Virus record (IMG/VR): IMGVR_UViG_3300033388_004030
Span: 1 to 37,874 of that record
Direction: 5' to 3' (one strand)
Source: a virus
Length of the DNA: 37,874 nt
In this document: in pieces, positions 1 through 37,874 of the stretch
How the letters are laid out: every line of letters begins with the position of its first letter
How positions within the stretch are numbered: the first letter of the stretch is position 1
The notes under the pieces: generated by a model
Databases searched by the model: none
What the model was told of the DNA's origin: nothing
What the model saw: only the letters and a program-made list of their open reading frames with translations
Program-made: the position numbers and the translations under genes

Positions 1-22
1 CGCAGAAAGGGGGGAATATCTG

Positions 23-292
23 ATGGTAAGCAAAACCCGTATGCAAAAAGCGTGGGAGTACGCTCAGTCTTATATGGTCTCAGGTCCGCTTACCGGAATA
101 CCAAAACTGTCCAAGGCGGTGTGCCGTGAAATGGTTAAAGACTTCAAACAGGCGTACCCAGAACTACGGACACTAGCCCAGGTCCCAGAAGGGTTTAAGT
201 CAGATGAAGAGTGTTGGCTTATTCGTGCTGACTCAAGTGAAGGTATCCTCTACATGGAGCGAGTCCCCGGCCCCAAGAAAGGGAGCGCGTGA
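23..292 (+). CDS. Hypothetical protein, 89 aa
   Basis: I do not recognise this protein. It is a soluble, basic-to-neutral 89-residue product with no membrane segment or cysteine motif. The start is supported by a G-run Shine-Dalgarno-like stretch about ten bases upstream. It is the first gene of the rightward block, and its stop codon overlaps the ATG of the next gene, so the two are probably translated together. If the genome is circular, its promoter would lie in the G-rich sequence at the far right end of the window. Confidence 0.6.
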   Translation: MVSKTRMQKAWEYAQSYMVSGPLTGIPKLSKAVCREMVKDFKQAYPELRTLAQVPEGFKSDEECWLIRADSSEGILYMERVPGPKKGSA

Positions 293-513
293 TGCTAGAA
301 GTGACCCTTAAATACCAAATAACCTGCCCCGACAATGCCCACGCCCAAGGCGGCGTATTCCAAAAACTATCCAATAAGATTGCTGGGGCTTTCGAGGCTT
401 GCACTGATGCGGATGGGAACTTGAAGTACCTCCCCGATGAGGGTTATTTCTCTATTGATGAGGGGGGTGTAGTTCTAACTATCAAAACACACAAGGAATC
501 CCAGGATGCCTAA
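292..513 (+). CDS. Hypothetical protein, 73 aa
   Basis: Unrecognised small protein with an alternating beta-strand character (LEVTLKYQIT near the N-terminus, VVLTIKTHKE near the C-terminus). A GTG lies in frame three bases earlier at 289, but the ATG at 292 is better spaced from the GGGAG at 281-285. The ATG overlaps the preceding stop (TGATG) and the 3' end overlaps the next gene by 8 bases, consistent with operon-type coupling. Confidence 0.55.
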   Translation: MLEVTLKYQITCPDNAHAQGGVFQKLSNKIAGAFEACTDADGNLKYLPDEGYFSIDEGGVVLTIKTHKESQDA

Positions 514-784
514 ACAGATCATAATCCCTCAAGCGTGGTACTTTCTCTTAGAAGCTGCCATGGCCGATCCCGTATTGATTGCAGCGGCCCAAGATCCCAC
601 AATCTCCAAAGAGAAATTTTGGAATATTTTCAAACTCTCCCGTCTTTTGGATTTGGCGGAATACCTTTTCAACCACGTAGAGGCTGCCAAGGCTGATCCA
701 GAAACGTTTGCTTGGGCCTGGTTTTCCAAGCTGGAAGAGTGGTCCTGGCGTGAAGCCATGCAGCAGCGTTTGGAGAAGCCCTGA
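506..784 (+). CDS. Hypothetical protein, 92 aa
   Basis: Unrecognised, predicted mostly helical and rich in Trp, Phe and Ala (for example FAWAWFSKLEEWSWREAM near the C-terminus). AAGGAA upstream is a good ribosome binding site for the ATG at 506. It overlaps both neighbours by a few bases and its stop overlaps the next start as TGATG. The aromatic-rich helices could mediate protein contacts, but no function can be assigned. Confidence 0.55.
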   Translation: MPKQIIIPQAWYFLLEAAMADPVLIAAAQDPTISKEKFWNIFKLSRLLDLAEYLFNHVEAAKADPETFAWAWFSKLEEWSWREAMQQRLEKP

Positions 785-1047
785 TGCCAAACTTTGACCA
801 TGATCATTTCCCAGGCCAGCCCCTCGACCAGCACCGGGACATGGGCTCGGAATGGTGCCCATTCTGTGTGCAATGGGTAGATCCCCGAACCCAGCATTAT
901 GGAGCCACCTACGACGAATACGGACGCCCGGACCAACCCGCCGAGCGCACCACCGAGTGCCCTAAATGCCGCGCCGATACCACTTCCCATGCCGATGTTT
1001 GGGCCACGAACCGGCCCATGATGCCCTATGACCACAGACACAGTTGA
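784..1047 (+). CDS. Small zinc-ribbon-like protein, copy 1
   Basis: The 87-residue product has two CxxC knuckles, C25-P-F-C28 and C59-P-K-C62, the layout of a four-cysteine zinc ribbon. The first knuckle sits in the context GSEWCPFCVQWV. The next gene has the near-identical context GMEWCSYCNSWV, so the two look like tandem paralogues. No catalytic motif is present; such ribbons usually bind nucleic acid or protein. It is coupled to the gene before it through a TGATG overlap. Confidence 0.6.
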   Translation: MPNFDHDHFPGQPLDQHRDMGSEWCPFCVQWVDPRTQHYGATYDEYGRPDQPAERTTECPKCRADTTSHADVWATNRPMMPYDHRHS

Positions 1048-1060
1048 GGAGAGTAAGCCC

Positions 1061-1312
1061 ATGTCAAAGATACCGGAGCCTCAAGAGGTTGCCGAATTAC
1101 GTGGAATGGAGTGGTGCTCCTACTGTAATTCGTGGGTATTGTTTACTACAAGATACACCTTCAATCTAGGTTACTGTATTGACTGCGAGTCTGTAACAAC
1201 AGCCAGAGGTTACATAAGCCAAGGGGAAATAACGCAGGAAGGGCGTGATCATCAGATTGAGTGGGTGGGGCGTCACCGAGTGATCGCGAAAGCGCAGGAG
1301 GACACCCCATGA
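1061..1312 (+). CDS. Small zinc-ribbon-like protein, copy 2
   Basis: The 83-residue product has C19-S-Y-C22 and C39-I-D-C42, a second four-cysteine ribbon related to the product of 784-1047 around the first knuckle (WCxxCxxWV). The ATG at 1061 is chosen over the in-frame ATG at 1028 because GAGGAG lies just upstream and the earlier start would overlap the previous gene. The spacing between knuckles is shorter than in copy 1, so the pair has diverged. Function unknown. Confidence 0.6.
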   Translation: MSKIPEPQEVAELRGMEWCSYCNSWVLFTTRYTFNLGYCIDCESVTTARGYISQGEITQEGRDHQIEWVGRHRVIAKAQEDTP

Positions 1313-1677
1313 CCACTCCACGCCAACCCACTATTCTAGACAAAGAAGAACACTACGAACTATTACTTAAACTGTGTAAAGTCGGTTCGACCTTTGATGA
1401 GTTACTTTTCGATATCCGTCGCGAGGATATCAATGGGTCCTGGGTTGCCTCCGTCCTGATATCCAAACCGAAATACCCAACAGTAACCCATCGTTGTTGG
1501 TTTACTTCAAATCCGGGCCAAGAGACGGTAAATCAAGTAGAATTCGTAGGGGGCCTACAACGTTATATAGAAATAGCTATAGGGGAGGCTATCAACTGCT
1601 ATTACACCCTACAGTTGTCCTCCATAGCTGATGTGTTTATGAAACATGGGGGGAAATACCCCAAGGAGCCAGAATGA
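1309..1677 (+). CDS. Hypothetical protein, 122 aa, MTTPRQ start
   Basis: Unrecognised. An AGGAGG site at about 1295 and an ATGA overlap with the previous stop support the start at 1309. The protein begins MTTPRQ, exactly like the next gene at 1674, although the underlying DNA differs at third codon positions. The remainder is unrelated to that neighbour and reads as a mixed alpha/beta domain (GSWVASVLISKPKYPTV) followed by helices. Confidence 0.6.
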   Translation: MTTPRQPTILDKEEHYELLLKLCKVGSTFDELLFDIRREDINGSWVASVLISKPKYPTVTHRCWFTSNPGQETVNQVEFVGGLQRYIEIAIGEAINCYYTLQLSSIADVFMKHGGKYPKEPE

Positions 1678-2336
1678 CAACCCCGCGCCAACTCGCCGCC
1701 TACCACACCGAAATCGCCGCCTTCGACAAAAAGGCCAAGCGACATAAACATATGACCCAGGACCAGTACACCGCCTACTTGCTACGAAAGAGTACGCTTG
1801 CTTGGTGGGGCCATGAGCTGGGGTTATCGGACCTAAACGGGCAGGCTAATCTTAATAAAATGCTGGTATATTGGAGAGTCAATCCGCTTACTACTTACTT
1901 CCCGGCGCACCGCCAGACCCTGGACCCGTTGTTGCGGATTCTGGGGTGGGAGAAACTCCGGTCTTTAGTAGGAAATTGGAGCGGGTACCCTATCACGTTT
2001 TCCCAAGCGTGGGCCGTTCACCAAAACGTGACCATTAGGAAGGGGCTCCAACGCGCTCACCCCTACTTGACCCAAGGCGACCTACACACCTGTGGTGCAC
2101 ACTTCCTGGGAGCCGAAGCCTACATTCCCACCGCCCGGAGTTTCGCCAAATGGGAAGAAACCGCCCTTTTACTCTGGTTGGATGACCATGGTCCGCTCCC
2201 AACCCAACGGTTGCTGGCCCAATTAGCTGGGATCCCGCCTTCTGCGCTTCTGCGACGATTGAAGCGGTACAAGGCAGGGCATCAGCACAAAGGCCGGGTG
2301 ATCCTACCCAAGGCCAGGGAAATCGACGACACCTGA
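1674..2336 (+). CDS. Hypothetical protein with possible C-terminal HTH, 220 aa
   Basis: No family is recognised over the full length. The N-terminus MTTPRQLAAYHTEIAAF resembles that of the 3286 gene product (QLxxY..E+AA), and its first six residues match the 1309 gene. Residues about 175-200 (LPTQRLLAQLAGIPPSALLR) have a helix-turn-helix pattern, so DNA binding is possible. GGAG precedes the ATG, which overlaps the previous stop. It is the last gene before the promoter at 2348-2376, so it probably ends a transcription unit. Confidence 0.55.
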   Translation: MTTPRQLAAYHTEIAAFDKKAKRHKHMTQDQYTAYLLRKSTLAWWGHELGLSDLNGQANLNKMLVYWRVNPLTTYFPAHRQTLDPLLRILGWEKLRSLVGNWSGYPITFSQAWAVHQNVTIRKGLQRAHPYLTQGDLHTCGAHFLGAEAYIPTARSFAKWEETALLLWLDDHGPLPTQRLLAQLAGIPPSALLRRLKRYKAGHQHKGRVILPKAREIDDT

Positions 2337-2347
2337 CACGTTAACAC

Positions 2348-2376
2348 TTGACGACACGACACGACGTGTGTATAAT
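2348..2376 (+). promoter_or_regulatory. Sigma70-type promoter, TTGACG-17-TATAAT
   Basis: TTGACG at 2348-2353 is followed after exactly 17 bases by a perfect TATAAT at 2371-2376. The site lies in one of the few intergenic gaps of the left arm, upstream of the gene at 2414. The spacer repeats the unit ACACG and contains ACGACGTGT (2361-2369); a regulator bound there would block RNA polymerase. It implies transcription by host RNA polymerase. Confidence 0.8.
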
Positions 2377-2413
2377 GACCCTCATTGAATCATCAGACAA
2401 AGGGAGCACACCG

Positions 2414-2656
2414 ATGGTAGATGGTAGATTCGCTACTAAAGAAGAATTGAGATGGGCTCGGAGATTAGGTCGTGTGCTGAAAGACATGCCAGGAACTCTG
2501 GAAATTGGAATCCAAAGGGACAGTGTTTCGTTCAGAAATCGGGGCACAATGAGCCGCCATATGGGCCAATCCGGAATGCATGACATGTGTATGTGCCCGG
2601 AAATGTTTTCCCAGCAGACACCCGCATATTGTTTCGCCGAAAGTGAGTCCCAGTAG
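2414..2656 (+). CDS. Hypothetical protein, 80 aa
   Basis: First gene downstream of the sigma70-like promoter. The ATG at 2414 is preferred over an in-frame start at 2348 because that one lies inside the promoter, while AGGGAG sits just upstream of 2414. The protein has a charged helical first half (KEELRWARRLGRVLKDM) and a Met/Cys-rich second half (GMHDMCMCPEMF). Function unknown; its position suggests early expression. Confidence 0.55.
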   Translation: MVDGRFATKEELRWARRLGRVLKDMPGTLEIGIQRDSVSFRNRGTMSRHMGQSGMHDMCMCPEMFSQQTPAYCFAESESQ

Positions 2657-2770
2657 GGTGTAATCAAAAGCCCTGGGATTCGGATCTAAGGCCCCATGCG
2701 CCAACATGGAAGAGCCGCAATATTGGAACCATCCCCGGGGCAACCCAACAACAGATGAAGGAGCTTTACA
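2657..2770. other. Short intergenic gap
   Basis: Gap of 114 bases. No promoter with good -35 and -10 boxes was seen. It ends with an AAGGAG ribosome binding site for the 2771 gene. A 20-codon reading frame from the ATG near 2696 exists but has no convincing ribosome binding site and is not called. Confidence 0.4.
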
Positions 2771-3289
2771 ATGGACGTGAAAGAGCACACCCGGTTGGTA
2801 ATAGACGCATGTGACAACTTCTCCCGGGCAGCCCTGGGTAATATGTTGAAAAATCTGCACAAGCAACCTTGGACTGAGTTGGATAACCCCACTCTACTTG
2901 AGGGCTACAGACGCGCACAGGCTCATATGGAACTGGCTTTGGCCCTGCATGGTCCGCCGGACTTAAATGACTGTGCACTGAACTTGGCTAACTGGGCTAT
3001 GATGCTCCGGCAACGGCACTGTACTTCTCTTGGAGAGATTAATCCGAGGATCCCAAGAAAGCATAAGCAGTACATCACCAATGGTTGGGTCCAAGTCGGA
3101 GACCAACGGGTATCCATGACCTACGTCTTGGGTTTCGTAGTCTCCAAAGCCGTTCCCGGCATTACCGCAGCTTCTATTTATTGTCAGATAGGTAACCATA
3201 GCACTACCATTTATTGCGAAACCCGGGACGAGGCTCTTGAGGTCGCGGCCCAAATGACGGCATATGTCGAAAGCCCCACAACCCGATGA
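2771..3289 (+). CDS. Hypothetical protein, 172 aa
   Basis: Unrecognised. AAGGAG lies eight bases before the ATG. The first 90 residues are predicted helical (LLEGYRRAQAHMELALALHG, then LNLANWAMMLRQRH), and the second half is beta-rich (VQVGDQRVSMTYVLGFVVSK). No membrane segment or catalytic motif is visible. The stop overlaps the next start by four bases (ATGA), so the two genes are coupled. Confidence 0.6.
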   Translation: MDVKEHTRLVIDACDNFSRAALGNMLKNLHKQPWTELDNPTLLEGYRRAQAHMELALALHGPPDLNDCALNLANWAMMLRQRHCTSLGEINPRIPRKHKQYITNGWVQVGDQRVSMTYVLGFVVSKAVPGITAASIYCQIGNHSTTIYCETRDEALEVAAQMTAYVESPTTR

Positions 3290-3600
3290 CCCGCAACCAA
3301 CTCACCACCTACCTCTCCGAAGTCGCGGCCAAGCCCCGCCCTGACCTAGATAACTGGATCGCCGAGACCCCGGGCGGCAAACTTTGGCGGTACCGGGTAC
3401 GGGTCAAAGTGGCCTATTTAGACCAAGTGCGCCCCAAGGGAAGGGGGCAGGTTTGGGTCAACGTGATGTGGGCGGACATTAAGGGACTGACCCTGGACCC
3501 CGACCATGGGCTGATAGGCTGGCGCGAGTACCCAGAAGACGATAATAAACCCCAAACACAAGGAACCCCGACCAATGCCAAACCCCACTCTCACGCCTGA
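3286..3600 (+). CDS. Hypothetical protein, 104 aa
   Basis: Unrecognised. The N-terminus (MTRNQLTTYLSEVAAK) resembles that of the 220-residue protein encoded at 1674 (PRQLAAYHTEIAA), suggesting a shared short helical module. The middle is beta-rich (KLWRYRVRVKVAYLDQV, then GQVWVNVMWADI) and the C-terminus is a polar, low-complexity tail. Starts with an ATGA overlap and itself overlaps the next gene by 26 bases. Confidence 0.55.
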   Translation: MTRNQLTTYLSEVAAKPRPDLDNWIAETPGGKLWRYRVRVKVAYLDQVRPKGRGQVWVNVMWADIKGLTLDPDHGLIGWREYPEDDNKPQTQGTPTNAKPHSHA

Positions 3601-3799
3601 CCGGGATAAAAAACGAATCAACGTTCATCTTGATCCAAAAGTATGGGACATAATGAGAACGTGGATCATCACTGAATTACAGTTAGGCCGTGTTGCCGGG
3701 ACTAAGACCGGAGTAACTAATGGACATCTGTCCAACGTGTTGGAAGCGGCTGTGATCGATTATATTAAAAATTACAAAAAAGGGGATCTACGCCAATGA
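3575..3799 (+). CDS. Ribbon-helix-helix-like DNA-binding protein, 74 aa
   Basis: Residues 13-35 read as a short beta strand followed by a helix (KRINVHLDPKVWDIMRTWI), and residues about 49-66 form a second helix (GHLSNVLEAAVIDYIK). This is the size and order of a ribbon-helix-helix (Arc/MetJ-type) dimer, in which the strand contacts DNA. AAGGAA at about 3559 supports the start. It may be a transcriptional regulator of the early genes; the assignment rests on pattern only. Confidence 0.5.
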   Translation: MPNPTLTPDRDKKRINVHLDPKVWDIMRTWIITELQLGRVAGTKTGVTNGHLSNVLEAAVIDYIKNYKKGDLRQ

Positions 3800-3996
3800 C
3801 GATGAAACGCTCTGAACTTATCGCGCATTTGGGATCATTGGGAGACGGAGACCCTGATGTTTACGTCTATGTCAGACACAATGACCGGGACAGACAATAT
3901 CACGTAGAGTCTGAGGACATACGTATCGAACAGAACGCGATTATGCTGGACTCTATCGATTGTACCTGCAACGCAGAACGGGAGTGGCTTGCATGA
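3796..3996 (+). CDS. Hypothetical protein, 66 aa
   Basis: Small acidic protein. The pattern KRSELIAHLGSLGDGDPDVYVYV followed by an acidic strand is common in tiny phage proteins of unknown role that open with 'xELIxxLxxLxxDxxVxVxx'. Two in-frame starts (ATG-ACG-ATG, 3796 or 3802) are possible; the first overlaps the previous stop. The C-terminus contains C-T-C (IDCTCNAE). No function assigned. Confidence 0.55.
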   Translation: MTMKRSELIAHLGSLGDGDPDVYVYVRHNDRDRQYHVESEDIRIEQNAIMLDSIDCTCNAEREWLA

Positions 3997-4232
3997 CTAC
4001 TCATTCCCCCGCATTCAAAGCCATCGCCAAGCAGGTCGAATCCCTGGTCCTGCTCGACGAACCCGTTTCCGACACCCTGATGCGAGAACTCATCGCCGCT
4101 GGGCGCACTGATCGCCCCTTGGCCATGGCAGTTTCGGCCAAATCTAAGGCCAAGAAGAAAGCGAAGCCCAAGCCCGGCGAGACCAGGAGTTCGTTCAGTC
4201 CAGTGGCCTTGTTGAAAGGAGTGGTGAAATGA
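3993..4232 (+). CDS. Lysine-rich small protein, 79 aa
   Basis: The ATG at 3993 overlaps the preceding stop as ATGA and is preferred over an in-frame start at 3960. The first 45 residues are helical and neutral. Residues about 48-64 are strongly basic (AKSKAKKKAKPKPG), which suggests nucleic-acid binding or an unfolded linker. Function unknown. Confidence 0.55.
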   Translation: MTTHSPAFKAIAKQVESLVLLDEPVSDTLMRELIAAGRTDRPLAMAVSAKSKAKKKAKPKPGETRSSFSPVALLKGVVK

Positions 4233-4594
4233 GTAAATCCAAGAAACTTGGGCTGAACATGGATATCGTGCCGGTTGGCGAGATGTACGACATGTGTTGT
4301 TGGGTTGACGAATACGGCCCAATGCGATTCCAGTACAAAACCCGTGAGGAAGCGTTCCCCGCTCAAATGCGCCTCACCAGTATTTTCAGAAGCATACGGG
4401 ATAACACAGGAATACACCCTGAGTTTTCGGAGTTGTTGAATATCACGAAAACCTTCCAAGTAAAGGCGGTGAAGCCGGATCCCGGTAACAGCGCGTTGCC
4501 CTGGTATTTTGAAATCGTGGCTTTCGAGATGCACCCCGTTGACGAAAATATCCTGGACCAGGCGGCGGAGATCATGAATGCTGAACATCCATAA
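4229..4594 (+). CDS. Hypothetical protein, 121 aa
   Basis: Unrecognised soluble alpha/beta protein (MYDMCCWVDEYGPMRFQY, later LPWYFEIVAFEMHPV). It lies directly before the PD-(D/E)XK nuclease gene, overlapping it by 17 bases, and is coupled to the gene before it by ATGA. Its place suggests a partner in the recombination and replication cassette, but that is inference from context only. Confidence 0.55.
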   Translation: MSKSKKLGLNMDIVPVGEMYDMCCWVDEYGPMRFQYKTREEAFPAQMRLTSIFRSIRDNTGIHPEFSELLNITKTFQVKAVKPDPGNSALPWYFEIVAFEMHPVDENILDQAAEIMNAEHP

Positions 4595-5582
4595 ACCGCT
4601 TCTCGCCCTGGGACTTACCGTCGAGTTCCCCCACGTCCTCAACAACTCACTGCGCCAGACCTTTATCTCTTGTCCACGGAAATGCTTTTATGACAACATC
4701 CTGGGCCTGAAGTCCATCAAATCCTACGGCATAAGCATACATCTCAACTTCGGCGGGGCGGTGGCTGAGGGCATGGACATGATGCGCCAAACCTTTTACG
4801 GCCCGGGCGGAGGTGACGCCGACACTGCGCTGATCGCGGGGCTCCAAGCTGCCCTAAAAAAGTTCAACACAGAATTCTACGAGGAGACCCACGTCAAAAA
4901 CGTCGTCAGCCTCTGCGCCCTACTCATCGACAACACCGAACGCTGGCCCCTAGGTGAGGATTACCTAGTTCCGCTCATCGACGAAAACGGAAAGCCCTCA
5001 TCGGAGTTCAGTTTTTGCACTCCGCTCCACCCGGGGCTTATTCACCCAGGAACCGGCCAGCCGCTGCTCTATGCGGGGCGTCTGGATTGGTTGGCCCAGC
5101 ACGCAGGGGCCGTCATCCCCAAAGGCCACAAACCCATGCTCTCCCTGGTGGACGAGAAGACCTCGGGATCCCTGGGGGCCTCTTGGAGCAAACAATGGAC
5201 CATGGAATCCCAGTTCTCAAGTTACGCCTGGGTTTGCCGCAAAATGGGGATGAACGTGGGCAACGTAGTGATTAGGGGAATGGCCCCCTACAAAACCAAG
5301 CCCACTGGAACGGAGGAACTGACCCTTCGCCGCCCGGATTACCAAGTCCAGGAGTGGTATGACACATGGTGTATGGAGGTCCGCCAGATGCTGACCTATT
5401 TTGAAGCAGGGGTTTGGCCCAAGAACCTGGGCAAGGCTTGCAGTAGCTTCGGGAGTTGTCGGTTTATGGAACTTTGCACAGTGCAGGATCCTTCGGCGTG
5501 GATTGCTGCCGGGTATCGCCAAGTGTGGTGGGATCCAATTACAGGAACTGAGAAGAATAGCCCGGAAGGAGTTGGGAAATGA
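4578..5582 (+). CDS. Cas4/RecB-like PD-(D/E)XK exonuclease with Fe-S-type cysteines
   Basis: This 334-residue protein fits phage nucleases of the PDDEXK/Cas4-RecB type, which resect DNA ends for recombination. Visible motifs are C32 in SCPRKCFYD, FGGAVAEG at 58-65 (the usual His of this helix is replaced), catalytic-type D170 in AGRLDWLA, the D192-E193-K194 box in SLVDEKTSG, and Q212xxxY216. Three C-terminal cysteines, C288, C294 and C300, with C32 give the four-cysteine pattern of an iron-sulfur cluster as in Cas4 and AddB. It lies just upstream of a recombinase-type ATPase, as in many phage recombination modules. Confidence 0.85.
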   Translation: MLNIHKPLLALGLTVEFPHVLNNSLRQTFISCPRKCFYDNILGLKSIKSYGISIHLNFGGAVAEGMDMMRQTFYGPGGGDADTALIAGLQAALKKFNTEFYEETHVKNVVSLCALLIDNTERWPLGEDYLVPLIDENGKPSSEFSFCTPLHPGLIHPGTGQPLLYAGRLDWLAQHAGAVIPKGHKPMLSLVDEKTSGSLGASWSKQWTMESQFSSYAWVCRKMGMNVGNVVIRGMAPYKTKPTGTEELTLRRPDYQVQEWYDTWCMEVRQMLTYFEAGVWPKNLGKACSSFGSCRFMELCTVQDPSAWIAAGYRQVWWDPITGTEKNSPEGVGK

Positions 5583-5830
5583 AAGAGTATTCCCTGAAAG
5601 AATGTGGGTACCATAAATGGGACAGCATTAAATTGGTGGTATACCCCTATTCCGATCAAATTTCGATCGAAACCACCCGGAATAATGACTACTTCCAAGG
5701 CGAGATGTTGGAAGATTGGGAGATGTCCCGGGAAGAGGTGTTAACCCTTATCAAGCAGTTAAATATCGCACTGGATTACCTTGATAATTTCGATCCAGAA
5801 AAAGGCGACCCAGAGGAGATAAAAGGATGA
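5579..5830 (+). CDS. Small paralogous protein, copy 1, 83 aa
   Basis: Begins MKEYSLKECGYHKWDSIKL and aligns along its length with the next gene product: SLxxCGxHxWxxIxL at the start, SDxxxxExTR in the middle and EDWEMSREEVLTLIKQL against ESWKLTPTDVRVLIGQL near the end. This marks a tandem duplication. The protein is likely a small alpha/beta fold with a C-terminal helix. Function unknown. It overlaps the nuclease gene by four bases, so it is part of the same operon. Confidence 0.65.
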   Translation: MKEYSLKECGYHKWDSIKLVVYPYSDQISIETTRNNDYFQGEMLEDWEMSREEVLTLIKQLNIALDYLDNFDPEKGDPEEIKG

Positions 5831-6084
5831 GCGACTTCTCCTTATCCGGGTGTGGGGCGCATGAATGGGAGCAGATCGGCTTAACCACCTGTTACAAGAG
5901 CGACCTTGTCTTCCTTGAGGTGACTCGGCTTCATGATGTCCGGGGGTTCGTATCGGAATCTTGGAAGCTGACTCCTACTGATGTCCGAGTACTCATAGGC
6001 CAGTTAGAAGCGTCCATGGATCTACTTAAAAGACAACGCCAGGAATACGCGGATAACCAAGCAACAACTAAGTGGAGGTTTTAA
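5827..6084 (+). CDS. Small paralogous protein, copy 2, 85 aa
   Basis: Second member of the tandem pair (MSDFSLSGCGAHEWEQIGL). The conserved Cys-Gly-x-His at residues 8-11 is shared with copy 1 and may be functional. AAAAGG precedes the start and an ATGA overlap joins it to copy 1. It ends two bases before the ATPase gene. No function recognised. Confidence 0.65.
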   Translation: MSDFSLSGCGAHEWEQIGLTTCYKSDLVFLEVTRLHDVRGFVSESWKLTPTDVRVLIGQLEASMDLLKRQRQEYADNQATTKWRF

Positions 6085-6085
6085 C

Positions 6086-6928
6086 ATGGAATGTATCGTT
6101 CATCAAATCTACATCCCACCCGCTCTCGGGGAATTCACCACGTTCCAACTCCGTACCAAGGCTTTGGCTGATGACGTGGGCAAGAAATCCGAAGGTAAGT
6201 CTTTCGGTCCAGGCGTCAAACGAGCCTATGCCGCTATTGGGAAGCGATTCGGAGAAGCTTTCGACAACTTCACCTGCGAGCGTTGCGGCGAATCGTTCGG
6301 GGACGTGGCCACCTGGGGCACCGACCGGGTCCTTTTCATAGACTCCCTGTCCGGCATGAGCAAGATCATCATGAACTTGGTGGCCGGGGACATCGCCACT
6401 AAAACCCTCCCAAACTGGGCCAATGCCATGGAGCATCAAATGGTCCTCATCACCGAGATGGTCCAGGGTGCGAAGTGCCATTTCATCATGATCGGGCACC
6501 CGGACAAACTTGTTGATGCTGTCCATGGGGGGGTGCGGATCCAACCCTCCGCCCTGGGGAACAAGAACTCCCCGCAAATCCCAACCATGTTTCATGACGT
6601 GATCTGGGCACACATGAAGGGGAAAAAGTACCTCTGGTCCACCATCGACGCCCAAGCCGATCTCAAGCACCAGTTCTTGGAGTCCAGCAACGAGCTGCCC
6701 CCAGACTTCACGCCGCTATTCAAGGCATGGAAAGCCCGGAGCGAGTTCATGCCCCTGGATGGTGCGAAAATCCTGCTGTATGGTGATGCGGGCAAAGGCA
6801 AGACCCACGCACTGGGCACCCTCCCGAAGTCCTTTGAACCGGGCAAGATCTTCGCCATTTTCACCGAGTCGGGGCAGCCCACCCTGGCCAAGTCTCTCAG
6901 TTTGAATCTCGCTTCCCAACCCCGGTGA
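6086..6928 (+). CDS. Circularly permuted phage P-loop ATPase (Sak4/RecA-like recombinase type)
   Basis: The 280-residue protein contains the blocks of a widespread phage ATPase next to recombination genes, but in swapped order. Residues 8-12 (IYIPP), the CxxC knuckle C64-C67, a Walker B strand 82-86 (VLFID) and the sensor-like FIMIGHPDK (133-141) come first. The usual C-terminal end (FTPLFKAWKAR, 208-218) runs directly into FMPLDGAKILLYGDAGKGKT at 221-240, the normal N-terminus with its Walker A. In relatives, as I recall them, the Walker A block comes first and is followed by the IPP block. GGAGG precedes the ATG. Probable role is ATP-dependent strand annealing or exchange with the upstream nuclease. 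Whether the permuted fold is active is unknown. Confidence 0.8.
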   Translation: MECIVHQIYIPPALGEFTTFQLRTKALADDVGKKSEGKSFGPGVKRAYAAIGKRFGEAFDNFTCERCGESFGDVATWGTDRVLFIDSLSGMSKIIMNLVAGDIATKTLPNWANAMEHQMVLITEMVQGAKCHFIMIGHPDKLVDAVHGGVRIQPSALGNKNSPQIPTMFHDVIWAHMKGKKYLWSTIDAQADLKHQFLESSNELPPDFTPLFKAWKARSEFMPLDGAKILLYGDAGKGKTHALGTLPKSFEPGKIFAIFTESGQPTLAKSLSLNLASQPR

Positions 6929-6939
6929 CCACGTGGTCA
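6926..6939. promoter_or_regulatory. 14-bp perfect palindrome, possible operator
   Basis: TGACCACGTGGTCA overlaps the stop of the ATPase gene and lies 38 bases before the next start. A TATAAC at 6951-6956 follows, but no good -35 box is spaced to it. It may be an operator. One or two perfect 14-mers are expected by chance in a window of this size, so only the intergenic placement is notable. Confidence 0.3.
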
Positions 6940-6976
6940 TCAATGTAGTTTATAACTTAATAAGGAGTAGTACCCT

Positions 6977-7429
6977 ATGTCTATCGGAAACATGATCCAC
7001 AATATCGTTAACAACCCCATTGCCACCGAGCGTACTGTGGTTCCTATTGGAAAGTACGCCGGAGTAATGGTTCCTTTGAATGACAAGAGCTTCCAGGGAG
7101 GTGACAAGGACGATGGTACCCAGTGGTGTAAATTCAAGACCGGCGTTAAGATCGTCTCTGATGATCCCGAGGTGTCTGGGCAGATTGTCTACACCGACAT
7201 GTGGCTGGATGTGGAGGTGGATGACGAAGGAAAAACGGTACTGGTCGAAGGGAAGAACAGGAACATTGACTTCGGGAGATTGCTGGCGTTTTTGAATCTG
7301 AATCACCAAGGAGCGCAGTATACCGACATGAAGGACCAGGACGTGGTTATCTTGGTCAAACACGACTCCTACGAAAATGACTTGGATGAGACCATCACCA
7401 AGGCAGTCGCTGATTTCGTTTACGAGTAA
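6977..7429 (+). CDS. Possible single-stranded DNA-binding protein, 150 aa
   Basis: Starts after a strong AAGGAG. The protein is beta-rich and acidic toward the C-terminus (SYENDLDETI near residue 135), and has WCKFKTGVKIVSD and VYTDMWLDVEVDDEGKT strands like an OB-fold core. It directly follows the recombinase-type ATPase, where phages often encode an ssDNA-binding protein of DUF669 or similar type. I have no diagnostic motif, so the call is from context, size and composition. Confidence 0.4.
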   Translation: MSIGNMIHNIVNNPIATERTVVPIGKYAGVMVPLNDKSFQGGDKDDGTQWCKFKTGVKIVSDDPEVSGQIVYTDMWLDVEVDDEGKTVLVEGKNRNIDFGRLLAFLNLNHQGAQYTDMKDQDVVILVKHDSYENDLDETITKAVADFVYE

Positions 7430-7442
7430 ACCCTAACCCAAT

Positions 7443-7468
7443 GGGGCGGTCCTTAACGGGGCCGCTCC
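7443..7468 (+). other. GC-rich hairpin between genes
   Basis: GGGGCGG and CCGCTCC pair over seven bases (one G-T pair) with an inner TCC/GGG extension and a short loop. It follows the stop of the 6977 gene and precedes the AGGAG of the 7483 gene. No T-run follows, so it is not a standard intrinsic terminator; it may protect the 3' end of the upstream message or control the next start. Confidence 0.45.
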
Positions 7469-7482
7469 TCCCAGGAGCCCAC

Positions 7483-8010
7483 ATGTCCGAGCACTACCGC
7501 CGAGGCCCTCACGAAGCCAAAGACATCATCCGGTTTATTGTCGATCCTAAGCTCAATACCGTTTTCACCAACAGCGGCCTGGTTAACCTGGGCCAGGTTC
7601 TGAAATACCTTTGTCGTGCTGGACACAAACCTGCTCCGGGGAAAACGATCCAGGAAGCGACTGTCGTGGATTTGCGGAAGGCCATGGCGTTTTTGGGTTT
7701 TCTGGTGTCGGAAGGGATCCGGGATCCGGCGGCGGTCTCTCCCCTTCTGCCCCGTGAGGAGCGCACCCTCCGATGCTCTGATGTCGCTCCGCATGGGGAG
7801 TGTACGGACTGCGGCCCCGCCAACAACCCCCTGTGCCCTTCCCGTAAGGCTGTACCTATTGAACCCACTGAAGACGACCCCGAGGAAAGCCCCCTCTTGT
7901 GCGGGGATGTTCTGATAATGGAAGAATGCGCTGATTGTGCCGCAGCTTCTGACGTAAATGGTTTGGAAGAAGTCTGCCCTTCCACGGACCCTGTAGCGAG
8001 GCCCAAATGA
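7483..8010 (+). CDS. DUF3310-like protein with two C-terminal Cys4 modules, 175 aa
   Basis: Residues 4-78 match the DUF3310 phage family pattern: HYRRGPHEAKDI at the start, VLKYLCRAGHK at 39-49 and DLRKAMAFLGFLV at 63-75. The family is common in phages and its biochemical role is not established. The C-terminal half is unusual: C98-x8-C107-x2-C110-x7-C118-P-S is followed by a second copy, C140-x8-C149-x2-C152-x12-C165-P-S. The next gene holds a third copy. The spacing looks like a small metal-binding finger. ATG 7483 is chosen for its AGGAG; an in-frame ATG at 7441 lies in the hairpin region. Confidence 0.75.
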   Translation: MSEHYRRGPHEAKDIIRFIVDPKLNTVFTNSGLVNLGQVLKYLCRAGHKPAPGKTIQEATVVDLRKAMAFLGFLVSEGIRDPAAVSPLLPREERTLRCSDVAPHGECTDCGPANNPLCPSRKAVPIEPTEDDPEESPLLCGDVLIMEECADCAAASDVNGLEEVCPSTDPVARPK

Positions 8011-8201
8011 CCCAACCCCACCCCAACGAAGTGGTGTCCGAGACTACTCAGAAGAAAGCGGATGTATACTGGGATCTCACCTGTAGAGAGGTAGTCCATA
8101 TGGATGAGTGCGAGAAATGCCTGGACGAATATAACTGGGCTTACTGTCCGTCACCCAATGCTAAGACAAAGACTGGTAGAACCAGGGGAGGTAAGGTCTA
8201 A
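8007..8201 (+). CDS. Single Cys4-module protein, 64 aa
   Basis: Contains one copy of the cysteine module found twice in the preceding protein: C26-x8-C35-x2-C38-x8-C47-P-S, in the context LTCREVVHMDECEKC. The C-terminus is basic (KTKTGRTRGGKV). It probably arose by duplication of the module from the gene before it. It starts with an ATGA overlap and its TAA overlaps the polymerase ATG, so it is coupled to polymerase translation. Confidence 0.65.
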   Translation: MTQPHPNEVVSETTQKKADVYWDLTCREVVHMDECEKCLDEYNWAYCPSPNAKTKTGRTRGGKV

Positions 8202-10624
8202 TGCCCCAAATAGCCCCCCACCAACTCACCCCACACACCCCCGGTCCAGTTCTCATCATCCACGACGCCCACGTCTCCACCACCGCGCTCAAGTTCAAAA
8301 GCGGCATAGAGTATTATCAACAAGAAATTCTAGCGGACCTGCTCCAACGGGCGGGCCTGATGCCGGGGGAGTCCGTCCAGCACACCCTATTCGCCGAAAC
8401 CATCGGTGGGCATAAATGGAAATGGGACGCAGACCGGACGCTGTTTCCGACTATGGCGGTAGCGCGGAAAGCCAACAAAGCAGACAAAACGACCAGCGAT
8501 GCTGCATTTGGGGTGGAGGGGCTTTACACGGAAAAATTTATTCAAGACAATAATGACTACTACAAGCCCCCCTGCCCCTGGCTCTCCGACCGCTATACTA
8601 CCCAAACCACCGCCGAGGCCATCACCACCCTAAACGCCGAGATCACCCGCCTCGCCCCAAGTTTCATCATCTGCATGGGCGGTGCCGCTTACTGGGCTCT
8701 CACCGGGAACACCCCCCTTGAGAACTGGCGCGGTACCGTCTCACACCCAGAGGGGATGCCTTGCCCGGTGATTGGCACGTTCCCGGTGAAGCGGTTGACC
8801 ACACAGCCGGAGTCCCGGTGGATTCTGCAAGCGGATTTGGACCGGGCGGTGCGGGTGATGCGGGATCCGAGCCGAATGCCAAGGGAGCCCCGTATCTATG
8901 AGGGAGATGTGGTACTGACTGAAGCTGATTTGGTGGAATTCGAGACCTATGTCAAAAATATGGTATGGATTGGTGCTAAGGTAAATGACTATAAAACCGG
9001 ACATATTGTGTCTTGCGACATCGAAACCAGAGCAGGGCATATCGATTGCATCGGAGCTGTAACAAACGTGGGTCTTGGTAGAGCCTTTCTCACCCCTTTC
9101 ATCAACCATGCCGGGGACACCATGGTCGCCCAACACTGCTTCCTCCCAGGCACTAAGAAAGGCTTGGGCTTCCTATCCTCCATCTACCGCCGGAACCACA
9201 TCTACTGGAAAGAGGAAATCTCCGGCGACGATATGACCCGCTGGAAATACTGTCTCAAGGACTGCATCAACACCTATGAGATCTGGACCGAACTCCGGCC
9301 CCAGCTCGACGTGGTCGGGGTCGCCGAATACTACGAATTCTCCATGCGGCTCTGGAGGGCTTCGCTTTGGGCCACCATCCGGGGCATTAAATTCGACAAG
9401 GTCGCTCTCAAAAAACTGAATACCAAACTCCGGGCCGACCTGGCGGAAGCCCTGCGCCGGATCGAATTCATTTGCGGCCACCCGCTCAACCCCAATTCCA
9501 CCGCCGCAACCGGGGATCTCCAGGTCTTCTTGATCAAGGACATGGGCCTGGAACTCTACAAGGCCCCGGGCACCACACGCCTGTCCACAGGCAAGGCCGC
9601 TATTGTCAAACTCAAGGGCCGATACCCCTGGATTTCTCCGCTCGTTGACCTCATTCTCCATGCCCGGGAAACCCGCACGGCTTTGACAAACTTTGCGACC
9701 CTGAACCTGGACTACGACGGGCGGATGCGGGCTTCCTACAACGTAGCCGGGACCAAAACCGGACGACTCGCTTGTTCCAGCACGGCTTTCGACAAGGGGC
9801 GAAACCTCCAGAACTGGCCCGGGAATTTACAACATGTGTTTGGGCCGGATGAGGGTATGACGGCGTTCGAGGTGGACTTGGCCGGAGCCGACATTCAGAT
9901 CGTAACCTGGAGGGCCGATGAACCGGTCAGGGTATCCCCCGCCGAATCGGGGCTCCCGGCCAGTGTCTTGCCCATGCTATCGGTCGCTCCCGACCTGGAC
10001 ACGCCCAATGAACTGAAGGCCCTTTTCCGGGCTGGCGGCGCGGTCCATATCCACAACGGCGTCACGCATTTCGGGTTCCCGGAGATGGCGGAGCAGGGGA
10101 AGAAGCATCCAGCATACAAACTGGTGAAAATGGGGGGCCATCTGATCAACTATGGAGGCAAGCCCACCACCCTGGCTAAGGCCCTGGGTATCACCGTCAA
10201 GGAGGCCAAAGTCTTCCAGGAGAAGTATTTCAAGGCGTATCCGCAGATCAAGGAATGGCACAAAACCACAAACAAGTTGCTCAAGGAAATCCGGCAGATC
10301 CGCTCTCCATTCGGGATGCGCTTTGTGTTCCTTGGCCGGGTCGATGGTAAGGCCCTCAACGATGCTCTGGCCTGGGAGCCCCAAAGCACCGTGGCCCGGA
10401 TCACCAACGAGGGCTGGCTCAACATGTTTGAAAAGCATCGGGGCTTGCTTGAAGTCCAGCTCCAAGTGCATGATTCGCTGAAGGGGCAATTCCCGACCGC
10501 CCGGAGAGACGAAGCCATGGCCGCTATTGCGGAGTGCATGAAGATTGTGGTGCCGTTCGCCGATCCGCTGGTGATTGGGACGGAATGTGCAACGTCGGAG
10601 AATAATTGGGGAGAATGTAAATGA
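8201..10624 (+). CDS. polA: Family A DNA polymerase with UDG-like N-terminus and damaged proofreading domain
   Basis: The 807-residue phage replicative polymerase has three parts. Residues 13-220 resemble the uracil-DNA-glycosylase superfamily (APSFIICMGGAAYWALTGN at 152-170, WRGTVSHP at 176-183). Residues 268-370 are a DnaQ-type 3'-5' exonuclease with Exo I D273-I-E275 and Exo III Y350-C-L-K-D354. Only about 75 residues separate them, against roughly 140-160 in E. coli Pol I and T7 gp5, and no Exo II N-x3-D motif is present. Residues 500-807 are the polymerase: motif A around D559 (FEVDLAGAD), motif B K643 to Y651, motif C H757-D758. The usual motif B arginine position seems to hold Tyr639. 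The start overlaps the previous stop (TAATG). Confidence 0.92.
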   Translation: MPQIAPHQLTPHTPGPVLIIHDAHVSTTALKFKSGIEYYQQEILADLLQRAGLMPGESVQHTLFAETIGGHKWKWDADRTLFPTMAVARKANKADKTTSDAAFGVEGLYTEKFIQDNNDYYKPPCPWLSDRYTTQTTAEAITTLNAEITRLAPSFIICMGGAAYWALTGNTPLENWRGTVSHPEGMPCPVIGTFPVKRLTTQPESRWILQADLDRAVRVMRDPSRMPREPRIYEGDVVLTEADLVEFETYVKNMVWIGAKVNDYKTGHIVSCDIETRAGHIDCIGAVTNVGLGRAFLTPFINHAGDTMVAQHCFLPGTKKGLGFLSSIYRRNHIYWKEEISGDDMTRWKYCLKDCINTYEIWTELRPQLDVVGVAEYYEFSMRLWRASLWATIRGIKFDKVALKKLNTKLRADLAEALRRIEFICGHPLNPNSTAATGDLQVFLIKDMGLELYKAPGTTRLSTGKAAIVKLKGRYPWISPLVDLILHARETRTALTNFATLNLDYDGRMRASYNVAGTKTGRLACSSTAFDKGRNLQNWPGNLQHVFGPDEGMTAFEVDLAGADIQIVTWRADEPVRVSPAESGLPASVLPMLSVAPDLDTPNELKALFRAGGAVHIHNGVTHFGFPEMAEQGKKHPAYKLVKMGGHLINYGGKPTTLAKALGITVKEAKVFQEKYFKAYPQIKEWHKTTNKLLKEIRQIRSPFGMRFVFLGRVDGKALNDALAWEPQSTVARITNEGWLNMFEKHRGLLEVQLQVHDSLKGQFPTARRDEAMAAIAECMKIVVPFADPLVIGTECATSENNWGECK
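10607..10624 (+). repeat. 18-bp direct repeat, copy 1
   Basis: TGGGGAGAATGTAAATGA occurs here and again at 11302-11319. It holds the ribosome binding site and start codon of the downstream gene. Here it encodes the end of the polymerase (GECK, stop); at the second site it is read in another frame. This suggests a duplicated translation-start region, not shared protein sequence. Confidence 0.8.
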
Positions 10625-10977
10625 ATGTTGGAGCTGAAGGTACGCCATGTTGCGTGACTTGCAGAAGTTTCAAACGAGACTTAATGTGTGATGGGATTAT
10701 CTGGGCAGACTTGGGCAGTTGCGATAAGGGGCATCGCTCCTCGGATGGGGACGCCGATGGGGGTGTGTTTATTTACAACATGTGCTATCGGGATTATGAG
10801 CCTAAATTTGGGGATGACCGAGAATTCGGATGTCCTCCCTGGAATAGTAACGAGGGGTCTTTCAGCGATCTACTACCCCCTGGACTGACTAGGGACCAAC
10901 GGGAAACCCTACAGCAGATTGCTCAAACACTGTTGCAGAATACCCAGGCACTTCGTAGGGGTTCCCCATGCAAATAG
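10621..10977 (+). CDS. Cysteine-rich protein, tandem copy 1, 118 aa
   Basis: The N-terminus GTPCCVTCRSF (C10, C11, C14) and later blocks SCDKGH and MCYRDYE are shared with the next gene product (GVPCCRSCEHF, TCAKGH, ICYRDYE). The conserved Cys and His residues suggest metal binding. The pair is a tandem duplication after the polymerase gene. The first ATG overlaps the polymerase stop inside the 18-bp repeat. Function unknown. Confidence 0.7.
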   Translation: MNVGAEGTPCCVTCRSFKRDLMCDGIIWADLGSCDKGHRSSDGDADGGVFIYNMCYRDYEPKFGDDREFGCPPWNSNEGSFSDLLPPGLTRDQRETLQQIAQTLLQNTQALRRGSPCK

Positions 10978-11315
10978 GGTACGAAGGGGTGCCGTGTTGT
11001 CGATCCTGTGAGCATTTCACACAAGAGCTTATGTTTCCGGGTATCTACTGGGGTGACTGGGGCACATGCGCTAAGGGGCACTATTCTACAGGGATGCCGC
11101 CTAATGGTAATGTGTTTCTGAGTAATATATGTTACCGGGACTACGAAATGGTAGCTGACGGGCGCGCCCGAAACCAAAAGCCCCCTCCATGGTTAAGTCT
11201 AGTGGTCCCGACGGGCGCCCAATTACCTGCTGGGCTGTCTCCTTGGCACTGGGTTATGCTGAAACAACTCGCACAAACGATGCTTGATGATAAGAAAGAA
11301 ATGGGGAGAATGTAA
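10968..11315 (+). CDS. Cysteine-rich protein, tandem copy 2, 115 aa
   Basis: Second copy of the pair, with C10, C11, C14, then CAKGH and CYRDYE at matching spacing. Between the shared blocks the two have diverged, and the C-terminal third matches only loosely (LKQLAQTMLDD against LQQIAQTLLQN). The gene ends in the second copy of the 18-bp repeat, placing one gene-length unit between repeats. AGGGG precedes its start. Function unknown. Confidence 0.7.
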   Translation: MQIGYEGVPCCRSCEHFTQELMFPGIYWGDWGTCAKGHYSTGMPPNGNVFLSNICYRDYEMVADGRARNQKPPPWLSLVVPTGAQLPAGLSPWHWVMLKQLAQTMLDDKKEMGRM

Positions 11316-11319
11316 ATGA
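11302..11319 (+). repeat. 18-bp direct repeat, copy 2
   Basis: Exact copy of 10607-10624. Here it encodes the last residues of the 10968 product and the ribosome binding site and ATG of the lipoprotein gene at 11316. The two copies lie 695 bases apart and bracket the duplicated cysteine-rich gene pair. Confidence 0.8.
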
Positions 11320-11558
11320 GGGAATTTGGGGTACTTATGTTTTTGGTGATAATGGGGGTTAGTGGGTGTGAGGCAGGAAGTTCGACAAGATTCACACCAA
11401 CGGTCGCACCCTTCGTAGGTAGTGTGCGGGTATTCTCCGACGCCAACGGGTGCCAATACCTGGTATTCGGCTACGGAGACGGGGCTGGTGCTACACGGCG
11501 GATGAATCCCGATGGAACTCAAATGGGCTGTAGCAACCCACAAGGAGAGGTCATATGA
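11316..11558 (+). CDS. Small lipoprotein, 80 aa
   Basis: Residues 1-17 are a signal peptide (MREFGVLMFLVIMGVSG) ending at a lipobox, V15-S16-G17-C18, so the mature protein should be lipidated at C18 and anchored in the envelope. The mature part (CQYLVFGYGDGAG, then NPDGTQMGC) recalls the DUF6440 lipoprotein pattern. Phage lipoproteins often act in superinfection exclusion or as lysis spanins; here either role is speculation. GGGAGA precedes the ATG. Confidence 0.7.
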   Translation: MREFGVLMFLVIMGVSGCEAGSSTRFTPTVAPFVGSVRVFSDANGCQYLVFGYGDGAGATRRMNPDGTQMGCSNPQGEVI

Positions 11559-11902
11559 GCGATCTTCAATCAGCACGCACCGCTGCCCATACCGAATTCC
11601 ACGAAGCCATCCTGCTCATGCCGGGCGTAGACCACAACGACCTCATGACCCTTTTCAATGATTGCCTTAACCTCGTCGAGGAGTCCCAAGTGTCCTATCT
11701 AGATCGAACTTTTTGCGCTAATCCCGTTACGGACAGCGATATCTGCGAGAAGTGTATCCGCCGCTTGAACCGGGCACAGGCCATGGAGGCACACTCCCAA
11801 GGTGCTCATTTCTCGATGGGCCTGTTCGATTGCGGGAAGGACGCCGATGTGCTGGGACTCGATGTCGATCTGGATGATGTGCCTTACAGAGAGGGGCCGT
11901 GA
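11555..11902 (+). CDS. Hypothetical protein, 115 aa
   Basis: Unrecognised. The N-terminal half is helical (HTEFHEAILLMPGV, then LMTLFNDCLNLVEE), the centre holds C-x2-C (DICEKCIRRLNRAQ) and the C-terminus is very acidic (GLDVDLDDVPYREG). GGAGAGG precedes the ATGA-overlapping start. The CxxC plus two other cysteines may form a metal site. Confidence 0.55.
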   Translation: MSDLQSARTAAHTEFHEAILLMPGVDHNDLMTLFNDCLNLVEESQVSYLDRTFCANPVTDSDICEKCIRRLNRAQAMEAHSQGAHFSMGLFDCGKDADVLGLDVDLDDVPYREGP

Positions 11903-12237
11903 TCATGACCCCCATCATGACCACCCTCATCCACCACTGCCCCCCCGACGAGGCCCAAGCTTGCGTCAATCGCCTTGGGGGCCTCCGCTACCTCATCCAC
12001 CCAACGACCCCAAGCCGCGCTCTCCGCTTTGGGGCTGGCCCGGTTGTGCTGGGCGTTCTGCTGGAGAGACACCCCGGGCAACTCATCTACTTCCCCCAAG
12101 CCAAGGCATTCCTAAAAGCCCAGCGTTACCAGAAAATTCTAGAATGGGCTGATGCCGGGATCAGTTTTTCTGTAATTGCAGAACGAATCGGATTTACTGA
12201 GACCAAGGTCCGCTGGATCTGGAGGGACCACAAGTGA
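11899..12237 (+). CDS. HTH protein, Mor-like, 112 aa
   Basis: The C-terminal 35 residues (YQKILEWADAGISFSVIAER, then IGFTETKVRWIWRDHK) have a clear helix-turn-helix pattern like Mor/C-type phage activators. The N-terminal part may be a dimerisation domain (RLGGLRYLIHP, VVLGVLLERHPG). The start is a GTG overlapping the previous stop (GTGA); an in-frame ATG follows at 11905. GAGAGGGG sits well for the GTG. It could regulate the late block, but no target site is visible. Confidence 0.55.
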   Translation: MIMTPIMTTLIHHCPPDEAQACVNRLGGLRYLIHPTTPSRALRFGAGPVVLGVLLERHPGQLIYFPQAKAFLKAQRYQKILEWADAGISFSVIAERIGFTETKVRWIWRDHK

Positions 12238-13676
12238 CCATGAAGCTCCCCCCACGCAGTAAAATGCGCCAAGAAGGGGAACCGCTGGACCCCCCCACCC
12301 AGGGGAGCCCGGTCCCTAAATCCAAAAAGACTGCGCCGAAGCCAAAAGCAGCTCCACGCCCGAAACCCAAGGCGAAATCCACCCACACCGAGCCCCATTT
12401 CCCGGACTGGCTTGAAGCCTATTGCGACATGAACGATTCCCTGGAGGCCCCGCGCTACATCCACCGCTGGGTGGGGCTGTTCACTTTCGCCGCTGCTCTG
12501 GAACGCCGGGTGTTCATTGACGAAGGGGTTTTCCACTGGACCCCGAACCTCTACGTCCTCCTCCTCGGACCCTCCGGGGTGAGCAAAAGCACCTCCATCA
12601 GCCCGGGCAAGCGCATCCTCCGGGACGTGGGAGTGCCCATGGGAGCCAGCGACACCACCTACGAGGCCCTGGTGGCCAACCTGGCCCGCAATAAGACCAG
12701 GCTGCCCTTACCGCACAACGACGAATACCAATACTCCGCCCTGGCTGCCTGTGTGTCCGAGATGGGCACCCTTTTCGGCAAGGACGAAGAACGCAAATAC
12801 AACACCTATATCGATTTCTGGGATTCCGAAGAAGGGCCTTGGGAGAAACACCGGATAAGTGGAAACGCCAATGTCCACACCCCAAGCCTGAGCCTGATCA
12901 CCGGCACCACTCCACCATGGCTTCGGGGAAACATGAGCCCTTCCATCCTGAACGGAGGGTTTTTCGCTCGATTTATCGTGGTCCACATGCACAGCCGGGA
13001 GAAGCACCGGGCATACCCATCGGATTTTTTGAGCTCTGAGGCCGGGGCCACGATGCACTCCAAATTGGTGGAGGATCTGACCCTGGTCCGGGAGCAGTTT
13101 GTGGGGAAGATGACCCTGACTGAAGACGCCAAGGCTTGGGGCCGCATCTGGTACGATCAATTGATTTTAGCAAGTAAGGTCCGGGGGGAGGTGGAACTGG
13201 TTGCGGGCTCCTTGAATCGCCGTCAGCAGATGGCACATAAACTGGCCATTACCCTGAACCTGGCCCGAGGTCGGGGCATGGTCATTACCAAGGAAACACT
13301 GATTGAAGCGTCTGACCTACTGAAAGCCGTGGAAAAAGACCTACCCACAGCACTGGGTGATGTTCTACACAACTCGACCCAGAACCAGGAAATCGTGGTC
13401 AAATACATCGCCAATGTCGATACGAACCAGGAGGGGAAAACTTCAGTTCTCCGGTCCAGGTTGGTGACTGTTTTGAGAAAAATTACTGACTTAGATGTCA
13501 CTCAAATAGGGAGTTTGCTGGACGAGATGCTGGCCAATGGTTTAATAAACACTGTATCGGACCCTAAAAAAGAATTCGTCCTCAGCCACCGATTGCGGTT
13601 TGTACTGGGACCTGAGACGAAACCCCAGGATAAACTGCATGATTTGAAATTTCAGAAAACGATGAGGGGACTATGA
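12234..13676 (+). CDS. DUF3987-like replication ATPase (primase/helicase type)
   Basis: The 480-residue protein starts at a GTG overlapping the previous stop (an ATG follows at 12240; GGAGGG favours the GTG). Residues 20-50 form a Lys/Pro-rich unfolded leader. RYIHRWVGLFTFAAALERRV at 74-93 and the Walker A variant GPSGVSKST at 112-120 fit phage DUF3987 helicases, whose P-loops have this SKS form. The Walker B-like strand is LAACVSEMGTLFG around E176. It probably unwinds DNA at the replication fork with the family A polymerase. No separate primase catalytic centre was recognised. Confidence 0.75.
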   Translation: MTMKLPPRSKMRQEGEPLDPPTQGSPVPKSKKTAPKPKAAPRPKPKAKSTHTEPHFPDWLEAYCDMNDSLEAPRYIHRWVGLFTFAAALERRVFIDEGVFHWTPNLYVLLLGPSGVSKSTSISPGKRILRDVGVPMGASDTTYEALVANLARNKTRLPLPHNDEYQYSALAACVSEMGTLFGKDEERKYNTYIDFWDSEEGPWEKHRISGNANVHTPSLSLITGTTPPWLRGNMSPSILNGGFFARFIVVHMHSREKHRAYPSDFLSSEAGATMHSKLVEDLTLVREQFVGKMTLTEDAKAWGRIWYDQLILASKVRGEVELVAGSLNRRQQMAHKLAITLNLARGRGMVITKETLIEASDLLKAVEKDLPTALGDVLHNSTQNQEIVVKYIANVDTNQEGKTSVLRSRLVTVLRKITDLDVTQIGSLLDEMLANGLINTVSDPKKEFVLSHRLRFVLGPETKPQDKLHDLKFQKTMRGL

Positions 13677-13846
13677 GGCTTTGGAAATTCTCTTTAGGAT
13701 GTACCGTCGTATATGCGCTAAACTTCCTACTTACGCAAGAGGCTACCGCTATATTAGCAGCTACATCACATTTCTTTTTGTACTTATACCTTAGAGAAAT
13801 AGCAGCCCAAAAAGAAACCCCGCCGAAGCGGGGGAAGGGTGTTTAA
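13673..13846 (+). CDS. Small membrane protein, 57 aa
   Basis: Starts by ATGA overlap with the helicase stop. It has two hydrophobic stretches (LGCTVVYALNFLL at 8-20 and TAILAATSHFFLYLYL at 25-40) and a basic tail (KRGKGV). The size and pattern suit a small holin- or antiholin-like protein, but nothing diagnostic is present. The 3' part of the gene encodes, on the opposite strand, the terminator of the leftward block. Confidence 0.6.
   Translation: MRLWKFSLGCTVVYALNFLLTQEATAILAATSHFFLYLYLREIAAQKETPPKRGKGV
13807..13833 (-). terminator. Intrinsic terminator of the leftward virion block
   Basis: Read leftward, CCCCGC-TTCG-GCGGGG (13833 to 13818) is a six-pair stem with a stable UUCG loop, followed by TTTCTTTTT (13817 to 13809). 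This is a textbook intrinsic terminator about 85 bases after the tailspike stop. It lies entirely inside the rightward 57-residue gene. Confidence 0.85.
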
Positions 13847-13954
13847 ATGTACGATGGAAACCGTTTCAACATTCTGATGATCTTCTTAATAGTAGGCTTT
13901 TTCCTCTGCCATTTTGCTTACGTAGCTGCGGGGTCCGCCATATCATTCACATAA
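13847..13954 (+). CDS. Tiny membrane protein, 35 aa
   Basis: Begins immediately after the previous TAA, with GGGAAGGG as ribosome binding site. A single hydrophobic helix covers residues 8-27 (NILMIFLIVGFFLCHFAYVA). Its last 37 bases overlap the tailspike gene on the other strand. It may form a lysis or envelope pair with the 57-residue protein. It is too short to assign by family. Confidence 0.45.
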   Translation: MYDGNRFNILMIFLIVGFFLCHFAYVAAGSAISFT

Positions 13955-15780
13955 GTCCGCAGTGCCCGCCAAGTCCCAGGCGTCCCGGAGGCCACACAAA
14001 GCCAGCACAGCACCACATAAATGTTCCCGTTCGCGTCTACCTCATCTCCCGGAGCCCCGGACACATGGCTGTTGTAAACAATATCCCCAATCCGCCACCC
14101 ATTTAGCGAAGGAGGACCATCCCCAAACATGATATTGGGGTTCTTCGCAACTCCCGAAGCGTTGATCAGGGCCTGGCGGGTGGACTCTGACGGGGGTGTG
14201 AGGTGCTTCAGGGGGTTCGCCCGGTCATCAACCTGCAACGGACCAAGCCCAATATTGTAGACATAAATCCCTGGGGTATTGGTCACCGTCTCCCCCAAGA
14301 ACATCTTGTTATTCTGCCAAATACTTCCAGATTTCGGGTCCGCTGGTAAACGAATAGTGAACTCCTCCGTCCCAGCCAGGAGATTGCCGGTCGCCGTCTC
14401 TTCCAGTTGAAACACGTTGTTCCTATAAATCCCCCGCTGCAAGACACTCCCAGCCCCAGGGTTCGGGTGATTGATCCACCGGTAAAACTGACTTGCTGTC
14501 GGGCTGGCCTCGGCCCAGGTCAGTGTGTGGTGGCAGCTCTCCATCTCAACATCCATGAGCCCAACTGGGAAGTCAAACAACCCGATAAAATCCATGATGG
14601 TCTGGAATGTGCAATTGTAAAAGCTCACATCGGACTGGACGTTCCCGCTAATCGTGGTCAGGATCGGGGTGCGATAGGCGGCATTGTAATCCGAGTCCAA
14701 CAGAACCTGGCAATTGGTAAACACAACCCCGGTCGCATCCTTCATCTCGAAACGCAGCTTCGGGTTGATGATGACCAGCCCCGATAACGTGATCCGATCA
14801 CTATCATGGAAAGCCCCCATCTTAAACACGCCCCCGTGCCAAAGCCCCCCGAGCACCGAAATCCGCTTGCTGTTGTTGATGATGTGCAGATTCATGTGCT
14901 GAACGCCAACCAGATTGATATTCTGAATCGTCAGCCCGGTGGACGCCGTTACCATTACCCCAACGGTAACGTTTTGGCCCGACACCCCATGCACTTGGTT
15001 GTTATTCCCGGTGATGGTCAGCACCCTGGGAGCGAACCTCTTGGCCTCATCACAAGCCCCACTGACCAGCCCCCCGTCACAATCCGGGTGCGTCATGTCA
15101 TTGGCCGAGATATCAGTGATCCGACATTCGTTGGCCGAGACCAGGAGGAAGCTGTCCGTGGCCCCCATGTAGGAGTCAACCCCAACGTAATTAAAGCCAT
15201 GGACATGGGAGACAGTGGAATTGTCCCCAAGTAGTTCAATCCCCGGGACGCTCTTCCCGTTGAAGTCAATTTGGAAATGCTCCAAGGTCAGCCCGGCGGA
15301 TCCGGCGTGACACTTCAGCATAAATTTCCCGCCAACAAAGGCATGATCATCCATGACCTTGAGCGTCCCGCGCCCTGAGATGGTGATCGGACTCCCGATG
15401 GTGACCTGGCTGGAAATGGCGTAGGTATTAACCAGGCGAATCTTGCCATTCACACTCCCTGCTGCCGCCGCTGCGATGGCTGCCCGGAGAGGGTTCGTGT
15501 CATCGGCCACCCCATCCCCCACCGCGCCGAAGTCCTCTGGGGTGACCCATTCTGAGAGCTTGGCACTGACTGTGCGCTCGACGGCTCCGGTTCCGCTCTG
15601 TGTAAAAGCGGTGTTGTTGCTGTCCAGTTCGGTCCCGGCATTCACGATACCCCCGCCAAGGGCGTCGTATTTGAGAAAATTTGAGGCGGCTGGGTCTTGG
15701 ATGGACAGACCGGAGACCAGAGACTGGATATTCAGAGTGGGTGCCCGGTCTACTTGCTCCTGAATCCGCTGCACCTGCAT
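13918..15780 (-). CDS. Tailspike, beta-helix pectate-lyase-like, main part
   Basis: The 620-residue product has the tailspike signature VTPEDFGAVGDGVADDT at about 98-114, followed by a long right-handed beta-helix-like repeat region (TITGNNNQVHGVSGQNVTVG and similar strands). Such proteins bind and often degrade host surface polysaccharide. The first residues (MQVQRIQEQVDRAP) look like the end of the T7-type fibre head-binding domain, normally internal. The domain's beginning is encoded just upstream in another frame (15783-15959), so this ORF alone seems to lack its anchor. No good ribosome binding site precedes 15780; translation may be coupled to the upstream ORF, whose stop is two bases away. 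Confidence 0.8.
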   Translation of the reverse strand: MQVQRIQEQVDRAPTLNIQSLVSGLSIQDPAASNFLKYDALGGGIVNAGTELDSNNTAFTQSGTGAVERTVSAKLSEWVTPEDFGAVGDGVADDTNPLRAAIAAAAAGSVNGKIRLVNTYAISSQVTIGSPITISGRGTLKVMDDHAFVGGKFMLKCHAGSAGLTLEHFQIDFNGKSVPGIELLGDNSTVSHVHGFNYVGVDSYMGATDSFLLVSANECRITDISANDMTHPDCDGGLVSGACDEAKRFAPRVLTITGNNNQVHGVSGQNVTVGVMVTASTGLTIQNINLVGVQHMNLHIINNSKRISVLGGLWHGGVFKMGAFHDSDRITLSGLVIINPKLRFEMKDATGVVFTNCQVLLDSDYNAAYRTPILTTISGNVQSDVSFYNCTFQTIMDFIGLFDFPVGLMDVEMESCHHTLTWAEASPTASQFYRWINHPNPGAGSVLQRGIYRNNVFQLEETATGNLLAGTEEFTIRLPADPKSGSIWQNNKMFLGETVTNTPGIYVYNIGLGPLQVDDRANPLKHLTPPSESTRQALINASGVAKNPNIMFGDGPPSLNGWRIGDIVYNSHVSGAPGDEVDANGNIYVVLCWLCVASGTPGTWRALRTYVNDMADPAAT

Positions 15781-15782
15781 AC

Positions 15783-15959
15783 TCAGTCGCCGGCCCCGGT
15801 CAGGGTATAATCCGTGCCCTCGACCCAGGTTGTCACCACGCCCTGAGCGGTTTCGTTGGTGGCCAGGATTTCGGAATTGGCCAGGAAGTGGAACGGGACA
15901 GCGAAAACGGTGCCGCTGCTTTGGTAGGAAACACGGTAAGTCTCGGTGGGAACGGTCAT
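15783..15959 (-). pseudogene. Tailspike head-binding domain fragment, 58 aa
   Basis: This frame (VPTETYRVSYQSSGTVFAVP, then YTLTGAGD) matches the start of the T7-type tail fibre/tailspike N-terminal domain that attaches to the virion. It stops at residue 58, and the C-terminal end of that domain appears in the next frame two bases later. The domain is normally about 130-150 residues, while the two pieces give about 73, so some 50-70 residues seem to be missing. The start overlaps the gp16-like stop (ATGA) as expected for an intact gene. It may alternatively be a separate small adaptor, but that is less likely. Confidence 0.65.
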
Positions 15960-18900
15960 GGGTTATCCTCTGAGTAAGCTTTGTAAAGGGTTCTGGCCAA
16001 CCATTGGGTTTTGTGTATCGGCTCCAACTTGATCAACTTCTCTACATCAGCATTCGTTATGTCGCCATCAACCGCATTGACCAGCGCATCCCCAGTTCGA
16101 GATAGATTGGCCCCGGTCGCCCCAAGCAGGAATCGGGGGATGGTGTTGGGATTCTCCACAAGAGATCCGATATCCCGGGAAGTCCCAAGGATCCCTACCA
16201 CCCCAGATTGGTTGATAGCTTGGGCCAGGTAAATTTGTGGATCTTTTGGGGGCGGCTTGCCACTCAAAAACGCCTTGTGTTCCAGCGAGACCATCCCCGC
16301 CCATACGGCCAGCATCACGCCACCAGCAACCTTGGCATCCCGCATCTGCAACCCACGGAGCAGGAGTTTTTGTGTCGATGACCATGCATGAGTTTGAAAC
16401 TGCCCGTAAATTTTCCCGAGCCCTCGTTGCAATACCAGGGGCTTCTCCCCTTTCCCAGCGGAGATAATCGTGGCATCGACCTCGGCTCCGACAGCCCGGG
16501 ACATAATCCCTACAAGCGGCCCATCGTCCCAGTCATCGGGATTGGCGTACCGGAAACCCTTGATCGTTTCCCCATGTGCTTCAAATTGGTCTGCGATTTT
16601 GATCAGGGTATCGTCGGTTAGATGGTAGTCCGTGGCCAGGCGGATCCGATTCGGGTGTTTCAGAGTCCCCCGCTTGGCTTTGATGGCTAACTCCAGAATC
16701 TCGTCTGCTGCCAACAGCGAAGTGGTCCCTCGCCAGAAGTCATTCCAAGGGCCGTGCATATTTAGCACTGGCAGGGCCTTACGAAGTTTCTCCATCCCCC
16801 GCTCTACGATAGTACGCCTCCCGTCCAGCCCCTCAGTGAGATCGAACATATTCCGCATCGCCATGTTTTGGTTGGTCTCTACGGCCAGAACGAACTTTTG
16901 GAATTGTTTGGCGTTCTTCAGGGCGGGGCCGATAGTTGATCCCATCTGCACCAGAGCCTTGGCATACCGCGCCAACCCAAACCGGATTGCGGGCATGGCT
17001 ACATCCGAGTAGGAAGACACCACCACCTGGCCCATCATCTCTACATAGTTGAAATCCCCCATGAATTTGGCAGTACGGAACCATCCGTCATTCGGATTAT
17101 CCGGGAGCATGTACCGGCCTCTAATCAGTTGCCAAAGAGCCTCCATGTCTTGCAGAGCCCCAGCTTTTTGCTTCTCAAACTGCTCTGTAACCTGCTTTTC
17201 CGTCAGGGTCTTGAATGAATTCTTCTGAATATCTCGGCGGTATGTCGCCTCATGCTCATTAAAATCATCAACAATTTTTGTCGCTACTTCAGAGAATTTG
17301 TGGGTCTTGAACTGGGGATGCTCATTCAAGATAGTGTCCGGCATCACCTCCCGGATATAAGCCGGGACCACCTGTCGGGGATCGTTGACCAGGAACCCGT
17401 GCGAACTCAGCACGTTGTCTGGAACGGGGAATCCACGTTCTTTGAAAAATCCTGACGTACCTTTTATCCCGGCCCGAATCGCGTCTTCAGCGGCGAACCC
17501 GCCATGATTAATGCTGTCCACCATACTGGCAACGGCCCGTTTCACGGCAGCGGGAAGTAGGGCCTCTCTTAGATTCCGTACCACGTCCTCATCAGGTTTC
17601 TTTGCGTCTTTAGCCTTGGTCATCTGCCCCCGCAGGATTTTCTCATACCATTCCTCTCCCAGTTTTCGCAGTGCTCGGGCCTGGGGTATCGTCACATTTC
17701 GGTCATACACTCGGGGGTAGTGGGACTTGGCCGATCCCTTGAGAGTCAGATCCTCGGGCAGGAGCCCCACGGACTGTTGCCGCTTCTTCATCGGATCCAT
17801 GATTTCGCGTCGGTTCTTCTTAGAGATGGTCCCTATCTCGGGTATAGCCGGAAAGGAATCGTCGTTCCGGGCGGCATGACCAACGAGATCGAAAAACGCG
17901 TCTTTGGGGAGTGGTGCTGCGGTGCCCTCTTTGTTCACCCGGATTTTGTAATCTTTGTAAGCTTGCTCAACCCCAGAGGTGTAACGGTAGCTGTCCGCCC
18001 TGGTTTGCTTGACCCGGGTCTCCACGGAACCGCCCTCTTCCACTACTGATATCCCGGAGAGATTGGCCCGCCGAACCAAAGCATCCTCTGTGAGGTTGAC
18101 CTGCATCAAGTTCACGGTATCGCTCACATTCCCCGCCAACCTGGTGTTCGGGCTGATCGGTAAGCGCGTGGCCAGAGGCCCGAGTCGCGCCAATTTGGCT
18201 CCGCCCTTGGGGATATCCTTAAGAGTGGTGAGCCCCGCGCTACCCACCGACTGCCCTGGGATGGCCATCAGCAACTCATCCCCAGGTAGAGGGACATCTT
18301 CGGTGGTTCCTGCGGCCATGTACCCCTTCATTTTCTTTCCCAGTAATTCCCGCCGGGGTCCTTCCAGGAGGCTCACCCCTTTTCCCATGATGCCACCCAG
18401 CACAGTAGCCCCTGCGATATTGACGAAATCCTCGGACCACTCCCGTCCAAGTTGCGTCTGGTGCCTGACCATGGCGGCAGTGGCTTCCCCGGCTCCAGTA
18501 GCTCCTGCAAACTGGGCCACCCGCCCGAGGCCCTTGGCCGCTAATTTGGCAGCCACGATGGACTCCATGGTAAGCATCACCGGATCGGTGAGTAAGAAGA
18601 ACGTATCCACTCCCAGGCGACTCCAGACATTGGTCCCCTCCTGCACGGTGGCTGCCCATTCTTCCTCCCGGACCCGGTTCGCCAGGAAGTGGTATTCCTC
18701 GGGGCTTTCCGCTTGCCAAAGGATCTCCGCCTGGGGGAGTAGCCCATCGATTTCCATTAGCTTGAAGGGGTTGAATCCCGGCTGAGGGCTGAAGTTTTCC
18801 CGACCTGCTAAGGCCAGATCCAGTGTGCCCAGGGAGCTGTTGAGTCGAAAGGATGCGTAGATCTCGTCAGACGCGGAGTAAGCCGTCTGTTCCAACTGCT

Positions 18901-18961
18901 TCACATCTCCGAACTCGGTGATCGGCTCGGCAACGTCGCCCTCTAAAGTGAACATACCCAT
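15956..18961 (-). CDS. Internal virion protein, T7 gp16-like, 1001 aa
   Basis: The size, position after a gp15-like gene and before the tailspike, and sequence style (RVREEEWAATVQEGTNVWSR, then large helical regions and Ala/Gly-rich hydrophobic segments around 150-215) fit the gp16-like ejection protein. In T7 this protein enters the host envelope with DNA. The N-terminal transglycosylase domain of T7 gp16 (1318 residues) is not evident here. TAATG overlap joins it to the gp15-like gene. Confidence 0.7.
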   Translation of the reverse strand: MGMFTLEGDVAEPITEFGDVKQLEQTAYSASDEIYASFRLNSSLGTLDLALAGRENFSPQPGFNPFKLMEIDGLLPQAEILWQAESPEEYHFLANRVREEEWAATVQEGTNVWSRLGVDTFFLLTDPVMLTMESIVAAKLAAKGLGRVAQFAGATGAGEATAAMVRHQTQLGREWSEDFVNIAGATVLGGIMGKGVSLLEGPRRELLGKKMKGYMAAGTTEDVPLPGDELLMAIPGQSVGSAGLTTLKDIPKGGAKLARLGPLATRLPISPNTRLAGNVSDTVNLMQVNLTEDALVRRANLSGISVVEEGGSVETRVKQTRADSYRYTSGVEQAYKDYKIRVNKEGTAAPLPKDAFFDLVGHAARNDDSFPAIPEIGTISKKNRREIMDPMKKRQQSVGLLPEDLTLKGSAKSHYPRVYDRNVTIPQARALRKLGEEWYEKILRGQMTKAKDAKKPDEDVVRNLREALLPAAVKRAVASMVDSINHGGFAAEDAIRAGIKGTSGFFKERGFPVPDNVLSSHGFLVNDPRQVVPAYIREVMPDTILNEHPQFKTHKFSEVATKIVDDFNEHEATYRRDIQKNSFKTLTEKQVTEQFEKQKAGALQDMEALWQLIRGRYMLPDNPNDGWFRTAKFMGDFNYVEMMGQVVVSSYSDVAMPAIRFGLARYAKALVQMGSTIGPALKNAKQFQKFVLAVETNQNMAMRNMFDLTEGLDGRRTIVERGMEKLRKALPVLNMHGPWNDFWRGTTSLLAADEILELAIKAKRGTLKHPNRIRLATDYHLTDDTLIKIADQFEAHGETIKGFRYANPDDWDDGPLVGIMSRAVGAEVDATIISAGKGEKPLVLQRGLGKIYGQFQTHAWSSTQKLLLRGLQMRDAKVAGGVMLAVWAGMVSLEHKAFLSGKPPPKDPQIYLAQAINQSGVVGILGTSRDIGSLVENPNTIPRFLLGATGANLSRTGDALVNAVDGDITNADVEKLIKLEPIHKTQWLARTLYKAYSEDNP

Positions 18962-21075
18962 TATCGGACTGCCTCCCCGGTGACTGCGCTGATTGGTAGG
19001 GTGCCCTCATGCTGCTGCCAGACCTCCAAACGACCCTCGGCATCCACTGGCATTTGGAATTTAGCGGGCCGCCCTTTCTTGTCGAATATCATCCCACTTA
19101 CATCCTCATTCTGCCACCAAATCTGGTACATGGGTTTACCCGGCTGTGGGTTGGACGGGTCGGACCGGGAGCCCTGGATTTCCTGGGGCCATACAGCGTC
19201 ATCCCCTAAATCGTGCTTGTCCCGGAAGGGCTTCGTCACCGCGTTTAAATGAGCCCGAACGAAAGCCTGGTCCCCTCCATGGGTAACCTCGGGCCAAGCG
19301 TGCTCCGGCCCCATGCCGATCACCTTGTCTTCCCCGAGAACCCGGTAGGTGGAGAAATGGGTGTCCGTAAACTGTTGGGTTGCCAGACGGGCGGCGTCGG
19401 CGTCCCCCTCAAACATGATCATGTTGGCGTTGAAGGATCTTTTGATGGCGGCTTCAACCCCCGGGCCTACGTCACCCAAATCGCCGGTAAATCTGGACAC
19501 ACCCCCTTCTGTTCCAAAACTCTCCTCATCCCAAGCGAAAGCGATACGCCCAGCTTCTACAGTTTTCTGCACCTTACCCGCCGCTCGCCGCTCCTGCCAC
19601 GCGGTTTTTACCGCAGTCGCCGGGTGCCTGGACTGGGCCAGGAAGTGGGCATACCGAAGACTGTCCGGGAGATCGTTCAAAGCGTGCTGGCCCCGGGATC
19701 CGAGAGCCCCCATCAGTTGTAGGCCCACGTTAAACTGGGTCACATCGGGGGAGTTCATCATGGTGGTGATGTCGGATATTGCTGCCTTTGGTACCCGGGG
19801 CAGGTTCTGACCCATCTCCCGAAAGAGGATCCGTAACCGCATCTCGGCATCCGGCGCGTCCCGGGGGATCTTGGTCTTGCTCTCGGTGTAAACCTGGTCT
19901 GCCGCCTTGCTCATCTTAGGGGCTCCTGGATCATAGCTCCCACGACCAGCCATCGCGGTCTCCACTGAGGCAACCCGGACAGCTTGCTCGAAAGCGTCTC
20001 GATGCACATTCTCCCATTTTAAAACTGTGGCTTCTGCGTCTGTACGCGATAGTGTCTTAAACTGAGAAAAGTTCCCACTGGTGACGGCCTGAGCTGCTTC
20101 CTGGGGATCCCTTCGGGCGCGGGCTTCAAAGATAGTGGAGTCGCTTTCTTCTTTGGAAGCCTGAATCATTTTCTCAGCAGCGGTCCAGTCCCTGGGATTC
20201 AAACGCTCATGTTTAATAGCAATGTTCTTCTGAGTTTCAACGTCTATGATCTGTGCCGGAGTAGGCTCCCCCACCAATTGCTGCTCGAAACTCTCTATCG
20301 ACAGAGTACTCTTCGCCCTGTCTGCCTGGTTCTTCGTCATGTGGTGAAGCCCGACCTCGACATCCAGTTTATCGTCGTATACCCGCATCTGGAAAAGCCG
20401 ATCACCCGGCTTCTGGGCTGTAAGCACCCTATTCGCTTGCCTATCCAAAGACACCTGTCCGAGATTTTTAACTGCTGCCATGTTCGCTTCATGCCCAGCG
20501 GCGAGTGCCCTTGCGGAGAAACCGACCACTGATTTCTGGATCATCTTTTCGAGATCTTCTGCACCACCCTCCACAGAGGCATCCTGCTTGATCGCGAACT
20601 CCCGGAGACCGTTGTCGAATTCTCGGGCCATTTCCCCTGGAGAAGCCCCCTCGGTGACGCGCTGCCTCAGAGTCGTATCGAGTTCCGCCGCCTTGTCCTG
20701 CAGTACAATTTGCAGACGCCCTTTTTGGTCGAGGCGTTGTCGTGCTGCATTGGCCCTTCGTTGTGTGACCAACAGCTTTTCCTGGGTCGTTACATCCTCA
20801 GCCCGATCAGCTTTGAACCCCGTCGTAGCCCATTTGGTGAATTCTGGCAGCATCTGTTCAGCCACCTCGGGATCCCCCACAGCCCTGCCCAAAGCGGCAA
20901 TAGTCATGTCCATGGTTTGGACGGCATTCCCAGGGGCCAGGGAATCATCAGTCCAGGCTTCCCGGAGAGCGGTGAAGGTGGCCATGGCCTTGGGCAACGC
21001 CAGAGTCACGCGGGTGCTCAGATCCTCAGCGGCTTGTTTCTTCTGCTTGGCCTCATACTTCGTGGCGTAGTCCAT
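18961..21075 (-). CDS. Internal virion protein, T7 gp15-like, 704 aa
   Basis: Long, mostly helical charged protein (YATKYEAKQKKQAAEDLSTR at the start) with the size and neighbours of T7 gp15 (747 residues), part of the ejected core. The ATG at 21075 lacks a ribosome binding site. A better-initiated reading frame (21142) reads MALIPTRQARTRGSRVNLPT and then goes out of frame at this ATG. The real N-terminus may therefore lie upstream, with a one-base frame change between. Confidence 0.7.
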   Translation of the reverse strand: MDYATKYEAKQKKQAAEDLSTRVTLALPKAMATFTALREAWTDDSLAPGNAVQTMDMTIAALGRAVGDPEVAEQMLPEFTKWATTGFKADRAEDVTTQEKLLVTQRRANAARQRLDQKGRLQIVLQDKAAELDTTLRQRVTEGASPGEMAREFDNGLREFAIKQDASVEGGAEDLEKMIQKSVVGFSARALAAGHEANMAAVKNLGQVSLDRQANRVLTAQKPGDRLFQMRVYDDKLDVEVGLHHMTKNQADRAKSTLSIESFEQQLVGEPTPAQIIDVETQKNIAIKHERLNPRDWTAAEKMIQASKEESDSTIFEARARRDPQEAAQAVTSGNFSQFKTLSRTDAEATVLKWENVHRDAFEQAVRVASVETAMAGRGSYDPGAPKMSKAADQVYTESKTKIPRDAPDAEMRLRILFREMGQNLPRVPKAAISDITTMMNSPDVTQFNVGLQLMGALGSRGQHALNDLPDSLRYAHFLAQSRHPATAVKTAWQERRAAGKVQKTVEAGRIAFAWDEESFGTEGGVSRFTGDLGDVGPGVEAAIKRSFNANMIMFEGDADAARLATQQFTDTHFSTYRVLGEDKVIGMGPEHAWPEVTHGGDQAFVRAHLNAVTKPFRDKHDLGDDAVWPQEIQGSRSDPSNPQPGKPMYQIWWQNEDVSGMIFDKKGRPAKFQMPVDAEGRLEVWQQHEGTLPISAVTGEAVR

Positions 21076-21142
21076 TGGGGATTGTTGGGAGGTTTACGCG
21101 GGAGCCCCGGGTACGGGCTTGGCGGGTTGGGATTAATGCCAT
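21053..21142 (-). pseudogene. Probable out-of-frame N-terminus of the gp15-like gene
   Basis: A 29-codon frame starts at an ATG preceded by AGGGA, which overlaps the stop of the gp12/gp14-like gene. The peptide (MALIPTRQARTRGSRVNLPT) is typical in style for the start of gp15-like proteins. It runs past the ATG at 21075 in a frame one base off and stops 22 bases later. A single-base change would fuse it to the 704-residue frame. A coincidental short ORF cannot be excluded. Confidence 0.4.
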
Positions 21143-21150
21143 GGTATTCC

Positions 21151-24100
21151 CTAGCTAAGAAGTTGCGAAAATGGGTCAACAATCCCTTTGACCGAGGGTC
21201 CGGCGGCTCCGGCACTGATACCCCCAGCAGCCCCTCCAGAAGAGAACAGCCCACCACCCAATCCGACCGTTGCTACAGACCCCGCCAAAGAAAGGGCCCC
21301 TCCAACGATTCCGGCTTTCTTGGCCGATGCGCCCTGGGCTTCCAGCAGATCCGCCTCAAACTCCGCCACGGTTGCGGCCAGCTCGCCCTCAAAACGGATC
21401 CCCTGGGCCTCTTTCTCTCCTTCCGTGGCCTGAGCCACCCCTACCTCGATGGGCGTCCCTGTGAGCTGCACACCGCCTGCAGCGAAGGCCGCTGTTTGCT
21501 GGGCCAGGAGACTTTCGGTTTCTCGGCGAGAAGCGTTTTCGTCTACGAGGGCAGCCCGGCGGGACTGGGCCGCTTCCAGAAGTTTGAGTTTGGCGTTTGC
21601 CTCAGCGGTTTTTTGGGTTTGGATGCCACCGAGGACCGAGGCTCCGACACCGGCGGCTCCGCTCATGAGAGTGGCAATGGCAATGGGTTCGAGTCCGCTC
21701 ATAAGGTTAACATTGTGTAGATAAGACTGCACCGCAGTGTCCCACCCACCCGACATAGCGATCTTGGGTGTGACGCTACGCAGGGGTACGGACTCTCCCA
21801 TGGGATCCCCGACCTCGCGAAAAGGGACAACGTTCAGATCGGCGGCGTCGGTCCCGACTTCCATAGCATCGGTATTGAGGACCTTGATGTACACGTTGGA
21901 GATCCGTTTTTGCCGCCCGACGGTGGAGCCGCTTCCGACCAGCAAATCCAGGGGAAGGGTTTCGATATTGGTGGTGTACGGAAGCCCCACCTGGGCCTTG
22001 TCCGCTGTTGGGCTGAGGGTGACCTGACCGCCTGAGACTACCTGATCGGGCTGAACCGCTCCGTCAGCGAGGATCGCGACTGTCTCCCCCTCAAGATGGT
22101 CCAACCCAGTAGCCACTGCTAAGTCGGTCCCGGTCACCGTCACCCCACTGTCCACGAAGAACGCATCCGCCAGGAGAGCCGCTTCATCCAAACCCGGCTC
22201 CAGAAGCTCCACATAACGAACCGTGGCACCGTCCACTGTACGGGCGACGATCAACCACAACTCGCTCCGGGTCGCTCCGGGGATTACGGCGACGCTTTCC
22301 ACCACAGTATCGGTCCCGCCCAGGGTCTGGGGAGCCCACCCAACTACTTCTTGGTCCCGGTCGTAGGCACAGGCCAGGAGCCGCCCATCGTTGTGTACAA
22401 CCCAGATTACGGGATCCGGTGTGAAGGAGTAGGCCGCTTCTTTGACCCCGCCAACGAAAAGGTGCCCAGCGAGTATGGAAATGTCGGGGGCTCGGTAGGT
22501 GTCTTGAGCGAAGACGAAGGCGAACTCCCGGATTTTCCGCCCGAGCCTTTCGATGAATACAACTTGGGAGTCGATGTTAAGTGGGCGGGCGAGCGCGGCC
22601 CCATTTCGCGTTGACGGCGTGATGCGGATGTTTGCGGGAGTAATCCCCTGGTCCAGGTCTGAGGCGGTGATGTTATAAGGGCCACCAGAAGTACCAGCGA
22701 CAAGGATCTTTCCAGCAGCAAGCCATTGGATCGCGTTGACTTGGTCGCTGTCGATGGTGTAATTGAGCGCACTGTCAGCCAGAGAACCTGGTTCATGGTT
22801 GAGAAAATCCCCCGTGGTTGAGCCCCAGATGGTCTGAGGCTGTGCTGTGGTGCTGGCAACCCAGAGACGTTGCTCAAAGAATGTGCCAGTGGAGGGGTAG
22901 CCCCGGACTTCGGACAAGGCCCCCTCTCGCCAGTACTTGGTTCCGCCGTCTCGGACACTGGCCGGAACACGCTTCTTGACATCCACGGTGACCTGGGTGG
23001 CGGAGATGAAGGCGGTGATCACCACGTAGCCGTGACCGTCGTGGATCCAGAGCCAGTCCACCCCATCAGCACCAGTTTGGCCGTCATCGAAAACCCCTTC
23101 CAGTTGGTTGGGGGAGTTTGTGCCGGTGGTGTCTGAGTTCAGGGCCTCGTAGACTTCCCCGTCGTTCTGGTAGAGGTCGCCCTGGGCCACATCGATGCCG
23201 CTTTGCCACTGGGGCGCGGTTGCTACGTCCTTGGCTTCCCGGAGCATCCAAAGCGCACCTACATGATCCGCGTTGAATAGGTCGGCTGTGGCCTCCATGG
23301 TTATGCCAGTTCCGGTGACGCTGCTGAGGGTGATGATGGTGTTGGAGTCCCCGGCCAGGAGCTGGCTGTCTGTGATGCTGTCCCCACCTGCCGTGACGAA
23401 ACCGTTGGCACTCCCGCTGTTATGGGCCGTAGAGCTGTTCCACTCGGTGGTGCCGAAATTCATGAAAACCGCAGGTTGGGTTCCTGTGGGGAGGCTACCA
23501 TCTGCACCAAGGTCTACGGGCTCCACGTCGGCTGTGAGGAATTTGAGGCGATTGGCTTCTACAGAGAAATCGGTGTAGGTGGGGTCGAACCAGAAATCCG
23601 CGAGATGCCCGTCCAGAAAGAGAGTCCCGGTGGTGCTGGCCCCGATACTGCCGTCTGCCCCAGAGTATTCCACATCGTCATCGGTGTAGACCAGGACGGT
23701 TAGGGCGGATTCCCCATTGACATACAGATGTCGGTTATCGGTGTCCGCCAGATCCCAGGAGGCGAGAATGTGAAGCCACCCGGTACCGGCTCGGGCGATT
23801 CCCGTGGGAGTGGCGAACCCTAGAATTTGGGACCCAGCGGCGTTAAGCCCAACGATACCAATGGCTCCTGTGGTCTCCCGGCGGACGTAGAAGGAGTTGG
23901 CCGTTCCAGCGGCATCTCGTAAATTATAAACTACACCAGCGGCCCCGGTGTCCTGCCCCATTTTGAGCCAAAAAGAAACCGAACCCAGCTTCCCATCGGC
24001 CATGCCAGTCACCCCGCCTAGGGTATTGTACGAGTCAGCACCGTTGAATTGCACCACGGGGGGCTGATACACGGGCGAGGGGTCCGTGGTGAGGTCCATA

Positions 24101-24585
24101 TAGGGGCCGTCAATGAGATCCAGGGGCTCGATGGACCACACGGCTTCATCGGCTTCGCGGACAACTTTCTGGGGTGGGTGGTTTCGGTGGAACAGGTATA
24201 GGGTGTCGGCACTTTGGGTGTATTGGACGTCATCCAGTTGTCCCACTGCATAGGGAACGGTGCCAGTAACTTCTACTGGGGATCCACTAGAGAGCAACGG
24301 GGCCTGGTTCTTGTAAATGCGGATGTAGCCGACGCCCAGCTCCAGGACGTAGGTCTGGGTGATGCTGAACTCGAAGGAGATCAGACGGGAACGAGCGGCG
24401 GTGGTTTTGGTTTCGGCGATGAACCGAGTACCCCCGCGCCTGGAGACGGAGCCCTGGACCTCGGGAATCGCGTTGGAACACTGGGCCAAAGCTCCCCGGA
24501 GACGCTCGATGTCGATTCGGGAGTAGAGCCTAGGATCGACCTCCCCGGCGTTCATGTTGTTCTGCATGGGGTAGACGATGGTCAT
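21151..24585 (-). CDS. Fusion of gp12-like tail tube protein (with LamG-like insert) and gp14-like internal protein
   Basis: Residues 1-170 match T7 gp12-type tail nozzle protein (GSVSRRGGTRFIAETK at 45-60, FEFSITQTYVLELG at 71-84, QSADTLYLFHRNHPP at 124-138). Residues about 175-395 are a LamG/concanavalin-like insert (GSVSFWLKMGQ, HILASWDLADTDNRHLYVNG). The gp12 fold resumes and reaches its usual end near GGWDT (946-950). The frame then continues without a stop through SYLHNVNL into M962-SGLEPIAIATLMSGAAGVG, a coiled-coil protein resembling gp14 (183 residues; T7 gp14 has 196). The start overlaps the gp11-like stop (ATGA). A polyprotein-like fusion of nozzle and ejection protein is unusual. 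Confidence 0.8.
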   Translation of the reverse strand: MTIVYPMQNNMNAGEVDPRLYSRIDIERLRGALAQCSNAIPEVQGSVSRRGGTRFIAETKTTAARSRLISFEFSITQTYVLELGVGYIRIYKNQAPLLSSGSPVEVTGTVPYAVGQLDDVQYTQSADTLYLFHRNHPPQKVVREADEAVWSIEPLDLIDGPYMDLTTDPSPVYQPPVVQFNGADSYNTLGGVTGMADGKLGSVSFWLKMGQDTGAAGVVYNLRDAAGTANSFYVRRETTGAIGIVGLNAAGSQILGFATPTGIARAGTGWLHILASWDLADTDNRHLYVNGESALTVLVYTDDDVEYSGADGSIGASTTGTLFLDGHLADFWFDPTYTDFSVEANRLKFLTADVEPVDLGADGSLPTGTQPAVFMNFGTTEWNSSTAHNSGSANGFVTAGGDSITDSQLLAGDSNTIITLSSVTGTGITMEATADLFNADHVGALWMLREAKDVATAPQWQSGIDVAQGDLYQNDGEVYEALNSDTTGTNSPNQLEGVFDDGQTGADGVDWLWIHDGHGYVVITAFISATQVTVDVKKRVPASVRDGGTKYWREGALSEVRGYPSTGTFFEQRLWVASTTAQPQTIWGSTTGDFLNHEPGSLADSALNYTIDSDQVNAIQWLAAGKILVAGTSGGPYNITASDLDQGITPANIRITPSTRNGAALARPLNIDSQVVFIERLGRKIREFAFVFAQDTYRAPDISILAGHLFVGGVKEAAYSFTPDPVIWVVHNDGRLLACAYDRDQEVVGWAPQTLGGTDTVVESVAVIPGATRSELWLIVARTVDGATVRYVELLEPGLDEAALLADAFFVDSGVTVTGTDLAVATGLDHLEGETVAILADGAVQPDQVVSGGQVTLSPTADKAQVGLPYTTNIETLPLDLLVGSGSTVGRQKRISNVYIKVLNTDAMEVGTDAADLNVVPFREVGDPMGESVPLRSVTPKIAMSGGWDTAVQSYLHNVNLMSGLEPIAIATLMSGAAGVGASVLGGIQTQKTAEANAKLKLLEAAQSRRAALVDENASRRETESLLAQQTAAFAAGGVQLTGTPIEVGVAQATEGEKEAQGIRFEGELAATVAEFEADLLEAQGASAKKAGIVGGALSLAGSVATVGLGGGLFSSGGAAGGISAGAAGPSVKGIVDPFSQLLS

Positions 24586-25169
24586 GGGGTCACCAGCGGT
24601 TGGGAGAGCCCGACTCGGGCATCGGCCCAGCGGGTTCGGGGCTGGGTGAGGGCTCCGCCTTCGTTCATGGAGAGGTTCATGGCGGCCTGGACGCGGATCC
24701 GCTCCAACTCGGTGTGTGCCCGGGCCATGGTTTGGTTATCGGTGAGACGCGGGGCCATCAAGGCGGCAAGGCTGTGGAGGAGGTATTGAGTAAACATGGG
24801 GGGGTAGTTGCCGACTTCCGTGACCTTCGCGGTGTAGGCGATCTGGACCTCGGAGATTTGCGCCAGGAGCTTCCGGCCCTCGACCCGCCAGATGTCCGTG
24901 TAATTGAAGATGCGTAGGACTTGGAGGCAGTCCACGGGGAGCTGGAACTCGGCAGAGAACTCGTGGTTGGGAGTGGATGTGAGTGGGCTCAGGGTCGCCC
25001 GGGCCGCTGCGAAGTTCCAGGGGAAGGCGGAGAGGGCGGCGTCTCGGGCGGGTTCGTAATGGAGAGCGCAAAGTTTGCTTGCTTCGGTGCCCTCGGATAG
25101 GGTGGAGATCTGGTTATGGCCCAGGACGGAGAGAGCGAGATTACAGATTTGGACATCACTTGAAGCCAT
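24582..25169 (-). CDS. Tail tube/adaptor protein, T7 gp11-like, 195 aa
   Basis: Length equals T7 gp11 (196 residues) and the sequence has family hallmarks: QICNLALSVLGHNQI at 6-20, HYEPARDAALSAFPWNFAAA near 37-56, and PMFTQYLLHSLAALMAPRLT near 128-147. In T7 the ring it forms joins portal to nozzle. GGAGG precedes the ATG at 25169; an upstream in-frame ATG at 25205 would run into the XhlA-like gene and is rejected. Confidence 0.85.
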   Translation of the reverse strand: MASSDVQICNLALSVLGHNQISTLSEGTEASKLCALHYEPARDAALSAFPWNFAAARATLSPLTSTPNHEFSAEFQLPVDCLQVLRIFNYTDIWRVEGRKLLAQISEVQIAYTAKVTEVGNYPPMFTQYLLHSLAALMAPRLTDNQTMARAHTELERIRVQAAMNLSMNEGGALTQPRTRWADARVGLSQPLVTP

Positions 25170-25170
25170 C

Positions 25171-25398
25171 TTAACTGCCTCCGAATTTGAGAAGAGCTCC
25201 AGCAACCGCAGTCAGAATCATACCAGAGGTCATTATCTTAACATACCCGACCAAAGTGGCCAGTTCCTTGATGATCCCCACCTGGCCTTTTACAAGAGTC
25301 TGCTGGGAGACCTTGAAGTCGGCCATACCCTCCTTGATGTGGCCCACGTTGGCCTCCAGTGTCACTACGCGTTCCCGAGTATCGTCTGGGTCTGACAT
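25171..25398 (-). CDS. XhlA-like holin/lysis protein, 75 aa
   Basis: An N-terminal coiled-coil region (TRERVVTLEANVGHIKEGMA) is followed by one C-terminal membrane helix (VKIMTSGMILTAVAGALL). This is the layout of haemolysin XhlA-type phage lysis proteins. AAGGAAGT precedes the ATG at 25398. It is placed inside the tail cassette, not next to an endolysin. A structural or membrane-adaptor role is the alternative. Confidence 0.55.
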   Translation of the reverse strand: MSDPDDTRERVVTLEANVGHIKEGMADFKVSQQTLVKGQVGIIKELATLVGYVKIMTSGMILTAVAGALLKFGGS

Positions 25399-25412
25399 TA
25401 CACTTCCTTGAG

Positions 25413-26561
25413 TTATGGGGCTGGCCATCTGAATGCGTACATTGCGATTACTGTGAGGTCGGTGTCATTTCCCTCGAAGGACACTTGCATGTCAACGTCG
25501 GAGGGTTGGGCCGAGATGTCGGTAACGGCGTGGTAGATGCGTAAGCCCAGGGCTTCGTCGTAAAAGCCGTGGTCCACCAGGACAGCCGCTGTTTGGGTGG
25601 TTCCGCCGTCTCGGGAGAGGTTGGCGATGAGATCGACGTTGATCGCGCCGCCGTCGAGGTTGGCGATTACGGTGAGGGTGGTGGTGTCGGGTGCGGATCG
25701 GGCGGTGAGAGCGGGGCAGGATTTGGTGACCAGGAAGAAGTCGGTACTGTTGCCGGATTCGAGGCCGAGGATTCTGAAGAACATTCGATGAGTGGTGGAG
25801 CCTGAGCCGTTGTGAAACTTATTACCAATACTGGGGACGCTAGTGGTAGAGAAAAACATGTTAACAGTGTTGGCTGTCGCAAAACCCCCTAAATTTGCGT
25901 CGGACCTTTCGACGGTAAAAGCCCAATCTTGGGCAGCGAGTGCGGGGGCATCAGGGAACGCGAATACAGTGGGGACTGCCTCATCGCCCGATAGTTGCCG
26001 CCATGTATAAGGCACGGCATCAAATCGTACGATACCGGTGGGTATGGCATCGGTCCCTACGGTGTTGGCGGAATCGTACACGTTACAAATCACAGGGGGG
26101 GGCGGCAAAGTGGTGATCCCCGTACCTACCCTATTGATGTAAAACATGACGCTTCTTAGTTTACGCTCACCAGCAAAAGTAACAGCTTGTCCCGCGTTCT
26201 CAGTACCGGAATTCAACTGATTGGTGGACATCGGATTAGCCCCGACATCTTGCTCAAAGAGCACCTCCGCATTCACTGCAACATGCCCGTCAGTATCGAT
26301 ATACGCGGTGGAAGTCCCAGTATCAATGAATTCGTCAGAGGTAAAACCGTCAATAACCCCATCAATCTGGGGCTGTTCGGGGGCTAAGGTCGCTGCGGGG
26401 TTGAAGGGATAGCTTCTGCGGAAGTTTTCGAGGGTGAGCATGTCCAAGGTTGATTCCTCCGAACCCCCAGCGGACGGGGTGGGTGCTGCTTGGATTTCGA
26501 CTGGGTAGTATTTGCGTATACCGTCGGAGGGGTCTTCCCGTTGTACCCATGTAAACGCCAT
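25413..26561 (-). CDS. Putative virion surface protein, 382 aa
   Basis: Unrecognised. It is beta-rich with many Asp/Thr/Gly, begins MAFTWVQREDPSDGIRKYY, and has TSTAYIDTDGHVAVNAEVLF near residue 80, a repeat-like strand pattern seen in decoration and fibre proteins. The position between the capsid module and the gp11-like gene makes a structural role likely. The ribosome binding site is weak (GGTGG). A hairpin terminator lies just before the gene, so its expression may be lower than that of the capsid. Confidence 0.55.
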   Translation of the reverse strand: MAFTWVQREDPSDGIRKYYPVEIQAAPTPSAGGSEESTLDMLTLENFRRSYPFNPAATLAPEQPQIDGVIDGFTSDEFIDTGTSTAYIDTDGHVAVNAEVLFEQDVGANPMSTNQLNSGTENAGQAVTFAGERKLRSVMFYINRVGTGITTLPPPPVICNVYDSANTVGTDAIPTGIVRFDAVPYTWRQLSGDEAVPTVFAFPDAPALAAQDWAFTVERSDANLGGFATANTVNMFFSTTSVPSIGNKFHNGSGSTTHRMFFRILGLESGNSTDFFLVTKSCPALTARSAPDTTTLTVIANLDGGAINVDLIANLSRDGGTTQTAAVLVDHGFYDEALGLRIYHAVTDISAQPSDVDMQVSFEGNDTDLTVIAMYAFRWPAP

Positions 26562-26593
26562 CCGAAGCCACCATGGTTAGAGGGTGTGTGGGG

Positions 26594-26613
26594 AAAGGGG
26601 GCCGAAGCCCCCC
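26594..26613 (-). terminator. UUCG-loop hairpin, partial terminator
   Basis: Read leftward, GGGGGC-TTCG-GCCCCC (26612 to 26597) is followed by TTTCCC. The stem is strong but the T tract is short, so partial termination is expected. It lies 15 bases after the stop of the 165-residue gene and uses the same GC-TTCG-GC core as the final terminator at 13818-13833. It would raise capsid-module mRNA relative to downstream tail mRNA. Confidence 0.6.
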
Positions 26614-26627
26614 GTACTGGTTTGAGG

Positions 26628-27125
26628 TTAAGTGGTCACCAGCTTGAAGTGTCCGCTGATGTAGTCCCCAGTTTCGAGGGCTGGAGAGGACACGTTGGCA
26701 GTGATAAAGAGATCAACACCACCTGTGGAATCGAAGGTCTTCTGGAAACCCGTCCCAGCGGTCAGGGCGGCTCCGGTGTTGGTGGTCAACAAGACGCCAG
26801 TCACATCCAGGGAAGCAAGCAGACCGTCCGGGTCCGCAGCCACAGCGGTCCCGTCCATGTTCGTGTGGGCACCCCACCCGAGATGCATGGTGGAGCTTGC
26901 GGCAAACGCAGAGGTCTCCAGGAGACTATCCCCAAACAACACGGTGACCAGCCCAGGGGGTAGGCGGATGAGATGGACGGTGGAGGTAGCGTCCGCATCT
27001 GTGACCTGGGTGTGGGTGAAAGACATGATTCGGATGCCGCCCTGGTTGACCTGGACGGATTGCGACGGCATTGCGATGGCAATCTGGGCATCGTACTCGG
27101 GGGAAGTTTCGTTAACAACGGCCAT
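26628..27125 (-). CDS. Putative capsid decoration or head protein, 165 aa
   Basis: Beta-rich protein directly after the major capsid gene, with a strong AAGGAG. Strands such as GGIRIMSFTHTQVTDADATS and MHLGWGAHTNMDGTAVA suggest a compact beta fold. The pairing with capsid between a promoter and a hairpin terminator suggests equimolar, high expression, typical of a decoration protein or head fibre. I do not recognise the family. Confidence 0.6.
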   Translation of the reverse strand: MAVVNETSPEYDAQIAIAMPSQSVQVNQGGIRIMSFTHTQVTDADATSTVHLIRLPPGLVTVLFGDSLLETSAFAASSTMHLGWGAHTNMDGTAVAADPDGLLASLDVTGVLLTTNTGAALTAGTGFQKTFDSTGGVDLFITANVSSPALETGDYISGHFKLVTT

Positions 27126-27138
27126 TATATGTTACTCC

Positions 27139-28065
27139 TTAAAGTGCAGCAGTTTTGCAAGCGATTTCAACGACACCCTTTTCCTGCATCCGGGTGGCCC
27201 CGAGCATCATGGTGGAGAGGATCTGCTTGACGTTGCTCAGGTCAGCCCGGGCATCGACGCTGGTGGAAAGCCCCATTTGGCGATTGAGGATGATGTTGGA
27301 GGCATCGAAGGCGACACAGAAGGCGATGACACCGGTATCGTAGAGGATGCGGTTCCCTGCACGGGCTCCTGACAACAGAGAGTCGCCGTCCCGCACACCA
27401 TTGACAGTGATGATCTGGAAGCCCATGAGCCGCCTGACGTTACCATCACCCTCAGAGATCGTCTTATCCGTGTTGTAGTCGGCACTGGTGATCGTGGTGT
27501 CCGTGTTCAGGTCGGCGATTTGCTCGGCACCGCACATCAGAACCCGATTTTCCATGGGAACGTCGGCATCGTCCATGATGAACTTGGCTTCGGAGAGTTT
27601 GTCCAGGGTGAGGCCAGAGGGGGTGCCGCCAACGGCGATCTTCTGAGTAGAGGGCAGAGGCACCGAAGTCACACCACCGGTTTCGGTCAGAGCTGCGCCC
27701 CGGATTGCGTCGTACAGGATCTGGTCAGTTTTCCGGGCAGCGGCCATGGCCATCGCTTCGGCTTTGGCGGAAGTGGGATCTTGCAAGACCTGGACAACCT
27801 GGGTGGGATCCACAAAATCGGCGGTGTCCCAGGTTTCATTGCTGATAACCCGGCGGGCGAAGTCGATGGGGATGCTGGGAGTGGGTGCGTTGTAGGTGGT
27901 GCGCCGACGACCGGAAGTTCCTGCGATTTGGTCGTGGTAGGTCAGGGTGCCGCCCTTGGATTCTTTACGGACGAGCCCAATGAGTTTGCTGACCTTCTGC
28001 TGGTACAGGCGATTGAGGGTGGCATTGTAAGTGTCGATATAGACTTTTTCTTCGAAAGCTCCCAT
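27139..28065 (-). CDS. Major capsid protein, 308 aa
   Basis: Sequence and place (after scaffold, before a decoration candidate) fit an HK97-fold coat protein. Notable blocks are KLIGLVRKESKGGTLTYHDQ near the N-terminus, AEAMAMAAARKTDQILYDAI in the middle and NRILYDTGVIAFCVAFDASN near the C-terminus, typical of podovirus coat proteins. The ATG at 28065 has AAGGAG in front; an in-frame start at 28104 lies within the leader. The gene has its own promoter and a structured leader about 190 bases long. Confidence 0.8.
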   Translation of the reverse strand: MGAFEEKVYIDTYNATLNRLYQQKVSKLIGLVRKESKGGTLTYHDQIAGTSGRRRTTYNAPTPSIPIDFARRVISNETWDTADFVDPTQVVQVLQDPTSAKAEAMAMAAARKTDQILYDAIRGAALTETGGVTSVPLPSTQKIAVGGTPSGLTLDKLSEAKFIMDDADVPMENRVLMCGAEQIADLNTDTTITSADYNTDKTISEGDGNVRRLMGFQIITVNGVRDGDSLLSGARAGNRILYDTGVIAFCVAFDASNIILNRQMGLSTSVDARADLSNVKQILSTMMLGATRMQEKGVVEIACKTAAL

Positions 28066-28261
28066 GGGGAAGACTCCTTGAGGTGAAAGTGGGTGACTGG
28101 TCACTTTTCCGGGGAGTCTCTGGGAGGCCCGGCAGCTTGTGACAAAGATTCTTGTAACAGTGCCGGGGGCCGTGAGGGCCTAATCCGAGTGCTGGGGGGC
28201 TGGTACCGTGTCTTCAGCCCTTAACGGCCAAGTAGGCGATACCAGTCCCCAACTATTACCA
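28066..28261 (-). other. Structured 5' leader of the capsid mRNA
   Basis: No gene lies here. Read leftward from the promoter, it holds a stem CTGGTA/TACCAG flanked by GGGG/CCCC (28194-28249), a seven-pair stem CCCGGCA/TGCCGGG (28128-28134 with 28161-28167), and the inverted repeat GTGACTGGTCAC (28093-28104) close to the ribosome binding site. These could stabilise the capsid message, be an RNase III site, or bind a regulator. Confidence 0.55.
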
Positions 28262-28290
28262 AATGTACGCTTGGGTACCGTACAAGTCAA
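28262..28290 (-). promoter_or_regulatory. Sigma70-type promoter for the capsid module
   Basis: Read leftward, TTGACT (28290 to 28285) is followed after exactly 17 bases by TACATT (28267 to 28262). It overlaps no coding sequence and lies just after the scaffold stop. It would let capsid and the 165-residue gene be made above the level of the rest of the block. Confidence 0.7.
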
Positions 28291-28295
28291 GAGGT

Positions 28296-29147
28296 TTACA
28301 AATTATTCAACCGGGAACGGATTTCCAACTGCTTCTCAACCAGTCGGGGATCGCCAGCATGGTATGCCGGGTCATTCAGTACCGCATCCAATTCGGTCTG
28401 TACCTGCTCACGGGTCTGGACCATTGAAGCAGGGCCTTGGACGAGTTGGTTGTCCTCCTGCATCATCTTCCCGACTTTGTTGAAGAGCATGATCACGTCC
28501 ATGTCGTTGGACAAACCCGCGTTGCTGAACTTCTGTAGGAGTCCGTCGCCGCCGAGAGCCTTGACTGCCCGGTTTGCGGTGTTGAGTTCGCGGTCGGCTT
28601 TGACCCCCCATTTTTGCTGAAGCAGGGTGCGAGTTTCGTCCTCGGCGATGAGATTGAGGTCGTTTTGTTCCTGGGCGGCTTTGGCGTTGAACTCGGCGAA
28701 CCACTTGTTGAGCCCTTCGGCTTGCTGGGGCTGGAGGCCCAGGGTGTGGGCAGCGGCTTTGAAGGATTCGACGGTTGCGGTCTGGGCAGCGGACATTTCG
28801 TCAGGGACGGTGAGTTCATATCCGGCGGCGTCTTCGGGGCGTCCAGCGGCTCGGTAGAAATCGTCCCAGGATTCGCCCTCTTTGGGGATGGGGACTTTCT
28901 CACTGCCCATCATGCGCTTGAGATTGATCTGGGCTTTGGCCAGCTCGTCAACGCCTTTGAAATCCTTGATGGATGGGTCGTTACGTAGGTCCTCGGAGAG
29001 GAGGGATTTCCAGTCGGCTTGGCCCGTGGTGTCGTTGACGATGTCACTGGGGGTTGGTTGGGGGGCTACGCCGGAGCCCAGGGAGGGGGCGGACTCGGTG
29101 GCCGGGGTTTCGGCAGGGGTGGTGACTTCACCGGGGATATTAGTCAT
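28296..29147 (-). CDS. Scaffold (capsid assembly) protein, 283 aa
   Basis: The acidic, mostly helical protein has a Pro/Thr-rich N-terminus and then ADWKSLLSEDLRNDPSIKDF, AKAQINLKRMMGSEKVPIPK and a 'W-D-x-F-Y-x-A-x-G-R-P' block, the pattern of podovirus scaffold proteins. The position between portal and capsid agrees. AGGAG precedes the ATG at 29147, which overlaps the end of the previous gene by 8 bases. An in-frame ATG at 29273 has no support. Confidence 0.8.
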   Translation of the reverse strand: MTNIPGEVTTPAETPATESAPSLGSGVAPQPTPSDIVNDTTGQADWKSLLSEDLRNDPSIKDFKGVDELAKAQINLKRMMGSEKVPIPKEGESWDDFYRAAGRPEDAAGYELTVPDEMSAAQTATVESFKAAAHTLGLQPQQAEGLNKWFAEFNAKAAQEQNDLNLIAEDETRTLLQQKWGVKADRELNTANRAVKALGGDGLLQKFSNAGLSNDMDVIMLFNKVGKMMQEDNQLVQGPASMVQTREQVQTELDAVLNDPAYHAGDPRLVEKQLEIRSRLNNL

Positions 29148-29373
29148 TGGACGGCTCCTGGGTTTTGTCGGTGGTGAGTTTGTAGGTGAGGCCGGAACGT
29201 TGGAGAATGGCCTGCCCGAGAAGGCGGCGACCTTCCATGAGGGCGAGCTTTTCCCCGATGTCAGGGGAGGCAAACATGAGCCCGGACATCTGGACGATTT
29301 CGGTGAGAACTTCTTGCCCGATAGGGCTGCTGAATAGTCCCTGGAATTTGGAGGTCATCTCTTCGTGGGTCAT
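29140..29373 (-). CDS. Bbp19-like small head protein, 77 aa
   Basis: FQGLFSSPIGQEVLTEIVQ near the start and GRRLLGQAILQ near residue 52 match the Bbp19-like phage family usually found between portal and scaffold genes. Its function is not known; a head-assembly role is likely. ATG 29373 is chosen because the longer frame upstream lies inside the portal gene and has shadow-type composition. Confidence 0.65.
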   Translation of the reverse strand: MTHEEMTSKFQGLFSSPIGQEVLTEIVQMSGLMFASPDIGEKLALMEGRRLLGQAILQRSGLTYKLTTDKTQEPSND

Positions 29374-29389
29374 CGTAATGGGTTCCCTA

Positions 29390-30988
29390 TTACTGTTGGA
29401 GGTTGGAAACGGCCTGGGTTCCGACTTGGGCGGTCTCTGCGAGTTGCTGGGCCTTGGCTGCGTCTTGGGCTTGCTTGACCATGGCCTCGATTTCCTCGGT
29501 TTCGCGCATCCATTTGGTGGGGACACCGAGCCGGGTGCCGACGCCACTGGCGACTTCTGCGGGCTTGAGGGCCAGGAGGTAGCTGGGATCCGCCTGGGCC
29601 AGTGGGAGGAGGATCTGGATGGTGCGCTGCAACGCGAAGATATCGGCGAAGTCCTGGCTCTGGGCAATGGGGCTGATGAACTTGAATTCCAGGCCGCGCT
29701 TCAGGCCCGCTGGGAGAGGGGGGATGAGCCCCTGGCGGCGCAGGATGCCGAAGACCCGGGTTAGTACCGGGAGCAGGAGTTCTTCCTGGAGGCGTCCGGC
29801 AATGGGGCCGAGAGAGCGGAAGCGTTCTTCTTGACGGGTGATGACCTCTTCGGCGGTGATCGGGGTGCCCTGGGGTGGGATGGAGAGGAACCGATCCACA
29901 TGGAAAGCGGTTTCGACCACCTGTTCGCGGAGCTTGACCATGTCCAGGCCGAGGGGGATGTTGCCACCGGTTTGGAGGGGCTGGATGATGCCGCCGAAGG
30001 TTGGGTCGTAGGGGTTGAGGCCACCGGGGTTGATGTTGAGGGCCATGGCGTTCATGCCACGGGGGCTCGGGTATTGGAGTGGGGGGTCTACGACTTTTTC
30101 ACTAGCCCGGAGAATGGTGGACTCCATTTTTTGCAGCATCTTGACTTCGGGGAGGACGCGGATGCCTGGGCCACGGCCATAGATTTCCCCTGGTTGGGTG
30201 GAGTAGCGGGGAACGGCGATGGGCATTTCGTCGTAGCCGGATTCGTGGAGGATACTGGGACCGACCATTTCGAGGTAGGTGGACTCGATGGGTTTGCCCT
30301 TGCTGCTGTCGTCTCCCATTTTTGGGTGGGTCCGGGGCCGGATGACATGGAGAACGACCAGATCTACGGTGTCAGCGGTGTCGCCCTGGGCGAGTTCGCG
30401 GACTTCTTTGCTGGCGGTCTCGGGCCACCGCATGAGGATCTGGCGGGCACTCATGAGGAAGCGGCGGAAAGTGGTGTCGATTTGGCGATGGGGGCCTTCG
30501 GAGATGGTGAGCTCGGTAACGCCGTAGGTCTCGAAATGGAGCCCTTTGTCGGAGGGGTGCTCTGTGACGAATATCCCAGCGGTGCCCATTGCGGGGAGTT
30601 GGTTGTAGAGTTCGTCGGATGCGGAGGCGAAGTGGGATTTGAAGTCGTGGATTTCGCGGAGCATTACCCGGGAAGCCTCTTCAAAGTACTCGCGGATTAC
30701 TGGGCGTTCGCGGTCGTCGGGGTGTCCGGCTTGCATCATGAACCAACGGGAGCCTACTGGGGTCATGGTGGAATAGAGCGTGGCGGCAAGATCGACATTG
30801 GCCTGGACGCCCACGGAGTTGAGAAGTTGGTCGTTTAGGGTTTGCCCGGCTGAATGGGTGGTGTTGGGAGTTACGACTCTGGGGAGGAAGTAGTTGTTGA
30901 GGTCGTTGAATGTGGAATCCCAAGTAGAGCGGGAAGCCTTGAGGTTGTTGTACTGGGTGACGAGTTCTTGGGCCTGTTCCTGTGACAT
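29390..30988 (-). CDS. Portal protein, T7 gp8-like, 532 aa
   Basis: Close to T7 gp8 in length (536) and clearly of that family: YNNLKASRSTWDSTFNDLNN near the N-terminus, then a DLAATLYSTMTPVGSRWFMM block, MPIAVPRYSTQPGEIYGRGP in the middle and TAEEVITRQEERFRSLGPIA in the last third. The dodecameric ring is the DNA gate and the tail docking site. GGAGG lies seven bases upstream of the ATG. Confidence 0.9.
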   Translation of the reverse strand: MSQEQAQELVTQYNNLKASRSTWDSTFNDLNNYFLPRVVTPNTTHSAGQTLNDQLLNSVGVQANVDLAATLYSTMTPVGSRWFMMQAGHPDDRERPVIREYFEEASRVMLREIHDFKSHFASASDELYNQLPAMGTAGIFVTEHPSDKGLHFETYGVTELTISEGPHRQIDTTFRRFLMSARQILMRWPETASKEVRELAQGDTADTVDLVVLHVIRPRTHPKMGDDSSKGKPIESTYLEMVGPSILHESGYDEMPIAVPRYSTQPGEIYGRGPGIRVLPEVKMLQKMESTILRASEKVVDPPLQYPSPRGMNAMALNINPGGLNPYDPTFGGIIQPLQTGGNIPLGLDMVKLREQVVETAFHVDRFLSIPPQGTPITAEEVITRQEERFRSLGPIAGRLQEELLLPVLTRVFGILRRQGLIPPLPAGLKRGLEFKFISPIAQSQDFADIFALQRTIQILLPLAQADPSYLLALKPAEVASGVGTRLGVPTKWMRETEEIEAMVKQAQDAAKAQQLAETAQVGTQAVSNLQQ

Positions 30989-30991
30989 GGG

Positions 30992-31201
30992 TTAGCCTCC
31001 GAGCACGGTGCGTTTGGTGCCACCTGAGCGGGTACTTCCGCTGGAAAGGAGGCCGCGAAGCGGGGTGGAAATGGTGGAGGCACGGCCCTTTTTCGTGAGT
31101 GCCCGGGCACGGTCCCGGGAGGCTGCTGTTTGGTCGGGGTCGAGTTCCAGGGTGGGGAGTTCGAGTTCGGGTGTTTCAGGGGATCCTAGGAATCCGCTCA
31201 T
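30992..31201 (-). CDS. Small protein before portal, 69 aa
   Basis: Begins MSGFLGSPETPELELPTLEL and ends SGGTKRTVLGG. A similar short protein with an acidic start and a Gly/Leu-rich end is often found just upstream of podovirus portal genes. The ATG at 31201 overlaps the GNAT stop (ATGA) and is preferred over an upstream frame start at 31279. Function unknown. Confidence 0.6.
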   Translation of the reverse strand: MSGFLGSPETPELELPTLELDPDQTAASRDRARALTKKGRASTISTPLRGLLSSGSTRSGGTKRTVLGG

Positions 31202-31752
31202 CGTTTGGGGTCCTTTTCGAGAATGGCTCCGGTTTCGGAGAAACCTTGGCTTCGCGCCCAACGACCAAAGGCTTCCCACTGGGGATGGCCGTGGCTACTC
31301 AAGGTCATGATATCGGCTTTTTCGGTTTGCGCCCAGTCCTGAAAGGCGTGGAGGAGCTTTTGGGAGGCGAACCCGGTTCTGTGCTGGGGTTCGACGTAAA
31401 AAAAGATACTGTGGGCAGTTGAAAAATCACTATACAGGGCGGGCAGGATGAAAGAAAGCAGCATCCCTACAGGCCAGCCATGGAGTTCGACAACCCAGCC
31501 TCTATAAATACCAGGGTAGTCCATAATTTTGTCATAACTGGCTTCGGCCCGTTCATCGCTCCATGTGTCAGAACGCAGACTTTCCGCGTGTAGCCGCTGG
31601 CCCAGGAGTGAAAATGTAGGGTAATCCGCTGGGGTCGCTGTTCGGATCTGGTATTGGTCGGCCCCAGGCGTCTTGGAGGGAGTTGACGCTGGTTGGGGAG
31701 ACGCCGAAGGGAGCGAGGGGGTTGTAGGATCGGTCGGCAGTGGTGGGGACAT
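31198..31752 (-). CDS. GNAT-like acetyltransferase; start uncertain
   Basis: The GNAT-type domain opens at YQIRTATPADYPTFSLLGQR (codon beginning near 31647) and continues through IYRGWVVELHGWPVGMLLSF, the core strands, and the cofactor-site region FFYVEPQHRTGFASQKLLHA. Many podoviruses encode such a protein near terminase; T7 gp13 has been likened to it. No ATG, GTG or TTG lies at the domain boundary. The nearest in-frame ATG, 31752 (GGAG 10 bases upstream), adds about 33 Pro/Ser-rich residues that overlap the terminase out of frame. The N-terminus is thus unsure, and a lost start codon is possible. Confidence 0.6.
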   Translation of the reverse strand: MSPPLPTDPTTPSLPSASPQPASTPSKTPGADQYQIRTATPADYPTFSLLGQRLHAESLRSDTWSDERAEASYDKIMDYPGIYRGWVVELHGWPVGMLLSFILPALYSDFSTAHSIFFYVEPQHRTGFASQKLLHAFQDWAQTEKADIMTLSSHGHPQWEAFGRWARSQGFSETGAILEKDPKR

Positions 31753-32992
31753 TGACGTTGTTCTCCAGTCTGAGGCCCATGGCCAGGTAGCGGAAGGAGT
31801 CGGCGGCGTGGCTGTGTCGGTCGTGTCGGGGGGTTTTGCGGGCGGTGCCGAGTTTGGCGTCGTATTCGATTCGGTATTGGCGGAGGGATGAGACCCCGGC
31901 ACGGGTGGTGGCCTCGTTGAACCAGCATTTGGCGAGGAGGCGGCGGGCCATTTGGATTCCATCCTCGACTCCGATTTTCGGGAGTATGGTGGGGTAGATG
32001 CCGAGGTTGTTGAGGGTTTCGGCTCGGGAGATACCGGTACTGAGTTCGCGTACTTTTACATCGTGGGGGAATAGGTGGTCGGCGTAGACATAGGGTTTTT
32101 CCTTGAGGACCCGAGCGTAGTGGTCCAGGCCCTCGCCGTTGTTTTCGTAGTAATCGATGATGCGGACTTCGGTACCGGAGACCTGGACGAACCAGATTGT
32201 GGTGTAATCGGAAATGCCGAGATCCCAGGAAGTGTGGACAAGGAGCGCGGGATCGTAGGAGACATCGCCAACGCGCCCGGCAGCGTCGAGTTTCTTGAAC
32301 TGGCGTCCGTAGTAGGCTCCTTTGAGAGCGGCGTAGAAGTTGCACTCGAATTCTTGATCAGCGGCGTCTTCGCCCATGTCGAGGGTTGCTCCCAGGAGTT
32401 CGTCTTCTGGGATGAGGCCCGTTTCGCTGGCTTTGTGTTTCGCGGCGAACCAATCCGCGTTGGCCGGGTCCAGGGCGAAGTCGTATTTTGCTTTGAAGTG
32501 GTCCTCCCCCTGGGGAGTGCCGATGAAGATGGCCCAGCCGTTGTAGTCGGTGAGTAGGGGGCGGATGACCTTGGACCATATTTCGTCGCTCATTTGGGCG
32601 AATTCGTCCAGCACGGCACCGTCTAGGAAGATGCCCCGGATAGCGTCGGGGTTGTCAGCTCCGAACAGGGTGATCCGGGCACCCCATGGGAAATCGACGC
32701 GGAGTTCGGTTTGGTTGAACTTGATGCCGGGGATTGCCCGGGTGAACTCTTGGAGGTAATCCCAGGCGATTAGTTTGGCTTGTTTGAAGGTGGGCGCGAC
32801 ATAGGCGTAACGAAGGGCGGGGCCAGGGCGTTTGTGGTTGATGGCTTTGTCGATGAGCTCCATGATGCACATCACGGTTTTGCCGAACCGGCGATGGAGG
32901 ACAAGGACGTTGAAACGGCGAAGTTGGACGTGGAGTTCCGCCTGGATGGGGCGCGGGTTGTAGGTGATGGTGAAGGTTTGGAGAGCGGTCAT
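31568..32992 (-). CDS. terL: Terminase large subunit, 474 aa
   Basis: The DNA-packaging motor has an N-terminal ATPase with Walker A variant HRRFGKT (33-39) and Walker B AVLDE (126-130), and a C-terminal RNase H-type nuclease with acidic residues D257 (SWDLGISDY), D311 (FPHDVK) and D398 (HAADSFRY). The ATG at 32992 overlaps the methyltransferase stop (ATGA); the frame is open 15 bases further. The last 60 codons beyond the nuclease are Pro/Ser-rich and overlap the GNAT gene in another frame, which may reflect a deletion at this boundary. Confidence 0.9.
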   Translation of the reverse strand: MTALQTFTITYNPRPIQAELHVQLRRFNVLVLHRRFGKTVMCIMELIDKAINHKRPGPALRYAYVAPTFKQAKLIAWDYLQEFTRAIPGIKFNQTELRVDFPWGARITLFGADNPDAIRGIFLDGAVLDEFAQMSDEIWSKVIRPLLTDYNGWAIFIGTPQGEDHFKAKYDFALDPANADWFAAKHKASETGLIPEDELLGATLDMGEDAADQEFECNFYAALKGAYYGRQFKKLDAAGRVGDVSYDPALLVHTSWDLGISDYTTIWFVQVSGTEVRIIDYYENNGEGLDHYARVLKEKPYVYADHLFPHDVKVRELSTGISRAETLNNLGIYPTILPKIGVEDGIQMARRLLAKCWFNEATTRAGVSSLRQYRIEYDAKLGTARKTPRHDRHSHAADSFRYLAMGLRLENNVNVPTTADRSYNPLAPFGVSPTSVNSLQDAWGRPIPDPNSDPSGLPYIFTPGPAATRGKSAF

Positions 32993-33594
32993 AGGGGACC
33001 ACCCCATTGGGCTGCCATGGCTGCGGCGATGCCAGGGAAGGTCTTGGAGCGCAGTTTGCCCCGGTCTTTCGTGGCAGGAAGTAGGGCGGACCAGGCGGCA
33101 GTCTGATTGCCGTCCTTCCGGGTATACATTTTACCTCTTCCAACCACATTCGTTGGCACCAGCCTGGGGAGTCCTTTTAACCAAAGGCATGTTCTTTTCT
33201 GAGCTTCATGTCCGAATTGGTAGGGGTGGATGATCTGGTCTGACGCACGCCACAAGGTGGATACGATACCCACGGGATTTTCAAGGCAAACCCGCGCCAC
33301 ATCCGTATGGGCCAAGTCCATAAAGAACTCAAAGGCTTCTTGCTGCCTTCCATCGGCCCTCTTCTCAGCCCACCAGCGGGCCCCGGAGCTGCTCAGATGG
33401 GTGCAGGGAGGGAAAGCCAGTAGCATATCCCATTTTTGGCAGTGTAGAGCTTCCATGGCATCCCCAAGGATGTGCCATTCGGGGTGACCTCCCGACTGTT
33501 CCTGGATGTCACAGGACCAGGCTTCGTGGCCCAGTGCCCTGAAGGCCTTCGTGACAGTTTGACTTTCCTCGCAAGCGACAAGAACACGCATCAT
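32989..33594 (-). CDS. DNA cytosine-methyltransferase-like protein, 201 aa
   Basis: Motifs of the C5-methyltransferase type are visible: SAM-site VACEESQ (6-12) with acidic D29, P63-C64 in FPPCTHLSSSGAR with the candidate catalytic cysteine, and E105-N-P. The protein is much shorter than a typical C5 methylase and has no clear target-recognition domain, as in many phage homologues. It may modify phage DNA against restriction. It lies unusually between a virion-like gene and terL and is linked to both by ATGA overlaps. Confidence 0.7.
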   Translation of the reverse strand: MMRVLVACEESQTVTKAFRALGHEAWSCDIQEQSGGHPEWHILGDAMEALHCQKWDMLLAFPPCTHLSSSGARWWAEKRADGRQQEAFEFFMDLAHTDVARVCLENPVGIVSTLWRASDQIIHPYQFGHEAQKRTCLWLKGLPRLVPTNVVGRGKMYTRKDGNQTAAWSALLPATKDRGKLRSKTFPGIAAAMAAQWGGPL

Positions 33595-35207
33595 TCGATC
33601 TCGATCCAGGCGATATCGGCACTTGCGATGCCGTTGGTGCCCGCAAAAGGGGTAGCGAAGACTACAAAATACTCCTGATCGGTCCCGTTGTTTTCCAGAT
33701 GGATAAAGTTATGGCGTCCTACTAAGTCCTCGGTAGACATGCCGACGGTACCTGCGGACTGGTTGGTTGCGGAGAGTTTACGGGATTTTATGGTGTGCGA
33801 TACCCCGCCGGAGACTTCACTGACGTTGACGGAGATCTCGACCGCGCTTTCGGCATTGACGCTGATGAAGTCCCCGGTGACTGTGGTGGGGTTATGGGCG
33901 TGCACGACTTCAAAGAAACAGTCCTGGGTGGCGGCGTAGAGATCGAGTTCCCGAAGTTGGATCTTGCGGCGATTGGTGACGCCGTTGAGAGTGGTTTTTG
34001 GCCGGATGGCGCAGAGGGGACGCCGAGCGGTGAGGCTGCCTATGGTGGTGACTCCATTACCGCCTGAGAATTCGACACCGAACTCGGAGGTACCGCCCTC
34101 GGATTGTACGGTGGCGCAGACCTCTTTGAGAATCGCGCCGGAGGCCACTGTGTCGGTGTTTTCAATGCGGAAGGTTACAGGGAGAGAGCCCCGACCCATG
34201 TAGGTTGTGGTGTTTTTATTGGCGTTACTTATTTCGTGAAAAATGTGAGTGACCCGCCCAATTTGGATCCCGTAGCGGATGCTACCTGCGCCGAGCCATT
34301 GGAGGTCGATGGTGTAGATGTTGAGTTTGGTGTGATCCAGGATAATACCGCTGACGCCGGAACCGTCCATAGGGTCGATATTCCAGTCGGCTTGAGCGAT
34401 CTCGGTGTCTACCACGCTGCCTGTGACCCCGGAACGCAGAACGATTTGGAAGACGGTGTCCTTCATTTGGAAAAAGACACCATTTTCGTCGTCGAAGTAT
34501 CCGACTTGTTGGGTGTTGTTGGCTTGTCCGGCGGCGAACACGGCGGTTTGGATAATGTGCTGGCTTTTGCCAGGGCGGTAGGGCACCCATTCGTCGCTTC
34601 GGCGGAGGACGATATCCCCACTGGCCGTGGTGACTGTGAGATCCACCGCGCTTTCGTCGGGTTTGAAGACGGCGGTCCCTGAACCGGTGAGCTCGGTATC
34701 CATGGCCCCCCCGTCTGCTCCGTGGACATTCTTGGATTCAAAAACGGTAGCGGGGGTGCTGACTCGGAAACGCCCAAAAGCGTCCACAGTTGCCCCGTCT
34801 TCAGGGCGCATCGTCTCTGGGGCGGAGGCTTGATAGGTGCCGCTGCCGAAGTCGATGCGGAGGGAAACTGCATTGACTCTGGTGATGACCGCTATATGAG
34901 TGGCGTTGAGGGAACCGCGATTGAAGGTGACGGATGTTCCCGCACTGAGCCGAATGCTGGTGGCAGGATCGGCAACGACATCGGATCCACCAAAGGCAAT
35001 AAAGCAGTCGATGTTGCAAATGTTAGCGACGACCATTTTGGAAGAGATGGTGCCGGAGGCTAGGGAGTGGACGGAGTTGGTGGCGGTGCCGGAGAAAGCC
35101 ATACTGGTGTTGGGAGTCCAGGCCATGGGAGGGTATCCGTGCTGGGGGTTGGCGGGTGTGGTGCCCCGAGTGTAGCCCATTGGGTGGGGAGAAGCCAGCG
35201 AAATCAT
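33591..35207 (-). CDS. Putative virion surface/fibre-like protein, 538 aa
   Basis: Beta-rich protein. The block DAFGRFRVSTPATVFESKNV at about 159-178 recalls a family of phage structural proteins with 'DAFGRLRVS'-type motifs. N-terminal strands (NIDCFIAFGGSDVVADPATS) suggest a jelly-roll head. ATG 35207 overlaps the preceding hydrolase stop (ATGA) and is preferred to 35252. A virion protein upstream of terL is an unusual place. I infer a structural role and do not know its position in the particle. Confidence 0.5.
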   Translation of the reverse strand: MISLASPHPMGYTRGTTPANPQHGYPPMAWTPNTSMAFSGTATNSVHSLASGTISSKMVVANICNIDCFIAFGGSDVVADPATSIRLSAGTSVTFNRGSLNATHIAVITRVNAVSLRIDFGSGTYQASAPETMRPEDGATVDAFGRFRVSTPATVFESKNVHGADGGAMDTELTGSGTAVFKPDESAVDLTVTTASGDIVLRRSDEWVPYRPGKSQHIIQTAVFAAGQANNTQQVGYFDDENGVFFQMKDTVFQIVLRSGVTGSVVDTEIAQADWNIDPMDGSGVSGIILDHTKLNIYTIDLQWLGAGSIRYGIQIGRVTHIFHEISNANKNTTTYMGRGSLPVTFRIENTDTVASGAILKEVCATVQSEGGTSEFGVEFSGGNGVTTIGSLTARRPLCAIRPKTTLNGVTNRRKIQLRELDLYAATQDCFFEVVHAHNPTTVTGDFISVNAESAVEISVNVSEVSGGVSHTIKSRKLSATNQSAGTVGMSTEDLVGRHNFIHLENNGTDQEYFVVFATPFAGTNGIASADIAWIEIE

Positions 35208-35830
35208 ACCGGGGTAGGGCCTAGGAGGTGGGAGAGGACCAGATCGTGACACTTTTCGAGGTTCTGGCCATAGAAGAAGGAAGAGTGCCCCAGCCAGTCG
35301 CCCTGGCGGGTTATGTGGAGGTTGTGGTTGGCGATGTTGGGACAGGGTCCGGTGTAGCCTATGCGGCCCAGGGAGCCGAAGGGGTGGCGGAATAAGAGGG
35401 CTCCGAGCATGAGGGCGATGTCACCAGGGTTGTGGATGATATGGAGGTGGTTGAAGCCGCCTGTGGAGTGGCAGTTATCGTAGAGTAGGATGTCGGGCTC
35501 GGTGGCCGGGGCGAAGGCGAAAATGCGGTCGAAGTTGACACCCTGGCGGATGGCTTCTAGGACGACGTTGAAGCCGTTGGAGTGGCAGATGACGGAGGAG
35601 CGGGGCACGTTCCGGGGGGCTCTAGCGAAATGCCGAAGTTGGGCTCCCGCGTCCCGGAGGAGTTGGCAGTTTCGGGCTCCGTGGATTCCCACGCGCTCAT
35701 AGGTGAAGGGCGATGCTTGGATGCTCGGGTGAGCGGCGAGGGCAGTGCCTAGGAGGTCGATGTCGCTGTCGCCGTTGGAGCGGATGCCATGGACGTTGAT
35801 CAGGGTGTGGCTGGGGGTGTGGTGTGGCAA
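35204..35830 (-). CDS. Alpha/beta-hydrolase-like serine hydrolase, 208 aa
   Basis: The sequence LINVHGIRSNGDSD (10-23) is an oxyanion-hole turn, and SVICHSNGFNVVLEAIRQG (79-97) is a nucleophile elbow with S84 (H-S-N-G, a variant of G-x-S-x-G). D136 in HNPGDIALMLG and H182 in GHSSFF complete a plausible Ser-Asp-His triad in the right order. The start is TTG, with GGAG seven bases before it. Possible roles are lysis (a LysB-like esterase), host modification, or a virion enzyme. No ester substrate can be inferred. Confidence 0.65.
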   Translation of the reverse strand: MPHHTPSHTLINVHGIRSNGDSDIDLLGTALAAHPSIQASPFTYERVGIHGARNCQLLRDAGAQLRHFARAPRNVPRSSVICHSNGFNVVLEAIRQGVNFDRIFAFAPATEPDILLYDNCHSTGGFNHLHIIHNPGDIALMLGALLFRHPFGSLGRIGYTGPCPNIANHNLHITRQGDWLGHSSFFYGQNLEKCHDLVLSHLLGPTPV

Positions 35831-35890
35831 AGGGTGTCTCCGGGCAGGGGTTGTGGGGTGGTTTGAGGGCCTGACGGCCCGGGAACATGG

Positions 35891-36526
35891 TCAGGAATCC
35901 CGCTGGGGCACCCCAGAGACGATCTGGAAGTTGATGACGTTGCCCTGGGCCGTGGCTTCGGTCTTGGGTGCTGGGGATTTGATGTCGGTGCCGGAGCGTT
36001 GGGCGGCGAGGTTATAGGCTTCGAGAACGACTTTGGTGGGGATTTCGTCTGGGGCCTCGGTCATGCGGGTGGAGAGGACCTGTGCGGATTTTATGGCGAG
36101 TTCGACTCCGATTTCCCGCACGGCGGCGATGTCCTCGGCGTGCTGGGCCTTTCGAGTGTCGTTGAGGACGGTTTGGAACATATCGTTTTGGGTGATGTTA
36201 CGGATCGTCGCCACATTGATGTGCAGCATTGCGGCCAGCGTTTTCTGTTTAATGCTCGGGTTGACCAGCATGTGGTCCATTACCGTGAGATCGATGTGGC
36301 GGAGTTTGGTGCGCCCGTCTTCGATATTGTCAAGGTCCAGATCCTGGATTTGCTCGGCAGTGAGTGTGGGGAGGTCAGGTAGGGTTTCGGGATCGCAGAT
36401 CGGAGCGGGGTTGGTTACATCGGCGCGAATGTTGGGATTACCGGAACCGGGTCCGGGAGAGGGGTAGGCGTCTGCGGTAGAATCGGCGGCCTGTGTCTTT
36501 TTTCGCCTTTGTAAAATGTTATTCAT
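35891..36526 (-). CDS. terS: Putative terminase small subunit, 211 aa
   Basis: A polar N-terminus of about 45 residues is followed by helical region with a helix-turn-helix pattern at 84-110 (MLVNPSIKQKTLAAMLHINV). Further helices (AVREIGVELAIKSAQVLSTR) suit oligomerisation. Its position as the first leftward gene of the packaging block fits the small terminase, which binds the packaging site. AAGG lies before the ATG. A transcription regulator is the alternative reading. Confidence 0.6.
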   Translation of the reverse strand: MNNILQRRKKTQAADSTADAYPSPGPGSGNPNIRADVTNPAPICDPETLPDLPTLTAEQIQDLDLDNIEDGRTKLRHIDLTVMDHMLVNPSIKQKTLAAMLHINVATIRNITQNDMFQTVLNDTRKAQHAEDIAAVREIGVELAIKSAQVLSTRMTEAPDEIPTKVVLEAYNLAAQRSGTDIKSPAPKTEATAQGNVINFQIVSGVPQRDS

Positions 36527-36538
36527 GTGGGGTTTACC

Positions 36539-36588
36539 TTGTAGTTGGGGGGTATGGGTAGTATACTACTACACATCGTTAATCAAAC
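36539..36588. promoter_or_regulatory. Divergent promoter region with 12-bp palindrome
   Basis: Rightward, TTGTAG (36539-36544), a 17-base spacer and TATACT (36562-36567) form a fair sigma70-type promoter for the gene at 36617. The perfect palindrome GTAGTATACTAC (36558-36569) covers that -10 box and offers TATACT on the other strand too, with TTGATT (36586 to 36581) upstream at a short spacing. It lies between the divergent start codons, so a protein bound here could control both directions. Confidence 0.55.
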
Positions 36589-36616
36589 ACAACACTCTAC
36601 TACAGGAAACACCCAC

Positions 36617-37030
36617 ATGAGCGAAATTCTACAAATCACCTTCCCCAAATTTGGTTTGACCCTGGACCTGGACATCGACCTGCTCAAAAACGAACATCTC
36701 AATGGGTTGATTGCCCGGGGTGTGCGGGTTTCGATGCCCGGATTGAAGGACATGACTCAGGAAGGGGCCCAAACGCGGTTGGACGAAATGGTTAAGGCGG
36801 GAACGCTGGGGTTGCGCCAGAAGGCTGAGGTGAAGTACCCGGTGATTGTACTGGCCCTGGCCGAACTGAGCGGAGCCCTCTGGACCGTGGAAGCCGAAGC
36901 GTGGGCCGCATACCGCAAGACCAACGGCAAGTCCGCCCTGAAGATGATTCGAGCAGCCACCCCGGGCCTCCAGGCCATCGAACTCCGCCTCCGCATGGAG
37001 CAGTGCCAGGTCGCCCCCGCCTCCGAGTAG
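36617..37030 (+). CDS. Hypothetical protein, 137 aa, divergent gene
   Basis: The only rightward gene in the right half. ATG 36617 follows CAGGAAAC; an upstream in-frame ATG at 36545 lies in the promoter region. The first part is beta/charged (FPKFGLTLDLDIDLLKNEHL), the second helical (AEAWAAYRKTNGKSALKMIR). Not recognised. Its promoter overlaps the palindrome and a good terminator follows, so it is a separate transcription unit, which suits a regulatory or very early gene. Confidence 0.55.
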   Translation: MSEILQITFPKFGLTLDLDIDLLKNEHLNGLIARGVRVSMPGLKDMTQEGAQTRLDEMVKAGTLGLRQKAEVKYPVIVLALAELSGALWTVEAEAWAAYRKTNGKSALKMIRAATPGLQAIELRLRMEQCQVAPASE

Positions 37031-37065
37031 TCCCCAACTCCGTCCCACCCCGTCGCCCCCTCGGC

Positions 37066-37088
37066 CCCCCAGCCCTGGGGGTTTTTTT
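37066..37088 (+). terminator. Intrinsic terminator after the divergent gene
   Basis: The stem CCCCCA/TGGGGG (37066-37071 with 37076-37081) has a GCCC loop and is followed directly by TTTTTTT (37082-37088). It ends the transcript of the 36617 gene and isolates it from the G-rich region beyond. Confidence 0.85.
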
Positions 37089-37874
37089 GTGCCCCGCGCC
37101 CTGCGCCCGTCCCCCCGATCCCATCGGACGTCGTGACACGTCGTTGTTTCCTAGAAATCCTGAAAAATCTATGAATAGGTTGGGGGTCTGGGGTGGCGGA
37201 GCGCGATTTTTTGGCCCCGGGGTCGGTTTATGGGGTCATGAGTAATTGGGTCATTAAGAAAATGATGGGGTGTTGGGCCTAGGCTGGGGGCGGGATTGGA
37301 AGGCGGGAGTGTGAGTGGGGGTCTGGTGCGGTGGGGTTGGGTGGCCTGGTGGGGGGGCGTGGTGGTGGATATCAGGCTTGGAGCCCTGAGGCGTGGGAAG
37401 CTAGATGGCTCTGAACGGGCCAGGAGAGCATTTGAATCCGGGCCTATGTATTAGTAGGGGGGTGGGTTAGGATGCAGTGTAGGGGGTAGTGAGGGGCAGC
37501 ACGGTTCTGGGTCGAGGGGGTGGGAAGGCGGGGTTTTGGGCGCAAACAGGGCGGGAACAGGGGGCGGAAACGGGCTGTGTTGTATGCAAGAACCAGGCCG
37601 GTGGGTTGGGCTCGGGGAGCGGGGGAGGGCGAAAACGGGGCAGGAATAGGAAAAACGGGGTTTTGCGCCGTAAGTGGTTGAGGTTATTGGGGATTCGGGG
37701 ATTTTGGGGGCAAAAACAGCTCACTTTCCCGAAGAAAACGGGGCGGCGGCTCAACGGTTTATGGTGATATGACGGTAAAACCTCCCACTACACCGCCGTC
37801 ACCACCCACTACCCTCCACTACCCGCCATAGGTCCCCCTTTTGAGGGGGGGTACCCTTGGGTTTAGGTATTAAT
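37089..37874. other. Gene-free, strongly G-rich end region
   Basis: About 0.8 kb with no credible gene. From about 37165 to 37760 the plus strand is packed with G runs; 37771-37838 switches to C-rich sequence; GGT-CCCCC and GGGGG-GGTACC near 37830-37854 can pair. A canonical four-tract G-quadruplex motif lies at 37614-37640. The motif AAAACGGGG recurs at 37632-37640, 37652-37660 and about 37735-37743. Open frames on either strand are low-complexity. It may be an origin, a terminus or a packaging region. Confidence 0.6.

Follow-up and report, generated by a model that had tools for sequence, protein, structure and literature searches.

A phage replication gene that probably encodes a circularly permuted Sak4-like ATPase

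Most of the natural circular permutations known in P-loop domains are found in GTPases. The sequence-only reading of this locus had named the YRG/YjeQ/YlqF GTPases as precedent and these do have a naturally permuted P-loop domain, as does the protein described here, but they are GTPases of ribosome assembly and are cut at another place (G4-G5-G1-G2-G3). The precedents are wider than this. The cpRAS GTPases are circularly permuted with the order G3-G4-G5-G1-G2 (PMC2430557), and the cut falls where it does in the protein described here, after strand 2 and before strand 3, which puts Walker B-type motifs ahead of the P-loop. However, cpRAS proteins are Ras-type GTPases that occur in larger proteins with a scattered distribution, and they have no homology to the RecA core. 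For recombinases of the RecA type, no permuted member was found in the literature searched, which omits most subscription journals; the sequence-only reading had also thought that a permuted recombinase ATPase would be new.

The closest described systems are the Sak4-like single-strand annealing ATPases (PHROG 124; for example HK620 Sak4 and phage 52A Sak4, 8rc5). These have the sequence of a RecA core, Walker A, Walker B, and the conserved lysine of a KxR motif in common with the protein described here, and both they and the gene studied here belong to a replication module with a recombination nuclease close by. They differ in that Walker A comes first and the KxR arginine is present, whereas our protein has the swapped order and a glutamine, Q196. 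In the phage 52A structure, Lys229 and Arg231 of the neighboring protomer are at the bound ATPγS (PMC11846896).

The window, meaning the whole stretch of DNA analyzed, is 37,874 bases long and covers all of the virus record IMGVR_UViG_3300033388_004030, which has no end repeats. Its left arm, on the + strand, carries replication genes, and a structural arm occupies the – strand. Features of the replication arm are listed in Table 1. The ATPase gene had been described as lying next to a recombination nuclease; the nuclease is indeed nearby, but two small tandem-duplicated genes intervene. The small protein encoded downstream of the ATPase is conserved at that position in several relatives and has no recognized family. 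Its position suggests a single-strand binding protein, which Sak4 phages often encode there; ssb is the neighbor of about 80% of sak4 genes (PMC5928155). The polymerase has an N-terminal extension that resembles uracil-DNA glycosylase only faintly (Pfam UDG, E 0.21), and a GPxPAKVLIIGE-type N-terminal block is common to its relatives.

Table 1. Positions of the permuted ATPase gene, its parts, and neighboring features in the window.
Feature	Position	Strand	Basis or remark
PD-(D/E)XK nuclease, replication/recombination module	4578..5582	+	Pfam PDDEXK_1; matches in 55 ORFs of related loci
Two small tandem-duplicated genes between nuclease and ATPase	5579-5830 and 5827-6084 (5579..6084)	+	Alignment score 120, shuffled maximum 45
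GGAGG Shine-Dalgarno-like site, 7 nt upstream of the ATG of the permuted gene	6074..6078	+	Sequence
Permuted ATPase gene, 280 aa	6086-6928	+	Single open frame, ATG start
First coded segment, residues 1-218, normal central and C-terminal part	6086..6739	+	Profile positions 109-274, alignment, AlphaFold2
GGAG, 7 nt before internal in-frame ATG 6749; possible relic of a ribosome-binding site	6738..6741	+	
Junction linker SEF, joining old C-terminus to old N-terminus	6740..6748	+	Profile position 274, then 5 within a few residues
Second coded segment, residues 222-280, normal N-terminal part	6749..6925	+	Profile positions 5-49, PHROG 124, AlphaFold2
Perfect 14-bp palindrome TGACCACGTGGTCA, including the stop codon of the permuted gene	6926..6939	.	
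Small protein, 150 aa	6977..7429	+	Weak phrog_25472 match, E 0.006; 14 homologous ORFs in related loci
Family A polymerase	8201-10624		Replication arm
Tandem paralogues, cysteine-rich, 118 and 115 aa	10621-10977 and 10968-11315		Second duplication of the replication arm
DUF3987/primase-type protein	12234-13676		Replication arm

The order nuclease, ATPase, polymerase is kept between the window and its canonical relatives. The genome is a mosaic, with an HTVC010P-type terminase and a replication module common to phages that mostly have a different terminase. The terminase itself has about 47% identity with its counterparts in HTVC010P-type pelagiphages. When phages with related terminases were searched for the ATPase, only one (G007, the record of L014) had one, in canonical order, and among the phages searched that record alone shares both the terminase and the replication module with the window.

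The order of parts in the gene is as the sequence-only reading had given it, with Walker B, the CxxC knuckle, and the C-terminal block first and Walker A last in one frame; both the open reading frame and the swapped profile matches confirm this. The first segment contains the strand IVHQIYIPP, the CxxC knuckle (CERC, residues 64–67), Walker B with its aspartate D86 (RVLFIDSL), H138, a KxR-like motif (K194-H-Q196), and a C-terminal helix that ends in WKAR. The second contains the lead MPLDGAKILLYG, Walker A (GDAGKGKT, residues 233–240), the second strand FAIFTESG, and the helix that follows. The palindrome TGACCACGTGGTCA at the 3' junction of the gene could be an operator or a mark of rearrangement; by chance alone, the window should contain about two of this kind.

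Profile searches, which had been suggested for the two halves, showed that both match the Sak4-like family in swapped order. Against PHROG 124, which is a Sak4-like ssDNA annealing protein family, the protein matched in two stretches (E 6e-12), residues 82–216 to positions 111–258 and the last 62 residues, searched alone, to positions 43–80. We also used a family profile of 149 relatives from which the window was left out. With this profile the C-terminal-type half, coded first, matched model positions 109–274 (195.5 bits, i-E 2.9e-57), and the Walker A half, coded last in the same frame, matched positions 5–49 (32.3 bits, i-E 1.6e-7). Judged from these matches, the permuted order is above chance. 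After manual rotation back to the usual order, the protein sequence can be aligned over its full length with ATPases from three isolate or environmental phages, namely Microcystis phage Mel-JY34, Vibrio phage VS-ABTNL-3, and ctMlz233. These canonical relatives, together with those from IMG/VR, are 28–40% identical to the window protein over the shared segment; they differ from it in that all have Walker A first. The Pfam and PHROG matches were to RecA/Sak4-type families only, the Pfam match being a barely significant one to AAA_24, and the NKxD motif of GTPases was absent from the protein, the nearest string being NKNS at residues 159–162. The sequence-only reading had pointed to phage AAA/Sak4 families; the family is Sak4/RecA-core rather than classical AAA+, and from its sequence matches permuted Sak4-like (RecA-core) ATPase seems a better name than AAA+ protein.

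Structure prediction gave a similar picture. For this the AlphaFold2 alignment had to have each relative split into two rows, one per half, and had to include the query several times. The permuted protein was predicted as one compact domain that includes both halves (mean pLDDT 75.9, pTM 0.79); block means of pLDDT were 87–90 near the P-loop, the new N-terminal strand had 82, and confidence was low at residues 15–51 and 274–280. As a comparison, the canonical relative L050 gave a mean pLDDT of 90.4 and a pTM of 0.89. The elements of L050 (E6–11, H21–26, E30–35, H40–43, then E51–55 through H252–264) and those of the permuted model (E5–9 through H209–219, then E228–233, H239–243, E255–259, H264–270) correspond in rotated order as modeled, and the model puts the new chain ends in the loop that leads from the second helix to the third strand. 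In the PDB, Rad51 paralogues, Sak4 (8rc5), and RecA were matched by the canonical model, at E values as low as 1e-6. The permuted model had no significant match in the PDB by sequential structure search, which is expected when a sequential aligner meets a permuted fold and is not itself proof of permutation. It did match phage RecA/AAA models in sequential comparison. YqeH (3h2y), a member of its Foldseek list, was not significant (E 0.18).

To see how unusual this order is, we surveyed relatives through scans of IMG/VR in which the ATPase segment, nuclease, and polymerase served as queries and through a scan of GTDB genomes, and we added the junction-pattern matches listed. This yielded 339 sequences including the window, with 214 family ORFs, one per locus. 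Walker A comes first in all 205 ORFs that have an informative 5' end, as the sequence-only reading had stated for the relatives. Seven of the 214 lack Walker A because the contig begins inside the gene. The only permuted entries among the 214 were the window and its own duplicate entry (L001), and the IMG/VR junction-pattern scan showed no permuted Sak4 among the matches listed. Some contigs recur among these sequences; without redundancy, there are 147 full-length ones. Single-protein scans found no close relatives of the window's ATPase or polymerase, and the closest relatives found have about 45% identity in the ATPase and at most 53% in the terminase. Near-identical records may be hidden from such searches, so independent copies of the permuted gene could exist unseen. 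Together, the profiles, the alignment, the canonical homologues, and the structure prediction support the idea that a phage recombination ATPase has been circularly permuted.

This order is known from one contig, and the permuted gene is likely to be real in the phage genome. It is unlikely that the true gene is canonical and that the contig misjoins its two parts. In favor of such an artefact is that the permuted order was seen once, in an unreplicated metagenome contig, and in none of the 205 informative relatives. However, it would take two separate swaps that preserve the reading frame, set an ATG 7 nt downstream of GGAGG, and cost almost no sequence (position 274 is joined to 5). The gene region and its vicinity contain no exact direct repeat of at least 13 nt that could cause a misjoin, and codon usage is uniform across the gene, with a GC3 of 0.73 in both halves. 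With no repeat and with a start codon rightly spaced behind GGAGG, misassembly would need two lucky joins. It is rather unlikely, too, that the gene is real but non-functional, that is, what is left of one or two broken ATPase genes, fused after a recombination event and heading for loss. Several near-invariant positions are altered, which speaks for decay. Among positions at least 90% conserved, 7 of 32 are changed, including the KxR arginine (Q196) and a glycine (A112), and only 3 of the 147 relatives match or exceed this. The window contains no other ATPase of the Sak4-like family, so this function may be gone or may be provided from elsewhere. The two halves also rank relatives differently; their similarities to relatives show no correlation (rho 0.00, whereas the median is 0.69; this is the lowest of the 124 values), which makes a join of two different ATPase genes possible. 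A chimeric origin of the halves may explain this value, but the P-loop half has only about 48 aa and the whole lineage is divergent. By contrast, the frame is open over 280 codons and all 10 positions that are at least 99% conserved in the 147 homologues are kept, spread over both halves; K239 and T240 of Walker A and D86 of Walker B are intact. The window also differs from the family medians in all three proteins compared (ATPase segment, 0.282 versus 0.543; nuclease, 0.279 versus 0.519; polymerase, 0.178 versus 0.381), each being the most divergent of its own set. Since all three are outliers, the divergence belongs to the lineage as a whole, and decay has been no faster in the permuted gene than in the neighboring genes. 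That its divergence is no greater than that of these essential-type genes argues against decay.

We consider it very unlikely that the halves act as separate or exchanged pieces, with the P-loop half completing the next chain by a domain swap in a filament or with ATG 6749 yielding a P-loop peptide. Points in favor of this possibility are the very short linker that joins the halves, the filaments that Sak4 proteins form (PMC11846896), and the GGAG 7 nt upstream of ATG 6749. However, AlphaFold2 places both halves in one compact monomer, and about 8% of internal ATGs (17 of 221) carry such an upstream motif by chance. With these alternatives weighed, a naturally circularly permuted Sak4-like (RecA-core) ATPase, known from this single contig, is the probable product of 6086–6928, although real doubt attaches to it. 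In this reading the gene seems to be a rare case of a RecA-type enzyme rearranged in nature.

The sequence-only reading had proposed that the order arose by tandem gene duplication with loss of the outer parts and had pointed to tandem duplications in the same arm. Both duplications, 5579/5827 and 10621/10968, are real. Where position 274 is joined to 5, with the GGAG before Met 6749, one copy seems to end and another to begin, although the GGAG is a weak trace given how many internal ATGs have such a motif. An origin by a tandem or adjacent second copy, fusion, and loss of outer parts is plausible; the P-loop part of the first copy and the C-terminal part of the second would have been lost. 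DNA alignments of both flanks for remnants of the lost outer halves were no better than shuffles, and none of the 214 ORFs in 214 loci gave a relative with two copies of the ATPase. A frameshifted continuation of the P-loop half into 6905–6950, tempting by eye, was rejected; 17% of shuffles equal it.

We propose that the permuted ATPase, with its central and C-terminal parts coded first, its P-loop part last in the same frame, and a putative ribosome-binding site of its own, still works as a Sak4-like enzyme. The chain is predicted to fold as the usual RecA-type domain, with the short linker joining the old C-terminal helix to the P-loop strand. The protein would bind ATP and oligomerize on single-stranded DNA, and it may assist, as Sak4 does, in annealing or recombining phage DNA ends that the neighboring PD-(D/E)XK nuclease would have resected. 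In the KxR motif, K194 is kept and the arginine, 97% conserved in relatives, is Q196; by position these two residues probably correspond to Lys229 and Arg231 of 52A Sak4. With a glutamine in place of this near-invariant inter-subunit arginine, inter-subunit ATP sensing and ATP turnover may be altered. A broader and more doubtful suggestion, offered tentatively, is that this is the first natural circularly permuted recombinase of the RecA/Rad51 fold and that its new ends and fused old ends rewire the filament interface, possibly through exchange of P-loop halves between subunits, giving a different rule of ATP coupling. The swapped order defeats routine annotation, as the barely significant Pfam match and the sequential PDB search that gave nothing significant illustrate. 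If the permutation is confirmed, the RecA core, which depends on filament contacts, would be seen to tolerate a P-loop moved to the end of the chain, and the protein would be a natural test of which recombinase filament contacts depend on chain connectivity.

Follow-up and report, generated by a model that had tools for sequence, protein, structure and literature searches.

Family A DNA polymerases that have lost proofreading are already known from phages and bacteria (PMC11348598, PMC12926913, PMC9069017). In Caudoviricetes, the phage family A polymerase divPolA1 is judged to have lost its 3'-5' exonuclease (PMC11348598). About half of bacterial PolA1, as well as PolA2/APEX, carry an inactive 3'-5' domain whose active site was lost by substitutions; PolA2/APEX is defined by an Actinobacterial origin and a clamp-binding QxxLF motif in the vestigial exonuclease domain (PMC12926913). 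In some viral PolAs, too, no exonuclease activity could be detected in vitro (PMC9069017). In this study, we describe a phage family A polymerase from which one block of the exonuclease domain appears to be missing, and a neighbouring Sak4-like gene whose two halves appear to have exchanged places.

Materials and methods

The window is the whole stretch of DNA that was analysed, one virus record 37,874 bases long, and all positions refer to it. The predicted polymerase was aligned with its relatives, and the polymerase tree was built by a quick method. The AlphaFold model of the polymerase covers residues 225-807. An earlier sequence-only reading of the window had pointed to the exonuclease region, and its claims are taken up with the results that bear on them.

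Results

A structural module of podovirus-like type (terminase, head-tail connector, major head protein, tail and internal virion proteins) lies on the minus strand of the window, and the plus strand carries a replication module (nuclease, Sak4-like ATPase, polymerase and primase-like protein; Table 1). The replication neighbourhood is shared with Microcystis phage Mel-JY34 and phage ctMlz233, but with other genes interspersed, and the order of the other conserved genes of the window is colinear with that of relatives. Single-protein searches of viral and genome contigs returned no close relative, and no near DNA match to the window was present among the phages searched. The best relative of the polymerase reaches ~33% over the whole protein and 42% in the polymerase domain. 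Elsewhere in the window, the tail tubular-type protein of 1144 aa encoded at 21154-24585 has ~250 extra residues near 170-420, and its C-terminal part is similar to phrog_418, an internal virion protein; it looks like a fusion of two virion genes. At 5579-6084, two adjacent small ORFs (83 and 85 aa) resemble each other like copies that have since diverged.

Table 1. Features of the replication module and of the polymerase gene, in window positions.
Feature	Position	Strand	Remark
PD-(D/E)XK nuclease	4578-5582	+	replication module
Sak4-like ATPase	6086-6928	+	match to Sak4 profile
Sak4-like ATPase, C-terminal block	6086-6748	+	one frame with the following block
Sak4-like ATPase, N-terminal Walker A block	6749-6925	+	follows the C-terminal block
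Family A DNA polymerase, 807 aa	8201..10624	+	Pfam DNA_pol_A 1.5e-26; phrog_17 1.9e-66
Low-GC3 patch, codons 231-296	8891..9088	+	GC3 0.41, against 0.72 and 0.75 on the flanks
Exo I motif D273-I-E275	9017..9025	+	kept; D and E in 83/83 relatives
Joint F300-I-N-H-A-G-D306	9098..9118	+	relatives have ~50 more residues here, including Exo II (GQNxxYD)
Exo III motif Y350-x3-D354	9248..9262	+	kept; invariant in 83 relatives
Polymerase motif A aspartate D559	9875..9877	+	kept (alignment with relatives)
Extra ~25 residues (576-603) after motif A	9926..10009	+	no counterpart in the relatives compared
Polymerase motif C aspartate D758 (QVHDS)	10472..10474	+	kept (alignment with relatives)
DUF3987 primase-like protein	12234-13676	+	replication module

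In the polymerase ORF, the N-terminal region is degenerate, the 3'-5' exonuclease domain is shortened, and the polymerase domain is complete. The conserved palm, fingers and O helix residues of family A are present (D559, D758, K643 and Y651). The main parts of the gene, like the Sak4-like neighbour, show a coding signal, with codon positions in the order GC3 > GC1 > GC2. The N-terminal region (8201-8870) is strongly diverged; it is glycosylase-like in relatives, whose VGEAPG... motif is replaced by HDAHVS in the window. A family A polymerase of another form occurs in Vibrio phage vB_VspS_VS-ABTNL-3 (L004:2674-5808), where it is divided between two ORFs that a third one separates.

In the exonuclease domain, Exo I and Exo III lie 75 residues apart at the residues named in the sequence-only reading, and the corresponding stretch measures 86 residues; in each of the 83 full-length relatives aligned, its length is 132-154. 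Each of these relatives carries the Exo II N-x3-D, which in this alignment is missing from the window alone. The abrupt jump that had been noticed before DTM coincides with the main gap, which the alignment places between TPFI (301) and DTM (306-308); relative L008 has ~50 residues where the window has NHAG. A gap of this size near residue 300 is what that reading had expected from an alignment with phage PolA homologues, and the frame, as it had also claimed, stays open throughout the ORF. A further 5-8 residues are absent from the loop preceding Exo III. Of the three sequence motifs of a DEDDy 3'-5' exonuclease, Exo I and Exo III are thus present and Exo II, with its metal-binding aspartate, is absent. 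The statement that no N-x3-D is left was wrong in the letter, as a literal N302-HAG-D306 exists at the joint, but right in substance: D306 aligns with the aspartate of the DTM helix and not with that of Exo II.

No relative with the same spacing was found either among the 83 full-length proteins or in a second scan that used the exonuclease region itself as query, which should favour relatives sharing the gap, and which returned 80 loci, partly overlapping with the first set, none of them gapped. From match coordinates, locus L171 had appeared to be a second gapped relative; it was rejected, as its full Exo II is present. Nor was the Exo II segment found elsewhere when a profile of the missing piece was run against all six frames of the window. 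Chance divergence was rejected as the cause of the gap, since the alignment is confident on either side and one block makes up the change. A hairpin at the joint was no better than in shuffles. The search for RNA families and tRNAs found none, hence no intron signal was seen; an intron would not explain the missing sequence.

The AlphaFold model has an overall pLDDT of 84. At the joint (P0001 292-303) pLDDT falls below 50, with confident flanks. The model matches the Klenow structure with Z 33.7 over 503 residues (rmsd 3.9), and also matches the Taq and Bst structures. Going by the model, the polymerase has kept its fold, and part of the exonuclease site is missing.

Across the exonuclease domain, the family profile can be aligned with E. 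coli Klenow, and GQNxxYD then falls opposite Klenow VGQNLKYD. The aspartate of this motif, which we take to be Klenow D424 by residue numbering, lies in the lost block; D424 is a position commonly chosen to inactivate the domain. The single change D424A is enough to remove the 3'-5' exonuclease of E. coli Pol I (PMC3686724; PMC7952088). The loss of proofreading proposed by the sequence-only reading is thereby well supported, by analogy with Klenow: the window polymerase probably copies DNA and cannot correct its own mistakes. Proofreading could also be supplied in trans by a separate protein, either from the host or encoded in the window and not recognised there.

It might be argued that cutting persists in the shortened domain, with a different acid or a rearranged site in the role of the Exo II aspartate. 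The remnant, including the acids of Exo I and Exo III, is no less strongly conserved than the polymerase domain, and D306 is one of several acidic residues close to the joint. However, the residue aligned with D306 is invariant in the DTM helix of all relatives and so has another role, the joint is modelled with low confidence, and the single-residue loss in E. coli Pol I cited above is enough to abolish activity. We consider continued cutting improbable.

The four remaining catalytic residues (D273, E275, Y350 and D354) are unchanged, and the ratio of conservation between exonuclease remnant and polymerase domain is 1.18 in the window, against 1.11 +/- 0.07 in the family. A long-dead domain should have decayed; hence a loss, if it took place, looks recent. 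Strict conservation of these four residues would be unexpected had proofreading been lost long ago, and it counts against the reading as a loss. From this conservation, the loss may be recent, the remnant may still be structural, or the gap may be an artefact. A low-GC3 patch ends just left of the joint, with a log-likelihood gain of 14.5 that was reached in 0 of 60 shuffles (maximum 11.6). It is possibly a recombination tract; other causes are possible too. GC3 is similarly low in the first 60 codons of the Sak4-like ORF (6086-6265), at ~0.53 against ~0.78 in the rest.

In the Sak4-like ORF, the usual order of Walker A before Walker B is reversed: both blocks are present in a single ORF, Walker B comes first, and profile positions run 124-289 and then 19-64. 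The reversed order was seen in none of 69 relatives, several of which are truncated by contig or locus ends. Once restored to the usual order, the blocks can be aligned along the entire length of 43 relatives, and the seam between them is small. A model for which relatives were supplied block by block reaches pLDDT 83 and pTM 0.83. Against the PDB the model has no significant sequential Foldseek match, and VIA-align returns weak RAD51-paralogue rows only (Z 5-6 over ~130 residues); such an outcome is compatible with a changed block order and proves nothing. Circular permutation usually proceeds through a tandem duplication whose outer halves are then lost. Judged from the order of its blocks, the ORF looks like a natural circular permutation. 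No permuted Sak4 was found in the literature searched, whose coverage was partial, and this weighs little. The apparently permuted Sak4-like recombinase may be a more surprising feature than the polymerase gap.

The two rearrangements together bear on whether the gap belongs to the virus at all. The virus may have an ordinary proofreading polymerase, the gap having arisen in sequencing, amplification or assembly, for instance in a chimera or collapsed contig that joined two distant points and kept the frame by chance. An error of this kind would fit a gap that is unique among relatives, remnant catalytic residues that are unchanged as if the domain were still used, and a Sak4 order likewise unseen in the 69 relatives, which places two odd joints within 3 kb; the window is moreover a single virus record, with no close relative to confirm the joint. 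Yet both the gap and the Sak4 block swap preserve open frames with normal codon statistics. The swap requires three joints, yet the ORF has its own good ribosome-binding site and start. The remaining conserved genes are colinear with relatives, and the divergent, long-branch replication genes point to a genuinely unusual lineage. We regard an artefact as unlikely and a real in-frame loss as the probable origin of the gap.

The window polymerase is nested among its relatives (10-row set, SH-aLRT 98). Across the trees, which hold different taxa and in which the lengths of very long branches are unsure, its branch is 2.5 against 0.2-0.3 in most of the nearest relatives, about ten times longer; the primase branch is also very long, that of the larger Sak4 block is 2.59 (median 0.26), and that of the terminase is ordinary at 0.64 (median 0.45). 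The high mutation rate that the sequence-only reading had thought possible found no support in these lengths. A mutator should speed up all genes and the terminase is not accelerated, although this argues only weakly against a genome-wide mutator, as the terminase tree holds other taxa. On these sequence comparisons, the long branches would suggest that constraint has changed within the replication module, not that a mutator acts on the whole genome.

An ordinary terminase branch beside long ones for polymerase, primase and Sak4, together with the two rearrangements that keep the frame and the extra residues in the palm, would also suit a replication module that is decaying as a whole or no longer serves as replicase, for example in a phage using host enzymes; the gap would then be a sign of decay. 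Against this, ~800, 280 and 480 codons run without stop or frameshift, all polymerase motifs and most conserved positions are kept, and the codon statistics are those of a working gene. Decay of the module is thus highly improbable.

Discussion

We lean towards an in-frame loss of ~50 exonuclease residues that has yielded a replicase without proofreading. In the mechanism that we propose, the replication module of a podovirus-like phage would encode a Klenow-type family A replicase from which these residues have been lost in frame; in the sequence, Exo II with its surrounding strand and helices is absent, and Exo I, Exo III and all polymerase motifs are present. In the absence of the Exo II aspartate, the second metal site could not form, and a mispaired 3' end entering the exonuclease cleft would not be cut. 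The enzyme would act as a polymerase without proofreading and keep the exonuclease remnant as a structural module. The conserved remnant and the compositional patch adjoining the joint suggest that the loss is recent and came about by recombination or deletion. More tentatively, the module as a whole may have been remodelled by in-frame recombination, the proofreading core having been excised as a block and the Sak4-like protein being a working circular permutant of the RecA family. If so, the polymerase gap and the permuted Sak4 together would make a low-fidelity, recombination-prone replication system.

If real, the window polymerase would be a natural counterpart of the laboratory exonuclease-minus Klenow, reached by block removal instead of point changes. 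It would allow one to ask how a virus copes with a non-proofreading replicase, and whether the leftover exonuclease domain matters for folding or DNA binding. Natural exonuclease-free polymerases are also of practical use. The permuted Sak4 neighbour would add one of the rare cases in which a RecA-type ATPase has undergone circular permutation in nature.

By every feature tested, the predicted protein is a family A polymerase that does not pass as a working DEDDy exonuclease. It resembles the Klenow fragment of E. coli DNA polymerase I (family A, DEDDy) in overall fold, Exo I, Exo III and polymerase motifs; it differs from Klenow in being without the ~50 residues that include Exo II (D424) and the surrounding elements, and in its ~25 extra residues after motif A. 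It belongs by sequence to the PolA clade of Microcystis phage Mel-JY34, ctMlz233 and IMG/VR relatives (L002, L003, L008-L087), with which it also shares the neighbourhood of PD-(D/E)XK nuclease, Sak4-like ATPase, polymerase and DUF3987 primase, whereas every full-length relative retains the full exonuclease domain. The neighbouring ORF matches a profile of the Sak4 single-strand annealing proteins (PMC5928155) and, once its halves are reordered, aligns with relatives along their full length, but its own block order is reversed. Distinct from divPolA1, in which other residues stand in place of the three catalytic aspartates of the exonuclease and the thumb is also truncated (PMC11348598), the window polymerase retains D273 and D354 among its Exo I and Exo III acids and misses one block. 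With the bacterial Pol I enzymes whose 3'-5' domain is inactive, it would share a non-working exonuclease domain kept as structure; activity was lost there by substitutions (PMC12926913), whereas in the window a block is removed and the other catalytic residues are intact. What appears to be new, as far as sequence can tell, is the manner of the loss, in which a discrete Exo II block is gone and Exo I and Exo III are untouched.
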